Source: Prinia subflava
Lineage: Eukaryota > Chordata > Aves > Passeriformes > Cisticolidae
Length of the DNA: 64,000 bases
Reading direction: 5' to 3'
Assembly: GCF_021018805.1 (NCBI RefSeq)
Contig: NW_026960608.1
Span: 930,001-994,000 of the forward strand
This document shows positions 1 through 64,000 of this stretch, in pieces. Position numbers and translations under genes: made by a program. Below the pieces are notes generated by a model. That model made no database searches. It was given only the letters and a program-made list of their open reading frames with translations, and was not told the DNA's origin. The first letter of the stretch is position 1. Every line of letters starts with the position of its first letter.

Positions 1-1850
1 GCACAGATAATTTTTATCTGCTTAACAGGAATAATTTGCTGTGATTTCACTATGTTAGTAGCAAAAAGCTTTGTTTTCTCTGCAGTCCTTAGTCTTTTCT
101 TAATGTATTCTGTCTGATGGGAACACTGGTTTTATTTCTGATTACTGATTTCTCATGAGCAAATAGTTAAGGCTATTCTTTTGATATTATGCCTTCTTTC
201 CCTGCCCCTCACCTTGGAGAATGTAAACCTTAAGATTGTTTTGATACCTGTATTTAAAAGATGGGGGGTAATTAATTTCTGTTAAGCAGCTCCTGTGTTA
301 GATGTATTGGATATGGTAAATATTTGTTTACAGTCTTTTAAACCATGTATTTAAGTATTAGTGAAACAAAAGGATGGATATGTGATTGAGGTAAAAGTTA
401 GTCTTAAACTATAAATGTGGGAAGTGTCTGAGGCAGTGCCATTTCTATAATAGTCATGTAATATATGTATAGTAACTGTGGAAAACCAAACATAATATTG
501 CTGCTAGTGTTATGTGCACCTTTTGTTCTTATCGCATTTGTATGCTTGGTTTATTTTGAGAGGTCAAGATATTCCATATGTTGTAAAAGAGTAAGTTCTG
601 TCATTTGTGGTATCATTTCTTTCGCTTTTCTATGCCTTGTTAAAATATCCCCCAGGATTATGGTTGATGTCTTAAATTTTATCTCGTTTAAATACTAATC
701 TTACTTAGGTGGCTCTTCTTCATTAGAATCATATTACCTGGAGCTAGTCTGTGGGATCTAAGGTTGTTTTAGTGTTTATTGTTTACTTGTGCAAAAATCC
801 ATGTACAGGTGGGCACTTTCAGATGTATCTATAGTATATATATATAAAAGGGTTGTTGGTCTGTATTATCATAAACCTTATTTAATAATAGATAGAATCC
901 CTTCTTTTTGTCAGGCATCCACAGGGATGTGGGACCCTGTGTGTGTCCCTGTTCTGGCACCCTCAAGGCTGGTCAAGAATCATGACCAGGGTTTGGTTTT
1001 GTTTTCCTTTTTCCCTGCGATAGTATAAAAAAGACGTTTTGGATTGTGTGTTGAATTTGAAGCATTTATGAGTAATGTGGAGCTTCTGCCTCCAAGGGTA
1101 CCAGATGCTGAACCCCAAATTACCTGTTTTTGCACATGCTTTAACCAGATAGCTGTAATAGCCTAATACTATTAAGAAATACCCTATCCTGAGGGTGTTC
1201 TAATCAAACCTGATGAAATTTGGTACTTTTCTATCTGGAAATGATTCTACTAATGCACACAAATATGGTCAACTACTGTAATTCCAACAATTTTCAGTTG
1301 CCCTGAAGGTAGTGGAAATCCTAGTTGCTTATGGGGACACTTTTACCTAGTGCTGTAGAAATCAAGGATTAGTTTTCTCTGTCTCACTTCAGATCAGTTA
1401 TAACACTGTCCTACAGACTTTTTCCCACCATGTTCTCAGAGTGGAGAACACAACTGTTATGAGCTACAGCTTGTTCAAAACAATCATGGGTTCCATTTAA
1501 GGGAGTACTTTCTCTATGAAGTTTCTAGCTGTGGTATTGTAACTGGAAGGTTATTGCGATGAAGTTCCCCTCTCCTCCCTTCTATTGTTTTTTGTCAATT
1601 TACTGATCTAGGGACAAAACTGTTTTTGTGTAAAAATGAATGTGTAAATGTGTAGAATTGCATTTTATAAATGTACTACTAGAAAACTCATTTTAATATT
1701 CAGATTGTCTGAATAATAGCCATAACAGGCATTTCCTTCTGTAAAGCATTTCTGTAGACTTTTTTAATAAAAAGTACTGTACCTATTTAAATTCACATTG
1801 TGCATAGATTCTTAATTGGTAGTTTTAATTTAAAGCTAATTACGATAAAT
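1..1850. other. unassigned sequence, 3'UTR-like
   Basis: No convincing coding frame. The stretch is AT-rich and single-copy in appearance, with an AATAAA hexamer near 1768 on the plus strand preceded by a long AT-rich tract, as in a vertebrate 3' UTR. A TA microsatellite-like run lies near 834-846. I cannot tie it to a gene. RICTOR exons in this window are on the other strand, so this would not be its 3' end unless rearranged. Confidence 0.25.
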
Positions 1851-2173
1851 TGCAAAATTTCGGTTTGTATATGATTGAATACATTTTGTTAAAATATGTT
1901 GTTATCCCCATATTAGTTTTTGTTATTTATGATAGAAAGTGGGCTCAGGTTTTGGCTGTTCATTTCTTTTCTGTCCACAACAGCCACAGAAATGTGAACA
2001 AAGGTGCGGTTGTTTTTTTAACCCCTCAGTTGGAAGGTTCCCTTGTTGTGCCCCTTTTTACAACAGGTGCCATTGTGAGGATACCTAAGAAGAGGTGAAC
2101 CCATGCCCCAAAGATAAGGAGGAAGAATCACATCCCCAGGAGACTGGAAGACGGAACTACACCTCTGTAGCAG

Positions 2174-2413
2174 GTGGCAGAGGAGGCTTCAGTTCGCTGC
2201 CCAGAGCCTGGGTGTCCCTGCAATCCCTATATCCATTTCAAGTGCAATTACTGTCATGATATTTGGGTGGTTCATTGTAAATGGGGGCAGAGACCATTGG
2301 GGTTGTGCCGAAGGTATTCTGAGGAAGAACAGATTTTGACTATGCGGTTCTTAGACAGTACCACTCGTCTGGGGTTGATAGAACCAGATTCTCCTGGGTG
2401 GTTCAATATATAA
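2174..2413 (+). CDS. Cys/His-rich small ORF upstream of a proviral 3' LTR
   Basis: The open frame is about 79 codons. Its first 45 residues hold seven cysteines and three histidines in a zinc-ribbon-like arrangement (CPEPGCPC…HFKCNYC…HC…LC), then an acidic stretch (YSEEEQ). The first codon is GTG just after an in-frame TAG, so the real start is probably another ATG or a splice acceptor; a CAG precedes the frame. The 3' LTR follows about 650 bases later, where spliced accessory genes of complex retroviruses lie. I do not recognise the family. It may be a degraded fragment of a larger protein. Confidence 0.35.
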   Translation: MAEEASVRCPEPGCPCNPYIHFKCNYCHDIWVVHCKWGQRPLGLCRRYSEEEQILTMRFLDSTTRLGLIEPDSPGWFNI

Positions 2414-3045
2414 AAGGGGGTTGAAGGGCAAATTGGATTTGAAGGCCCAGGTGTTGGCTACTGAGTGCCAGCAGACAAACAAAGTGCCTTGTGTGGCGGA
2501 GCCTGTAAAGTTATCTAGGTGGGGGGCCTTTAAAAGGAGATATGCTGCTTGAACCACACCGAGGATCCTAGCAGAGAACCCCTGCTGTTGCGAAGATGAT
2601 GAACTACCAAGTTGTTTGGCAGCAACCCAACAGACGATGGCCTAGACAGAGGGGCACATCTGTGGTTTGCTCTAGTGAGTCCGAACCAAGCTGTGTGCCT
2701 GGTGAGGGGCCAGCTCCATAAAAACATGGCTCGGCCTAACGCCACCCCGACCGGAAACAAACTAAATACCCAAGCTCCACACATGTAGAAGGTAATAAAC
2801 TGTCCCTTTAAGAGCACTCAGGGCCATGGGAATTGAGAAAAATCAGAAATCAAAAAGGTAAAAACAGACACTATCCAGGAACTGCTGGTCAGATGTGTTC
2901 CCTCTCAAAGGAAAGTTTTCCAAGGGAAGGTATACAAAGGGGAAGATATACGGAGGAAGAGGGCATCCAGGAAAGAAATAATTGCAAGTCTAGAATAAGA
3001 GATTGTTGGGGGATAATGCAAACACGAATTAAATGGTTAATATAT

Positions 3046-3061
3046 AAAAAGAGGGGGGAAT
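3046..3061 (+). promoter_or_regulatory. polypurine tract of truncated provirus
   Basis: A purine run (AAAAAGAGGGGGGAAT) abuts the TGTG start of the LTR. This is the plus-strand primer position and shows that the LTR at 3062 is a 3' LTR, not a solo LTR. Confidence 0.75.
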
Positions 3062-3806
3062 TGTGAAAAATATGGGATGTTAATTCATGTTCTTATGGGT
3101 TATGGCATGTTAGAAATTATAAAAACCATTGTATAGGGGAATATAGTCTTAAGTTTCAGTCTGCCATGAAAATGCACTGAGACAAGAAGCAGGCACCACC
3201 CTGGAATTTAACATTTAGAAAGGAGACAAAGGATTTAATGGAAAACCCGGCCATCTCCTTGGCATCAGGAGAAGACACATTAAGATAAGCTATCAGTCTT
3301 CCCCTCCCTGGATGACAGAATCGTCAGATCATTATCTTCAGCCAACACCCTCATCCGAGCATCAAGCATCGGAACACCACCATTAGAGGACCATCATCAT
3401 CCACACCTCCGGAGATGAACTTTTACCATTCATAAACCTTGGTGTCTATTCACTCCCAGGAAACCAGAGATTGACACCTCACAGCAGAGAAGAAACTCTT
3501 TTCAGCTAAGCTGGAGACAACTATGAATTTGAATAACTAGCTTGGAAACAAAAGGACTATGAGGAAATTTTTGCCAGAGGTGGGATAAAGTGTATAAAAA
3601 CTAAGCCTCGAACAAGGCCAATTCGTGAACTCAGGGGGGACGGCAGTTGGCCAGATACTGCGTCCCAGTTCACGCTTGACATTTCCTGGGTAAAATCGTC
3701 AAGTATCTCTGCTGTGGGTGGTTTTGCCGAAATTCTGTAATTCGATCCTTTTTAATAAACCAAACATTATAATTTTAATTGGACTACTCTACTGGCATTT
3801 ATAACA
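3062..3806 (+). repeat. 3' LTR, family A (copy 1)
   Basis: A 745-bp LTR running TGTGAAAAATATGGG to ATAACA. Two more copies occur in this window in reverse orientation (9916-10656 and 62248-62931), and comparison fixes the ends. A TATA-like block (gtataaaaac) lies near 3592-3601, and AATAAA near 3754 probably ends the transcript. No matching duplication flanks it, as expected when the 5' half of the provirus is lost. Confidence 0.85.
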
Positions 3807-4005
3807 AGAATAATGTATTAAGAGTTTTATTCTAGCCACGGCAATGATGCATTTTTCTTAATGGGTCTTGTGTTCCTATTTACTTCTTAACAACATAAGC
3901 TAATTCAATCATAATGAAATCTAGATTTAACTTTAATTAGCTACAACCAAGACCAACTGTTCTCCAGGTACCCTGCTCCCTGAAATGGAAGACAGAGGCA
4001 GGTAG
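3807..4005. other. unassigned spacer
   Basis: AT-rich sequence between the LTR and the CR1 fragment. I see no gene or repeat structure in it. Confidence 0.4.
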
Positions 4006-6110
4006 CAGAATGAAGCTCCCATAATCTAGTAGGGAATGGTCAGTGACCTGCTGCACCACTTAGACACAGAGAAATCTATGGGCCCTGATGGGAACCACCC
4101 AAGGGTACTAAGGGATCTGGTGGAAGAGCTCACCAAGCCACTTTCCATCATTTAATATCAGTCCTGGTTAAGCAAAGAGGTCCCAGGTGACTGGAAGTCA
4201 GCCAGTGTGACACCCATCTGCAAGAAAGGTCAGAAGGAGCTTCTGGGGAACTACAGGCCTAGCAGCCAGGCCTGGGAAGGTTCTGGAGCAGATCATCTTG
4301 AGTGCCATCACATAGCACAAGGGGTTTAGGCCCAGCCAGGACAAGTTTATGAAAGGTAGGTTGTGCTTGACCAACATGATCTCCTTCTATGACCAAGTGA
4401 CCTACTTAGTGGATGAGGGTAAGGCTGTGGATGTGTTTACCTACAGTTCAGCAAAGCTTTTGACACTGTTTCCTGTGGTGGTGGGGTTTTGTTAAGCTGT
4501 TTTGGAGTTATGTATCCCAATGGTTCCTCCCTGTTTCCCCCCTCAATAAGTCAGGTACTGTCCAAAGGTATCTCCTCCCTGTTTCTTTGTCCACCTGTCC
4601 TGCCCCTGCCCTGTCTCTGGAAGCTTCGGTCAGCTGTCCATCTTTCCCCTGACCCTGCTCTATGTTATAGAAATACACCTGTCAGTCTGTCCTGGGGTCA
4701 ATCATATGTTTGCTTCATGCCTCTCACCCCCCAGTTTAAAAGTACTCGTGGACTTTGTCTCGTCCTCTTTTTCATCCCCCCCCCCTTGGGGAATAAAGGT
4801 CTCTGAGAAATAATATGGAAGAGAGCCTTCTCTAGTCCTTGTTCTGAAGCCTGGACACTGCAACACCTGTTGCCGTAGAACAGCCTTGTTCTGCACTGTT
4901 ACCTGAGACTGCTGGCAGATTCAGGAACAGCCCCTGGCACAGCCAGGAATCAGAGCTAGCTGGGGTTCTACCGGCTCCTGTCAGTTTCCCACAGCATTCT
5001 CCTGGAGAAACTGGCTGCTCATGGCTTGGACAGGTGGTCTCTTTGTTGGGTAAAAAACTGTCTGGATGGCCAGGCCCAGACTGTGGTGGAGAATGGAGTC
5101 ACATCCAGCTGGCAACCAGTCACCAGTAGGGTTCCCCAGGGTTCAGTACTGGGGCCAGTCCTGTTTAACATCTTCATCAATGACCTGGATGAGGGGATCG
5201 AGTGCACCCTCAGCAAGTTCACAGACGACATGAAGTTGAGCAAGAGTGTTTATCTGCTGGAGGGTTGGAAGGCTCTGCAGAGGGATCTGGACAGGCTGGA
5301 TCCATGGGCCAAGATCAGCAATATGAGGTTCAACAAGGCCAAGTGCCAGGTCCTGCACTTGGGTCACAACAAGTCCCTGCAGCACTCCAGGCTGGGGCAG
5401 AGTGGTTGGAAAGCTGCCCAGTGGAAAAGCACCTGGGGGTGCTGAATGACAGCAACTGAACATGAGTCACTGTGTACCCAGGTAGGCAAGAAGGCCAATA
5501 ACATCCTGGCTTTTATCAGAAATAGTGTGTCCAGTGGGACCAGGGAAGTGTTCGTCCCTCTGTATTCAGCACTAGTGAGGCCACACCTTGAGCGCTGTGT
5601 CCAGTTTTGGGCCCCTCACTGCAAGAAGGACATTGAGGTGCTGGAGTGAGTCCAGAGAAGGGCAATGGAGATGGGGAAGGGTCTGGAGCACAAGTCTGAT
5701 GAGGAGTGACTGAGGGAACTGGAGGTGTTTAGCCTGGAGAAAAGGAGGCTCAGGGGGACCATATCACTCTCTTCAGCTACCTGACAGGAGGGTGGAGCCA
5801 GATGGGGATTGGGCTCTTCTCCCAGGTCACAAGTGATAGGGCAGGAGGAAATGGCCTCAAGTAGCATCAGCAGAGGTCTAACTTGGTTATTAGGAAAAAT
5901 TTCTTCACCAAAAGGGTTATCAAGAATTAGAAGAGGCTGCCCAGGCAAGTGGTAGAGTCACCATCCCTGGAGGTTTCTAAAAGATGTGTGGATGTGGTGC
6001 TTAAGGATATGGTCTGGTGGCAGACTTGGCAGTGTTAGGCTAATGGTTGGACTCGATGATCTTAAGGCTCTTTTCCAACCTGGATAATTCTATGATTCTA
6101 TAAGCAGAGA
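4006..6110 (+). mobile_element. CR1 LINE fragment, 5'-truncated, interrupted by a solo LTR
   Basis: The fragment encodes broken pieces of the CR1 reverse transcriptase: the 5026-5445 frame reads …[16 protein letters not shown]… with the usual thumb/C-terminal text after it. It ends in the CR1 3' terminus (…gattctat near 6104). Residue YADD has decayed to FTDD. Frames shift repeatedly, so it is a dead copy. A solo LTR (4474-4983) splits it. Confidence 0.85.
4468..4989 (+). repeat. solo LTR (family B) with 6-bp target duplication gtttcc
   Basis: The LTR spans 4474-4983 (510 bp, TGTGGTGG … CCTGTCA) and is flanked on both sides by gtttcc (4468-4473 and 4984-4989). The CR1 text resumes exactly after it. 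An AATAAA near 4792 gives the sense strand. The 6-bp duplication fits a class II integrase. Confidence 0.85.
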
Positions 6111-7087
6111 TGACAGGCATCTTGAAAAGTAGTATTCATTTCCACAGTTCTGTAGATAGGACCTTACACAATAATCTGTATTGAAAAGTTAGTATGTCAC
6201 TATACTCCTGAAATATATACTGGAATATCAACATTGTGTAAAAGGCCTGGGTAAATCAAAAGCATGCATGTACAGAGGAGCTATCCAACTCTAAGTCCCT
6301 ATTGACCTTTTTCAGCAAAAACATAAGTCATGGGGCAAAAAATGGATTTGCCTTAGCAGTACAGATATTCATGCCCTTCCTCTTCCTAATTTCAAGTAAA
6401 TACGCACACACTTTATTCTTAGTCTTTGTCCTAGTTCCAACCAGGACCTTAATCATATTTGATACCACTTCACGTCATTGCCAGGGGCAGGGGAAAGGGA
6501 TGCTCTCTGGCTTTCCAGTCAGGAAAAAAAAGGTGGAGGATGGAGAGGTCAGGGTAGCACGGAGCTGGTCCTAAGCTGGAGAGAATAGTGGGGTGGCAGC
6601 AGCTGCAAGTCAAGTCGAGTTGGGCTCAGTGAGCATTTTGCTTGTCAATCACTCTTTCGTTTACTTTTGTAATTAACATTGTTGCTGCTACTGTTAGTTT
6701 TCTTATCTCATTGCTATTTCCAGTAAATTGTTCTTCTCCCAACCCATGATCTTCACCTTTTGTGCCTCCAATTTTCCTCTCATTCCCACCACAGTGGGAC
6801 GAGGAGGGGAAGGGAGGAGCGAGAGAGCGACATCTGGTTTGGGAACATCTCAGTGAGGGCACTGAATTGGGGAGTACCATTCCTAAACCAAGACAGTATT
6901 ACCTTTTGCCACTTTTCCATTTGTTGTTACATAACCTCTTTCATTTAGATGTGAAAACCCCTCTGGAATGGATAGAAATCTGTAAAGTAACATCAGACAG
7001 TCAGTACTCCACTTAAATCACATGATTCAAATAAAAACAAACACTTGTTTCCACATTGTAAAATTAAATAGCATGTTCGACAGTTAC
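6111..7087. other. RICTOR intron with LTR fragment
   Basis: No gene is visible. About 6560-6900 is the 3' part of a common avian ERVL-type LTR (…cagtaaattgttcttctc…ttttgtgcctccaattttcc…), repeated in diverged form at 13560-13790. The remainder is unassigned AT-rich intronic sequence. Confidence 0.5.
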
Positions 7088-7164
7088 CTTAGTAGTAGAA
7101 GTAAACCTTTGTCTCCCAGGTGAGAAAGAGCTGATTTCATTTGGATAAGGGCATGAAGACTGGC
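7088..7164 (-). pseudogene. RICTOR: RICTOR exon (…LHALIQMKSALSHLGDKGLL…), acceptor damaged
   Basis: Read on the minus strand, the 77 bp encode SLHALIQMKSALSHLGDKG followed by LLLLLR. This matches the armadillo-like N-terminal half of RICTOR, the scaffold of mTOR complex 2 that sets Akt Ser473 phosphorylation. A good donor (AG|GTAACT) follows. The frame expected from the preceding exon requires a start at GCC, but the two bases before it are AA instead of AG, so the acceptor appears lost. The only nearby AG would shift the frame. It lies 445 bp after the preceding exon (7610-7770), in collinear order. Confidence 0.85.
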
Positions 7165-7609
7165 TTAAAATAATTTAAAATGCATAAAGAACATCCAAGC
7201 ACTATATAATTTAGAAAACTTTAACAATTACAAGTCTGTCAGCAATGAGGCAAGTTTTTTGCAAAAGAAAGTATCAAACAGCACTAACCTTATCCTATTA
7301 TTATCCACTTTCAGTACCTTCTGTCATTAATTTATATCCCCTTTACAAAACATATAGTGATCAAAATAGTTGAATGAGTCTGCACTCATATTTTAAAATA
7401 AGCATTATCTAGAAGACTAGATTTTCTTGTCACTAATACTGCAGTATTTTCAGCATAAGTGGTCTATAAACTATTATGAAGTCCATCAATGGCAATCAAG
7501 AAAGAAAATTGTCAGTAGCTTCTTGGATACTTTGCTACTGGGAAAAGGGTGGGGAACAGCTTACAGAGTAGCATACCAAAAAGAGGCTGAAAAGGGAAAA
7601 GATGCTCGC
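7165..7609 (-). other. short RICTOR intron remnant
   Basis: This 445-bp interval separates two collinear RICTOR exons. The donor side begins with GC (GCGAGC) and the acceptor side lacks AG. No other feature is seen. Confidence 0.6.
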
Positions 7610-7770
7610 CTTGTCTTCACATGCCTCATCCAGAATATCAAATGCCTCAGAAGAAATAGTTTTATTTTTATCATGAAACTGGGTCACCAGTAACTCAATC
7701 CTCCAGTTGCTGAAGAACTCTACATTTGCTCTCAGTAATACTCGTGTTTTGTTGCATACAATCTGCAGCT
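7610..7770 (-). pseudogene. RICTOR: RICTOR exon with 4-bp frameshift deletion
   Basis: Minus strand, after the acceptor TTTTGCAG. Piecewise translation gives RLYATKH, then RVLLRANVEFFSNWRIELLV and onward to …ISSEAFDILDEACEDK, the RICTOR heat-repeat region. Compared with the known protein, four bases are missing after the codons for ATKH, shifting the frame and creating early stops. The 161-bp length equals the expected 165 minus 4. The donor reads AAG|GCGAGC, so GT has become GC. Broken frame and altered donor together argue for a non-functional copy. Confidence 0.9.
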
Positions 7771-8716
7771 CTGCAAAAGTAAGGAAAATAATTTTTTGAA
7801 TGGAAGGAAACTACTTAATGTAGTTAATAATTTATCACTTTAAAAAATACATTTAAACTACTATATTTTATAGTAAGTACCTGCATTGCACATCTTAATG
7901 CATTAAAACTACAGTGTACATGAGAGCTATTTCTGTCTTATCAAATGGGAAAATTGAGTCTGAGACCAAAGTAATCTGGTCATTGCAAGTATCCTTGGAA
8001 AATCCTTATCAATTAGTTATTCACATCTGGGGAATTAATTTTAAAACATTTTAAATTGTTTGCCAAAAATATCTGATCTTTAAAGCTTCTCAAAAAACCT
8101 AAATATAAAAATGTTTTCAGTAATAAGACAATTTCCCAACACTTAGTTTACTGCTATGAATTTTTGTGACAACAGAGTGAAGTACCTTGTCAGTTCTTTT
8201 ACTGCTGTTCAAAATGTGCTGAATAAAGAGCATAACCTGATTACATAACTTCTATTCGAAAAGTTACATGCAAAATAAAAGTAAACAGACTATCTATGAG
8301 AATTTGTTCTGGATTAAGCACAGAAAAACCCTGACAATATATGCTTCCTGAAAAAGGTGTTATCTTTACTTTTAACTATGCTTTTCTAAAAGACGACATC
8401 AGGCACCCAAATCTTTCTTCAGGTCTTCAGTCCTTATACCTTTAAGGCTATGATAGCTATAACCAAGAAAATTTTCTATATGTTAAAATATAAATCATCT
8501 GTGTTGGGATGTATGTGAATGTCTCTAAGACATATGTGAACTGGTCGAGGTTGGACAGTATTACTGAAGTTAACAATATCTTGTGTATTTTTTTCCCTCC
8601 AGAAATAATTGGCAATTAGGACTTGAAAGAAAATGTGAACATGCACAAGTAATTTTAAATATCTTGTCTCATTACTGCAAGTATCATGTGCACATTTCTA
8701 TTTATTCAATATACAG
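7771..8716. other. RICTOR intron, unassigned
   Basis: AT-rich, with no open frame of note and no recognisable repeat. Confidence 0.5.
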
Positions 8717-9062
8717 TGTCACAGTACAGCCGGTCTGTAGGTGGACAAGATAAATCTGGCCATAACATAAATCCAATTTGGCTCACCTAGTTCAGAAGTA
8801 CATAAGTCCCCAGATAAGATGATAGGATAGATTTGAACTCAAACAGGGACCTCAGCCAACCCTGTTCAACCCTGGATGCAGACACATCACTGGCCAGAGA
8901 TCTGGGCGGTGCAGAGATCTCAACCAATCGGCTGTCTAAGCCCAGGAAATTCAAACTCCCTATAAAAAGACGTTCCAGACAACAAAACACACCATTTGTC
9001 AATAACCCTGGGTGAGCTGTGTTGTTTGTCTGTCTCCGACCAATGACCTCATGTAACAACAG
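8713..9062. repeat. probable solo LTR (342 bp) with 4-bp duplication acag
   Basis: Spans 8717-9058 (TGTCACAGTACAGCC … ATGTAACA), flanked on both sides by acag (8713-8716 and 9059-9062). It holds a TATA-like TATAAAAAG near 8961 on the plus strand. The element family is not recognised and there is no second copy in the window, so confidence is moderate. Confidence 0.5.
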
Positions 9063-9915
9063 AGGGTTATTTTTTGTAAGGGAGGTGGGAATGGCATAAG
9101 TACCAGGAATGACCATGGCAATAGCCATTCACAACTCTGTTCTAGGCTGCACAATCATTTTGAAATTGCTTGCATTCCATTAGTGGTATGCCTTGTATGT
9201 GGAATAGGTGACTAGCAGCATACTTATTAAAGATGAGAAGAAGAGCTATTATGACAAAATGATCACTCCATCTAGATGTTAAGCCTACAGAATAACACAG
9301 TGACATGAAACCAGAATTCAGTGTCACGTAGTTCAAGCATTAAAATGTGTCTGTAAAGAATCATGGATACTGCTATAAATATATTGAATGGGATACAGAG
9401 AAAAAAATATAATAATCTTCACTTCCTGAAATATTTCCTGAACATTAATAATCTATCCAGCTAGTTAGTGCAGAAATAGCACAATTTTTATTTTCTGTCT
9501 AGAGAAGGAAAAGATGAAGCAAAATCCTGGAATGTTTTTACTTTTGATGGAAACTGAAAGGAAAACCAGTATAGAGGATATTCAGGAAACAGGCATCCCC
9601 CCTTTCCCCCAAGTATGAACTACATGAAAAGCATAGATAAAGCCCTGTATTATATCTGTCAGATGATTCTTACTTATAATAGTGAAGGTAATTGTGACCC
9701 ATAGAAGTGATGATGCAAGTCAGAGGTCATTATGCTCAACTGATTACATACAGCTCAGTATAGATACCAGTAGTTATTAGATAAATCTACCTCTTAGCCA
9801 CCCATGAAGATAAAAGGTCATGAACTGCATCACTTGAGGACACACTAGCTACGCTGCTGTTTCTACCATGAGCTGGCAGAAAGGCAGCTGAGGCAGTATG
9901 AATTTGCTTTAGCAT
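9063..9915. other. intron, unassigned
   Basis: No gene or repeat recognised. Confidence 0.4.
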
Positions 9916-10660
9916 TGTTATAAATGCCAATACAGTAGTCCAAATAGAATTATAATTTTTGGTTTATTAAAAAGGATCGAATTACAGAATTTCGGCAAAA
10001 CCACCCACAGCAGAGATACTTGACGATTTTACCCAGGAAATGTCAAGCGTGAACTGGGACGCAGTATCTGGCCAACTGCCGTCCCCCCTGAGTTCACGAA
10101 TTGGCCTTGTTCGAGGCTTAGTTTTTATACACTTTATCCCACCTCTGGCAAAAATTTCCTCATAGTCCTTTTGTTTCCAAGCTAGTTATTCAAATTCATA
10201 GTTGTCTCCGGCTTAGCTGAAAAGAGTTTCTTCTCTGCTGTGAGGTGTCAATCTATGGTTTCCCGGGAGTGAATAGACACCAAGTTTTTATGAATGGTAA
10301 AAGTTCATCTCCGGAGGTGTGGATGATGATGGTCCTCTAATGGTGGTGTTCCGATGCTTGATGCTCGGATGAGGGTGTTGGCTGAAGATAATGATCTGAC
10401 GATTCTGTCATCCAGGGAGGAGAAGACTGATAGCTTATCTTAATGTGTCTTCTCCTGATGCCAAGGAGACCGGCTGGTTTTCCATTAAATCCTTTGTCTC
10501 CTTGTTAAATTCCAGGGTGGTGCCTGCTTTTTGTCTTAGCAAATTTTAAAGGCAGACTGAAACTTATATTCTCATATGACATATATACAGTGATTTTCAT
10601 AATTTTAATATGTCATAACCCATAAGAACATGAATTAACATCCCATATTTTTCACAGCAT
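9912..10660 (-). repeat. solo LTR, family A (copy 2), duplication gcat
   Basis: Spans 9916-10656 (741 bp), the reverse complement of the LTR at 3062-3806 and about equally long. It is flanked by gcat on both sides (9912-9915, 10657-10660), a 4-bp target duplication. Both ends are complete and there is no internal sequence, so it is a solo LTR formed by LTR-LTR recombination. Confidence 0.9.
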
Positions 10661-11227
10661 GAATGTCTTAAGTACATCTGGAAGTAGTTTAAGATGTGCT
10701 TCTCCTTCACTGGTCTGCAGAGATACTGCTCTCCAAATGTTTTTGTTGTATGTAGTTACTCAAAAAAAGCTACTCTCCCCTTCTAACAAAATGAATACAA
10801 ACTGTTCCATAGGCATTTGTGTACTATACAGGCTCCACTCATCCTACTGGGGGTAAGTTGGAAGAGCTTTCAAGTGCCTTATTTGAATTGAACTGCATGA
10901 ACCAAAGGGTTCTTCAAAAGGTCAGCACTTTGCCTTTTTGTCAAGAAGTAGTCGACTTTTTCTCCTCAAAAATCTCATCAGTTCAGTTTGCATCATAAGA
11001 ATATATGCCGATGGGCACATGTAAAGCAGAAAAATAATTTCTTAAGGAAGGAAATAAATATGAAGTATGAAGTCATCAGTAGTTGATGCAAATGTAGATC
11101 CACTACTGCTGGCTGAGACAGTCCAATGTATTTGTGCTTTTCTTCATTTAGACCAAAAATACATATCACAAGGGAAGCCAGGCTCTCTTTTAGAGGTTCA
11201 AACAGTAAATTTTCCTTCTTTCTAGTA
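10661..11227. other. intron, unassigned
   Basis: No gene or repeat recognised. Confidence 0.4.
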
Positions 11228-11757
11228 TCCTGATGTGCAAACCCTTGAACCCCTCAGGGAAACCTCCAGGGCTTGGCCCTGGAAGAATCTACCACAGAGT
11301 TTCCCCACCTAGGCTGAAAGAAAAGATTTTCCCCCAAGGAGCCCTGCAGCACTATTGCCAATCTACCTCAGATTGCTTCCCCTACTGGCCAGTTGACCCT
11401 GCCCACCCCAATTGTTCATCCCCCATACCTCCTATAGGTTGCTGCTCTTTGCCCTGCCCTTGTACTACCCCTTGCCATCAGACCATTGGTGCCTGACCCC
11501 ATACTTAACCCTGGGCACTCCTTTGATCTCTCTTTTGTCTCTGATCCCTTTGATGTGGTGAACGTAATAAACCTTCACTGGAATTCATCATACAGAAGGC
11601 CCTTCCTGTCTTTCCTTTGCTGAGCTATCTGTGGGGTGTGTGTGTGTGTATGGACTTCAAATGATTGTTCCCGTGGCCTACTCTGAGCAGCTTCTGAAGG
11701 AGATGCTTCAAGTAAGGTAGCGACATTTAACCATCCTGCCATGCTGCTACATCCTGA
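11228..11757 (+). repeat. solo LTR, family C (copy 1), duplication tcctga
   Basis: Spans 11234-11751 (518 bp, TGTGCAAACCC … GCTGCTACA), flanked by tcctga (11228-11233, 11752-11757). AATAAA near 11566 and a GT-rich tract (11637-11650) mark the polyadenylation region. A second copy with a nested insertion lies at 49321-50336. Confidence 0.9.
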
Positions 11758-13370
11758 TAGTTAAAGATTCATTTACATTTGTGATGTGTTGCCATGAATT
11801 TTCCTGGTTTGCTGAGCGTTCATATTAAAGGAGAAATGTGCAGTTTCTCACGCTGGTGAATTGTAAACACAAGACCATGTTTTGTAAATATTGGCAATGT
11901 TATGAATTCCTTCTCCAAGAGAAGGGGAGGTTGAATGACAGCCTCCTGGACCAATGTGGCAGGAGAGGTGGCGATACCCTTCTCAAATCCATGGTCACCT
12001 TGCCACAGATATATAATGGCAAAATAAACTAAGAGGCAGGGGTTCTGCCCTGCTGCTCTGTTGCACCCAGATCTGTGTCCCCAGACTGTTTTCTGGCTAG
12101 GCCTCCGCGGTGATAGTGATGAACAAATAAGATTTAAGTTTTTATATTTCTTAAATGTGTTATCATAAATAATCTTTTCTTTTTTTAACATTGAAGGGAT
12201 CTCAGCTGTGAACTTTCCTAAAGATCACTAAGGTTAAAGACTTGCTATACCTGACTACACACTTCACTCTGATATTGAGGACTACTGTCCCATATTAGTG
12301 CATATGTTTTATAAGTAAAACTATAACCTTTCTCTTGAGTCAGTACTAGGCACTTGAGAAGACATATCCTAATAATTTCTATTCTTTTTCCATTTTAAGG
12401 GACTTCCAAAAATAGACAGCTACTTAATCTTTGTTGTTTCCCCAGGCAATGTTGTTAGATCCATGCATCATTGTAAGACTGGGAAATAAAGACATTAGAA
12501 CTCAAGTAGCCATGAGATACTAACATAGTCTGAGACTGTAAAACATCATAGATATGAGAAAGTATCAGTGTTTCCAGCAAGAAAGTTTTGAGTACTTAAG
12601 TTTCTGAATCTGCATAATATCCCTTAGCTTTCTCCAAGGTGTTCTATCTCAACATCTCTCAAGGTTTGGAATTAAATACTAATGGTAATAGCACTGAGGC
12701 CTATTATAATTCAGATCATGATCTCTAATCCTTTTCACAATCCTGAGTAGACCAGAACTGAAATGGGCAAGCTTCTCCTCCCAGTGGGATGGGTGGAGGG
12801 AGAAGCAGAAGGGTAAAAGTGAGAAAACGTGTGGGTTGAGGTAAGAGATGAATAATTTAAAAGAAATTAAAAAAAATAGGAAAAGAAAAAAGAAAAAACC
12901 TAACAAAGAGGTAAAAAAACCCCAAAACAACAACAGTGATGTGAAAGCAAACATTTGCTCATCACCAAACAACCAATGCCCAGCCAGTGCCCAAAGAAGC
13001 ATCACTCCCACAAATCTCCCTTACAGTTTTATCTCTGAGCATGACACCATATGATCTGGACTATCTCTTTGGTCAGTTGGAGTCACCTGTCCTGGCTGTG
13101 TCCACTCCCAATTTCTTGTGCGTCCCCAGCCTCCTCTCTGGTGAGATGGGGTGAGAAGCAGAAAATGCCTTGACTCTGCATAAGCACTGCTCAGCAATAG
13201 CTAAAACATCTCTGTTATCAACACTGTTTCAGCACAAATCCAAAACACATCCCCATACTAGGTACTAGGAAGAAAAATAAATATTCCAGCCAAAACCAGT
13301 GCAGAGCTGTACAAGCTTTCTTAATTTATAAGATGATGGAGAGTGATATCTATCCTATTCACATTTGAAG
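11758..13370. other. intron with LTR-like fragments
   Basis: The interval 11837-12125 has LTR character (TATA-like block and AATAAA near 12023) but no clear duplication. The A-rich tract 12850-12910 is low-complexity. No gene seen. Confidence 0.35.
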
Positions 13371-14283
13371 CTGTCTTGATTCTGGCCAGGATAGACTTAA
13401 TTTTCTGTAGTAGCCAGGAGGGGGAGTGGCTGAAGGATTGTGGCTAGGAGGTTATTCTATACAACCTCACATCATTGCTGGAGGCAGTAGTAAGGAACTC
13501 TCGCTTATGAGGAGAAAGGTGTTCCATGTGGGAGAAAACATGGTGGGAAAGAGCCACTTGGTATTGTTGCAGGATTTCTGTGTAGATTGTTTCTTTTATA
13601 CCTTCTGTTATTAATATTGTTGCTATGACTGTTTTCTTATTTCATTGCTGTTTTCGGTAAATTGTTCTCTCAACATGTGATCTTTGCCTTTTGTGCTTCC
13701 AATTGTTGGGGGAGCAAGTGCTGGCATGGTTTTATTGGGACCATTAAATTGGAGAATACCATTCCTAAACCATGACAAAGCACAAGAATCTTTTACTACC
13801 CTGTCCTGCTTTGGCTGGGATAGAGTTAATTTCTTCTCAGTAGCTGGCACAGTGCTGTGGTTTGGATTCAGTACAGAATAATGGTGATAACACACTGATG
13901 TTTTGGCTGTTGCTGAGCAGTCCTTACCCTGAATCAAGGACTTTTCATTGTCTCAGGCTCTGCCAGGGAGGAGCTACACAAGAAGCTGTGAGGGAGCATG
14001 GCCAGAACAGCTGACTTGAACTGGCTAAAGGGATATTCCACACCACAGAACTCCATGGCCAGTATATAATCTGGGGAAGGTGGCCAGGAGGGGCTTATTG
14101 CTGCTCAGGGATGGGGTGGGCATCAGTCAGTGGGTTGTGAGCAACTGTATTCTGCATTGCTTGTTTCTCCTGGGTGTTTTCTCTCTTTTTTCCCTCATTT
14201 TAATTATAATTGTTATTGTTATCATGAGTATTATTGTTGTTATCATTAGTATTAGTTGTATCATTATGTCGCTGTTGCATTAG
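13371..14283 (+). repeat. avian ERVL-type LTR fragments
   Basis: Two pieces of a common bird LTR. 13560-13790 is the 3' portion (same text as 6660-6900). 13797-14283 is the 5' portion, beginning cctgctttggctgggataga, with the TATA-like block tatataat near 14063. Hydrophobic frames here come from ATT/GTT-rich low-complexity sequence (14205-14275). Confidence 0.65.
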
Positions 14284-14444
14284 GGGTGGCTGAATAAGCG
14301 ACACAGACTCCAATCTTCTTGGAGGGCATATACCACCGTTTATTAGAAATCACATATTTTTATAGACTGTTCTGATACAGCTGGACATGATTGGTCCTTT
14401 AATTAACACCCCTCACTATCATTGGCTAATTAGAAATGACACCC
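14284..14444 (-). repeat. LTR fragment of unknown family
   Basis: Ends next to the outer provirus. A reversed TATA-like block (TATAAAAA on the minus strand near 14362) suggests minus orientation. It is truncated or overlapped at both ends. Confidence 0.35.
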
Positions 14445-14936
14445 TGTTGAGGGTTAGATTTGCCTCTTTTTCACTTACAGAATTTTTTCCCATAAGTTTC
14501 TAAGAAACCTTAATGACAATACTTAGCCAGAACAAAGAGAGTAGTTGAAGGACATGGCAGCACAAGGCTACACCTATTGTTTTTAAGTCTCTGGGAGTGT
14601 CCCTCAGAGGGGAGAGATAACGCGAGCTTTGGGAAAGGTAAAAAGACAGAGCTGGGGGAGGGGGGCTCACTCTTGCTCTCAGCATCTAAGAAGACAGTCA
14701 AGCTGCCCCTCGCTGCAGGAAGAGTTCATGGCCATCACTCTGCCTCGTCCTAAGAAATCTACCATAATCTGCTTGTGTACTCAAGAATCCTGAGCTCGTT
14801 TTCTCCAGCCCTCCCCCCACTGCTGCTGTTTCTTCAGAGCTTTGAGGCTCTCCTGCTACTCTGTAGCCCTGCACTGCCCAGCCCTGCCGGGACACCCCCT
14901 GCCATTCCAGCTACCAGCGCAGAGCTCCTCATCTCA
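14445..14936 (+). repeat. outer provirus 5' LTR, first part
   Basis: Begins TGTTGAGGGTTAG and matches the 3' LTR at 33692 until about 14756. It then carries a block absent from the 3' LTR. The copy of atctca at 14931-14936 is the target duplication of the inserted solo LTR. The LTR resumes at 28092. Confidence 0.85.
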
Positions 14937-15473
14937 TGTAAGAGCTTCTCCGCGACGGCAGAGTAGGCAACAAAGTATCTCTATAAGCAAAGCAACTGTA
15001 GTGGCACGTGGTTTATTGTGAGGGCCTTGCTTGTAGCTGCTAGGCACAGCTAAAGCAGGCCAGGAGAGCTGGAAAAGAGAGTGGGGAAAAGAGCGAGGAA
15101 AAAGAGAAGAGGGAAAGAGAGGAAAAGAGAGGGGAAAAGGGAGAGGAAAAAGAGGAGGAGGTTCTGAATACCATACAATAAATGTCTTTCTAAGTTGAAT
15201 AGTCTGTGTTGGACCAACCAATCTAATACAAGATACCAATCTCACAACATTTACATACAGCCAATAGAACTGTCCCATAACCTTCGGCAAGCAGAAGGGT
15301 ATTGTTTAATCAAGGGAGCTGGCCCTCAGCTAGGCAAACTATTGTTCACTAGCTGATGGCTTGGCACCCCACACCCTAAAGCCTGCCCTCATTTCCATCT
15401 CACTTGTTGGTCTCATACTCCCAGAATATAAACCACCATATTTGCAAGGTCTTTCTACTTCATCCTTCCCAAC

Positions 15474-15872
15474 TGTTGCTGAGAACAGTTAAAGATCGGG
15501 GACTAAAGAACAGGGTCTGACCCAATGTGGGTATATCACACCTTCTTCCCTTTATTCTTTGAGATGGCGGGTTAAATACAGACAGACTGGTTGACAAGAA
15601 CAGGTGCATTCTGATAGGCAGTGAGAATAGAGAAGTATGCAAACAATCTAGAGTTAAGGCAGCTACGGAGTTTCAGTGTAATTACTTCTATTCTGTAAAT
15701 GTCCATACCTTAACACATTCCTAGTACCAGATAAGTTTATCTGGTACTACGTATGTTGGATGTTTGAGGCCTACTAGGCCCAGGCCTGAGGCCTAGTTCG
15801 GCCTGGTTTGGAATAGCTCAAATCCCATCCCCCAGCATATCATGCCCACGACTTCTGAGAAACTCGGTTACA
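15474..15872 (-). repeat. class II provirus 3' LTR
   Basis: 399 bp, minus strand TGTAACCGAG … CTCAGCAACA. It matches 27680-28078 with no difference noticed. The last codons of env run into its U3 up to 15818. Confidence 0.95.
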
Positions 15873-16441
15873 GTTCCCTCTTTTTCTTTTTGAGCTATCC
15901 AAACTGATGCTAAGGCACGGCTGGCTAATTTTTTCATGCATCGTATTAAGCAAGGCACTATAATTAAGATAACTATGATAACAATAAGTACTATTATGCT
16001 AAAGCAAATCAAATCCTTAATCCACCCAGTGAAACCCCATGATCCAAGCCATTTGTCAAACGGTGTGTCTACAACTACAAGATTTTTCATGTTGTCTCTC
16101 AACTGCGATAACTGCTGATAAATTGATCGCGAATGATCTGACAAATTCATGCAGCACATGCCTTCAAATTCTTCACATCCATGCCCCTGAGATAAAAGAA
16201 GGAAGTCAATCGCGGCTCTGTTTTGGAGCATGGCATGACGAATGTCATTAACATCTTTGGCAAGCTCACTCAGCAAACTGGATGTTATATTAATTTGTTT
16301 TCCCGTCCAGCAGGCTAAATGTTTCAATTGTGTGAGAGCTTGCGCTGAAGCAACTCCTGGGGCAAAAACGGATGCTGAGATTACAGCTGCAGGCTGCCAT
16401 AGGGTAACTTGATCTTTACAATCAGGACTTAGTTGAGACAT
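15818..16441 (-). CDS. env: Env transmembrane (TM) subunit segment, alpharetrovirus-like
   Basis: A 207-residue frame. Cysteines 8 and 44 bracket a hydrophobic Ala/Val/Gly-rich stretch (17-36), the layout of an internal fusion loop as in alpharetroviral TM. Then follow a heptad-like helix (50-84), the CX6CC motif at 89-97 for disulfide linkage to SU, and one membrane helix (144-166) with a basic cytoplasmic tail. The frame is continuous with the SU segment upstream except for one TGA at 16445-16447, at the SU/TM boundary. Its 3' end reads through the polypurine tract into the LTR. The first codon shown is an internal Met, not a proven start. With the upstream breaks it is not expected to be expressed as a normal Env. 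Confidence 0.85.
   Translation of the reverse strand: MSQLSPDCKDQVTLWQPAAVISASVFAPGVASAQALTQLKHLACWTGKQINITSSLLSELAKDVNDIRHAMLQNRAAIDFLLLSQGHGCEEFEGMCCMNLSDHSRSIYQQLSQLRDNMKNLVVVDTPFDKWLGSWGFTGWIKDLICFSIIVLIVIIVILIIVPCLIRCMKKLASRALASVWIAQKEKEGTVTEFLRSRGHDMLGDGI
15873..15895 (-). promoter_or_regulatory. polypurine tract of class II provirus
   Basis: On the minus strand a purine run (AAAAAGAAAAAGAGGGAAC) ends at the TGTAAC start of the 3' LTR. It is also translated as part of the Env tail. Confidence 0.85.
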
Positions 16442-16444
16442 ACT

Positions 16445-17074
16445 TCATTTGACTCGTTGGGTTGGTTGAGACAATCCTAAAACCTGATGAATGGTAGGAG
16501 CAAACAATGTCAATTTACTGAAATAACACGGTCCTCCTATACCTTTTTGGGGCATTGCAGACCAGGCTCTATCTCCACAGATGAGAAAGATTCCTGGTGG
16601 CAATTTCTTAGCAACACCTGTTAATGGTGCCACAGACTTGGTCCAGTTGCTGCAATATTCAGTGTAATTGTAGTACAATGAGGAATGGGGAGATAACCAA
16701 GTGCTGTCATATTTCAGCTGTTGCTTGTTTATGATTAACAAAGTGGAATTTATGATAAAATGTCCAAAAATTAAACAGTAATTTCGTGGCACAGAGCCCA
16801 GAAGATCAAGTTCCTGAGGCTCTGCACTAGTAACTTTAAGATTTTGTGCAATGACAGCAGCTTGTGCTCCTAAAACACTTTTTGAATTAATTTGAATTCG
16901 AGACCAGGCTCTGAACTCTGTCATGGAGCTCACTGGAACTCCAATCAAACAAGTTCGAAAAGGATTAGATGGTGTGGCCAAAGACAAACAAAAGGTATCT
17001 TGCTTGTTTTGGTTGGCCCACGTGACCCACATATTTTGCCTTGGGTCGATGTCAAGCATTCCTGATCCCATTTC
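16445..17074 (-). pseudogene. env: Env surface (SU) segment, interrupted at both ends
   Basis: The open frame is about 208 residues with several N-glycosylation sequons (NST, NYT, NWT) and cysteines, as expected of a retroviral surface subunit. It is short compared with alpharetroviral SU. It ends at a TGA (16445-16447) where the SU/TM cleavage site should lie. At its 5' end it is cut off by the LTR element inserted at 17075-21555, which falls within about the first 20 codons of the env frame. The start-proximal piece remains on the far side, near 21562-21620. The segment is therefore a broken gene. Confidence 0.75.
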
Positions 17075-17499
17075 TATCGAGATTTCTCCCGATAACTCCG
17101 AGGGTCCAGCCAGCGGAGTAATGGCTTAATAAAATAGCGAGACGGCTTCCCAGGATATGCTTTGTAAAATAAAGTTTTAATAACAGGAAAAATAATAAAC
17201 GTTACAAAATGAAAAGAGATAAGCCGAGCACAGTGTACCAAGCACAGCTACACAGGCTAAGGCACTCCCAAAAAGCCTCGTGTACCCTTATGCAGGCCCT
17301 TTAGTACTCGATGGTCTAGGTGGGCTTTTTTGGCTCTTGGCCCAATGAGATGGACACTAGACTTTGAGGTGCACTTCTAAAGTCCTATCACTGTGTCTGT
17401 GCTGGGACCAAGCCAATTACAGCGAGCAGGCTATAGAAAATTCTAGCTTCACTTCCTTATATGGAAACACCTGCTCGGGTACAGAAATGCACGACTACA
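17075..17499 (-). repeat. nested element 3' LTR
   Basis: 425 bp, minus strand TGTAGTCGTGC … AAATCTCGATA. The outer end is TG…TA, not the usual TG…CA. No difference noticed from the 5' LTR. Confidence 0.9.
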
Positions 17500-19422
17500 T
17501 CTCACCCTGTAAAATCATATTAAAAAAAGAAAAAAAAAGAGAAATAGTTACTTTGAAAAAATTCTCACTTTTGTTCATAATTGTGATTGTGTCAATGACT
17601 TATTGTTATTTAACAATTTGGTTTATAGTTAAGCTGTAGTTTTATGGATTACAAAATTTTAAATTTGGTACTTTCTTTTTATTAGCCAATCTTTTAAATT
17701 TAATATTTAGTCTCAAATTACATATGAATCTTATTTTACTTTTTGTTTGGAGAGATTTTTTCAAGTGAACTATATTTTCTTTTTCTTCTACATAAAGATT
17801 TGATAATAACTTTTAACATACAACAACGAACAATTTTGACATGACAATAATAACTTCAAAAATTTTAACAGTGCAACTTTTATAAAACTTAAGTCTCTGC
17901 TTCAAACGTATTTCAGTGTCTATAGTGCTGGGCTGTGTCAGAATGCAGAAGTCTTTTTGAAGACACAGTCTGTGGTCACTCTGGGTCCTTTTGCATGCTC
18001 TTCTTGAGGTGTGTTCTGCTCTCCTTTCTTCTTTTGTAGTTGTGACTCAACTTCTTTTGCAGGAACTTTCTTAGAGTCTGTACCTGTGGAGACAAACAAA
18101 ACCTCTCTCCCTGCCATAAAGGACAGGCTCTAAAATTTGTCTTGTTTTCAGAATTTTTATGAATATGAGAGATTAAAAAACATATATATAACTTTGTTCA
18201 ACCTTTCTATAATAGAAAGCACTACGCCCTTTCCCATTTTTATCTTTTAAAGAGCATTTTTAGCTGTTTGTGTGTTTTTTAACAATAGATTGGCTTTTGA
18301 ATGAATTAGTTATAATATGTGGTAAATTTGATATGTTGAAAAACTTCTGTAATTTTAAGAACTGTACATTTAGGAATGAGAAATGTTTACAAGAGATGTT
18401 TTAATTGTCTTTTTTGGTCTTTTTCTCCTTTATGTGTTGAGGTAGAACATACTTTAAAAAGTGTGTGGTTAGACAAGTGAATTTGTTTGAATTGTTTAAA
18501 TGGTTGATATTGCATGATACTTGTTTTTAATTTTGAGGGTTAACTTTTGCTGCTATTGATGGTGCAGTTAGTGTTTGGTAGTTTGGGCATGGTTGCACAA
18601 TTGTCTTAATTTGACTTTGAGATATATGCGACACTTTTTACAAGAGCTGATGTATTTTGATGTATGGTTAAAAGTTTGCTGTTACCTTGCTATTTGCTAT
18701 AAAACTTAGGAGTTTAGTGTTTGCTTTAACATGTGACACAATACAGTTGCTGTTGAGAAAAAAGGAAAAAGATTAGTATTTTAATGTGAATTTACAATTG
18801 ATTAGAACTTTTTCTTGAGAGGTCTCTGCTCCCTCTACTAAACTTGCAACATAAAAATTTGTAAACATAAAATATGAACTTTGAAAAACATGTAGACAGT
18901 TGTTCTTTTTTAGTTTTGAGATATAGTTTTTAGACTTTCTTAAAATCTGATTTTTATTTTTTGGTGTTAGGATTTTACTACATGGTTATGAGATTTTAGA
19001 TTTTCTTGACTTATTTATAAAACGAATTTTTTTTAGAGGAGTATGAATTTTGAAAGGTTTTCAATTTAATTATAGAGATGAATTTAATAATTTTTTTTTG
19101 TAATATTTATACGGGCTATTTTTAAAAACTTTTGAATTTTGAATTAACTATTTCAATTAAAGATATGAGCAAGCAAAATATTTTTGCAGAATCTTTTCCT
19201 GTAAAGGAAAAATTATTTAGGAATTCGTTTTTATAATTAGTTTGGAATATAAATTTTTTGGGCAAGTTATTACAATCTTCTTGCTTAATTGACAAAACAG
19301 AAAAGAAAAACCTTTTGTTTTGGAATTACTTGGTAGTCTTTTTCAGATCTTAATGAAAAAATTAACTTATAAAGTTCTGGGTTTCTTGTTAAAACTGCAA
19401 AATAAAAGAATAGGTCAGGGTT
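17500..19422 (-). other. A-rich 3' region of the nested element
   Basis: On the minus strand this 1.9 kb is A-rich with almost no long frames. Two acceptor-like sites stand out: a pyrimidine tract with TTTTATTTTGCAG ending at 19395, and TTTGTCTCCACAG ending at 18084. Together with the donor before gag they suggest a spliced transcript. The only coherent frame found is the 59-codon ORF at 17938-18117. Confidence 0.6.
17938..18117 (-). CDS. 59-residue candidate accessory ORF of the nested element
   Basis: ATG to TGA on the minus strand, 59 codons: MAGREVLFVSTGTDSKK at the start, then a Lys/Gln/Glu-rich hydrophilic middle (VESQLQKKKGEQ) and the end CVFKKTSAF. A splice-acceptor-like site (TTTGTCTCCACAG) falls after codon 11, so the same frame could be a 3' exon. 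It stands out as the only balanced coding-like stretch in an otherwise A/T-rich 1.9 kb. I know no homologue. It could be a residual env or gag fragment, or chance. Confidence 0.35.
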   Translation of the reverse strand: MAGREVLFVSTGTDSKKVPAKEVESQLQKKKGEQNTPQEEHAKGPRVTTDCVFKKTSAF

Positions 19423-20745
19423 TTAAGGTATTTTGAGCCTGCTGCTTTGGTGGATTCTTGTGGTGGTTTTCATGACAGTCTTCTTTTGGACGAAGTCTAC
19501 TTTGTATCTTGGCTGCTGGAATTGAACTGTTAGCTGTTTCTGTTCTGTTTTCTTGGAGGGTTTTAGACGATGATAAACTTTCACTGCTTTAGTCTTGCTC
19601 TGTCCTTGTTTTTGTTTTGTTTTGGTCTCCTGTCGCCAGAGCCGGGCTGGCTCTGGGGTGCTGGTTTCTTTCCTTATGTTGTGCCAGGGATCTATGCTGG
19701 CTGATGAATCCTCTGAATCATCAGAGAAACTGCAGGACGTGTGGGAAACCTTCTGATTTTTCATCGGAGTTTGTTTACATTTCTCCGGCATGGGCGCCGC
19801 CATCTTGGGGAGGGCAAGTTCCGGGATGTCACATCCGGTTCCCACGCTCGTCACAGCCAGGGCGTGTCTGTCCAGGCTGTGGGTGGCAACCCGGGGCGGT
19901 GCCCGAGGCTTGGGACCGCCCATGGAGGGGGAGCCTCCTGTGCTGGAGTGGGAGGAGCTGAGCGACACATCAGATGGGGCGTGCCGCAGCGTCGGGCTGT
20001 ACTGAGCCCGCCCACGTGGAGCTACAGTTTCTGCCTCAGAGATGGGGAGAATTCCACGTTTTTCATTGTTCTGTGAGCCCGCGCTTTCAGGGCTTTGTTC
20101 AAAACTCGCGCGCTCAAAATTAACGGACCGGGATCGCCCGTATCTCGTACTGGGTGACTGAGGGGGTGGGGAGGGCGGTTGGAATGGAACCCTTGCCTGC
20201 TTGGCCACGGCTGGCACAGGTCCCACTCCGGGGCTCTGAGGACGGCTCGGGGGAGGGCTTTGAGCCCTTCCCTGCCTGCTTCTCGGGAGTAAATCAAACC
20301 GGTTTTTTCTGGGACTTGGGGCATCAGAACTTGGATTTTTATCTTCATGTCTAAGGTGAGCAGGAGCCTTTTTGCATTTTACTTTCTGGGCTCCTTTTTT
20401 ATGGTTGCTTTTAGAGGCTTTTCCCAAGGTTTCTCTTTCTGCAGTTTCAAGTGTTTTTTCACTGCTGAGCCTTTCGCCTTCTTCTGTTACAAAGTCTAAC
20501 ACAGTTTTAAAGATGGGTCTTAATTTTAACACAGATTTTTTCTTTGAATTATACAACTTCAATCCTATTTTGTCCCAAAATTCCACTGTTACTGTTTCAG
20601 CTGTATTAGTGTCCGGATACTTCTTATAGACCCATTTCACAAGTTTTTTAAGTTCTTTCCTCTCAAACTTATAGTCTTGAATAGTCAGTTTATAATTAAA
20701 ATAACAAAAGGTGTCTCGCTGTTCTACGGATTGCCGGGTCCCCAT
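19423..20745 (-). CDS. Gag-like protein of the nested element (matrix domain plus disordered tail)
   Basis: 440 codons from an ATG followed by GGG, so the protein begins MGTRQS and carries a potential N-myristoylation glycine. Residues 1-100 resemble a betaretroviral matrix domain (basic helices, VEFWDKIG motif, KSVLKLRPIFKTVLDFV). The remainder is Pro/Ser/Arg-rich and looks disordered, with a basic C-terminus (KTMKTTTRIH). There is no major homology region, capsid fold signature or zinc knuckle, so it is not a full Gag. An in-frame GTG two codons upstream is a less likely start. A strong donor (CTG|GTGAGT) ends 10 bases before the ATG. The protein could associate with membrane and helper Gag; that role is inference. 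Confidence 0.8.
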   Translation of the reverse strand: MGTRQSVEQRDTFCYFNYKLTIQDYKFERKELKKLVKWVYKKYPDTNTAETVTVEFWDKIGLKLYNSKKKSVLKLRPIFKTVLDFVTEEGERLSSEKTLETAERETLGKASKSNHKKGAQKVKCKKAPAHLRHEDKNPSSDAPSPRKNRFDLLPRSRQGRAQSPPPSRPQSPGVGPVPAVAKQARVPFQPPSPPPQSPSTRYGRSRSVNFERASFEQSPESAGSQNNEKRGILPISEAETVAPRGRAQYSPTLRHAPSDVSLSSSHSSTGGSPSMGGPKPRAPPRVATHSLDRHALAVTSVGTGCDIPELALPKMAAPMPEKCKQTPMKNQKVSHTSCSFSDDSEDSSASIDPWHNIRKETSTPEPARLWRQETKTKQKQGQSKTKAVKVYHRLKPSKKTEQKQLTVQFQQPRYKVDFVQKKTVMKTTTRIHQSSRLKIP

Positions 20746-20749
20746 TGTC

Positions 20750-20756
20750 ACTCACC
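20750..20756 (-). promoter_or_regulatory. splice donor immediately before the nested gag
   Basis: Minus strand CTG|GTGAGTGAC, a near-consensus 5' splice site, then the gag ATG at 20745. Splicing here would remove gag and join the leader to downstream acceptors near 19395 or 18084. Confidence 0.65.
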
Positions 20757-21110
20757 AGAATGGCTCTTGTGATCTCCCGGCAGCTCTTGGTTGTCTCCGA
20801 CTCTCTCAGGTCACTCGGTGATTAGCTGTTCTCTGTCTCCAGCTCTGCTAGACTGCAGCTTCTCTCTTCTAAAGAGTAATCCACCTTGTACCAGAATCGG
20901 TGTCCGGCAAAGACCCCCTCTCACCGGTATAGGGGTTCAGTCAAAAGGCTCCCTCTCAGCCTTTTTGACCCAAAAATGTGTTTTTATTTTCACGACCAAA
21001 AAACCACCACGAGCTCGCTTTTAAAAAAACGAAACCAAGAGCAAAATGGCCTAGCTGAACGTGAGGGCTCTCTGTCAGCAAACTTCGACTCAGTTACCCT
21101 AATGTAGGGT

Positions 21111-21128
21111 CCGTGTTCGAAGGCGCCA
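21111..21128 (-). promoter_or_regulatory. primer-binding site of the nested element, variant Lys type
   Basis: Minus strand TGGCGCCTTCGAACACGGAC starts two bases after the 5' LTR. It resembles the Lys3 primer site of the surrounding provirus but has two extra Ts after TGGCGCC and one further mismatch. Confidence 0.7.
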
Positions 21129-21130
21129 TT

Positions 21131-21555
21131 TATCGAGATTTCTCCCGATAACTCCGAGGGTCCAGCCAGCGGAGTAATGGCTTAATAAAATAGCGAGACG
21201 GCTTCCCAGGATATGCTTTGTAAAATAAAGTTTTAATAACAGGAAAAATAATAAACGTTACAAAATGAAAAGAGATAAGCCGAGCACAGTGTACCAAGCA
21301 CAGCTACACAGGCTAAGGCACTCCCAAAAAGCCTCGTGTACCCTTATGCAGGCCCTTTAGTACTCGATGGTCTAGGTGGGCTTTTTTGGCTCTTGGCCCA
21401 ATGAGATGGACACTAGACTTTGAGGTGCACTTCTAAAGTCCTATCACTGTGTCTGTGCTGGGACCAAGCCAATTACAGCGAGCAGGCTATAGAAAATTCT
21501 AGCTTCACTTCCTTATATGGAAACACCTGCTCGGGTACAGAAATGCACGACTACA
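21131..21555 (-). repeat. nested element 5' LTR
   Basis: 425 bp, matching 17075-17499. The primer site follows on the minus strand. Confidence 0.9.
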
Positions 21556-21561
21556 CATTTC

Positions 21562-21732
21562 TATTAAAATACCAATCAAAACAGACATTCTGACACCTAA
21601 CATTCTGCTCATTGTTTTAGTTGTCTCTTATAAAACTAGATAAATAACACTCGTCTATTGCTTAAAATTAAATCTTAATAGCCTATCACAACTCTAATCA
21701 TAAAACTGTAATAGTACAACTATTTATTTTTG
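21562..21732 (-). other. pol-env junction of class II provirus
   Basis: AT-rich gap after the pol stop. It contains the start-proximal part of the env frame, with an ATG and hydrophobic codons like a signal peptide, before the insertion point of the nested element. Confidence 0.5.
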
Positions 21733-24435
21733 CTATAGCGAATAATTTTCAACAGTCTCTGAGTCTTCTTGGGGTGCTTCAGGCAATTCACTGCTGTCAC
21801 CATGGTTACCACTGTTAGTTGGTATCTCTGACTGCGGACACACACGGGTAAATCGGCTCCGTACCCAAACCGGTCCTGCTTCTCCTGCGGAAACACACAT
21901 ATATCCGCGACCATTAAACAGCACAGGACTTGGTCCCTGCCATTCACCCGTTCGCATATTTTTATGATATACATAAAGCCCTGGAATTGCTTGTGGTCTT
22001 CCTTCTTTCACTGCATGGTGGTGGATAACAACTGCAGGCTCTTCTCTTCCTTCTGCCAAACACAAATAGTTTAGTGTAAACAACACTTTTGATAGTCGGC
22101 TAGTTATGTCTGTTTCGTCATTCTGTTTCTGCCTTGCTAAATATTCTTTCAGCATCTGATTAGCCCTTTCTACAATGGCTTGACCAGTAGGAGAGTGAGG
22201 AATTCCGGTGGTATGCTTGACTCCCCACTTCTGCAGAAATCTAGCAACTCGCTGACCAGCATAGGCTGGACCATTGTCGGTCTTAATTTCTGCAGGCACT
22301 CCCATTACTGCAAAACAAACAGTTAAGTGTCTTTCAACATGCAAAGCTCTTTCTCCCAGTTGTGCTGTGGCCCAGATAAATTTAGAATACGTATCAACGG
22401 TGACATGGACATATTTCAGCCTTCCAAATTCTGGAACGTGAGTTACATCCATTTGCCACAATTCTAAAGCTTTCATTCCCCTTGGGTTCGCGCCTAGACC
22501 AAGGCCTGGCCCATGATGACTACATTGAGGGCAAGCACGCACGATCCCTTGCGCATCATTCATAGATATTTGAAATTGACGACGCAAGGCCTTAGCATTC
22601 TGATGAAAATTGTCATGGCTCTCACGAGCTCGCACAAAACTATTTTCAGGAGGGACATGAGCAATGCAACTGAGTGCAGCATCTGCTTGTGCGTTGCCTT
22701 CTCCCAAGCCACTGTTGCACTGATGACTACGAATGTGCATAACACAAAAGGCATGTTGACGCTGTCTCAGTATACTTCTCAGCTGCAGAAACAATTCTCC
22801 AAGGCGCTGGTTTTGAGTGGCTCTGATGAGCGCATCCTCGATTCTTTGTACAACTCCAACTACATATAACGAGTCTGAAACAACACTGAGAGGTTCTCTG
22901 TTCCAAGTTTGCAAAGCCCAACACACTGCTCTCAGTTCAAGGGTTTGCAGGCTATTTCCTGCTTCACTCTGAAGTAAATGTCGCATCCATTCTTCTTGCT
23001 GTTGCCATACACACACAGCTCCTTTTGTTTTTCGACCAGCATCTGTAAACACTGTTCTGCCTTTTACTGGTGTCAAGGAACACAAAGGTCTTTCCAGCCA
23101 TTGATAACGTGTAATTAGAGTCCACATTGGGCCTTTTGGCTGCTGGTTGTGAACCACACCTGTAAAACCTAGCAACGCTGCTTGCAAAGCAACAGAATGT
23201 CTCAGCTTCCACTCTAAATCTTCACTTCTAACAGGAACACTGATATCTGCTGGTTCTTTCCCGTCCATTTCTATAATTCTGTCTCTGCCCTTTTTTATGA
23301 GCGCAGCAAGAGCGTCTGTTCTGGTCAGGACACGACTCTTTGGCTGCATAGGTAGAAACACCCATTCGATCACACCTGCTGTTGACTTAAACTTGGACAG
23401 GCGTTCCCCCTTTTTCTTTTGCCATTGAAAAACAATGGCAAATGGACAAGCATCAGCGTTGGAAAGGAAAAGTGACAGTGGAAGGTGCTCTATTCGACGA
23501 GCACTCCAACCACGTTGCAACTTTTTGGACACTTGATCTAAAGCCTGTTGTTGTTCAGGGGTGCACGTTCGAGGGCTGCTGGCATCACTACCATGAAGCC
23601 ACGGTAGGAATGGTTGCAAATCATCATTGGTGATTCCTACAATGGTACCAACCCACTGTAAGTCTCCAAAGAGTCTCTGAGCATCATGTAAAGTAGAAAT
23701 ATCAGCATGTAAAGTAATTTTTTGTGGGCGAACTTGTGAACTTGTGATCACCCAACCTAAATATTTCCAAGGAGCTGATCGCTGTATTTTCTCTGGGGCT
23801 ACAGTCAGTCCACGATGTTTCAATTGTGCTATCAACCAGTTTAATTCTGTCTCTGTCAATGGCGCTTTGGTGGCAACAAGAATGTCATCAACGTAATGGT
23901 AAATTTTTGCGCTAGAAAAGTGCTGACAAATAGGTTGCAAGGCCCAACTAACAAACAACTGACACATGGTAGGTGAGTTACGACCCCCCTGGGGGAGGGT
24001 AACCCATTCATATCGTTGTGCTGGGGCTGCTCTGTTGATAGATGGCACAGTGAAGGCAAAGCGCTGAGTGTCCTGTGGATGAAACGGAATGGTGAAAAAG
24101 CAGTCCTTTAAATCGATGATCACAATGTTCCACCCTTGAGGGATCATAGTTGGTGCTGGCAAGCCTGACTGCAAGGCACCCATTGCTTGCATTTGCTCAT
24201 TGACCTTGCGAAGATCATGCAGCAATCTCCATTTCCCTGATTTTTTGGGGATTACAAAAATTGGCATGTTCCATGGACTCACTGAGGGCTGAATGTGACC
24301 TGCTTCTAGTTGCTCTTGCACCAGCTGTTTAGTAATTTGCAGCTTCTTTTCTGTCATTGGCCACTGCTCGACCCATACAGGAGTTTCAGTCAACCAAGTG
24401 ATTTTTAAAATGGGTGGCTGCTCTGCAGTGGCCAT
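21733..24435 (-). CDS. pol: Pol: reverse transcriptase, RNase H, integrase (intact frame)
   Basis: 900 codons without interruption. RT has an Asp in IIDLKDCF (108) and YVDD at 181-184. RNase H acidic residues are at 465 (FTDAG), 500 (TLELRA), 521 (VSDSL) and 585 (QADAA). The integrase zinc domain has H607, H611, C635 and C638, and the catalytic triad D663, D720 and E756 shows the D-x35-E spacing. All catalytic residues are therefore present. LWQMDVT in integrase is typical of class II (alpha/beta) retroviruses. The frame is -1 relative to the protease frame and begins where that frame stops, implying ribosomal frameshifting near 24440. I saw no textbook slippery heptamer, so the ATG used here as the boundary is nominal. 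Confidence 0.95.
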   Translation of the reverse strand: MATAEQPPILKITWLTETPVWVEQWPMTEKKLQITKQLVQEQLEAGHIQPSVSPWNMPIFVIPKKSGKWRLLHDLRKVNEQMQAMGALQSGLPAPTMIPQGWNIVIIDLKDCFFTIPFHPQDTQRFAFTVPSINRAAPAQRYEWVTLPQGGRNSPTMCQLFVSWALQPICQHFSSAKIYHYVDDILVATKAPLTETELNWLIAQLKHRGLTVAPEKIQRSAPWKYLGWVITSSQVRPQKITLHADISTLHDAQRLFGDLQWVGTIVGITNDDLQPFLPWLHGSDASSPRTCTPEQQQALDQVSKKLQRGWSARRIEHLPLSLFLSNADACPFAIVFQWQKKKGERLSKFKSTAGVIEWVFLPMQPKSRVLTRTDALAALIKKGRDRIIEMDGKEPADISVPVRSEDLEWKLRHSVALQAALLGFTGVVHNQQPKGPMWTLITRYQWLERPLCSLTPVKGRTVFTDAGRKTKGAVCVWQQQEEWMRHLLQSEAGNSLQTLELRAVCWALQTWNREPLSVVSDSLYVVGVVQRIEDALIRATQNQRLGELFLQLRSILRQRQHAFCVMHIRSHQCNSGLGEGNAQADAALSCIAHVPPENSFVRARESHDNFHQNAKALRRQFQISMNDAQGIVRACPQCSHHGPGLGLGANPRGMKALELWQMDVTHVPEFGRLKYVHVTVDTYSKFIWATAQLGERALHVERHLTVCFAVMGVPAEIKTDNGPAYAGQRVARFLQKWGVKHTTGIPHSPTGQAIVERANQMLKEYLARQKQNDETDITSRLSKVLFTLNYLCLAEGREEPAVVIHHHAVKEGRPQAIPGLYVYHKNMRTGEWQGPSPVLFNGRGYMCVSAGEAGPVWVRSRFTRVCPQSEIPTNSGNHGDSSELPEAPQEDSETVENYSL

Positions 24436-25760
24436 TAAGGAAAATGCTGATCAGTGGTTAGGACCATCCCCATCTGGGAAAGCACATCTCTGCCCAAAAG
24501 TCCTGGAATTTTCTCTGGCATTGGCATGACGTAAGGATGAGCCACAATGACTCGATTATCATTAAAGATAATACGAATAGGGTCTGCACTCATTGAAGGG
24601 ACACTTGTGCCGCCTACCCCCACTACGTGGGTGTAGGGTGACTGCAACGGCCAATTAGTTGGCCAATGTAGCTGATTTATTATAGAAATATCTGCTCCAG
24701 TGTCGAGAAGTGGCGATCGCTCGATGATCTCATCACCTCGCTGGAGTTTTACTGTAATCCGTGGGCGCTCCTTCAGGCTCTCTGTAAGAAAAACATTGTG
24801 GCCAGTTGATCCAAAGTTCTTATTTCCTCTTTCTGGCTCAGTTGGCTGTCTCGGGAATCGATGATTTGGCAGAATGTTCTCAAATGGAATAATTTGAGCA
24901 ATTCTGCTCCCTTTCGGAATAGTCACTGGTGGTTGTAAAGCATAAGCCATTTTTTTTACTTGTCCTGTATAGTCTGCATCAATGACTCCTGGAATTACAA
25001 TGATACCTTGTTTACCTGTGGAGGATCTTCCCAACAGCAAGCCTCCAACTAAGGAAATTTTACTGTACATTGGTCCATAAACATCTGTGGGAATCAGGGT
25101 CACTTCCTTGTCTTGCAGGGTGACTTCTGTGGTTGTTATATCTACACCAAGACTCCCCCATGTGGCAGGTCTGTTCTTATTTAAGAAGCCATTTTTGGAA
25201 TCTTGTGGGTCAAGGCATTGATTTGTCTTGGCGCCCTGCCTTAGCGCGCTGGCTTTGAAGTTTCCCTGTTTTCTGCAAATTTCAGTGGCATGGGTGTCTA
25301 CATTACATTTGTGACACCACACAGTCTTTTGGCAGGTTCGCCTAAAATGACCTGTCTCACCGCAGCGGAAGCAAAGGATGTCTGCTGGGGCCTTCTTGCT
25401 GCTGTTGGAATGGCTGAAGCCTTTCCCTGTCAATGCAGCTGCAATAATATGTCCCTGTTGCTGCATTGCATCCTGCATCGCTGCTGTAAAAGCTGCTGTT
25501 TGATTATTTTGTTCTGCTCTGGCTGCTCTCACTAGCATTTCATCAACTCCGCAACCCTGAGGGAGGGAGGCTAATATGGTTTTGGTATGTGCATTGGCAT
25601 TTTCAAATGCGAGAGAACGAAAGAGATGATCTTGCACATCTGTAGGTAGGTCTGGAGCATCTTTTAAAGCTGTGGAGAGGCGATCGATGAATTTGCCATA
25701 TGATTCTGTGGCTCCCTGTTTGATGTTAGCATATGATGGAGGCTTTTTCTTATCTGGCAC
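24435..25760 (-). CDS. gag-pro: Gag C-terminus, nucleocapsid, dUTPase and protease in one frame
   Basis: 441 codons continuing directly from a TAG that splits Gag. In order: major homology region (about 13-28, IKQG…ESYGKFIDRL); two zinc knuckles, CX2CX4HX4C at 130-143 and a second at 149-162; a trimeric dUTPase (about 201-320) with PGVIDADYTG at 257-266 and the C-terminal GSTG motif at 317-320; and an aspartic protease with LDTGAD at 352-357 and GLLGRD near the end. dUTPase is a betaretroviral trait. Canonical betaretroviruses place pro in a different frame from gag, whereas here they share one, as in alpharetroviruses. The first codon is a GTG after the TAG and is not a true start. Confidence 0.92.
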   Translation of the reverse strand: MPDKKKPPSYANIKQGATESYGKFIDRLSTALKDAPDLPTDVQDHLFRSLAFENANAHTKTILASLPQGCGVDEMLVRAARAEQNNQTAAFTAAMQDAMQQQGHIIAAALTGKGFSHSNSSKKAPADILCFRCGETGHFRRTCQKTVWCHKCNVDTHATEICRKQGNFKASALRQGAKTNQCLDPQDSKNGFLNKNRPATWGSLGVDITTTEVTLQDKEVTLIPTDVYGPMYSKISLVGGLLLGRSSTGKQGIIVIPGVIDADYTGQVKKMAYALQPPVTIPKGSRIAQIIPFENILPNHRFPRQPTEPERGNKNFGSTGHNVFLTESLKERPRITVKLQRGDEIIERSPLLDTGADISIINQLHWPTNWPLQSPYTHVVGVGGTSVPSMSADPIRIIFNDNRVIVAHPYVMPMPEKIPGLLGRDVLSQMGMVLTTDQHFP

Positions 25761-26940
25761 CTACAGCAAAGCCCTGTGGGCCAGTGCCTGGGATAGCTGA
25801 TGAATCTCAATTGGAAAGGTTAACTGTACATTTGTTGTGGCGTAGGCCCCTTGGCCCGTCAGCATGTCTGGCTGGATTCCATAAAATGGATCTCCCACAG
25901 TTTGGTGCTTGTTGGCTTCCTTGGTCGCAAGAGGCCTCCACTCTCTTTCAAAGATAAGAAACTGAGACGGTGTGAGCAGAAGAGCAGCAATATTCAACGA
26001 ATCGGCCAGACAAAGGAGGTCGGCTGTAAAAATATATTGTATGATGTTCTTGGCTGCCTCCGAACGAATTCCGTGCTGGCTGACCGTTTGTTTTGCAGAT
26101 TGTAATACCTTCCACTCATGCGGTTGCCATTTCGCTGTGTTTTGTTCAGTTATTACAGGGTAAGCCATGAGATTTGCTGCTGCAAAGTCCTGATCCAGAA
26201 TAGCATTTTTCTTAGCTTCAGACCAACAGTTTAGAATTGGATCTGTTTGGTTGACAGGCAGCGCCATCTGCTGGCCAGCGGACGGCAGTGTCTGCTTGTT
26301 ATGCAAAGAGGACAAAGTTTGCAAGTCGTGCGTTTTTTGTGGAAATGTTTTAGACATTTCGAGTGTTCTTTGTTCTAATTGACTCTGACGATTTGACAGC
26401 TTAGCAAGTTCAGCTATTATTTGCTGTAATTCCTCTGATCTCTCCGGCTTTTCCGGTGATCGAGCCGTGCAGCGGTCGTCAGGCTCTAAAACTTCCTCGT
26501 CGGAGTCAGATTCCGGCAAGGGACAGTGGGATGCTTGTGGATGGGTGGCGGGTCCCACCGATGCAGGTTTCGGGGGCGCAGGGGTCTCGGATTGAGTTGA
26601 ATTCGCGTTGTCAGATCCGGGCATGGGCGCCGCCATGTCTGCTGTTTTTGTTTTGGTCAGGTGAGCTGCTGACGTCAGCTCCCGTTCCGGTGGGGGCGGG
26701 GTTGACACTGCTCCGCTGGTGGCACCGCCTCGAAGTCCGCCCCCTTGCTGCGTCACCTGTGCCCGCCCCACGTCGCTGTCGGCCCCGCCTGCCTCCTCAT
26801 CTTTCACCACGCCTCTGGGATCTGGCGGCAGGGCTGCCCCCTCCCCTTTGTCACTCTCCCGGGACCGCGAAGAAAGCGTTTCCAGTGGTCTGCCACATCC
26901 ACCACATCGTGGAGGGACGAACAAAGGGGGGATGCATTCC
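25761..26940 (-). pseudogene. gag: Gag central part (proline-rich linker and capsid N-terminus)
   Basis: Open for about 390 codons. A Cys-containing stretch (CGGCGRP) is followed by a Pro/Glu/Asp-rich linker with MAAPMP, an acidic patch (ESDSDEEVLEP), a coiled-coil-like segment (EELQQIIAELAKLSNR) and a capsid N-terminal domain (…GDPFYGIQPDMLTG…). It ends in a TAG (25761-25763) in the same frame as the capsid C-terminus, so one stop divides capsid just before the major homology region. It is out of frame with the matrix piece upstream. The apparent first codon is TTG just after a TAA, so this segment has no start of its own. Confidence 0.85.
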
Positions 26941-27010
26941 CCTTAACAGGATGCGTGGAATTGATTCCAAAGAATCTCGCTACTTTGGATACTTTTTTTT
27001 GTTCTTTTTC

Positions 27011-27373
27011 TTAGGGAGTAACGACTCCTGGGTCTGAAGGACAAAGAGTCGTTCTCTCCAATGCAAAAATCGCGGCTTGGGCAGCTCTGCATTCTGCAGC
27101 AAAAGTTTGCAAGGTATTTATGATTTTCTTCCAAACTGCACCTAATTCCGAGCAGATTTTTGCTTCTTTCCCTTGAGAAACTACAGAGTCCCATAGCAAA
27201 TCACCGATCTCCTTCCACTCCGTCTCACTAAACAAAAGTGAGGGCTGATGTAATTTCCCTTTCTTCTGAGCCCGTTGGGTCAGCAGATTTATATCAGAAT
27301 CCTTAATTTTTTCGCCCCGTTTCAAGAAAATGGAGGCTAGCAGCTGCACAGCAGCCTGAAAGTCACGCTCCAT
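27011..27373 (-). pseudogene. gag: Gag matrix domain, 5' part of gag
   Basis: 120 codons from ATG at 27373 (MERDFQAAVQLLA…) to TAA at 27011-27013. It is alpha-helical and basic with the matrix pattern FSETEWKEIGDLLW. No glycine follows Met, so it is not myristoylated in the usual way. The frame stays readable for a while after the TAA, then coding text moves to another frame near 26940-27000. A strong donor (GAG|GTAAGC at 27416-27411) precedes the ATG by about 40 bases, the place of the env donor in simple retroviruses. Confidence 0.75.
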
Positions 27374-27584
27374 TTTTCTTGCAGTGCTTTGTTTCCTTCC
27401 GCGATCGCTGCTTACCTCCTTTCTGTCACCGGTGAGAGACACCGCAGACCTTTCAAGCAAATCCAGTCAGCAATCGCTCCCCGATCTGCCTTGCAAGCTC
27501 ACAACAGGTGTATGCAAGCACACGAATCACTTTCCAAGCACAAGGACTTTTCTGCATCTAAGCAAAAACTCCGCATTCAAGCAA

Positions 27585-27655
27585 CAAAAAACCTCATTTA
27601 AGAGAAAACAAAAACCTCATTTAAGAGAAAACAAAAACCTCATTTAAGAAAAAAC
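27585..27655 (-). repeat. leader tandem repeat downstream of the primer site
   Basis: About three copies of a 23-base unit (aaaacctcatttaagagaaa…) lie between the primer site and gag, where packaging signals normally sit. The third copy has a small change. Confidence 0.8.
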
Positions 27656-27658
27656 ACT

Positions 27659-27676
27659 GTCCCTGTTCGGGCGCCA
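27659..27676 (-). promoter_or_regulatory. tRNA-Lys3-type primer-binding site
   Basis: Minus strand TGGCGCCCGAACAGGGAC, an exact Lys(UUU) primer-site sequence, three bases inside the 5' LTR. Confidence 0.95.
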
Positions 27677-27679
27677 GTA

Positions 27680-28078
27680 TGTTGCTGAGAACAGTTAAAG
27701 ATCGGGGACTAAAGAACAGGGTCTGACCCAATGTGGGTATATCACACCTTCTTCCCTTTATTCTTTGAGATGGCGGGTTAAATACAGACAGACTGGTTGA
27801 CAAGAACAGGTGCATTCTGATAGGCAGTGAGAATAGAGAAGTATGCAAACAATCTAGAGTTAAGGCAGCTACGGAGTTTCAGTGTAATTACTTCTATTCT
27901 GTAAATGTCCATACCTTAACACATTCCTAGTACCAGATAAGTTTATCTGGTACTACGTATGTTGGATGTTTGAGGCCTACTAGGCCCAGGCCTGAGGCCT
28001 AGTTCGGCCTGGTTTGGAATAGCTCAAATCCCATCCCCCAGCATATCATGCCCACGACTTCTGAGAAACTCGGTTACA
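27680..28078 (-). repeat. class II provirus 5' LTR
   Basis: 399 bp, no difference noticed from the 3' LTR. It contains an AT-rich promoter region, and a palindrome-like block (ccagataagtttatctgg) near 27932-27949. Confidence 0.95.
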
Positions 28079-28091
28079 CCCAACAATCTCA

Positions 28092-28414
28092 TCCACCAGC
28101 CTGGGACTTTCCACCTTTCCATCTCAGCCTCTCGGAGTCCTGCAGGGGCACCAAGATCAAACTTCCCCAGGCTTTTTTGTGAAAGAAAATCCTCAAGGTT
28201 CTTGGTTCTGTTTATTACTAATGCTGTAGTTGTTTGTTTGTTTGTTGTTTTTTCATATATACTAGTTAACTGTTATTCCTATCCCCATACCTCTGCCTGA
28301 AAGCCCCTTTAATTTTCTAGATTAGAATAATTTGGAGAGAGGGGATTCGAATTCTCCATCTCTAGGGAAGTTCTGCCCCCTTCCTAGCAGATACCTGTCT
28401 TTCAAACCAAGACA
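28092..28414 (+). repeat. outer provirus 5' LTR, second part
   Basis: Continues the outer LTR after the insertions and matches 34020-34314, ending …AAACCAAGACA. Together with 14445-14936 the LTR is about 815 bp. Confidence 0.85.
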
Positions 28415-28421
28415 GATTTTT

Positions 28422-28439
28422 TGGCGCTCACTGTGGGAC
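28422..28439 (+). promoter_or_regulatory. primer-binding site of the outer provirus
   Basis: TGGCGCTCACTGTGGGAC, seven bases after the LTR end. It has the TGG start of a primer site. I could not assign the tRNA. Confidence 0.55.
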
Positions 28440-28598
28440 TTGAGGGCATTGAGAGGAAAAGGAATAACAGTCCTTAAGTGACCTTGTGCACTGGGTATAG
28501 AAACCTCCCTAAATAGCATCACGTGGTCTAGCTTACCTTGGTTTGGGTGGCATGTGGTTGTGGCTGTGTTTCTCCCATTTGCAGGCCCTTATTTAAAC

Positions 28599-30104
28599 AT
28601 GGGCCCTATAACTAAGGCTACTGTGGCTGTTATCCAGTTTGCACTATGGGTTAATACGGTGAGGAATTCATGGATTTTTAACTTCCTCTGGAAGGCAGGC
28701 ATATGGATACATGGCTATCACACTCTAAGTGTTTGTTTGTGGGGTTACTTTAACAATGGTACCTACTGTGAGGAAATGACACCAGGGGAATTTTTTTCCC
28801 AACCCTTCACTCAGCTGTTTGGGTCTATTCCACCAGTTTTTGAAGGGTTTAAATCTTCTCTGAATGCTAATGATGTCATACAATGGCTAGTATTGCTCAC
28901 AGGCCTATTCTATTTAGTATTCCAAGATAAGGGGAGATTGACCTGGATAACTACCCTGATACCTACCCCAGAGAATAAAGATACTGCCCTAGAGACTGGG
29001 GATGCTGCCATAGAGCCTGACACTGCCCCACAGACTAAAGATGCTGCCCCACTACCTGACCCTGCCATGAAGCCCACCTCCGAAATGAACCACCCAGACT
29101 GGGTGGGAGTTCTGGTGAAGGAGATCAGTCAGATGCTAAAGGAGCACACTTCCCTAGTGGTGGCCTCATTGGCCTCATTAGCCCCAGCTGGTGGCAAACC
29201 CTCCCCCTGCCCTGAAGAGGGAGAGTCTGAAGGTGCAGCAGTGGAACCCACAGACGTTACAACCGTCCAAGTTCCAGCTGAACCACAGGGGCAGTCACAG
29301 CCAGCAGCAGTTGCCCCTGTGGAAAAGAAGAAATATAAGATGAAATCAGAGCACCCAGGTGATAAGAATAAAAAAGGAAGGCCCTCACAACCCCCAGGAG
29401 GGCCAGAAGTTGAGATCATCACTGAGTCCCTGTCATATGAAAATCTCCGTAGTCTGCAAAAAGATGTTGCACGACGGGGACATAAGCCTTATACAGCCTG
29501 GTTACTTAAGGTCTGGGACCTTATAGGTAGAGGTGTACAACTAGATAGTGGTGAGGCAAGGAATATGGGACCCTTCACCGAAGACTCAGGTGTGAATCAG
29601 GTATTTGTAAAAGAGCAAGGACCCCTTCACCTTTGGGAACGGCTTTTAATGAGTGTAAGAGAGAGGTTTGTCCACCGAGACAGAATGCAAGAGCACCACC
29701 ATACAATGTGCTGGAAGACCCTTGAGGAAAGGATCCAACAGCTGAGAGAAGTGGCAATACTAGAGGTACTTTTTGGGAGGGATAGACAGCATGACAATGA
29801 CCCCGACAAAGTCAAGTGCACAGGGCAAATGTTGTGGAATCTAGCAACTAAAGGGCCATCTGAATACACCACATTCATCTCAATGATTAATGCTGATACC
29901 AACCAAGAGACTGTAAGTTCTGTAGCAAGCAAGCTTAGAAATTCTGACAGTATGATCAGTGGCCCAATGCAGACTGAGATCTCTGCTGTGGTTAAGGAAC
30001 TCCAAGAGGAGATAAGGGAGTTAAGAGATGAGGAGGAACAGTTCCCATGTGGCACCGGTGCGAGTCACAGGCCCCAGAGTCAGGACCCAACGTCCCTCAG
30101 CTAG
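28599..30104 (+). CDS. gag: Gag of outer class III provirus
   Basis: About 501 codons from ATG at 28599 (MGPITK, possible myristoylation). The frame is open further upstream, but only through a pyrimidine-rich, acceptor-like stretch (TTTCTCCCATTTGCAG). An N-terminal hydrophobic/aromatic domain is followed by a repeat-like acidic linker (alternating Asp/Thr/Ala/Pro around 28970-29060), a basic segment and a capsid-like helical domain (…PLHLWERLLMSVRERF…). The C-terminus is a charged coiled coil (KELQEEIRELRDEEE). The frame stops at TAG 30102. Coding text seems to continue in another frame from about 30048, so the true 3' end may be frameshifted. Its Trp codons are mostly intact, unlike pol. 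Confidence 0.7.
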   Translation: MGPITKATVAVIQFALWVNTVRNSWIFNFLWKAGIWIHGYHTLSVCLWGYFNNGTYCEEMTPGEFFSQPFTQLFGSIPPVFEGFKSSLNANDVIQWLVLLTGLFYLVFQDKGRLTWITTLIPTPENKDTALETGDAAIEPDTAPQTKDAAPLPDPAMKPTSEMNHPDWVGVLVKEISQMLKEHTSLVVASLASLAPAGGKPSPCPEEGESEGAAVEPTDVTTVQVPAEPQGQSQPAAVAPVEKKKYKMKSEHPGDKNKKGRPSQPPGGPEVEIITESLSYENLRSLQKDVARRGHKPYTAWLLKVWDLIGRGVQLDSGEARNMGPFTEDSGVNQVFVKEQGPLHLWERLLMSVRERFVHRDRMQEHHHTMCWKTLEERIQQLREVAILEVLFGRDRQHDNDPDKVKCTGQMLWNLATKGPSEYTTFISMINADTNQETVSSVASKLRNSDSMISGPMQTEISAVVKELQEEIRELRDEEEQFPCGTGASHRPQSQDPTSLS

Positions 30105-33100
30105 AGAGAGAGGGTACACCTCACGAGCTGACCTGTGGTCCTTCCTGCGTGTCCATGGGGAAGACATGGGAAGGTAGGATGGGAAACCCACTTCTGTTCT
30201 AGCAGCACGGGTGCGTGAGCTCAAGGAGAGAAACACTAACCGAGGGAGTTCCACTAGAATGAAAGTAGCCTCAGCCTCCCAGGACCAGGCTGTCAGGTAT
30301 TACAGAAATGAGGATGCTCCGTCAGATCCCCTTGAAAGAACCTCTACTGTGTATGCACAGGAAGAGAGTAGCAACCGGTGCTAGAGGGGCCCTGCCTCTA
30401 GCCAGGAAGAGGCACGAGAAAACGGAGTCTGTTAGAATGTGTAGATTCGATGGCCTGGCACATCAGAGCCACAGAAATATGAAGCGTTAGTCGATACTGG
30501 TTCGCAGTGTACCCTAACGCCATCAGGACATGTGAGAACAGAACCTATTTCCATTGCTGGTGTGACAGGGAGATCACAAGAATTGACTTCTGTTAGAAGC
30601 CAAGGTGAGCCTGACTAGGAAAGAGTGGCAGAAACATCCAATTGTGACTAGCCCAAAGGCTCCGAGTATTCTAGGCATAGACTTTCTCAGGAATAGCTTT
30701 TACAAAGACCCTAAAAGACTCAGGTGGGCTTTTAGAATAGCTGCTGTAGAAGCAGAGGGCATTAAGAAATTGAACACCTTGCCTAGATTATCAAAGAACC
30801 CATCTGCAGTAAGACTCCTAAAAGTAGAAGAACAACGAGTACCTGTTGCCACCTCGACGGTGCATCACCGGCACTATCAGACGAATTGAGATGCTGTGAT
30901 CCCCATCCACAAGATAATCCAAGAGCTGGAGAGCCAAGAGGTAGTCAGCAAAACCCACTCACCCTTCAACAACCCTATTTAGCCTGTGCGCAAGTCTGAT
31001 AGAGACTGACTGTAGACTATAGTGCCTTGAATGAAGTAACTCCACTGCTGAGCGCTGCTGTGCCAGACATGCTAGAACTCCAGTACAAACTAAAGTCCAA
31101 AGCAGCGAAGTGGTATGCCACAATCGACATCGCTAATGCATTTTTCTCCATTCCTCTGGCTGCAGAATGTAGGCCTCAGTTTGCTTTCACCTGGAGGGGC
31201 GTGCAGTACACCTAGAACCGACTGCCCCAAAAGTAGAAGCACAGTCCCACCATCTGCCATAGACTGATCCAGGCTGCACTAGAAAAAAGTAAAGATCCAG
31301 AACATCTACAGTACATTGATGACATCATTGTGTGAGAGAACACAACAAGGGAAGTGTTTCAGAAAGGAGAAAAGATCATCCAGATTTTCCTAGAAGCTAG
31401 TTTTGCCATCAAAAAGAGCAAAGTCAAAAGACCTGCCAAGGAGATCCAGTTCCTGAGAGTAAAGTGAGAAGATAGGCAGCGTCAGATTCCCACTGAGGTC
31501 AACAATAAGATCACTGCGATGTCTCCACCGACCAGCAAGAAAGAAACGCAAGCTTTCCTAGGCGCCATAGGCTTTTAGAGAATGCACATTCCTGAGTACA
31601 GCCAGATTGTGAGCCCTCTCTACCTGGTTACCTGCAAGAAGAATGATTTCCACTGGAGCCCTGAACAGCAACAAGCCTTTGCCCAGATCAAGCAAGAGAT
31701 TGGTCATGCAGTAGCCCTTAGTCCAGTCAAGACAAGACCAGAAGTAAAAAACATGCTCTACTCTGCAGCCGAGAACCATAGCCTGTCCTAGAACCTTTGG
31801 CAGAAAGTTCCTAGTAGGACTCAGGGTCGACCACTAAGATTCTAGAGTCAGAGCTACAGAGAGTCTGAAGCCAACTACACTCCCACAGAGAAAGAAATCT
31901 TGGCTGCCTATGAAGGAGTTCAAGCCACCTCAGAAGTGATTTGCACAGAAGCACAACTCCTCCTGGCACCCCGACTACCAATGTTGGGATAGATGTTCAA
32001 AAGAAAAGTTCCCTCTACCCACCACGCCACAGACACCACATAGAGCAAATAGACTGCCCTCATCATTTAGTGCGCCCGTATCAGAAACCCAAATCGCCCT
32101 GGGATTTTAGAAATAATCACAAACTAGCCAGAAAGTGAAAACTTTAGTCTCACTGAAGAAGAAAAACAAGAGTGACACGTGCCGAAGAAGCTCCACCGTA
32201 TAATCAGCTGCCAGCAGAAGAAACACACTATGCTCTTTTCACTGACAGTTCCTGTCACATCGTAGGGATAAAACAGAAGTAGAAAGCAGCCGTATAAAGC
32301 CCCACACGACAGGTTGCACAAGCCACTGAAAGAGAAGGTAGATCAAGTCAACTTGCAGAACTCAAAGCTATTCAATTAGCCCTAGACATTGCTGAGAGAG
32401 AGAAGTGGCCAAAGCTCTACCTCTACACTGATTCATAGATAGTAACCAGTGCTCTGTGGAGTTGGCTAAAAAAGTAGAAAAAAGCCAACTGGCAGCGTAA
32501 GAGAAAACCAATCTAGGCTGCTGATGAGTAGAAAGACATTGCTGCTCGGGTAGAGAAGCTACCTGTAAAAGTCCGCCATGTAGATGCCCATGTCCCCAAG
32601 GGTCGGGCTAATGAGGAACGCCGAAACAATGAGCAAGTAGATCAAGCTGCTAAGATAGAAGTGTCCAAAATAGACTTAGATTGACAACACAAGGGAGAGT
32701 TGTTCCTAACTCAATAAACCCATGATGCCTCAAGTCATCAGAGCAGAGATGCCACCTATAAGTAAGCACGACACCAAGAGGTAGATCTAACCATAGACAG
32801 CATTTCTCAAGTTATCCGTGACTGTGAGACGTGTGCTGCAATCAAGCAAGCCAAGCGAGTGAAGCCCCTATAGTATGACAGGCAGTAGTCCAAATACAGG
32901 TATAGAAAAGCCTAGCAAATTGACTACATCACCCTTCCCCAAACCCACCAAAGCAAGCGCTACGTACTGACCATAGTAGAAGCCACCACTAGATAGCTAA
33001 AAACCTACCCTGTGCCTCACGCTACTACCCAGAACACCATCCTAGGCCTAGAAAAGCAAGTTCTGTAAAGACATAGCACCCCTGAGAGAATCGAGTCAGA

Positions 33101-33500
33101 CAATGAAACCCATTTCAAGAACAGCCTTATAGCAACCTAAGCTAAAGAACATAGCATTGAGTAAGTGTAACATATTCCTTATCACGCACCAGCAGCTGAG
33201 AAAGTTGAACAGTGCAATGGCCTGCTTAAAACCACCTTGAAAGTACTGAGTAAGAAGACTTTCAAGAACTGGGAGATTAATTTAGCAAAAGCCACATGGT
33301 TAGTGAACACTCGAGGTTCCACCAACCGAGCAAGCCCTGCCCAATCTGAGCCCCTGAGAACAACAGATGGAGATAAGGTTCCAGTAGTACACATGAGAGG
33401 TATGCTGGAAAAAAACTGGATTAATTCTGCCTCCAGCAAAGACAATCCCATCCGTGGGGTTGTCTTCACTCAGGGACCAGGATGCACCTAGTGAGTGATG
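30048..33500 (+). pseudogene. pol: degraded protease-pol of outer provirus with Trp-to-stop changes
   Basis: Landmarks are readable although the frame is repeatedly stopped: protease DTG at 30493-30501, reverse transcriptase YIDD at 31312-31323, an RNase H TDS near 32240, integrase DCETC near 32820, QIDYI near 32920 and a DNE motif near 33100. Many stops fall where the family has Trp, for example TAG at 31213 and 31234, TGA in AAAGTGAGAAG (about 31466) and TAG at 31576 and 31842. Comparison with the second copy at 46332-48850 shows mostly G-to-A change. QIDYI and the 5-bp duplication support class III. It cannot encode an active enzyme. Confidence 0.85.
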
Positions 33501-33674
33501 CAAAAAGATAGAGAGACCCGATGCATACCTCAAGCAGACCTTGTTTTAAGATGAACTACCCACATCACGTGTCTGTACCCATATCTGTATGTATATATGT
33601 ATATAATTTAGGTAGTGCATGTGTGTACATATTTTTAAAGGTTTAAATTCAATGTAATAAGTTGGTATGGAAAA

Positions 33675-33691
33675 AAATTCAGGGTGGATAA
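33675..33691 (+). promoter_or_regulatory. purine-rich tract of outer provirus
   Basis: A modest purine stretch ending GGGTGGATAA directly precedes the 3' LTR. The second provirus has the equivalent AGGTGGATAA before its LTR. Confidence 0.5.
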
Positions 33692-34314
33692 TGTTGAGGG
33701 TTAGATTTGCCTCTTTTTCACTTACAGAATTTTTTCCCATAAGTTTCTAAGAAACCTTAATGACAATACTTAGCCAGAACAAAGAGAGTAGTTGAAGGAC
33801 ATAGCAGCACAAGGCTACACCTATTGTTTTTAAGTCTCTAGGAGTGTCCCTCAGAAGGGAGGGATAACGCGAGCTTTAAGAAAAGTAAAAAGACAGAGCT
33901 AGGGGAGGGGAACTCACTCTTGCTCTCAGCATCGAATAAGACAGTCAAGCTGCCCCTCGCTGCAGGAAGAGTTCACGGCCATCACTCTGCCTCGTCCTAA
34001 GAAATCTTTCGACTGTTCCAGCTCAGCCTCTCGGAGTCCTGCAAGGGCACGGAGATCAAACTGTCCCAGGCTTTTTGTGAAAGAAAGCCCTCAAAGTTCT
34101 TAGTTCTGTTTATTACGAATGCTGTAGTTGTTGTTTGTTTGTTGTTTTGTCATATATACTAGTAAAGAACTGTTATTCCTATCCCCATACCTCTGCCTGA
34201 AAGCCCCTTTAATTTTCTAAATTAGAATAATTTGGAGAGAGGGGATTCGAATTCTCCATCTCTAGGGAAGTCCTGCCCCCTTCCTAGCAAATACCTGTCT
34301 TTCAAACCAAGACA
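33692..34314 (+). repeat. outer provirus 3' LTR
   Basis: 623 bp, TGTTGAGGG … ACCAAGACA. It lacks the roughly 170-bp block present in the 5' LTR and has many single-base differences from it. Confidence 0.85.
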
Positions 34315-36137
34315 CTCCCCTTTGTAAACATCTTGCAAATCAACAACAAGTGCAACACAGGTGCAAGGATTGTTTTGAATTCTTTCACTGAGCTTTCTCA
34401 CAGCTCCTCAGACCAGTATATGGGAAAGTTGACTTTCACTCTCACAGGCCTTGCCATTGTCTGCTGCTTGAAAATTTCTCTCTGACCAGGCTGTCAGCAT
34501 CCACATTATTGTATTTTGTTTCTCTAATTAAGCTGTTCTTAACTAATGAGGTTTACTTTTTTTCTTCAGTTCTCCTCAACATTGGGGGTGGAAGGGATGG
34601 AGTGAGGGGCTACATGGTACTTAGTTGCTGGCTGGGGTTAAACCAGGACAAGCCATTGTTCATTAAGCTGAATTACAAATAGGTGAAAATTTCACTTTTA
34701 GTTATAGTCACTAACAGCAGCAGTAGCTCTCAACTGGTTTCTGGCTCTGTATATGCTTGGGACAGTATGTTCAAGCAGTATCTGCATTACACTTCAAGCC
34801 AGTCTGCTTATAGCTAGTGATACCTGTATCAGAGTTGAATGTATTCCATTTTGTTTCCTACTCTCTTCCCCACCAAAAACAGTTAAAAGTAAGTCTTTAT
34901 AGAACATTTAGACAAAGATCAATCCATTCCTACTTACATAAAGCTTCTGGTGCAATTACCGAACGCTTGAAAATGTTTGGACTTATCTATCTCAAAAGAG
35001 AATTTAAGATCTCATACCTTAGATATCAAGATCAATAAATCTATCCCAAAATCTAAAACACAATGACTAATTAATAATAAAATGCTTGAAATTATCTGTA
35101 GAACTGTATACTTCATTGAGGAGACTGTCACAGCATGCCAGATCTTTTTTCTAATTAACTAGCTGCATTTAGAAGAAACTGAAATGCTGGAGTGGTCTTC
35201 CCCCTTGTACAGCCTCTTTTTATGAAGGAAAAATAGCTTGGAGGTGCTGGAGAGAGCCAGTACCCATTGACACAAAATATCAGTAGAAACAACCAAATGA
35301 AGTTCCACTGTCTAAACTGCTTTTAAGTGGCAGTCATCTAACAGGACCTTAGAAGTCTAATAACACAGGCATGTGTCCTCATAACATGAACTTCTATTTC
35401 CTTGCTCAGACTAGGCATAAAACACCATTGGAGAAAGGATATCAGTTTTCACTTGTATGAAAGATTACTTAAAAATCATTCAGTAGTAAGTCTTACCCTC
35501 TTCTTTCAATGAATCACTACTTCAACCCTAACTATATTACTTTCAGACTCCTCTTTACCCATAAGAATCATCATATCTTGGGTAAACTCAAGGAATTATT
35601 CTTGATTTCTTTGTTTTCTTCTCCCTAAATACAAGTTATTTAAAGCTAGCATTTACCTTCTTTTCTCTTCTATTTACTCTGGAGCATACTCTGCCTTGCC
35701 CAGATGAGAGGAATAGCTCTCCCTGAAGTACTGAAATTTCTTTTCTAGTTAGATTTCAACTTAATCAGTCATTTCCCTGACATTAATGTTTGTCTGCTAT
35801 GTTACACCTGATTGGTTTATCTTTTTTTAAAGGTTCAAAAGCTTCCTTTCCTAAGTCTGTCTTATTTTCTTATTTGCACTCTTTTTTTTTTTTTTTTTTT
35901 TGATTCAGTACAAATCCTAATGTCTATTTCTGAACTACCCTCTTGTTCCAGGAGCTATAGCTTCTACTCGATTCCACCACCGTAACCTAAATCATTATCA
36001 AAATGGTACCTATCACTGGAAGATTAGACTGCTTATTACTGTGTGCAAGGTTAAATTCAATAACCAGGCAGAAACACCAATTATGTAGTGGTTTCACGTT
36101 TACCAATTTTGACCTTTCCCGGCCAATGCACCATTTG
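34315..36137. other. RICTOR intron, unassigned
   Basis: No gene found. A run of about 20 Ts lies at 35882-35901. A short stretch near 34500-34640 resembles degraded LTR text. Confidence 0.4.
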
Positions 36138-38110
36138 TGTGATGGTTTAGGTATCTACCAGAATTCTACTGTGAGATAGGATCACGAGAGAAGCAAAAAC
36201 AAACCCAAACTTAGAGTACAATGATAAATTTATTAACACACACTAAAAAGAAGAAAATGAAAATCAAAATTTAACTTTCAAAACACTCCTCCTCCCTGCC
36301 ACAAGTGTTCACTTTCGCACAAACAACATAAAGAGACAAAACTCAGAACTCTAGGTCAGTAGCACTTATAAAATAGTCTTTCATGCAGTCCTTTTAGAGA
36401 GAGAATTCTCTTCTGATTTGTTCTAGTAACTTTCTGTTGTAATTTAGATTTAGGGGGGGTCCTCGGGGAGGGTTGCCCAGGAGCCCCCCAGGCTCTAGGT
36501 TCGTTGGTATTTGCATGCAGGCAGGCAAGGAGACTTTAGACGGCTGGTGAGGGGCTGATGAGATGAGGATTTATTTGGAGTTCGACTCCAGGAAAGCAAC
36601 ATGGTTACTAAGGGAGAGGGGGAAGGAGGGGAAGAGGGAAGGGGAGAGGAGCGGAGCCTCCGGAGGTCTCCAGGGCAAAGAGAGAGCGAGCTGTCTCTGC
36701 TTGCACCCTTAACAGGGAGCTTCGAAATGGGCGCGGAGAGATCTTTAGGCCAATTGGGTTACAGAGACATGATACTGCAGGAAGGTTACAGACTTGGGAT
36801 AAACCATACAATTCAAGGGGTGAGCCAGAGCATACCATTTCAATAAAATGCAATTCCACAACTTTCCACAAGAAAAAACAACCAGTCTACTTGTGGCCTT
36901 TAACTCTCACAACAGCAGTTCACCTGGGAGCTTCTACAGTTGTGGACCTCCCATATCACATAGCCTTTCCCGTGACTACATATGGGCCATGGACTCATGC
37001 ATACTAGGGTATCATTTTTAAAGATAAACAACTCTAAAGGCAAAGGATTCTTCATCTCAGGGAACAGAGATGTCTTTCTCCCTTCTTCACTGGTGCAGAG
37101 AGCTTCTTATCTCTCTCTGTTCAAACATCTCATGGGATCACTGGATCACAGTTTCTTATTCAATATTCACTCAGTCACAGATGCCTTTGCTCAAATCCAC
37201 AAATCCAAATAATAATCTCCCCAATTCACAATGTCCACAATTTAAAGGAATACTCTAGCATATTCATATTACAGTCTGTTACCACAGCTCATAGGAGATT
37301 TTCAGCCTAGGACTAAGGCAATTTTTCATCTTTTCCACCTAAGGGCTCACTCTTCCTTCACTGACTCTGATATCTTTATATTGTCCCTTAACATATCTTC
37401 AATTTGGCCTTTTCTCTCTCTCTCTCTGAGAAGGGTTAGAGTTCTGAAAGCTTCATCTGTGTCAGGAAAGAGTTAATAATTTGCCCAGGTCTTCTCTCTC
37501 TTGGCTGTGGCTCATGGTGTCAGATTTCAAGGCTGCTGCTGGGGAAAGAGCCCAGAGGTCAGAACTTGGAGCAACCCAGCAGTCAGGAATGAAAGCAGCC
37601 AAGATCGGGGATGACACCACCTCTGGTCTCATGGGGTGGGCCCAGCTCAGGCTTGGGGCTGCTCCCAGGGGGAAGGGGGGGGTCCAGGGGGAACATCTCC
37701 CCCAGCCCTGGCCAGCGGCGTGAGCAACTGCAGGAGCAAGCTTTAAAATTGGCTAGATGTTAGTAGCTGTGGCTTTACCCTTCCCCGCTGGCACCTGCTA
37801 CTGGGGCCTGGCCATGGCCTGGCCCTGCAAGCCTGGTGGGGCAGTGGGGCCTGGTCCAGCCTGCCCAGCTGCCACGTGGCAGGTGTTACCTACTCCACTG
37901 GCTGGAAGGAAAAAGGACTGGCTAGGACACAGTCTCAGCTTTTATATGGGTGGGTAGTCCCAAAGTTGCATTCTCCTTCCTCAGTGGTCAAACAATATGC
38001 AGCATTCAAGAATTGGCTTCTGATAGGTCCCTGTCCTTTCCCCAGGAAATCATAGGTCCTGACAGGACACCATTCCACATTCCTCTCCAACCAAAAACCA
38101 AACTGTGTCA
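36138..38110 (-). repeat. long LTR (family E, copy 1) with a nested LTR-like insertion
   Basis: Similar in its ends and A-rich middle to the 1377-bp solo LTR at 44955-46331. It is interrupted at about 36438-36869 by a GC-richer LTR-like piece (AATAAA on the plus strand near 36842). No clean duplication was found for either, so the ends are approximate. Confidence 0.45.
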
Positions 38111-38440
38111 ACCCATGGCATGCTAGAAAGACACATTTCTGTTTGTGAAACCATTGCCTTTACCACTGATTTAGGATGTCCATTGACCTAGACAATAATG
38201 TTATATTTGGTTTATACATTTAAAGACTAACACCCTTCATACAAGAGAAACAGATTTGAATGACAATTTCTTGAGCACAAATACAAGGTATGAATTTCAC
38301 AGCAAATTCAAAAGCTATCTGAGTAGGAGTTTCATTTATCTAAACAGAAAAATAGAAACCTTTTTGCATATATGCTACCTTATAAATGAATAACAAAACA
38401 AATATCTAGTGGTAAATAACATAAGTTGAATTGAACTTAC

Positions 38441-38561
38441 ATCAGTAACTGATGTCAGGATTTTAGAGTCACTTACTAACCCATATCTGCTGTAATCCAA
38501 ACTAGAAACAGTCAATTTTAACAAGTGATCCTGGTTCTTCAAAGAACAAAGACTAAGAAGA
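38441..38561 (-). pseudogene. RICTOR: RICTOR exon (…LCSLKNQDHLLKLTVSSLDY…)
   Basis: Minus strand: acceptor CCCCCTCCCCCAG, 121 bp, donor GAT|GTAAGT. The open frame includes LCSLKNQDHLLKLTVSSLDY and KILTSVTD, a clear RICTOR match. Two codons are missing and the segment after LDYSR is altered compared with the conserved protein. Frame and splice sites are intact in this exon. Confidence 0.9.
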
Positions 38562-39869
38562 CTGGGGGAGGGGGAATAAAAATTAGCACTTGAACCCGCT
38601 CAACCCCACTTATTTATTCAATCGATAATTTAAACTTAAGTACTCTGAATTAGATTTTCAGTTCTATAGATGCAGAAGAGTACAAAGTAGGGTTTCATGA
38701 AATGGAATGTCTTTAAACTGTTATAGCTTTTAGAGTCAAAGGGAGACAAAATAACGCACTAAACCACAAGAGAAAAAAAACTTCAGTATTTTTTATAATT
38801 GTAGTGTAAGTTTTGTTGGTGTACTTGGATTGATGATTGAGTACAAAAATAAATGTTCATGAAACTCTGAACAATTCCACATTCTAAAACGTTCTATGTA
38901 TACAGCTTGCCATAAGGTTAGTCCTATTAACTGTCTAGATTTTATTTATTGTAAATGAAGCTTTCTGTAGTCAGTAAAAACCTTGCATTCTGATAAGCAA
39001 TGAAAAAAAAAAATTAAAAAAACCCCAGAGTATAGCAAAAGACCTGAATTTTCTCTTAAAAAACCTATATCTCAAATAAACTGGCCATTGGTCAAATTAC
39101 TCACAAAAGAAGATAAGTTTATTTGTACCCAAACAAATTTTTTATTTCCAAAGCTTCACTCAAATATTTTAGACTGAAACTTAGGTACAGCATGCATCAT
39201 CATATTTCACACACAGTTATACCAACCAGTTTGTTGGTCATGCTTGTTTGTTTTTTTAAAAAAACATTTCAGTACAGTACCACCCTTTCTGATACTGATT
39301 TCTGTCAGGCGCAGACAGGCATAAGTAAGCGATTTTGTAACATGATCACCCATATCTGTTCAGTAAGATGGACTAAAAGACCTCTTAAAAAAGCATCCCA
39401 AACTCCCACAACTGAGGAGCTTTACTTGAAAATAAATTAAAACAATTTAAAAGTGATCCCAATGCACAGTTTACAAGTTTCATAACAATTATACCTGTAA
39501 GCACAATTTAAACACAGAAAAACCCTCACCATTGAAACAGATTACATTTTTCAAACATTTTCACTCCAAGAGAGTGACAAGAAAGAGTACCAAAAAACAG
39601 AAGGTAGTGCTGGCTAACGGTATTTAGTAACCAGTTATTTTGAAGACTACATTCAGGTTTCATTCCCAATGAAGAATTGAGCCAATTTACAATTTATTTA
39701 GCCAGTTCCTCCAGGTAACCTTGTCCATCCAAACAAAACAAAGAGTAATAGCATTTACTAGTAAGAGAATTGGTTCTCTCTACTGAAATCCATGATTTAA
39801 AATTTCTTAAAATGTACAAACACAATACAGATAAAAAATAGAAATGCAGTTTGGCAAACACAAGACTAA
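38562..39869. other. RICTOR intron, unassigned
   Basis: One RICTOR exon is expected between this exon and 41427 (following …FLLESEE). I could not find it here or in 40583-41426; it may be deleted or too diverged. Confidence 0.4.
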
Positions 39870-40582
39870 ACAAATGTCTTGGTTTGGAAAGACAGGTATC
39901 TGTCAGGGAAACCTGGAGTTTGCCTTGGAATGGCGAATGTAAAACCCCCTCCCTCCAAATTAGTACAATTTTGCAATTAGGAGCTTTCAGGCAAAAAAAT
40001 ATGGGAATAGGAGTAACAGTTCTTTACAAGGAATAAGAAAAAAAACCAAGCAAGCAAGCAAATAAAAGTCCTAGAAAACCCTGACAGAGTCAGGAGTACA
40101 ACCTGACACCCTGTCAGCCAGGGTGTTGGAAGCAGTCCAAATAAGTCCTCCTGGAGTGACAGATGTGGTTCTGCTGGAGTAGAGATGATCCTGAAGTGGC
40201 GGTGAGATGAGCCTGGTCTTCCTCTGAGAATCCAGTGGAAAAGAGGATGCTTCGCTGTTCTGAATCTCAAGTTTTATCCAGGTAGGAAGGCTTTACTCCT
40301 CCCACTGGGTGGAGCATCTCACAATGGAATGATTTAATTTTATCAGTCATGCAGTGAGCCTTAATGGCTCATTAACAGCAGATATTACCCTGGAGGGAGG
40401 ATGGGTCGTGGAAGAGATAAGGAACAATGGTCCCCTGGTTTTAACAGCTGGCCCATTAACAGAAGGCATCTACCCCCCTCCCCCCTGGAGTTACAAGAGA
40501 TAAAGGAAAAAAAATCTCCTCAACTGTTTTCAACAGATGAAATAGAATATACAGTTTTGGTTACATAACCCAAGACAACAAA
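39870..40582 (-). repeat. solo LTR, class III family F, duplication acaaa
   Basis: Spans 39875-40577 (703 bp), flanked by acaaa on both sides (39870-39874, 40578-40582). The same family forms the LTR of the partial provirus at 43401-44599. The 5-bp duplication fits ERVL. Confidence 0.9.
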
Positions 40583-41426
40583 AAAGTTCAAGACAAATAA
40601 AAGCAGTTTATTTTGGTGACATCTTAGGACCAATTCCATTCTTTCCAAGAAAAGGATTGTTCAATGACATTTTCCTCTGTCCCAAGGTATAAAAGTCTAG
40701 CACACAAGAAGAAAAGAGGCAGAGAAACAAAGGATATACAGAGAACAATCCCCCCCAAAAATCCTAAATGAAACCCACCCCAACACAAACAAAAATCCCA
40801 CAACCAAACCTTAAGTTGTGATACATATAGGTAAAACCTTACAAAAGAAACGCCTTGTAAAACATGGTTCAGGCCTTATTACTTCGGCTAAGCTAGCCTG
40901 CTAAGCTCTCATGAGAAAAGAATTCTAACAGTTCGAATAATTTTGCATAACAGTCTATTCTTGTGAGAAGACAGTTCACATTTGTGGGGAGGAAGATTCT
41001 ACCCATGTGAAACATTCACTTCCCAGGAGACATGAATGTAAACATATCTAGAAAGAGAAAAGTTTGATGGACATGTACAGTAGCCATTACCAACCAATGA
41101 ACTGAGTTTCAATGAACTGCTGACCAAGGAGAGTTAAACACGGTGCCTTCTGATAATCATATAAATATGAGCTATGTGAATAAAGATTTGGCTATTCTGC
41201 ACAAAGAACAGGTGTCTTTGTCCGTCTCTATTATAACAAAGTTGTATTCAATAAAACTCCTACTTAAACAGTCATCTCTCCAGTGTCTTATCATTACGCT
41301 CATCATTTTAGGTTTGACACTCAAAGTCTACAGAAGTCTCTACTAAAATTAAGGGTTTTTTCCTCTAAGTGGCATATAGCAGCAGTACTCATTCTACCTT
41401 CAGTCTTATAGATAGAAATTTCTTAC
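40583..41426. other. intron, partly LTR-like
   Basis: About 40920-41270 has LTR-like features (AATAAA near 41180 and 41250) but no clean ends. No gene. Confidence 0.3.
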
Positions 41427-41562
41427 CTCTTCTGATTCAAGAAGAAATCCAGTCAATTGACAACCCACCACGGTGAGCTGCTTAGCCTTGGCATAGTCCA
41501 GATACAGGTTGGCATATAGTTTACTACTAGGCTTGTAAAAATATAGCAATCTCCTTACAAAC
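41427..41562 (-). pseudogene. RICTOR: RICTOR exon (FVRRLLYFYKPSSKLYANL…)
   Basis: Minus strand: acceptor TTTCCATAG, 136 bp, donor GAG|GTAAGA. It reads FVRRLLYFYKPSSKLYANLY, then LDYAKAKQLTVVGCQLTGFL and LESEE. This is one of the most conserved segments of RICTOR. Substitutions at conserved positions (Tyr for Asp in ANLYLD, Gly for Glu in QLTGF) suggest relaxed constraint. The exon itself is open and correctly phased with the exon at 49191. Confidence 0.95.
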
Positions 41563-43400
41563 CTATGGAAAGCAGAAAGAACTTGTTATGTTTCAGTAAG
41601 ACAAGGACAGTCGCATTTCAAAATGATGCTGGTATAAAATATTTTGTCACTAAATTAGCTTACTGGCAATAAATTTTCAAGTTACTAAGGGAGTAGCAGG
41701 TGTCAGTAATGAGCATCTAGACACAATTTCAGAGATGAAGCTGTACTGTTTGTTATAAAGGATTTCCTATGCCAGAGCATAAGAATATTATAATACTTAA
41801 ACAAAGGAACACAAAATCTCTATGCTGTTAGAAGCTCTATCTTCCTTCTGATTTTCTTGCTTATAATTTACTCTGCTGTAATTTATCCTGTGATGAGTTT
41901 CAAAGACTATACTATCTAGACTTACAAAGAGCTAAAAAAGTCTATATAAATGTTGATATGAGATGGCTTTTCTTTAGCTATAATACTTAATGCTACTGTG
42001 AAGAAAAAATTTGTTTTTCCAGAAAAAGGCTATATTTATTCATAGACAGTATTCATTCACCTCACTTGAGCATTTCTGAAGCACAACACAGTGATTGCAA
42101 ATGCAGATTCTCGTCCAGAATTCTTGATATCATGGTGAACAATACAGCTTGAATTTTGCACTGCAGGAATAAATCTACAGCAAAAAGCTTCCCCTATCGA
42201 CTCTTAGTTTAGAAAAACCACACTTGGGCTTTAAAAGAACACAGAATATTCTGTCTGAAAGCAGATATGTAATGCATTAAGAAAGCACAACTAAACCACT
42301 ACCATTAGTTTAAAGAGTAAGCCGCTATCTCGACTCTAAACACAGACCAGTTTATAAAGGAAATATGAGAGATTTGTTAAATTTTGGCAAATTAGGTATA
42401 TTTCATTCTGGGTTATTAACAATAAATATATTTTTTATATTAGCAAACACATTTATATAGAATTATAGTATCATTAAGGTTAGGAAAGGCCTCCAAGATC
42501 ATCAAGTCCAACTTTTGACTGAATACCCAAATGCCTACCAAACAATATTGCGAAGTGCCACGTCTACTTGTTTTTCGAACACTTCCAGGAATGGTGAGTC
42601 CACCCCTGTGCCGATGCTTAAACACTCTTTCTGTGCAAAAAGTTTCCTAATATCCAACCTGAATGTCTCCAGCACAGCTTGAGGATATTTCCCCTTGTCC
42701 TATCAGTAGTTTCCAGGGAGAAGAGGCCAACCCTCACTTTCCTACAGCCTGTCAGGGAGTTCCAGAGAGAATATGTATATGTACATGTCGTGGTTGCGGG
42801 GGGAGGTGAATTTTTCCAGGGGGACGTGGGCAGGCCAATCAGTGATTGGCTTTTCTGCTGGCACCTGGATTGGTCACTCGGAGGTTTGGACAAACTATAG
42901 ATTAGCAATTAATGTTTAGAAAAAAAAATAGGAAAAACCCACAAATTAAATTATGGCTATGATTACAATAGGACTACCACTTATGCTGGGAACACTATAA
43001 AAGTTGTCTGATCACTTTTTAGTAACCATTTAACATAATGAAGCATGAGCCTTTCAGGACATGGTTTAGCTTTAGAATTTTCCTCAAACTCATGTAGAAT
43101 TAGCTTTCCACACCTACAAATACAGAACTACACTTCAAAGTATTTTGCTTAATCAAATGAATTTCTGAAATGCATGTTAAAACCATTGTCCAAGAAATAA
43201 TTAGTAACACTATTACCACACATGCACAAAAGTAATAAAAATGCCTTAATGCTAATAAACATGAAAGGAATTAGAGCTGTACTAATTGTCTTCTCAAATT
43301 ACACATGCTTCCCTTGCCATTCATAGCAATTACAAATAACTTCCTCTTGGTTTTGATGAAAGCTATAACTAAAAAACTGTACAACAGTAGACCTATTGTG
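41563..43400. other. RICTOR intron with a possible extra exon
   Basis: Around 42066-42180 (minus strand) an acceptor-like GCTGTAG precedes 37 open codons (FIPAVQNSSCIVHHDIKNSG…) and a donor-like GTGAGG. It does not belong to RICTOR and I do not recognise it. The remainder is plain intron; 42440-42780 resembles a CR1 3' end on the minus strand. Confidence 0.3.
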
Positions 43401-44599
43401 TGTCTGTTTGGAAAGACAGGTATCTGTCACGGAAAACTGAAGTTTCCCTTGGAATGGAGAATGCAAAAATTTTGTTCCCTCTAAATTATTACAATTTTGC
43501 AATTAGGAGCTTTCAGGCCAAAATATGGGAATAGGAATAACAGTTCTTTACTAGGAATATTAAAAAAAAAAAAGAAAAATACAAATACAGTAGTACAAAA
43601 AAACAAACAAGCAAACAAACAAAAGTCCATGAAAACCCTGACAGAGTTAGAGATACGACCTGACACCCTGTTGTCAGGGTGTTGGAAGCAGTCCAAGTAA
43701 GTCTTCCTGGAGTAACAGATGTTGTTCTGTGGAGTACAGATGATTCTGTAGAACAAAGGGTCCAGTGCTGGTGAGATGGGTCCGGTCTTCTTCCGAGAAT
43801 TCAGTAGAAAACCGGCTGCATTAGTGTGTTGCAACCATGAGGCCTGAGAGGCCTCTCTGGCGATCAGTTGCCTAAAATAAAGAAATGCCTAGTCATGGTG
43901 ACTGGACCAAGTAACCCCTCTCCTGCCCTTGGACCCTTTCTTATCTCCCTGTAAGACAATAGGTCACTTTTACCTCGACTCACACCATTGGACCATTTCT
44001 CAAAACCTCGGTACCCTATATAAACCCCACTGTTGCCCAGCTCAGTGGAAGAGCTGTTCCTGAAACCCTTCGCAGAGGATGCCAATAAAGACTCATCTGT
44101 GGAACCTCATACAGCGCTTCTCCTCTCTCTCCCTGAGTCTGCCGGAGGCACTTAGCAAGCTAATGAGCTGAAATCACTATAGAGCTAAACCTGCTAAGAG
44201 CTGAAATCACTTATAGCTGAGCTTACTAAGTATTTCCTGTGCCTGGGAGTTTAACCCGAGGTGCTTGGACAGGACGTACTTAGAGGTACCCTCTATCCAG
44301 GAATACCTAGGGCAGTCGGGATCGGACTGATCCTGAAGCCCCAAGAAATATAAATTAGTGTTTGGGACTGCAGGTTTTATGCTGGTGGAAAGGCTTTGGC
44401 TCCTCCCACTGAGTGGAGCATCTCACAATGGGATGAAGTAATGTTATCAGTCATGTGAGAGGCCTTGAATGGCCCATTCACAGGTGATGTCTCTCTGAGG
44501 AGGATGAGTGCAGGAGGAGAGAAGAACAATACCTCCCAACAGGTTTTAACAGATGAAAAGAGAATACACATTTTTGGTTACATTTTCTAACCTAAGACA
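43401..44599 (-). repeat. 3' LTR of second class III provirus, with internal insertion
   Basis: Same family as 39875-40577; on the minus strand it starts TGTCTTAGGTTAG after AGGTGGATAA. It is longer because a 528-bp piece (43827-44354) is inserted. Confidence 0.85.
43821..44360 (-). repeat. 528-bp insertion inside the LTR, duplication ttagtg
   Basis: Spans 43827-44354 (TGTTGCAACC … AAATATAA), flanked by ttagtg (43821-43826, 44355-44360). It holds TATA-like and AATAAA blocks (44035, 44083 on the plus strand), so it is probably a solo LTR, but one end lacks the canonical CA. The plus-strand AATAAA would make its sense strand plus. Confidence 0.6.
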
Positions 44600-47500
44600 T
44601 TATCCACCTCTTATTCTATTATCATCTGTATCATATCTAAATCAATAAACTCAATTTTTATATATATACAAACACAATGAAACCTTATACACAATTCTCA
44701 CTTAAGATTAGGTTTCCCTGTGGCACACAACAGGTTTCTCTATCTTTCTGCATTACTCACCAAGTATAACCAGGTCTTTGAGCAAAAACAATCCCACGGA
44801 TGGGTTTGCCTTTGCCTGAGACGAGATTAATCTAAACAGTCTTTCTTAAAATACCTTTCATGTGTATCACAGGGACTTTATGTCCATCCACCATGTGCAA
44901 GGGTTCAGACTGGGCAGGACCAGCTCAACTGATGAAGCCTCGGGTGTTGACCATTGTCATGGGTTGGCGCTGGCCAAATGCCAATGCACCCATGAGTGTA
45001 TATTTTCCCTAATGAACTACTGTGAGATGTGGTCAAGAACAGAGCAGAGCAGGCCTAAAACTTGAAATAGAAAAGAAAACTTTATTAAACTACATAACAA
45101 CAGAGAACAGAAAAGAAAAGAAAACCTAAACACCCAGAAACAGAAATGAAAACCTCCCAGAACATTTCTTCTCCTCCCCCAATTTCTATCCCTTACATGC
45201 TCAAACAGTTAACACTTGCACATTACCCTCATCTGACTTACTTAAACCAAAACCCTGGGTTCCCAATCAAAGTCATCATCACTCAAAAAAACCAGTCTTC
45301 AATCCATCCAGGGAGAGAGGAGTCTCGCACCACAGACCCCCCACAGGAAACACAGGTCTACCCTCCCATGTTCCCATTTCACCCATGGCACCACCTGGAG
45401 AAGTCTGCCTGGGTGACACCCTCCTTTCCGTGTCCAGTGCTCTCACCACCATCCGTGGACCAAAACCGCATATAGGGCTCTTTTAAGGATGTTCGGCCAA
45501 GTACCAAAAACCAGCCCTCTTCTCATACTGGGACAAGCACTCCCCCCCACATTTACCCCTGGGGCCAAGGGTTCCAAGAACAGACCTCAAAGTCTTTGGT
45601 TTTGAGCCAAATGCATCCACCCAAATACAGTCTTATTTATGTTCAGGAGAATTCAGGGTCCATCTATGGCTAACATTACGCAAGAAAAGTCCAGCCCAAA
45701 AGCCACTCCTCTTCATCTCTGCCATCGAGGGGGTCCTTTTCATCGTCCTTTATCATCTCTGTCCCAGGGTCTCTCTCTTCTGAAACCACCAGCCATGAGA
45801 ATCAATGTCTGGGAATAGTTTTCTTCTGCCTCAGGAAGAGTTAAAAGCTTCTGGCTCCCGGCAAGGCCACAGGCCCAGGCACTTGCAGGCTTCGGCAACT
45901 CCCACATGCAGCAGCTTGGCACCTTCTCCCTGGGCAGGGGGGGAGACGGGATGAGGAGGGGGGGGACTGGGATGGGGGGACAGAAGGCACCTCCAAAGTT
46001 CTCCACCCCTCCATCCTGGATGGGGCTGGCTTAGGTCCAGTCCCATTCTCTCTCTTCCCCCCCATACGGGCCTACCTCAGCCTGGCCACCTGGCCCCCCT
46101 CCCCCACCCAGCCTGGTAAGCTGGGCAGGGGGGGAGGAAAAAGATGCTCCTCTCCTGAAAGTGGAGCCAGAAAGAGAAAGTCCCTCTGGGAGTCCTTGCT
46201 TTTAACCCCTTGTGTCCTCAGAGGCGTGTCCAACCTCTCAGTGGCCACCGAAGGTGCCAACATTCAAACCTGACCACTGATTGGTTTGACCTCAGCTTCC
46301 TGAAAAACTCACTTCCCCTCAAACCAGGACAACCATCCAGGTGGCTTTTGCTAAGTTCATTTCTCAATTCTTGAAGGTCTCTCTGCCAAGTGCTTTCAGG
46401 GTAGTCGTAAGTAGTCCATTGCACTGTTCAACTTTCCTGGCAGATGGTGCATGATAAGGGATGTGATATATCTATTAAATACCATGTTTTCTGGCCCAGG
46501 TGTTTATAAAGCTTTTCTTGAAATGGGTCTCATTGTCCAACTCGATTCTCTCAGGGGTGCCATGCTTCCACAGGACTTGCTTTTCCAGGCCCAGGATGGT
46601 GTTCTGGGCAGAAGTGTGAGGCACAGGGTAGGTTTCAAACCATTTAGTGGTGGCTTCCACCATGGTCAGCACGTAGCGCTTGCCTTGACGGGTTTGGGGA
46701 AGGGTGATATAGTCAATTTGTCAGGCTTCTTTATACTTATATTTGGACTACCACTCGCCATACCATAGGGGCTTCACTCACTTGGCCTGCTTGATTGCTG
46801 TACACATCTCACAGTCATGGATAACTTGAGAAATACTGTCTATGGTTAGGTCCACCCCTCGGTCTTCTGCTCACTTATGGGTGGCATTTCTGCCCTGATG
46901 ACTTGAGGCATCATGGGCCCATCGAGCTAGGAACAACTCTCTCTTATGTTGTTAATCTAGGTCTATCTTTGACACTTCTATCTTGGCAGCTTGATCTACT
47001 TGCTTGTTGTTTCAGTGCTTTTCATTAGCTCAACTCTTGGGGACATGGGCATCTACATGGCGGACTTTTACAGGTAGCTTTTCTACTCGAGCGGCAATGT
47101 CTTTCTACTCATCAGCAGCCTAGATTGGTTTTTTCCTACGTTGCCAGTTGGCCTTTTTCTACCTTTCCAGCCAACCCTACAGAGCATTGGCTACTATCCA
47201 TGAATGATTGTAGAGGTAGAGCTTTGGCCACTTCTCTCTCTGCGCAGTGTCCAGGGCCAGTTGAATAGCTTTGAGTTCTGCAAGTTGACTTGATCCACCT
47301 TCTCTTTCAGTGGCGCCATACAGCTGCTTTCTACTTCTGGTTCATCTTTACAATGCGACAGGAGCTATCAGTGAAAATAGCTGATTATATGGTGGAGCTT
47401 CTTCGGCATGTATCACTTGCTTTTGTTCCTCTTCATTGGTGAGATCAAAGTTTTTACCTTCCAGCCAGCTGGTAATTACTTCCAAAATCCCAGGGTGATT

Positions 47501-48850
47501 CGGGTTTCTAATACAGGTGCGCTGAGTGATGAGGGCAATCTATTTGCTCCATGTGGCATCGGTGGCGTGGTGGGTAGAGGGAACTTTTCTTTTGAACATC
47601 TACCCCAGCACTGGCAGTCAGGGTGCCAGGAGGAGTTGTGCTTCTGTGCAAATCACTTCTGAGGTGGCTTGAACTCCTTCATAGGCAGCCAAGATTTCTT
47701 TCTCTGTGGGAGAGTAGTTGGCTTCAGATCTTTTGTAACTTTGGCTCCAGAATCCCAGTGGTCGGCCTCGAGGCTCACCAGGCACCTTCTGCCAAAGGCT
47801 CAAGGACAGACCACGGTTCCCGGCTGCAGAGTAGAGCACATTCTTCACTTCTGGTCTCATCTTGACTGGGCCAAGGGCTACCGCATGAGCGATCCTTTGC
47901 TTGACCTGGGCAAAGGCTTGTTGCTGTTCAGGGCCCCAGTGGAAATTGTTCTTCTTGTGGGTAACCAGGTAGAGAGGGCTCACAATCTGGCTGTACTCAG
48001 GAATGTGCATTCTCCAAATGCCTATGGTGCCTAGGATAGCTTGTGTTTCCTTCTTGTTGGTTGGTGGAGACATTGCAGTGATCTTGTTGATGACCTCAGT
48101 GGGAATCTGAAGCCATCCATCTTGCCACTTTACTCTCAGGAACTGGATCTCCTTGGCAGGTATCTTGACTTTGCTCTTCTTGGTGGCAAAACTAGCTTCC
48201 AGGAGAATATGAATGATTTTCTCTCTTTGCTCAAGCACTTCTCTTGCCGTGTTTCTCTACACAATGATGTCATCAATGTACTGTAGATGTTCTGGAGCCT
48301 CACCCTTTTCTAGTACAGCCTGGATCAGTCCATGGCAGATGGTGGGGCTGTGCTTCTACCCCTGGGGCAGTCAGTTCCAGGTGTACTGCACGCCCCTCCA
48401 GGTGAAAGCAAACTGAGGCCTGCGTTCTGCAGCCAGAGGAATGGAGAAAAATGCATTAGCGATGTCGATTGTGGCATACTACTTTGCTGCCTTGGACTCC
48501 AGCTGGTACTGGAGTTCTAGCATGTCTGGCACAGCAGCGCTGAGCAGTGGAGTCACTTCATTGAAGCCACGATAGTCCTCAGTCAGTCTCTATTCTCTGT
48601 CAGACTTGCGCACAGGCTAAATGTGGCTGTTGAAGGGTGAGTGGGTTTTGCCGACTACCTCTTGGCTCTCTAGCTCTTGGATTATCTTGTGGATGGGGAT
48701 TACTGCATCTCGATTCGTCCGATACTGCCAGTGATGTACTATCGAGGTGGCAACAGGTACTCTTTGCTCTTCTACTTTCAGGAGTCTTACTGCAGATGGG
48801 TTCTCTGACAGTCCAGGCAAGGTGTCCAATTTCTTAATGCCCTCTGCCTA
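44600..48850 (-). pseudogene. pol: partial pol of second class III provirus, split by a solo LTR
   Basis: Same pol as 30770-33550 in opposite orientation: 44690-44954 is the 3' end and 46332-48850 the rest. The longest open piece (47618-48238, minus) covers the thumb/connection and early RNase H with its Trp codons intact. Elsewhere stops replace Trp, some at the same positions as in the first copy (for example 48356-48358). The copy ends abruptly at 48850; gag and the 5' LTR are absent. Confidence 0.85.
44950..46336 (-). repeat. solo LTR, family E (copy 2), 1377 bp, duplication accat
   Basis: Spans 44955-46331, flanked by accat (44950-44954, 46332-46336). The pol text is continuous across it once it is removed. 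Orientation is taken from the reversed AATAAA-like block near 45082. It is unusually long for a bird LTR. Confidence 0.9.
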
Positions 48851-49190
48851 AGACATTGTGTCAGAATTTGTCAAGTGCGGACATCAAACACTAATATATG
48901 AAATATGAAAGTAGCATTATGTTAAGGTTTAAAATTAAAAGGGCATTTGCAAAGCTGATATGATTTTTGTTTAGGGACTAAATATAAAAAGTATCTGTGC
49001 ACAGAAGCGAAACCAATAAAAGACCTGCTTATTTAAAGTACATATCGGAATCTAATTATATAAATTTTCATGTTAGCTACTTATCTATAAAGTTTCAGAA
49101 TTGTGACACAAGGAATAGTTTATTACATTATTAAACCACAGTTTTTCCAAATTTCTTTCTTCAAAGGAAGTCTGTGTAACTTTTAGGTAC
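48851..49190. other. RICTOR intron
   Basis: AT-rich and unassigned. Confidence 0.4.
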
Positions 49191-49237
49191 CTGTGCAGTT
49201 GTTCATCTTTATAGTTCCTTAGATTTACATTTGGCCA
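49191..49237 (-). pseudogene. RICTOR: RICTOR exon (WPNVNLRNYKDEQLH)
   Basis: 47 bp on the minus strand between TTTTCTAG and GTACCT. It encodes WPNVNLRNYKDEQLH with the last two bases completing the first codon of the next exon (41562). It is the shortest exon found and is fully open. Confidence 0.95.
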
Positions 49238-49320
49238 CTAGAAAAAACAACAAATATAGCATTTTATCAAACTTATGCAACAGTTTTTGATTAGTCACTA
49301 AAATTTACTCATTTCTAGTA

Positions 49321-50336
49321 TGTGGAAACCTTTGAACCCCTCAGGGGAATCCCCAGGGCCTTGCCCTGGAAGAATATACCATAGAGTCTCCACCTAGGCT
49401 GAAAGAAAAGACTTCTCCCATGGTGCCTTGCAACACTATGTGATCTACCCGTTTTGCTTTCCCCATATGACCCTAATTCTCATGGTTTCTCCTTTCCCTG
49501 TTTCTCCATTGGTTGTTGCATCCCTGGTGGCCTGCCCCGTGTCCCCTATAGGGCATTGCCCTTTGCCCTGCCCTTTGTACCGCCCCTGTGCTCTCAGACC
49601 ATTGGTTCCTGACCCCTTACCAAACCACTGAGCACCACATGGTCCCAGTCCTTTTGTTGGTGGAGGGTTAAAAAATATAATTTCTGTATAAGTTAACCAC
49701 GGGGTTAAGTTGAGGTATGTATGGGGGGAGGAATGTAGAGAACTTACAACTGGAACTTGACGCAGCTTGGCTTTGGAACAAGCGTCAGCTTCTACAACCA
49801 GCTCCATGCCATTCTAATGACCGAATCAAGTGTGACTGCAACTCAGGGGATAATTGAGAAGCATTGTTTTAACCAAATCAAGTGTGGATCAGGGTAGAAG
49901 CGTAGGTATGATTTAAGATAGTAACTAAGGAATAGGATAATCAGTATCTAGGGGTGGAGGTTAGTTAACATGTGTATAATTTAAACTATAAAAATCACAA
50001 ATCGACTCTGTATTTTTGGGGCACAAGATTTGGGCACTGTATGCCCCTGTGTCCCCGCGCGCAAATAAAGAACCGCATACGATCGCCTTCGTGTGGTTAT
50101 ATGTTTTCCTATGCTAACACTTTGTCCCTGATTCCCTTCGGCGTGTTGGAATAAACCTTCACTGGAATTTATAATACAAAAGGCCCTTCTTGCCTCTCTT
50201 CGCTGAGCTAGCTGCAGTGTGTGTGGTGTGTGGACTTGACTGCTTTGCCTGAGTGCCTATCCAAGCGGCCTTTCCAAAAGAGATGCTTATTGGGGATAGG
50301 TAGCAGCAACCACCATCTAAATTCCACATTGCTACA
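49321..50336 (+). repeat. solo LTR, family C (copy 2), interrupted
   Basis: Same family as 11234-11751. The flanks ctagta and ctacta are a 6-bp duplication with one mismatch. It is split by the LTR at 49655-50119. Confidence 0.85.
49651..50123 (+). repeat. solo LTR nested in family C LTR, duplication cttt
   Basis: Spans 49655-50119 (465 bp, TGTTGGTGG … ATGCTAACA), flanked by cttt. AAATAAAG near 50064 is followed by a CpG-rich stretch. The 4-bp duplication suggests a class I or similar integrase. Confidence 0.8.
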
Positions 50337-50341
50337 CTACT

Positions 50342-51734
50342 ATGATTCCATTCACCTAATAATTAGAAGTTTTCTTGCATCTAATGTTACCTATAAAATA
50401 CCTCCTTTTATTTATTGAGAAGCCCACATTCTTGCTCTAAGAACTGTTGTTTTATTTTCTAGAGAAGGACAGGGAATTTCAGGCACATGCTGTGTGTACA
50501 AGTCCATAATTCTAACAAATATAGCAAACTATGACATGCTGATGAAAAATAAACAATTTTGCTCAGTATCTTCTCTGCAAATAGCAAACAGATTTTGAGA
50601 CACAATAACAGGGAAACTGGGTTTTGTTGTTGTTTTTCACTATTAATCCAACTTGTTTTATAAATAATAATTTTTCTGTTATAGCTCACTTAAATTCTGC
50701 TTATTAAAATGATTTAAAAACACCTCTGTTGATACTTTGTAAGGTGTTTTAAAAAGAATCACACAAAGCCATAATACCCTCTCTTGGATCTATCCTTTCT
50801 TCATATTATATTTTCCTCTGTTTTTACATCCATTTGTTTTTCAAACACTAAAATTAAAAAACCTTAATTGTCAACTACATAAAATTACCATTGTCAAAGT
50901 ACTACACAGACTAATTAAAATGTGAAATTCTGAAGAACAGTTTTTTGATAAAGATTCTAATACTGATTCAAAGGTAAAAGTATCTATTATGAATAATCAC
51001 AGCTATGTAGTAGTAATACAGTAATAAGTCTGTTAACAGTGGAATTTGGTGGAGTAAAGCTACTGAGTAAAGCAAGTTTATCAGTCCCTGAAAAAATTCA
51101 CAGAAATATTTAGGGATTTTTTGGCGGGGCAGAGAGTGGGTGGGTGTTGGGTTTTTTTCAATATAATCTTGATAATGTCTGTCACCATTAATCGTGTTAG
51201 TACTTTTGTCATCTTTATAGCAACAAAGTAAAGACAGCAGTAAGAAAATCTTAGAAAATGTTAGTTGAGGTAACAACAGATGGATGATTTTGATGCACAA
51301 AATGACAGAAGCAATTTTGGCTCTAAGACTATACTGAGTACTTAGAAAGTTTTCTTACTCAAAGAAACAAGAGGCAGCCTATTCCCTTAAAAGCTGTATA
51401 TTAAATATATTAAGATAATGCCCTCTCTGTCAGAGATATTTCCTGCACTTTTTGTGAAAATAAATTAATTTTGTAATGAACTTGATGTTATGGGACTATT
51501 TCTATTAGTTCAAAACATACAATAAGACTGCATATTACTGATGCTTTAATGTGTGGCTTAGTCTAAGCATCTGAAGCTTGATCTATAACTCACCTCCAGA
51601 TAATTTTCTGAAGTAAAAGAGGTTATGGAATATAGTTTGGAATTGATATGAGAAAGTCAAAGCTCATATGCAAAATGGAGATGACTCCTCCTGTTCTATT
51701 TCATAAAAACAGTATCACACTTTTTTAAGGCCAC
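50342..51734. other. RICTOR intron, unassigned
   Basis: AT-rich; no gene or repeat recognised. Confidence 0.4.
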
Positions 51735-51831
51735 CTTTAGTATGGTTCTTATCAGATTCCAATTCCACTTGGGGTTCTCTTTATGACTGAGAACCTGGCT
51801 GTCTCAGATTCATTACACGTGCTTCTGTATC
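51735..51831 (-). pseudogene. RICTOR: RICTOR exon with a 3-bp and a 2-bp deletion (frameshift, stop)
   Basis: Minus strand: acceptor ATATTCCAG, 97 bp, donor AAG|GTGGCC. It starts DTEARVMNLR and then shifts frame. The text QHKEN…WNWNLI…TILK is recovered only in another frame, and the original frame hits TAA (CAG TCA TAA). Length is 5 less than the expected 102: one codon plus two bases lost. Phase at the donor matches the exon at 49237. Confidence 0.92.
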
Positions 51832-52240
51832 CTGGAATATAGACATAAAAAACCGCTACATTACATTGCCTTGCATTGTGTTTTGTCACACAATATACTT
51901 ACTGTTCATGTAATAATCATTAAAAGGTATATGCTCCACAGTATTTTGCATTTGAAAGTAAACTGTATGGTTATAATACTCCATTAAAAAACTAACAGTA
52001 AGGGATAATACTTGGGACTAAAAAGCATTAAAACTTATTTTAATTTCACTCCTCAATTTCTAGAAATACAATATAGTATCCACAAGTAGCTATAAGACAA
52101 ATGAAATGAAAAACTACAAAGAAGTCACACAATGGCTCTGAAATAAATGAGAGTAGAGTTTGGGGTAGGGGGTGGTATAGGATTTATGTCTCCAAAACAC
52201 AAAATCAAATTCAGTTCTGAAAAATCAATAATGGTAATAC

Positions 52241-52399
52241 CCTTAAAATAAAGATGTCTTTCGGCACAGGGTACTGATCCTTTTATTTGTGAGTTAAGAT
52301 AGCATTCTGAATAATATGACCTAAATGGAGGCTGTAAGGTTTAGGTCCTCTTTTCTTTATCTCATGTGAACATTTCAAGTAGCTGAGTGGGGCACTTGC
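52241..52399 (-). pseudogene. RICTOR: RICTOR exon (…KKRGPKPYSLHLGHII…) with in-frame TAA
   Basis: Minus strand, about 159 bp. It reads ASAPLSYLKCSHEIKKRGPK, then PYSLHLGHIIQNAILTHK, then TAA, then KDQY…KDIFIL and donor AGG|GTATTA. It clearly matches RICTOR. The TAA interrupts it in frame and several conserved residues are changed. The acceptor is unclear (…CTATTAGATGAG). Confidence 0.9.
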
Positions 52400-52629
52400 T
52401 CATCTAATAGAAAAAAACTATAATCAGTATTTAACAATTGTTATTCAACTAAAGAGTGTTACTGCTATATCTTGATTTAAATAAACATAGCTCAATAAAG
52501 AATTCAAAAATAGTTACAAATCAAATAAAAAGAAAATAATTTTCTTTATAACTTTTTATACTTACATATCTCCCAGTCTTGTACTGAAATTATACAGAAA
52601 ATTATGTTTCACGATTTCTAGCACCAAAG
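52400..52629. other. RICTOR intron
   Basis: Short AT-rich gap before the CR1 element. Confidence 0.4.
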
Positions 52630-53050
52630 AATAATATTGCAAAGATGATGGAAAGCTACAAGCTTGTTGCTATTACTGAGACTTGATGGGATGAATCCCA
52701 TGCCTGGAGTGCAGCTATCAATGGCTACAGGCTGTTCTGAAGGGACAGGAGGAAGGAGAGATGGAGGGGTTGCCCTCTACATCAAGAGGTGGATTGAGTG
52801 TGAACAGATGTCTGGAGAACAGCCACGAGCAAGTGGAAAGCCTGTGGGTAAGAATCAGAGACCAAGGAAACAAAGGGAACCTCGTGGTTGGTGTCTACTA
52901 CAGGCTGCCCAACCAAGGGGAGCCTATTGACCAAACCTTCTTGTTCCATCTACAGGAGGCATTGCACTCACAGGCCCTTGTCCTGCTGGAGGACTTCAAC
53001 CATCCCGACATCTGCTGGGAAAGCAGCACAGTGAGCTGTAGGCAATCCAG

Positions 53051-53508
53051 GTGATGCCTTAAGTTTTAGCTTTCATGTTTTTCAGATTCTGTGCTACCTA
53101 GGTGTGTAGCTCTGAGACACATATTAAGTGTAAGTTCTCTTCACAGGGTAGGTAGACAAAACAATCCTTTTCAGATGGAGACCAAGGACAACTGTTACAA
53201 GTTTTCAGGCCCAAAAGCATAAACAACGGTGGACTGAGGGGAGAGAACAAGGAGGATGGAACTTCATAGCCTGAAGCTATAACTGGACAATTAAACCCCA
53301 ATATGCAAATGGACCAGAACTTATAAAAGTGTGAAACCTTGTGAATCAGTCGTCCATTTTGTGACCATTTTGGGTCCATTTGGGGTGTAGCCCCGGCCAG
53401 ACTCTTGTACTGCCCAAGGTGTATTCTTTAAGGCCTTTTAATAAATACCTACTTTATTCTCTTAGCTCTGTCTAGTCTCTGTTCCAGGTCAGCCTTCTCA
53501 AGGCATCA
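53051..53508 (+). repeat. LTR, family G, plus orientation, inside CR1
   Basis: TGATGCCTTAAG … AAGGCATCA with a TATA-like block and AATAAA near 53441. The ends form a short inverted repeat. No exact target duplication found. Confidence 0.75.
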
Positions 53509-55324
53509 TGGGAGACTCCTGGAATGCATGGAGAGGGACTTCTTGAACCAGGTAATAGACAGCCCTACCAGAGGGGATGCAATACTGGATCTGATAGTCA
53601 CAAACACCAGTGAGCTAATTGGAGACATCAAGATTGCAGGTAGCCTGGGCTGCAGTGATCATGCACTGGTGGAGTTTGCAGTCCTGAGGGATATGGGTCA
53701 GGTAAGGAGTAAAGTCAGGACCCCAAACAGCTGGGAAAGCAAACTTCCAACTCTTCAGGGAGATTGTCAGTAGGATCCCCTGGGAGACTGCCCTCAGGGA
53801 CAAGGGAGAGGAGTAGAGCTGGCAGATCTTTAGGGAAGTCTTCCATAGAGTGCAAGAGCCAGTGATCCCCAGGAGCAAGAAATCAGGCAAGGAAGGCAAG
53901 ACTGGCATGGCTGAGTAGGGACTTGTTGGTCAAACGAAAAGGCAAGAAGGAAATGCACAGGCAGTGGAAGCACTGACAGGTATCCTGAGAAGAGTATAGG
54001 AACATAGGCTGGTTGTGTTGGGATGGGGTCAGGAAGGCCAAGGGGGAAGCTGGAGCAGAACTTGACAAGGGATGCAAAGAATAACAAGAAAGCCTTCTAC
54101 AGGTATGTCAGCCAGAAAAGAAAGGTCAAAGGTGTTACCCCCCTGATAAACAGTGCTAGAAAACTGGTAACAACAGATGAGGAGATGGATGAGGTACTCA
54201 ACTATTTTGCCTCAGTCTTCAATGCCTACCTCTCTTCCCACACCTCTCAAGTGACTAGACAACAGAATGGGGACTGGGAGAGCAAAGGCCCTCCCAGTCT
54301 AAGTGAAGATTAGGCTCATGACCACCTGAGGAACCTGAACCTACATAAGTGTATGGGACCCGATGAGATGCATCCCAGAGTCCTGAGGGAATTGGCTGAT
54401 GTAGTTTCCAGGCCACTCTCCATGACATTTGAAAAGTCGTGGCAGTCAGGTGAAGTCCTAGGTGACTGGAAAACATAGTACCCTTCTTAACAAAGGGTAG
54501 AAAGGAGGGCCTTGGGAAATCCCACCCTGTGAGCCTCACCTCTGTGCCTGGGAAGATCATGGAACAGATCCTCCAGGAAGCTCTGCTAAGGCACATGGAG
54601 GACAGGGAGATGATTTGGGACACCCAGCATGGCTTCACCAAGGGCAAGTCCTGCCTGACCAACCCAGTGGTCTTCTCTGATGGAGTGGCTTCATCAGTGG
54701 ACAAGGGAAGGGCAGTAGATGTAATTTTTGGGGCATCTGTAAAGCCTTTGACACGGAGCCCCACAACATCCTTGTCTCTAAATTGGAAAGAGATGGATTC
54801 AATGGGTAGACTCTTAGATGGATAAGAAAGTGGTTGGATGGTCTCATCCAAAAGGTAGTGGTCAATGGCTTAGAGTTCCAATGGATATCAGTGACCAGTG
54901 GTGTCCCTCAGAGGTCCATACTGGGACCAGTGGAATTTAATATCTTCAACAATGACATAGTGGGATAGAGTGCATGCTCAGCAAGTTTGCAGACAACACC
55001 AAGCTCAGTGATGCAGGTGACACACCTGAAGGATGAGGCCATCCAGAGGGACCTGGACAAGCTTGAGAAGTGGGCCCATGGGAATCTCATGAGGTTTAAC
55101 AAGACCAAGTGCAGGTGCTGCACCTGGGTTAAGGCAATCCCCGAGATCAATCCAGGCTGGGGATGAGCAGATGAAGAGCAGCCCTGCTGAGAAGGACCTT
55201 GAGGATGCTGGGGGGTGAGAGGCTGGACATAAGCTAGCTATGTGCACTGGCACCCAGAAAGCCAGTTGTGTGCTGGGCTGCATCCAAAGCAGCATGGGCA
55301 GCATGGGGGAGGGGGGAGGAGGGT

Positions 55325-55789
55325 GATGTCTTGGGAAGGCTGACCTGGAACAGAGACTAGACAGAGCTAAGAGAATAAAGTAGGTATTTATTAAAAGGCC
55401 TTAAAGAATACACCTTGGGCAGTACAAGAGTCTTGCCAGGGCTGCACCCCAGATGGACCCAAAATGGTCACAAAATGGACGACTGGTTCACAAGGTTTCA
55501 CACTTTTATAAGTTCTGGTCCATTTGCATATTGGGGTTTAATTGTCCAATCACAGCTTCAGATTATGAAGTCCTATCCTTCTTGTTTTCTCTCTTCAGTC
55601 CACCATTGTATATGCTTTTGGGCCTGAAAACTTGTAACAGTTGTCCTTGGTCTCCATCTGGAAAAGGATTTGTTTTGTCTACCTACCCTGTGAAGAGAGC
55701 TTACTAACCCTTAATATGAGGCTCAGAACTACACCCCTAGGCAGCACAGGATCTGAAAAACATGAAAGCTAAAACTTAAGGCATCATGG
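55325..55789 (-). repeat. LTR, family G, minus orientation, inside the same CR1
   Basis: Reverse-complement match to 53051-53508 over its full length, with AATAAA reversed near 55391. The pair flanks 1.8 kb of CR1 as an inverted repeat. Confidence 0.8.
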
Positions 55790-56310
55790 GAATCTGGCCC
55801 TCTGCCCTGCTTAGGTGAGACCCCCCCTGCAGTGCTGTGTTCAACTCTGGGTCTCCATCACAGGAAGGACATCGACCTGTTGGAGCAAATCCAAAGGAAG
55901 CTACTAAGTTGATCAGAGGGATGGAGCACCTCTTCTACAAATAAAGGCTGAGAGAATCGGGATTGTTCAGCATGGAGAAGAGAAGCCTTCAGGGTGACCT
56001 AATTGTGGCCTTCCAGTACCTGAATGGAGCCCACAGGAAAGCTGGAGAGGGACTATTTATGACAGAATGTAGTGACAGGACTAGGGGGAATGGCTTCAAA
56101 CTGAAAGAGAGAAGGTTTAGATTAGATAGTAGGAAAAAATTCTTCCCTGTGAGGGTGGTGAGGCACTGGAACAGGCTGCCCAGAGAAGCTGTGGCTGCCT
56201 CATCCCTGAAAGTGTCCAAGGCCAGATTGGACAGGGCTTGGAGCAACCTGGTCTAGTGGAAGGTGCCCCTGCCAACCTAGGCCATTTTATGATTCTATGA
56301 AAGTTTGATA

Positions 56311-58212
56311 AAATATTGTGGCAGGAGTATCAGTAATATATTTCCTGCTTTTTATATCCAAGCAGCTCAGCAACTGTATGTAAGAAACTTTCCAGGAAAT
56401 GATAGGAAGTAATAAAAATTACTTTTGACATGTGCAGAAACAATTAATTGTAAAATAATGGTAGGAGAAAAAAAGTTTTGCTGAGCAAATGAAATAAGGA
56501 AGTCTAATAACAAGGAGGTATGTGTCCCTTTCTTCCCCATCAACAAAAATTCTCATAGGGTAGGAGAGTGATTTTTTTTGTATTCTCTTCAAAGAAATAT
56601 CAGTGAATTTGATCACCTACTTAAATTGCATATATTTAATCTGTTACAGGGTTTACAGTTTTTTAGAGTATGAAACTATGCAGAGCATTTACCAAAACCA
56701 GGATCCCCAAATATAACAAATACAACACCTACAAAATTACTACCTGACAACAAACCAGGACTTCTTACTACTCTATCAGGTATGTCCACAAATGCAAAAA
56801 AGCACAAAAACTCCAAGTAATCCACAAACATCTCTTCCTGCTCTTCATCCTTTCTCTTCTCCCAGCGCTTTGATCAAGTGAAATACCCTGTGAAAGAGTT
56901 TTGGATATTGTTTTTTTCAAAGATTAACTGTGTTTTCACATATCAAAATCTTTTAGTGACATATAAAAAACCTTCAAAACTAAAAAGCAAAAGAGCTTTA
57001 AGTTTTTGGGAAGCAGTCTACAAGCAATATTTATCACTTCACAGTAACAGTTCGAAAAGATTCTTTATCATTGGCATCACAATGAAAGACAAAATACAAA
57101 GTAATGTTGCATTTATCATAATACTGACCCAACAAACCAGATCAGGAATGGCAAGAATAATTAACAAAAACATTTCCTCTCATTTACTATTAAAAAACCC
57201 CACAACAAGCTCAGCTTAAATGGTCTTCTACAAAGAAATGCGAGTAAGACCACTGTGTTACAGAAACACATTTAAAGACACTGTAATCTGTCAAGTTATT
57301 TGACTTATTTCCTCAGGAGTTTTAAATTGTGTGAAGTACCCAGGAGATGGTGTTTTATGACAGAGGACTTCTGAGGTTAAATTGCAGGTATTGTAGAGGT
57401 GCAGAAAAATTCTAAAATATAAGGAAAACAAAATAAAAATGCCCACAGATTTTCAAAATTTCAAAATTCATTTATTTCTCATTCAAAGAGGAATAGAAAG
57501 TTTTTATAAAAATTTGCTTCGAGTCAGATGTCTAAATATACTTTATTTGATTACGAGTGCTAAATAATTCCTAATGCTACTCAACATGCCACTGCAGAAT
57601 ACTGCACGGTATTGTTTAAAATATCTGCTCATATTCAAGTTTTAATGTAATTACTATTGTTACAATGATAATTTTCTTCTGAAGAAAAAAGGGTTTAAAA
57701 AAACAGCCACATGCCAATATTACAGTTTTTGCTCTTTTTCACACTGATTTGGTGCATAAATATTTCATTAGCTACAGATAAACATCAAAAGACAAAAAAT
57801 GGTGCAGTTTTTTTTAGTTTGGAAAGCTTAATTGTATCTAAATGCCAAAAAAGAATTGTGAAACAATGGAGAGGCCAAACACACAGAGCACATCGGACAG
57901 TGCCTTAGAGTTCATTTAATAAAAATTCTGTACAAGAAAAATCTTGCAATCTATGCAAAAGTGTTCCAAAATCTACTATCAAAACTTTGTTTTCAAATTT
58001 CCTTATTTCTAAATTGTTACTGTAAATGGATCACACTTTTGGAATCATACACTAAAAACTTTTCACCAAGAAGTGTCACAGAGCATTTCTATATTCTATT
58101 TTTCTTTTAAAGACAGCAGTGGTTTCAGTCATCACAAAAACTCATAGGTTTTTGTTCTACTGCAGGGGGAAAAGGACATGCACATACTTTCATTTTCAAG
58201 TATAACTCAGAA
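56311..58212. other. RICTOR intron, unassigned
   Basis: AT-rich; no gene or repeat recognised. Confidence 0.4.
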
Positions 58213-58318
58213 TTCTTAGTCTTTTCTCTTTCATGATGTCAAAAGATGCTGCCATATTCATTAGTGTTGGTAAGCAGTGCAGATGATGGCTGTGAGAATG
58301 CAGAAAGATTGTGTTTGC
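58213..58318 (-). pseudogene. RICTOR: RICTOR exon (ANTIFLHSHSHHLHCLPTLM…), donor lost
   Basis: Minus strand: acceptor TTATTTCTTAG, then ANTIFLHSHSHHLHCLPTLM and NMAASFDIMKEKRLR. This His-rich segment is characteristic of RICTOR. After CTAAG comes AATTCT rather than a GT donor, so the 5' splice site appears lost and the frame runs to a stop shortly after. It is the most 5' exon seen. Confidence 0.9.
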
Positions 58319-59605
58319 CTAAGAAATAACAGAAGACCAGTTAGAATAACTTATTACAACATTTTCAGCCATCTCTTTAGGATCAACATTTGACGAATCT
58401 ATCACTTTTCACAGGACTCACAAATGCATGGTAGCAAAACTACCTTTGGCATAACATCAGTGTTGCAAAAATTACACATACCATGGTGAATATCTGATCT
58501 AATTAATCCATCTGAAATAGAATTGAAAAAAACTTAAGATAGTATTACAACTCAGTCTTCTTTCAAGGCCTTCTCATTTTTATTTTTTGCATTGATAGGT
58601 TTTAAAGCTGTAAAATGCAAAAGCACATAAAGCATCAGATATTCTTATGTCACATGTATAAAAGTACTAAAAACCTTAAAATAAGAAACACTAAGCTAAT
58701 GATGTTAGTTCAGTACTTTGAGCTACCAATGATTTTGTTAAAAAAATTATCTGATAAATAAACACAACTCCATAAGTTATGGGACATTTAATTGTTTTTA
58801 TTTTGGGAAACATTTGGGCTTTGGGAAACAATTTGAGTAGTTGTGCAAATACTTTTGAAAACTAAAGAATAATGAAGATAAAGAAATTACTTCAATTCTG
58901 TAAAATTGAATAAGAGCACAAATATTTGTTCAATATTTTGATAAACAGTCATCTCAGACTAGTGAATCATCTCTTTACAAAACTAAAATATGTCTATGCT
59001 TGGCAGCATACTCAAACTTTAGTGTATCTAATCACTTCCATTCAAATATATTCCAGAAGCCACGAAAAATAGACGTTAATGCACAATAGTTTATTTAAAC
59101 TGTACAGTTGACTGAACACTCAAAAAATCCCACCAGTTTATTAAAGAACAAATAAAATCACTGAAGACACTAAAGAACAGAATTGTTGTGGTTGTGAACC
59201 ATGCAGCTGAGCTGAGCTGTTTTAAGTGAATGTAGTGATAAGCAATCCTATACCTCAAGATTGTGGTCTTGTTTTTTTGAGCATCAAGGACAGGCCAATC
59301 TTGCACCACTCATATGAGTCTATAGTCTGAAGGTGTAGACAATATCTCATAAATCATATTCACTTTTTTGTAAGAAAAAGTTGTATTTCACAATATTACG
59401 GTCTCTTATAAAGTAGTTCATTTGGGGAAAAAATGATTTTAAAACAATCAAACCACAAGAAAACTGATTAAAAAGTTTTCTGCTGCATATGCTTCTTGTC
59501 ATCAAGAAAGGCCATGAAAATGTAGAACTGTTTTGCAAGAAAGGTAAATCCTATCATTTCATGTGCCTAACAGTTTCTCAGCAGGCTGCAAGGTAGTACT
59601 GCAGT
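58319..59605. other. RICTOR intron, unassigned
   Basis: No further upstream RICTOR exon was recognised here or to the window end. Confidence 0.4.
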
Positions 59606-60192
59606 GTATATTGTTGGGAAGGATGAAGTAGAAAGACCTTGCAAATATGGTGGTTTAGATTCTGGGAGTCTGAGTTCAGCAAGCGAGATAGAAATGAAAG
59701 CATGCTTTGAGATTTAGGGTGTAGAGTACAGGGCCATCAGCTTGTGAACAACGATGTGCTAAGCTGAGGGCCAGCTCCCTTGATTAAACAATACCCTTCT
59801 GCTTGCCTTAGGTAATGGGACATTTCTATTGGCTGTATGTAAATGTTGTTATCTTGTATTAGATTGGTTGATCCAGCACAGACTATTCAACCTGGAAAGA
59901 TATTTAATGTATGGTATTCAGAACCTCCCTCTCATCCCGTCCTCTCTTTTGCCTTCCTCTCTTTCCTCTTATCCCCTCTTTTCCCCTGCCCTTTCCCCCT
60001 CTCTTTTCCCTCTTCTCTTTCCCCCCTCTTTCCCCCTCGGTTCCTCTGTTCCTGCTCTCCTGGCCTGCTCTAGCTGTGCCCAGCAGCTACAAGCAAGGCC
60101 CTCACAATAAACCACGTGCTACCCCTGCTACTTTGCTTATAGAGATACTTTGTCGCTGACTCTACCGTCTCGGAGATACTCCTTCAGTATAT
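59606..60192 (+). repeat. solo LTR, family D (copy 2), duplication gtatat
   Basis: Spans 59612-60186 (575 bp, TGTTGGGAAGG … ACTCCTTCA), flanked by gtatat (59606-59611, 60187-60192). It contains a long C/T tract (59935-60050) and AATAAA near 60106. Same family as the LTR split by the class II provirus. Confidence 0.92.
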
Positions 60193-60236
60193 GAAAGTAG
60201 TATCATCTCTATACCAAAATAATTGAAGTTCTGCTC

Positions 60237-61030
60237 TTGAAGCAGATTGGTTTTGGTTGGTTGACTTTGGCATGGAGTAAGCTAAAGCAACCTGAGCAAG
60301 ACAAACACAGTAGTGCCATGATGGATGGTTACAAGTTTTCCAGGAAGACTATGCAGGGCAGGGAAGGAAGGGGAGGAGGAGCTGTCATTGTGTCAGGGAG
60401 GGATTGGATTGTATGGTTCTTACAGTTGGTGATGAAATGGTTGAAAACAAATAAAGTGTATGTTGTTGTGGGAGTGTATTATAAACCACCCAGCCAGGAC
60501 AGTGACACTGATGAATTATTCTACAAGGAATCCAGGAATATCTCAAGATCAGCTGTGCTTATTGTTACGGGTAACTTTAACTTGTCAGACATCAACTGGG
60601 AATATCATACAGTGGACACCTTGCTTCCAAACAGAAAGGAACTCATGAGCAAAGTGGTGATTGGTCACTGTCTTGGTCACAGTGACCACAAAGTAGTTGA
60701 GTTTCAAATCATTAGCAATAGAAGAAAAACTGCCAGCAAAGCTTCAACCCTATAGATGGGGAAAGCAGACTTTGTGCTGTTAGAAAGGTCCCCTGGGAAT
60801 CTGCTTCTGAAGGTATTGGGGTCCATGAATGCTGGTCACTTTTTAAGAGCCACCTCTTAAAAGCACAGGAGCAGGCAGTTCCAAAGTGTTGGAAGTCAAA
60901 CAAGCAGGGCAGAAGGCTAGCTTGGCTGAGCAGGAATCTTCTATAACTCAGGCAGGAAAGGGAGATGTGAAGGCACTAGAAGCAAGGACAGGTGGCAAAC
61001 GACAACTACAGAAGTACTGTTCGCCACTGT
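60237..61030 (+). mobile_element. CR1 fragment, endonuclease domain
   Basis: The 172-codon frame (60237-60755) reads VVVGVYYKPPSQDSD and GHCLGHSDHKVVEFQI, the CR1 endonuclease with its catalytic SDH. Truncated at both ends and frameshifted after 60755. Confidence 0.85.
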
Positions 61031-62242
61031 TCACCGGGTTGATTTTTGCCTTTTTCTTTTATATATTCTCTGTATTCTTTACACATATATTTTAGCTCTG
61101 TAGTCCATTACTGTAGCTCAGCTTCAGTATTTTCTTAGGCAGAAAGACAAAACATTCCAAAACCGCTATCCTGTCTTGGTTCTCCTTGGAAATCAAAGTT
61201 GAGCCCAGCTCTTTAAGACATAATTTTTATAAGCAAAGTTCAATCCTCATCTGAGGGGGAATATCTATAAGGTACAAGAACTGGGGGTGACTTCACTGAG
61301 TGTGCTTCTAATTGGGGACTCATGTCAGATATGCTAATTTGCATAATCTATAAAACTTGTATAAGTGTTATGCGGGGTGTGCATCTTTGGCATTTTCCAC
61401 CAGATGAATTGTGCACCTAAGGATCCTTATATAAAGGTATCTGTCGCTGTTTGCCACGCTGAAATGACCACACGGATGCTTGGAACTTTAGAGAGAGAGA
61501 GCAGGGCAGAGAAAATCTGCCCTTTGTTTATTACATCCTCTTATATACTTTAAGAAAGGTGACCGTGGATTGGAGAGTGGAATCCCCACCTCTCAACCAC
61601 ATTGGTCAAAAGGACTGAGACAACCTCTCTTCTCTTTGGAGAAGAATGTGAAAACAATGGTAATATTTACAAAACACAATCTCCTGTTTACATGAAAGAG
61701 CATGAGAAAGTGAGAACTTCTACTGTAATATGAACACTCAGAAAACTAGGAAATCTCATGGTGACAGGTAACCCCTTTTTATCACCCTGTTTATGGCTCA
61801 TAATTCTAGGACCAGAGAAAAAGTCATCAGTTTCTGGCAAATACTGCCGGGACTGAAGGGACTTCTCGACACAGTTTCTCAGATCAGGATCCACCCCGCC
61901 CCATCCCCCACTCTGCCAGCATTTTACAATGAGGGCTTTGAGGTGGTCTGAGAACTGCAAAATTGCAGAAGTTCCAAAAAGATCTGGCATGGAAGGAAGG
62001 TATGATAAAAAGATGATATTTTATTGCTAGCATTTGTGGGTTCTTTATCTAGATATCTCTAGTGGTTCTGGTGGGGTGGGAATTGGCCAAGGGAGCCCAT
62101 AGCAGGGTAGGAACTGTTAGTCATTTGTTCGATTTCCATTCCCATACGGGGGCTGGGGGGGAGGAGGATGCTTTACTGTTAACACTGCCTGAAGGCTTCA
62201 GCTGTGTAGCATAGCCTGTGACCTAGAGGGTAGGTGCTGGTG
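61031..62242. other. unassigned, with LTR-like fragment
   Basis: About 61090-61520 has LTR-like character (TATA-like blocks near 61349 and 61429) without defined ends. No gene seen. Confidence 0.3.
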
Positions 62243-62936
62243 GTTAATGTTATAAATGCCAATACAATATTCCAATTAAAATAATAATTTGGTTTATTAA
62301 CAAAAGATCGAATTACAGAATTTCGGTAAACCTACCAACAGCAGAGATACTTGACAATTTTTACCCGGGAAAATGCCAAGGGTGAACCCTGAGACACAGA
62401 ACCTGGCCGTCTGCTGTCTCCCCCTAGGTTCACAAATTTGCCCGGTTCGGGGCTTGGTTTTTATACACTTTATTCTGCCCTTGGCAGTATTTCCTCATTT
62501 TCTCCCTTTGTGTCCAAGCTAGCTATTCAAATTCATGGGTGTCTCCGGCTCAGCTGAAAAGAGTCCCCTGTCTCCAGTAAGGTGTTAATTTCTGGTTTCA
62601 GCAGATTTCCTGGCTGATTAATGGTCCGAGATATGGATGATGATGCTTGATGCTCGGTGAGGGTGTTGGCTGGTGGTGTTGATGGCCCTGCCGCCTTATC
62701 TTGATGGGTCTCCTCCCGGTGATTGAGGAGACTGCCGGTTTTCCTGTAAACCTTTTGTCTATTTCTGAATGTGAGCTTCTGGGGTGGTGCCTGCCTTTTC
62801 ATAATTTGGTTTAACAAAATGTTACAAGGTATCCTGAAACTTATACTTTCATACAACACACATATATATACAGTTTTATCGATATATCACTTAACTATAA
62901 GAACATGAATTAAAATTCTACATTTTTCACAGTTAA
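62243..62936 (-). repeat. solo LTR, family A (copy 3), duplication gttaa
   Basis: Spans 62248-62931 (684 bp), flanked by gttaa on both sides. It is diverged from copies 1 and 2 and about 60 bp shorter. Confidence 0.88.
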
Positions 62937-63046
62937 CAAGTTGGGGGACAGTGGTTTGAATCCTAGAGCAGGAGGCTTTTGCGAGCACACTATTTCACTT
63001 TCTTTATAGTCTATTGCTTGCAATTCTGCGTGCTGGAGATATAGTG

Positions 63047-63445
63047 TGTTGGCTGACAACAGGCCTCACAGACTGGACTCTGACTTGATCAACCGTATCT
63101 GTAAGAACTTGCCAAGCTTTCATGAGAATGGAATCTTGTAAAGCTGGAAATCTGCTTATTCTCATGGGAAGGAATTCTAAGACCGTGACAGTTACTTTGC
63201 ACCTGTGAAAACTATCCTGGATTGTTGGAAGAGAAATGTAAACATTTCTAAAGAAAGAAACAGTAGCAAGCATGTAACACCACTAACGAACTAACCAATC
63301 AAATGGGGGTAACAACTAGTTACCAGAGTTAGGCACGTTGCTTTTAGAAAACTATATAAAATCAGGCTGTGAATAACAAAGGTACCTTTCTTTGCTGCTT
63401 GAAAAAGAGTGTCTTGTCCATTTCTAATGTGAGGTTACAGCGACA
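63047..63445 (+). repeat. 5' LTR of a further provirus
   Basis: TGTTGGCTGAC … CAGCGACA, about 400 bp, with TATATAAAA near 63352. It is recognised mainly because a primer site and a gag start follow it. The 89-codon antisense frame across it (63004-63273) is not convincing as a gene. Confidence 0.6.
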
Positions 63446-63447
63446 TC

Positions 63448-63466
63448 TGGTGATGACTGACATGAT
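63448..63466 (+). promoter_or_regulatory. primer-binding site, diverged Trp-like
   Basis: TGGTGATGACTGACATGAT lies two bases after the LTR end. It resembles the tRNA-Trp primer site of alpharetroviruses, with mismatches and one extra base. Confidence 0.5.
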
Positions 63467-63738
63467 CAACACGAGACAGACCAAGCTGGCTTTTTATGGG
63501 ACACACAGCAGTGAAGACAGACTCCCAGGACCGCGTGCACCCAGTGAGCAAGCAGTTTCAAACCACACACAAACGTGAAGCAGAAAGGCACATGCTTGAA
63601 TGGCACATGGGCAGAAGAGCACATGCCATGAAAGATACGCAAAAAGGAAAGACACACCTGGAGGCCGCACACAAAGAAAGGCACGGTTGTGGGAAGAAAG
63701 TCTGAACTATAATTTTAAAGAGGTGAGACACGAGGAGA

Positions 63739-64000
63739 AATGGGAACACCGATCTCCACTGAAGAGAAGGCTACAGTAAACATGTGGATCAGTATGCTGG
63801 GAAAAAGAGGGAAAAAAATTTATAAGTATATGCTAAAAACTTTGTTATTATGGTGTAAAAATTGAGGGCTGGCCCCCGATTCGACAGACGAGTGTAATAT
63901 AGCTAACTGGGAGTGGGCGGGAAAGTTGATTATTGAGTCTGCGTTCCGGAGTGATGAAATGGCAAAAAATATCATAAGTACATGGAGATTGGTCTTGGAC
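63739..64000 (+). pseudogene. gag: gag start (matrix domain) of a provirus, cut by window end
   Basis: ATG at 63739 begins MGTPISTEEKATVNMWISML, a myristoylatable matrix start. A TGA interrupts it near 63861 and the same frame continues (NWEWAGKLIIESAF…STWRLVLD) to the window edge. The W-x-x-x-G-x-x-I pattern is that of class II matrix proteins. The rest lies outside the window. Confidence 0.7.

What the first reader, a model, noticed from the sequence alone, without database searches (positions are those of the whole stretch)
17069..21561. A non-autonomous retroelement with its own matrix-only Gag, possibly an undescribed parasite of class II retroviruses
The element has LTRs, a primer site, a splice donor, a 440-residue Gag-like gene and no enzymes. 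The protein keeps a myristoylatable matrix domain but replaces capsid and nucleocapsid with a long Pro/Ser/Arg-rich tail. It may co-assemble with a helper's Gag and ride its polymerase. Keeping a long open gag under such conditions implies that the protein does something.
Basis: partly seen in the sequence, partly recalled or inferred. Interest (0 to 1): 0.85.

Follow-up and report, generated by a model that had tools for sequence, protein, structure and literature searches.

The report
Hitchhiking retrovirus relic in a bird
A songbird-like genome carries close to ninety or more copies, many of them young, of a stripped-down retrovirus that keeps only the first part of one gene and most likely borrows the machinery of a rarer, fuller relative in the same genome; it is a bird example of a kind of genomic hitchhiker already known from mice, cattle and koalas.

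Summary
Confirmed: window 17075-21555 (minus strand) is a 4,481-bp LTR element with identical 425-bp LTRs, an exact 6-bp target duplication, a primer-site-like stretch, a splice-donor-like stretch and a 440-codon ORF. At least 87 places in this genome match the ORF past residue 362. Fuller relatives also exist: 18 places encode all or part of a betaretrovirus-like capsid and zinc knuckle. One partner copy, read in part, shares U5 end, primer site and leader at 97%. So the Pro/Ser/Arg stretch is mostly the parent Gag's matrix-capsid spacer; only the last 78 residues are foreign. Residues 1-100 are a retroviral matrix by sequence and fold. Mobilisation in trans is inferred; the partner's pol was not read. 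A protein function is not supported: N:S of variants is near the noncoding expectation, and four copies seem to share a frameshift in matrix (from coordinates). Against that, 50 of 66 anchored copies keep the frame open. Copies are recombinant mosaics. Verdict: a new avian member of the ETn/MusD-like (C/D-type) kind; the ORF is probably inherited ballast plus cis RNA.

The parts
17075..21555 (-). whole non-autonomous LTR element (4,481 bp)
   Evidence: homologous full elements in 17 of 20 fetched loci
17069..17074 (.). target-site duplication CATTTC (left)
21556..21561 (.). target-site duplication CATTTC (right)
21131..21555 (-). 5' LTR of the element (begins TG, ends TA)
17075..17499 (-). 3' LTR, identical to the 5' LTR
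21108..21128 (-). primer-binding-site-like TGGCGCCTTCGAACACGGACC; 4 of 18 copies have the shorter Lys-type form instead
20746..21130 (-). leader; its first 236 nt plus the adjacent U5 end are 97% identical (295/303 columns) to one full-Gag partner copy
20750..20755 (-). splice-donor-like GTGAGT just before the ATG; string kept in 17 of 18 copies
19423..20745 (-). 440-codon ORF (truncated gag)
20446..20745 (-). residues 1-100: matrix domain with MGxxxS start
   Evidence: BLASTP to Passer domesticus and Parus major Gag N termini; fold matches RSV, MMTV and M-PMV matrix
19660..20445 (-). residues 101-362: Pro/Ser/Arg-rich spacer inherited from the parent Gag; predicted mostly disordered
   Evidence: (places matching 1-362 with 762-766-codon frames)
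19426..19659 (-). residues 363-440: Lys-rich tail not found in the parent Gag
17500..19422 (-). 1,923-nt A/T-rich noncoding segment of unknown origin (A 41%, T 31%)
17500..17509 (-). CAGGGTGAGA before the 3' LTR (candidate, rather poor, polypurine tract), kept in 17 of 18 copies

Best explanation
It is a young, multi-copy, non-autonomous derivative of a class II (betaretrovirus-like) endogenous retrovirus. Everything after the matrix and spacer part of gag was replaced by about 2.2 kb of unrelated sequence. Its transcript keeps the parent's LTR end, primer site and leader. It is most likely packaged, reverse transcribed and integrated by Gag-Pol made by the rarer full-Gag partner copies in the same genome (C/D-type or ETn/MusD-like trans-complementation). 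Shown: structure, copy number, target duplications, shared 5' end, the partner's matrix-spacer-capsid-zinc-knuckle Gag, and recombination among copies. Inferred: the partner's pol and the trans step. The 440-codon ORF is mainly inherited: leader plus matrix coding sequence is probably kept as cis RNA (packaging), and the protein is not needed in cis.
For: Identical LTRs and exact target duplication. 17 of 17 further full copies read have exact 6-bp duplications and 0-6 LTR differences per about 425 bp. 88 of 97 rows, at 87 places, match past residue 362 into the tail. Seven rows end at exactly 362; six of these adjoin capsid hits. The partner Gag continues into Gag_p24, Gag_p24_C and a zinc knuckle; best PDB matches are 8c9m (Gag) and HERV-K Gag 6ssj. 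U5 end, primer site and leader shared at 97%. Only 3 substitutions of the partner over the positions compared are absent from all 18 short copies, two of them at the junction. r2 is 0.31 within 30 nt and 0.06-0.09 beyond, 0 of 2000 shuffles as extreme; recombination is also reported for the bovine C/D pair (PMC10924933 passages). Matrix-coding variants are depleted at both N (7 against 17.6 expected) and S (3 against 6.8), which fits RNA-level constraint.
Against: The frame is open in 13 of 18 LTR-selected copies and in 50 of 66 anchored copies, and 0 of 4 gag indel events are shared against 20 of 49 noncoding ones, so some constraint on the frame is likely. In the 37-copy set, partly chosen by protein similarity, simple dN/dS is lower (0.54; matrix 0.24; tail 0.36). 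The leader, a likelier packaging site, is not clearly depleted of variants (pi 0.0221 and 0.0099 against 0.0141). The low matrix diversity rests on 10 variants.
Confidence: 0.8

Rival explanations
1. The truncated Gag is a working protein: a membrane-bound matrix-spacer factor that helps its own RNA into helper particles, or interferes with the helper.
For: Open frame in 50 of 66 anchored copies; no shared stop among the shared variants and no shared frameshift in 18 copies; simple dN/dS lowest in matrix (0.42 in 18 LTR-selected copies, 0.24 in the 37-copy set); confident matrix model with myristoylation-type start. In M-PMV the matrix-capsid phosphoprotein contributes to genome packaging (PMC1308863, abstract).
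Against: N:S of shared variants, 33:14, is close to the noncoding-calibrated 2.2-2.5; in matrix S variants are depleted as much as N; four copies appear to share a net frameshift after codon 56 (from coordinates); no Pfam capsid or nucleocapsid match, no PPxY, P(T/S)AP or zinc-knuckle pattern.
Confidence: 0.13
2. The frame is kept only because early stops shorten the life of retroviral full-length RNA (nonsense-mediated decay), so translation length matters but the protein does not.
For: Missense variants accumulate near the neutral ratio while shared frame breaks are rare: 0 of 4 gag indel events shared against 20 of 49 noncoding. In Rous sarcoma virus, constructs with a premature stop within gag have reduced unspliced RNA (PMC2925335, passages).
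Against: The four copies that appear to share a frameshift; small counts (chance of 0 of 4 is 0.14); noncoding indels are partly in simple runs, which gag has less of; the ORF still ends about 2.3 kb before the element's end.
Confidence: 0.25
3. A single deleted provirus of a full-length family.
For: Full-length Gag relatives exist; the four with frames of 762-766 codons are 87-97% identical over residues 1-362.
Against: 87 places match past residue 362 into the tail; 17 of 17 read copies have their own target duplications.
Confidence: 0.01
4. A domesticated host gene (public record P0001 is named serine/arginine repetitive matrix protein 1-like, Prinia subflava).
For: One annotated 440-residue protein, 96% identical.
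Against: The ORF lies between LTRs with target duplications in the 18 copies read; residues 1-100 are homologous to retroviral matrix.
Confidence: 0.01

Closest known systems
Bovine ERVK[2-1-LTR] C-type/D-type pair (PMC10924933, passages read)
   Same: Class II; competent minority and defective majority (15% and 85% there) sharing both ends; central segment swapped; part of gag kept; pervasive recombination among copies.
   Different: D-type copies there lack intact ORFs and keep portions of env; here a 440-codon gag-derived ORF is open in most copies examined. Trans-complementation is supported there by population data, here only inferred.
Mouse ETn/MusD (PMC6466679, passages)
   Same: Class II non-autonomous LTR element with a competent likely progenitor in the same genome.
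   Different: ETn has no coding capacity; helper dependence was demonstrated there.
Mouse IAP I-delta-1 (named in PMC10924933; details recalled)
   Same: Deleted element that keeps a gag-derived ORF (recalled) and is complemented in trans.
   Different: I-delta-1 keeps a gag-pol fusion (recalled); here no pol match was found in the element.
Koala KoRV/RecKoRV (named in PMC10924933)
   Same: Ends of the competent virus kept, middle replaced by other sequence.
   Different: Gammaretrovirus (recalled); the replacing sequence is an old piece of retroelement. Here its origin is unknown.
Plant TR-GAG elements (search listing only; definition recalled)
   Same: Non-autonomous LTR elements with gag coding only.
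   Different: Plant retrotransposons with a gag domain; this one lacks capsid and nucleocapsid.

Membership tests
C/D-type (ETn/MusD-like) trans-mobilised ERV pair | defective member lacks enzyme genes | tested here: met
   No other sense-strand ORF of 80 codons or more inside the element except a 108-codon one overlapping gag; the 440-codon ORF has no Pfam match
C/D-type (ETn/MusD-like) trans-mobilised ERV pair | multi-copy with own target duplications | tested here: met
   17 of 17 further full copies read
C/D-type (ETn/MusD-like) trans-mobilised ERV pair | shares LTR end, primer site and leader with a fuller partner in the same genome | tested here: met
   one partner copy read over 300 bases, 295/303 columns identical
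C/D-type (ETn/MusD-like) trans-mobilised ERV pair | partner encodes gag, pro and pol | tested here: inconclusive
   Gag with capsid and zinc knuckle shown; dUTPase-like frame only at E 0.15; pol not read
C/D-type (ETn/MusD-like) trans-mobilised ERV pair | central segment swapped for other sequence | tested here: met
   homology to the partner stops at codon 362
C/D-type (ETn/MusD-like) trans-mobilised ERV pair | mobilisation in trans demonstrated | not testable with these tools
   needs cell or pedigree data
class II (betaretrovirus-like) ERV | 6-bp target duplication | tested here: met
   window and 17 of 17 further full copies; that 6 bp is typical of class II is recalled
class II (betaretrovirus-like) ERV | matrix domain of the beta/alpha-retroviral fold | tested here: met
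class II (betaretrovirus-like) ERV | partner capsid closest to betaretroviral (HERV-K-type) Gag | tested here: met
   best PDB matches 8c9m (Gag protein) and HERV-K Gag 6ssj, 32yy
class II (betaretrovirus-like) ERV | RT phylogeny | not tested
   no RT of this family was read
TR-GAG (plant) | gag domain including capsid and nucleocapsid (recalled) | tested here: not met
   no Pfam match and no zinc-knuckle pattern

The most novel reading that the evidence does not exclude
The matrix-spacer protein is an active part of the parasite: supplied in trans by many intact copies, it steers parasite RNA to, or blocks, helper assembly at the membrane. That would make this a retroviral defective element with its own helper-manipulating protein. 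The frameshifted copies would then be cheaters on a cheater.
Probability: 0.12. Interest if true: 0.8.

Novelty: new member of a known kind. Interest (0 to 1): 0.45.

Why it matters
It gives birds a clear, young case of a defective endogenous retrovirus outnumbering its fuller partner (at least 87 places against 18, from capped lists), with copies so recombined that sites more than about 30 nt apart behave almost independently. That makes it a good natural system for asking which retained parts a defective retroelement needs: leader, matrix RNA, reading frame or protein. It also shows that a public protein named SRRM1-like (Prinia subflava) is a retroelement ORF.

Tried and rejected
A spliced 3' exon (acceptor CTCCACAG near 18085, short frame to about 17937) looked possible. 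It was rejected because the frame is broken or different in L012, L017, L018 and L019 and shifted in L009; it is readable in the other 13 of 18 copies.

A link to the surrounding provirus in the window: no significant nucleotide match (best E 0.045), so it is treated as a landing site and not the parent.

Origin of the 1.9-kb segment: no blastn hit at E 1e-3 in the rest of the window and the flanks of nine fetched loci (116,617 bases). A genome-wide search was not made because the element's own copies would fill a capped list. Unresolved.

Integrase-family scan (PF00665): 150 of 3,260 candidates scored, none at the partner places when I compared coordinates by eye, so it says nothing about the partner's pol. 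A single-sequence matrix fold was poor (pLDDT 57); the four-sequence alignment gave block means of 82-91 for residues 11-90. Foldseek E-values were 0.5 or worse; MMTV matrix chains took ranks 1-3 but histone-fold chains ranks 4-7. PDB search by sequence gave nothing below E 0.48. ARAGORN found no tRNA in the window.

Selection caveats: the dN/dS values ignore transition bias. The 37-copy set includes copies chosen by protein similarity, so the verdict rests on the 18 LTR-selected copies (the window plus the 17 full elements among 20 fetched; 20 of the 27 other places in the list; the 3 solo LTRs have no ORF).

Full report
What is there. On the minus strand of the window, 17075-21555 is bounded by two LTRs identical over 425 bp and by an exact 6-bp duplication, CATTTC. 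The internal part has a primer-site-like TGGCGCC stretch, a leader of 385 nt, a splice-donor-like GTGAGT next to the ATG, a 440-codon ORF, a 1,923-nt A/T-rich segment and a short purine-rich run before the 3' LTR. The ORF has no Pfam match. The element lies between the pol ORF and a gp85-like ORF of another class II provirus, with which it shares no significant nucleotide similarity.

A family, not one copy. A genome search with the LTR gave 42 rows, with 40 of 707 candidates scored. A 30-nt LTR-start pattern with up to 2 mismatches counts 396 places. Of 27 other places in the list I fetched 20: 17 are full elements of 4,461-4,493 bp and 3 are solo LTRs. All 17 full copies have exact 6-bp duplications. 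Their LTR pairs differ by 0-6 substitutions; with the window, 30 over 18 x 425, or 0.39%. With a recalled songbird rate of 2-3 per billion sites and year this is roughly 0.7-1 million years, biased young by the LTR-based choice. A protein search gave 97 rows, with 96 of 4,866 candidates scored; 88 rows at 87 places match past residue 362. Some of these are old: identities go down to 80-89%.

The parent. Seven of the 97 rows stop at exactly residue 362; six of them adjoin capsid hits. Four of the seven have open frames of 762-766 codons, one of these with a stop reported inside the match. In the one partner copy read beyond that point (L059, 1,501 bases), the frame runs on into capsid (Gag_p24 E 7.9e-27, Gag_p24_C E 1.7e-18) and a zinc knuckle (zf-CCHC_2 E 1.1e-4, below its curated cut-off); its best solved relatives are 8c9m (Gag protein) and HERV-K Gag. 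The capsid-to-zinc-knuckle piece finds 19 rows at 18 places at 76-100% identity, 10 of them over the whole piece, and everything else in the 126 rows is at 52% or less (125 of 2,675 candidates scored). The partner's U5 end, primer site and first 236 nt of leader are 97% identical to the window element. In two partner copies the distance from capsid start to a downstream LTR start is 4,922 and 4,916 nt (coordinates, computed), which leaves room for pro-pol but hardly for env. This is inference; pol was not read.

Is the protein under selection? In 18 LTR-selected copies the frame is open in 13. Simple dN/dS is 0.64 overall, 0.42 in matrix, 0.69 in spacer and 0.74 in the tail; in the 37-copy set, partly chosen by protein similarity, it is 0.54, 0.24, 0.64 and 0.36. 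This measure ignores mutational bias. Calibrated on the family's own noncoding segment, the expected N:S is 2.53 (2.31 or 2.17 if CpG sites mutate 5 or 10 times faster); observed 53:18 for singletons, with 2 stops, and 33:14 for shared variants, with none, that is, near neutral. The spacer has more variants than expected (67 N, 26 S against 53 and 21). Matrix has few of both kinds (7 N against 17.6, 3 S against 6.8), which points to RNA-level constraint, on small numbers. For the frame as such: gag has 4 indel events, none shared, while the leader and 3' segment have 49, of which 20 are shared; by itself this has a chance of 0.14. Among 66 copies found by exact anchors in matrix and matched to residue 440, 50 are open, 9 are frameshifted and 7 keep the frame but have stops; 12 of the 57 in-frame copies have net lengths changed by multiples of 3. 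Three further anchored places had no match in the capped protein list. Four of the nine frameshifted copies, on three contigs, share a net loss that starts after codon 56 (three at -8 nt, one at -11). I infer a common frameshift from coordinates and did not read the letters. If so, that subfamily multiplied with a broken matrix frame, and the protein is not needed in cis.

Recombination. Sixty frequent two-allele sites in the 18 copies show r2 of 0.31 within 30 nt and 0.06-0.09 at longer distances, where about 0.06 is expected for independent sites in 18 copies; 0 of 2000 position shuffles gave as strong a decay. The copies are therefore mosaics, as expected if transcripts of many copies are co-packaged; gene conversion between genomic copies could add to this. 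Over the 236 leader and 91 gag columns available, the partner copy has three substitutions not seen in any of the 18 short copies, two of them next to the junction. [quoted passage not shown]

How it most likely works. The element supplies an RNA with working LTRs, primer site and packaging region. The rarer full-Gag relatives, or another class II provirus, supply the particle and enzymes. The matrix-spacer ORF is inherited from the parent because the replaced part began at the spacer/capsid boundary. Keeping the leader and the start of gag fits the pattern noted for MusD/ETn, KoRV/RecKoRV and the bovine pair, where cis-effects have been suggested (PMC10924933, passage). The partial retention of the frame could reflect youth, RNA stability (in RSV, stops within gag reduce unspliced RNA: PMC2925335, passages) or a real protein role (in M-PMV the matrix-capsid phosphoprotein contributes to packaging: PMC1308863, abstract). 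The data do not separate these.

Novelty. The kind is known. A bird family of this kind was not found in five searches of the held library, which lacks most subscription journals; of the listed papers I looked at passages of one on chicken LTR elements (PMC5006616). The one public protein match is a 96% identical record named serine/arginine repetitive matrix protein 1-like in Prinia subflava, so the genome is probably a songbird close to or identical with that species; this was not proved.

Noticed in passing
window 21108-21128 and fetched copies: Two kinds of primer site coexist: 4 of 18 copies have TGGCGCCCGAACAGGGAC, the same as the surrounding provirus, and 14 of 18 have forms with two extra T. 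No tRNA fitting the longer form was identified; since primer sites are renewed from the tRNA at each cycle (recalled), its persistence is unexplained.
   Followed up: partly
window 15474-15773 and 27680-27979: Surrounding provirus with LTR stretches 100% identical over 300 nt and gag, dUTPase-protease, pol and gp85-like env ORFs: also young, and interrupted by this element.
   Followed up: no
L012, L019, L017, L018; 3' segment positions about 1400-1486 (window about 18023-17937): Two strongly diverged alternative haplotypes of a patch of about 85 nt in otherwise near-identical copies, as if patched from other templates.
   Followed up: partly
G000:C45:395497-427288: Four integrase-domain hits 10.4 to 10.7 kb apart, two on each strand: a local duplication or inversion of proviruses.
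   Followed up: no
P0001 (public record): Protein named serine/arginine repetitive matrix protein 1-like [Prinia subflava] is 96% identical to this retroelement ORF: a gene-annotation error.
   Followed up: yes
window 30752-33304 and 46332-48847: Long inverted repeat pair, 85-91% alike in three pieces over about 2.5 kb, with an ORF of 206 codons at 47618-48238 that looks pol-like by eye.
   Followed up: no
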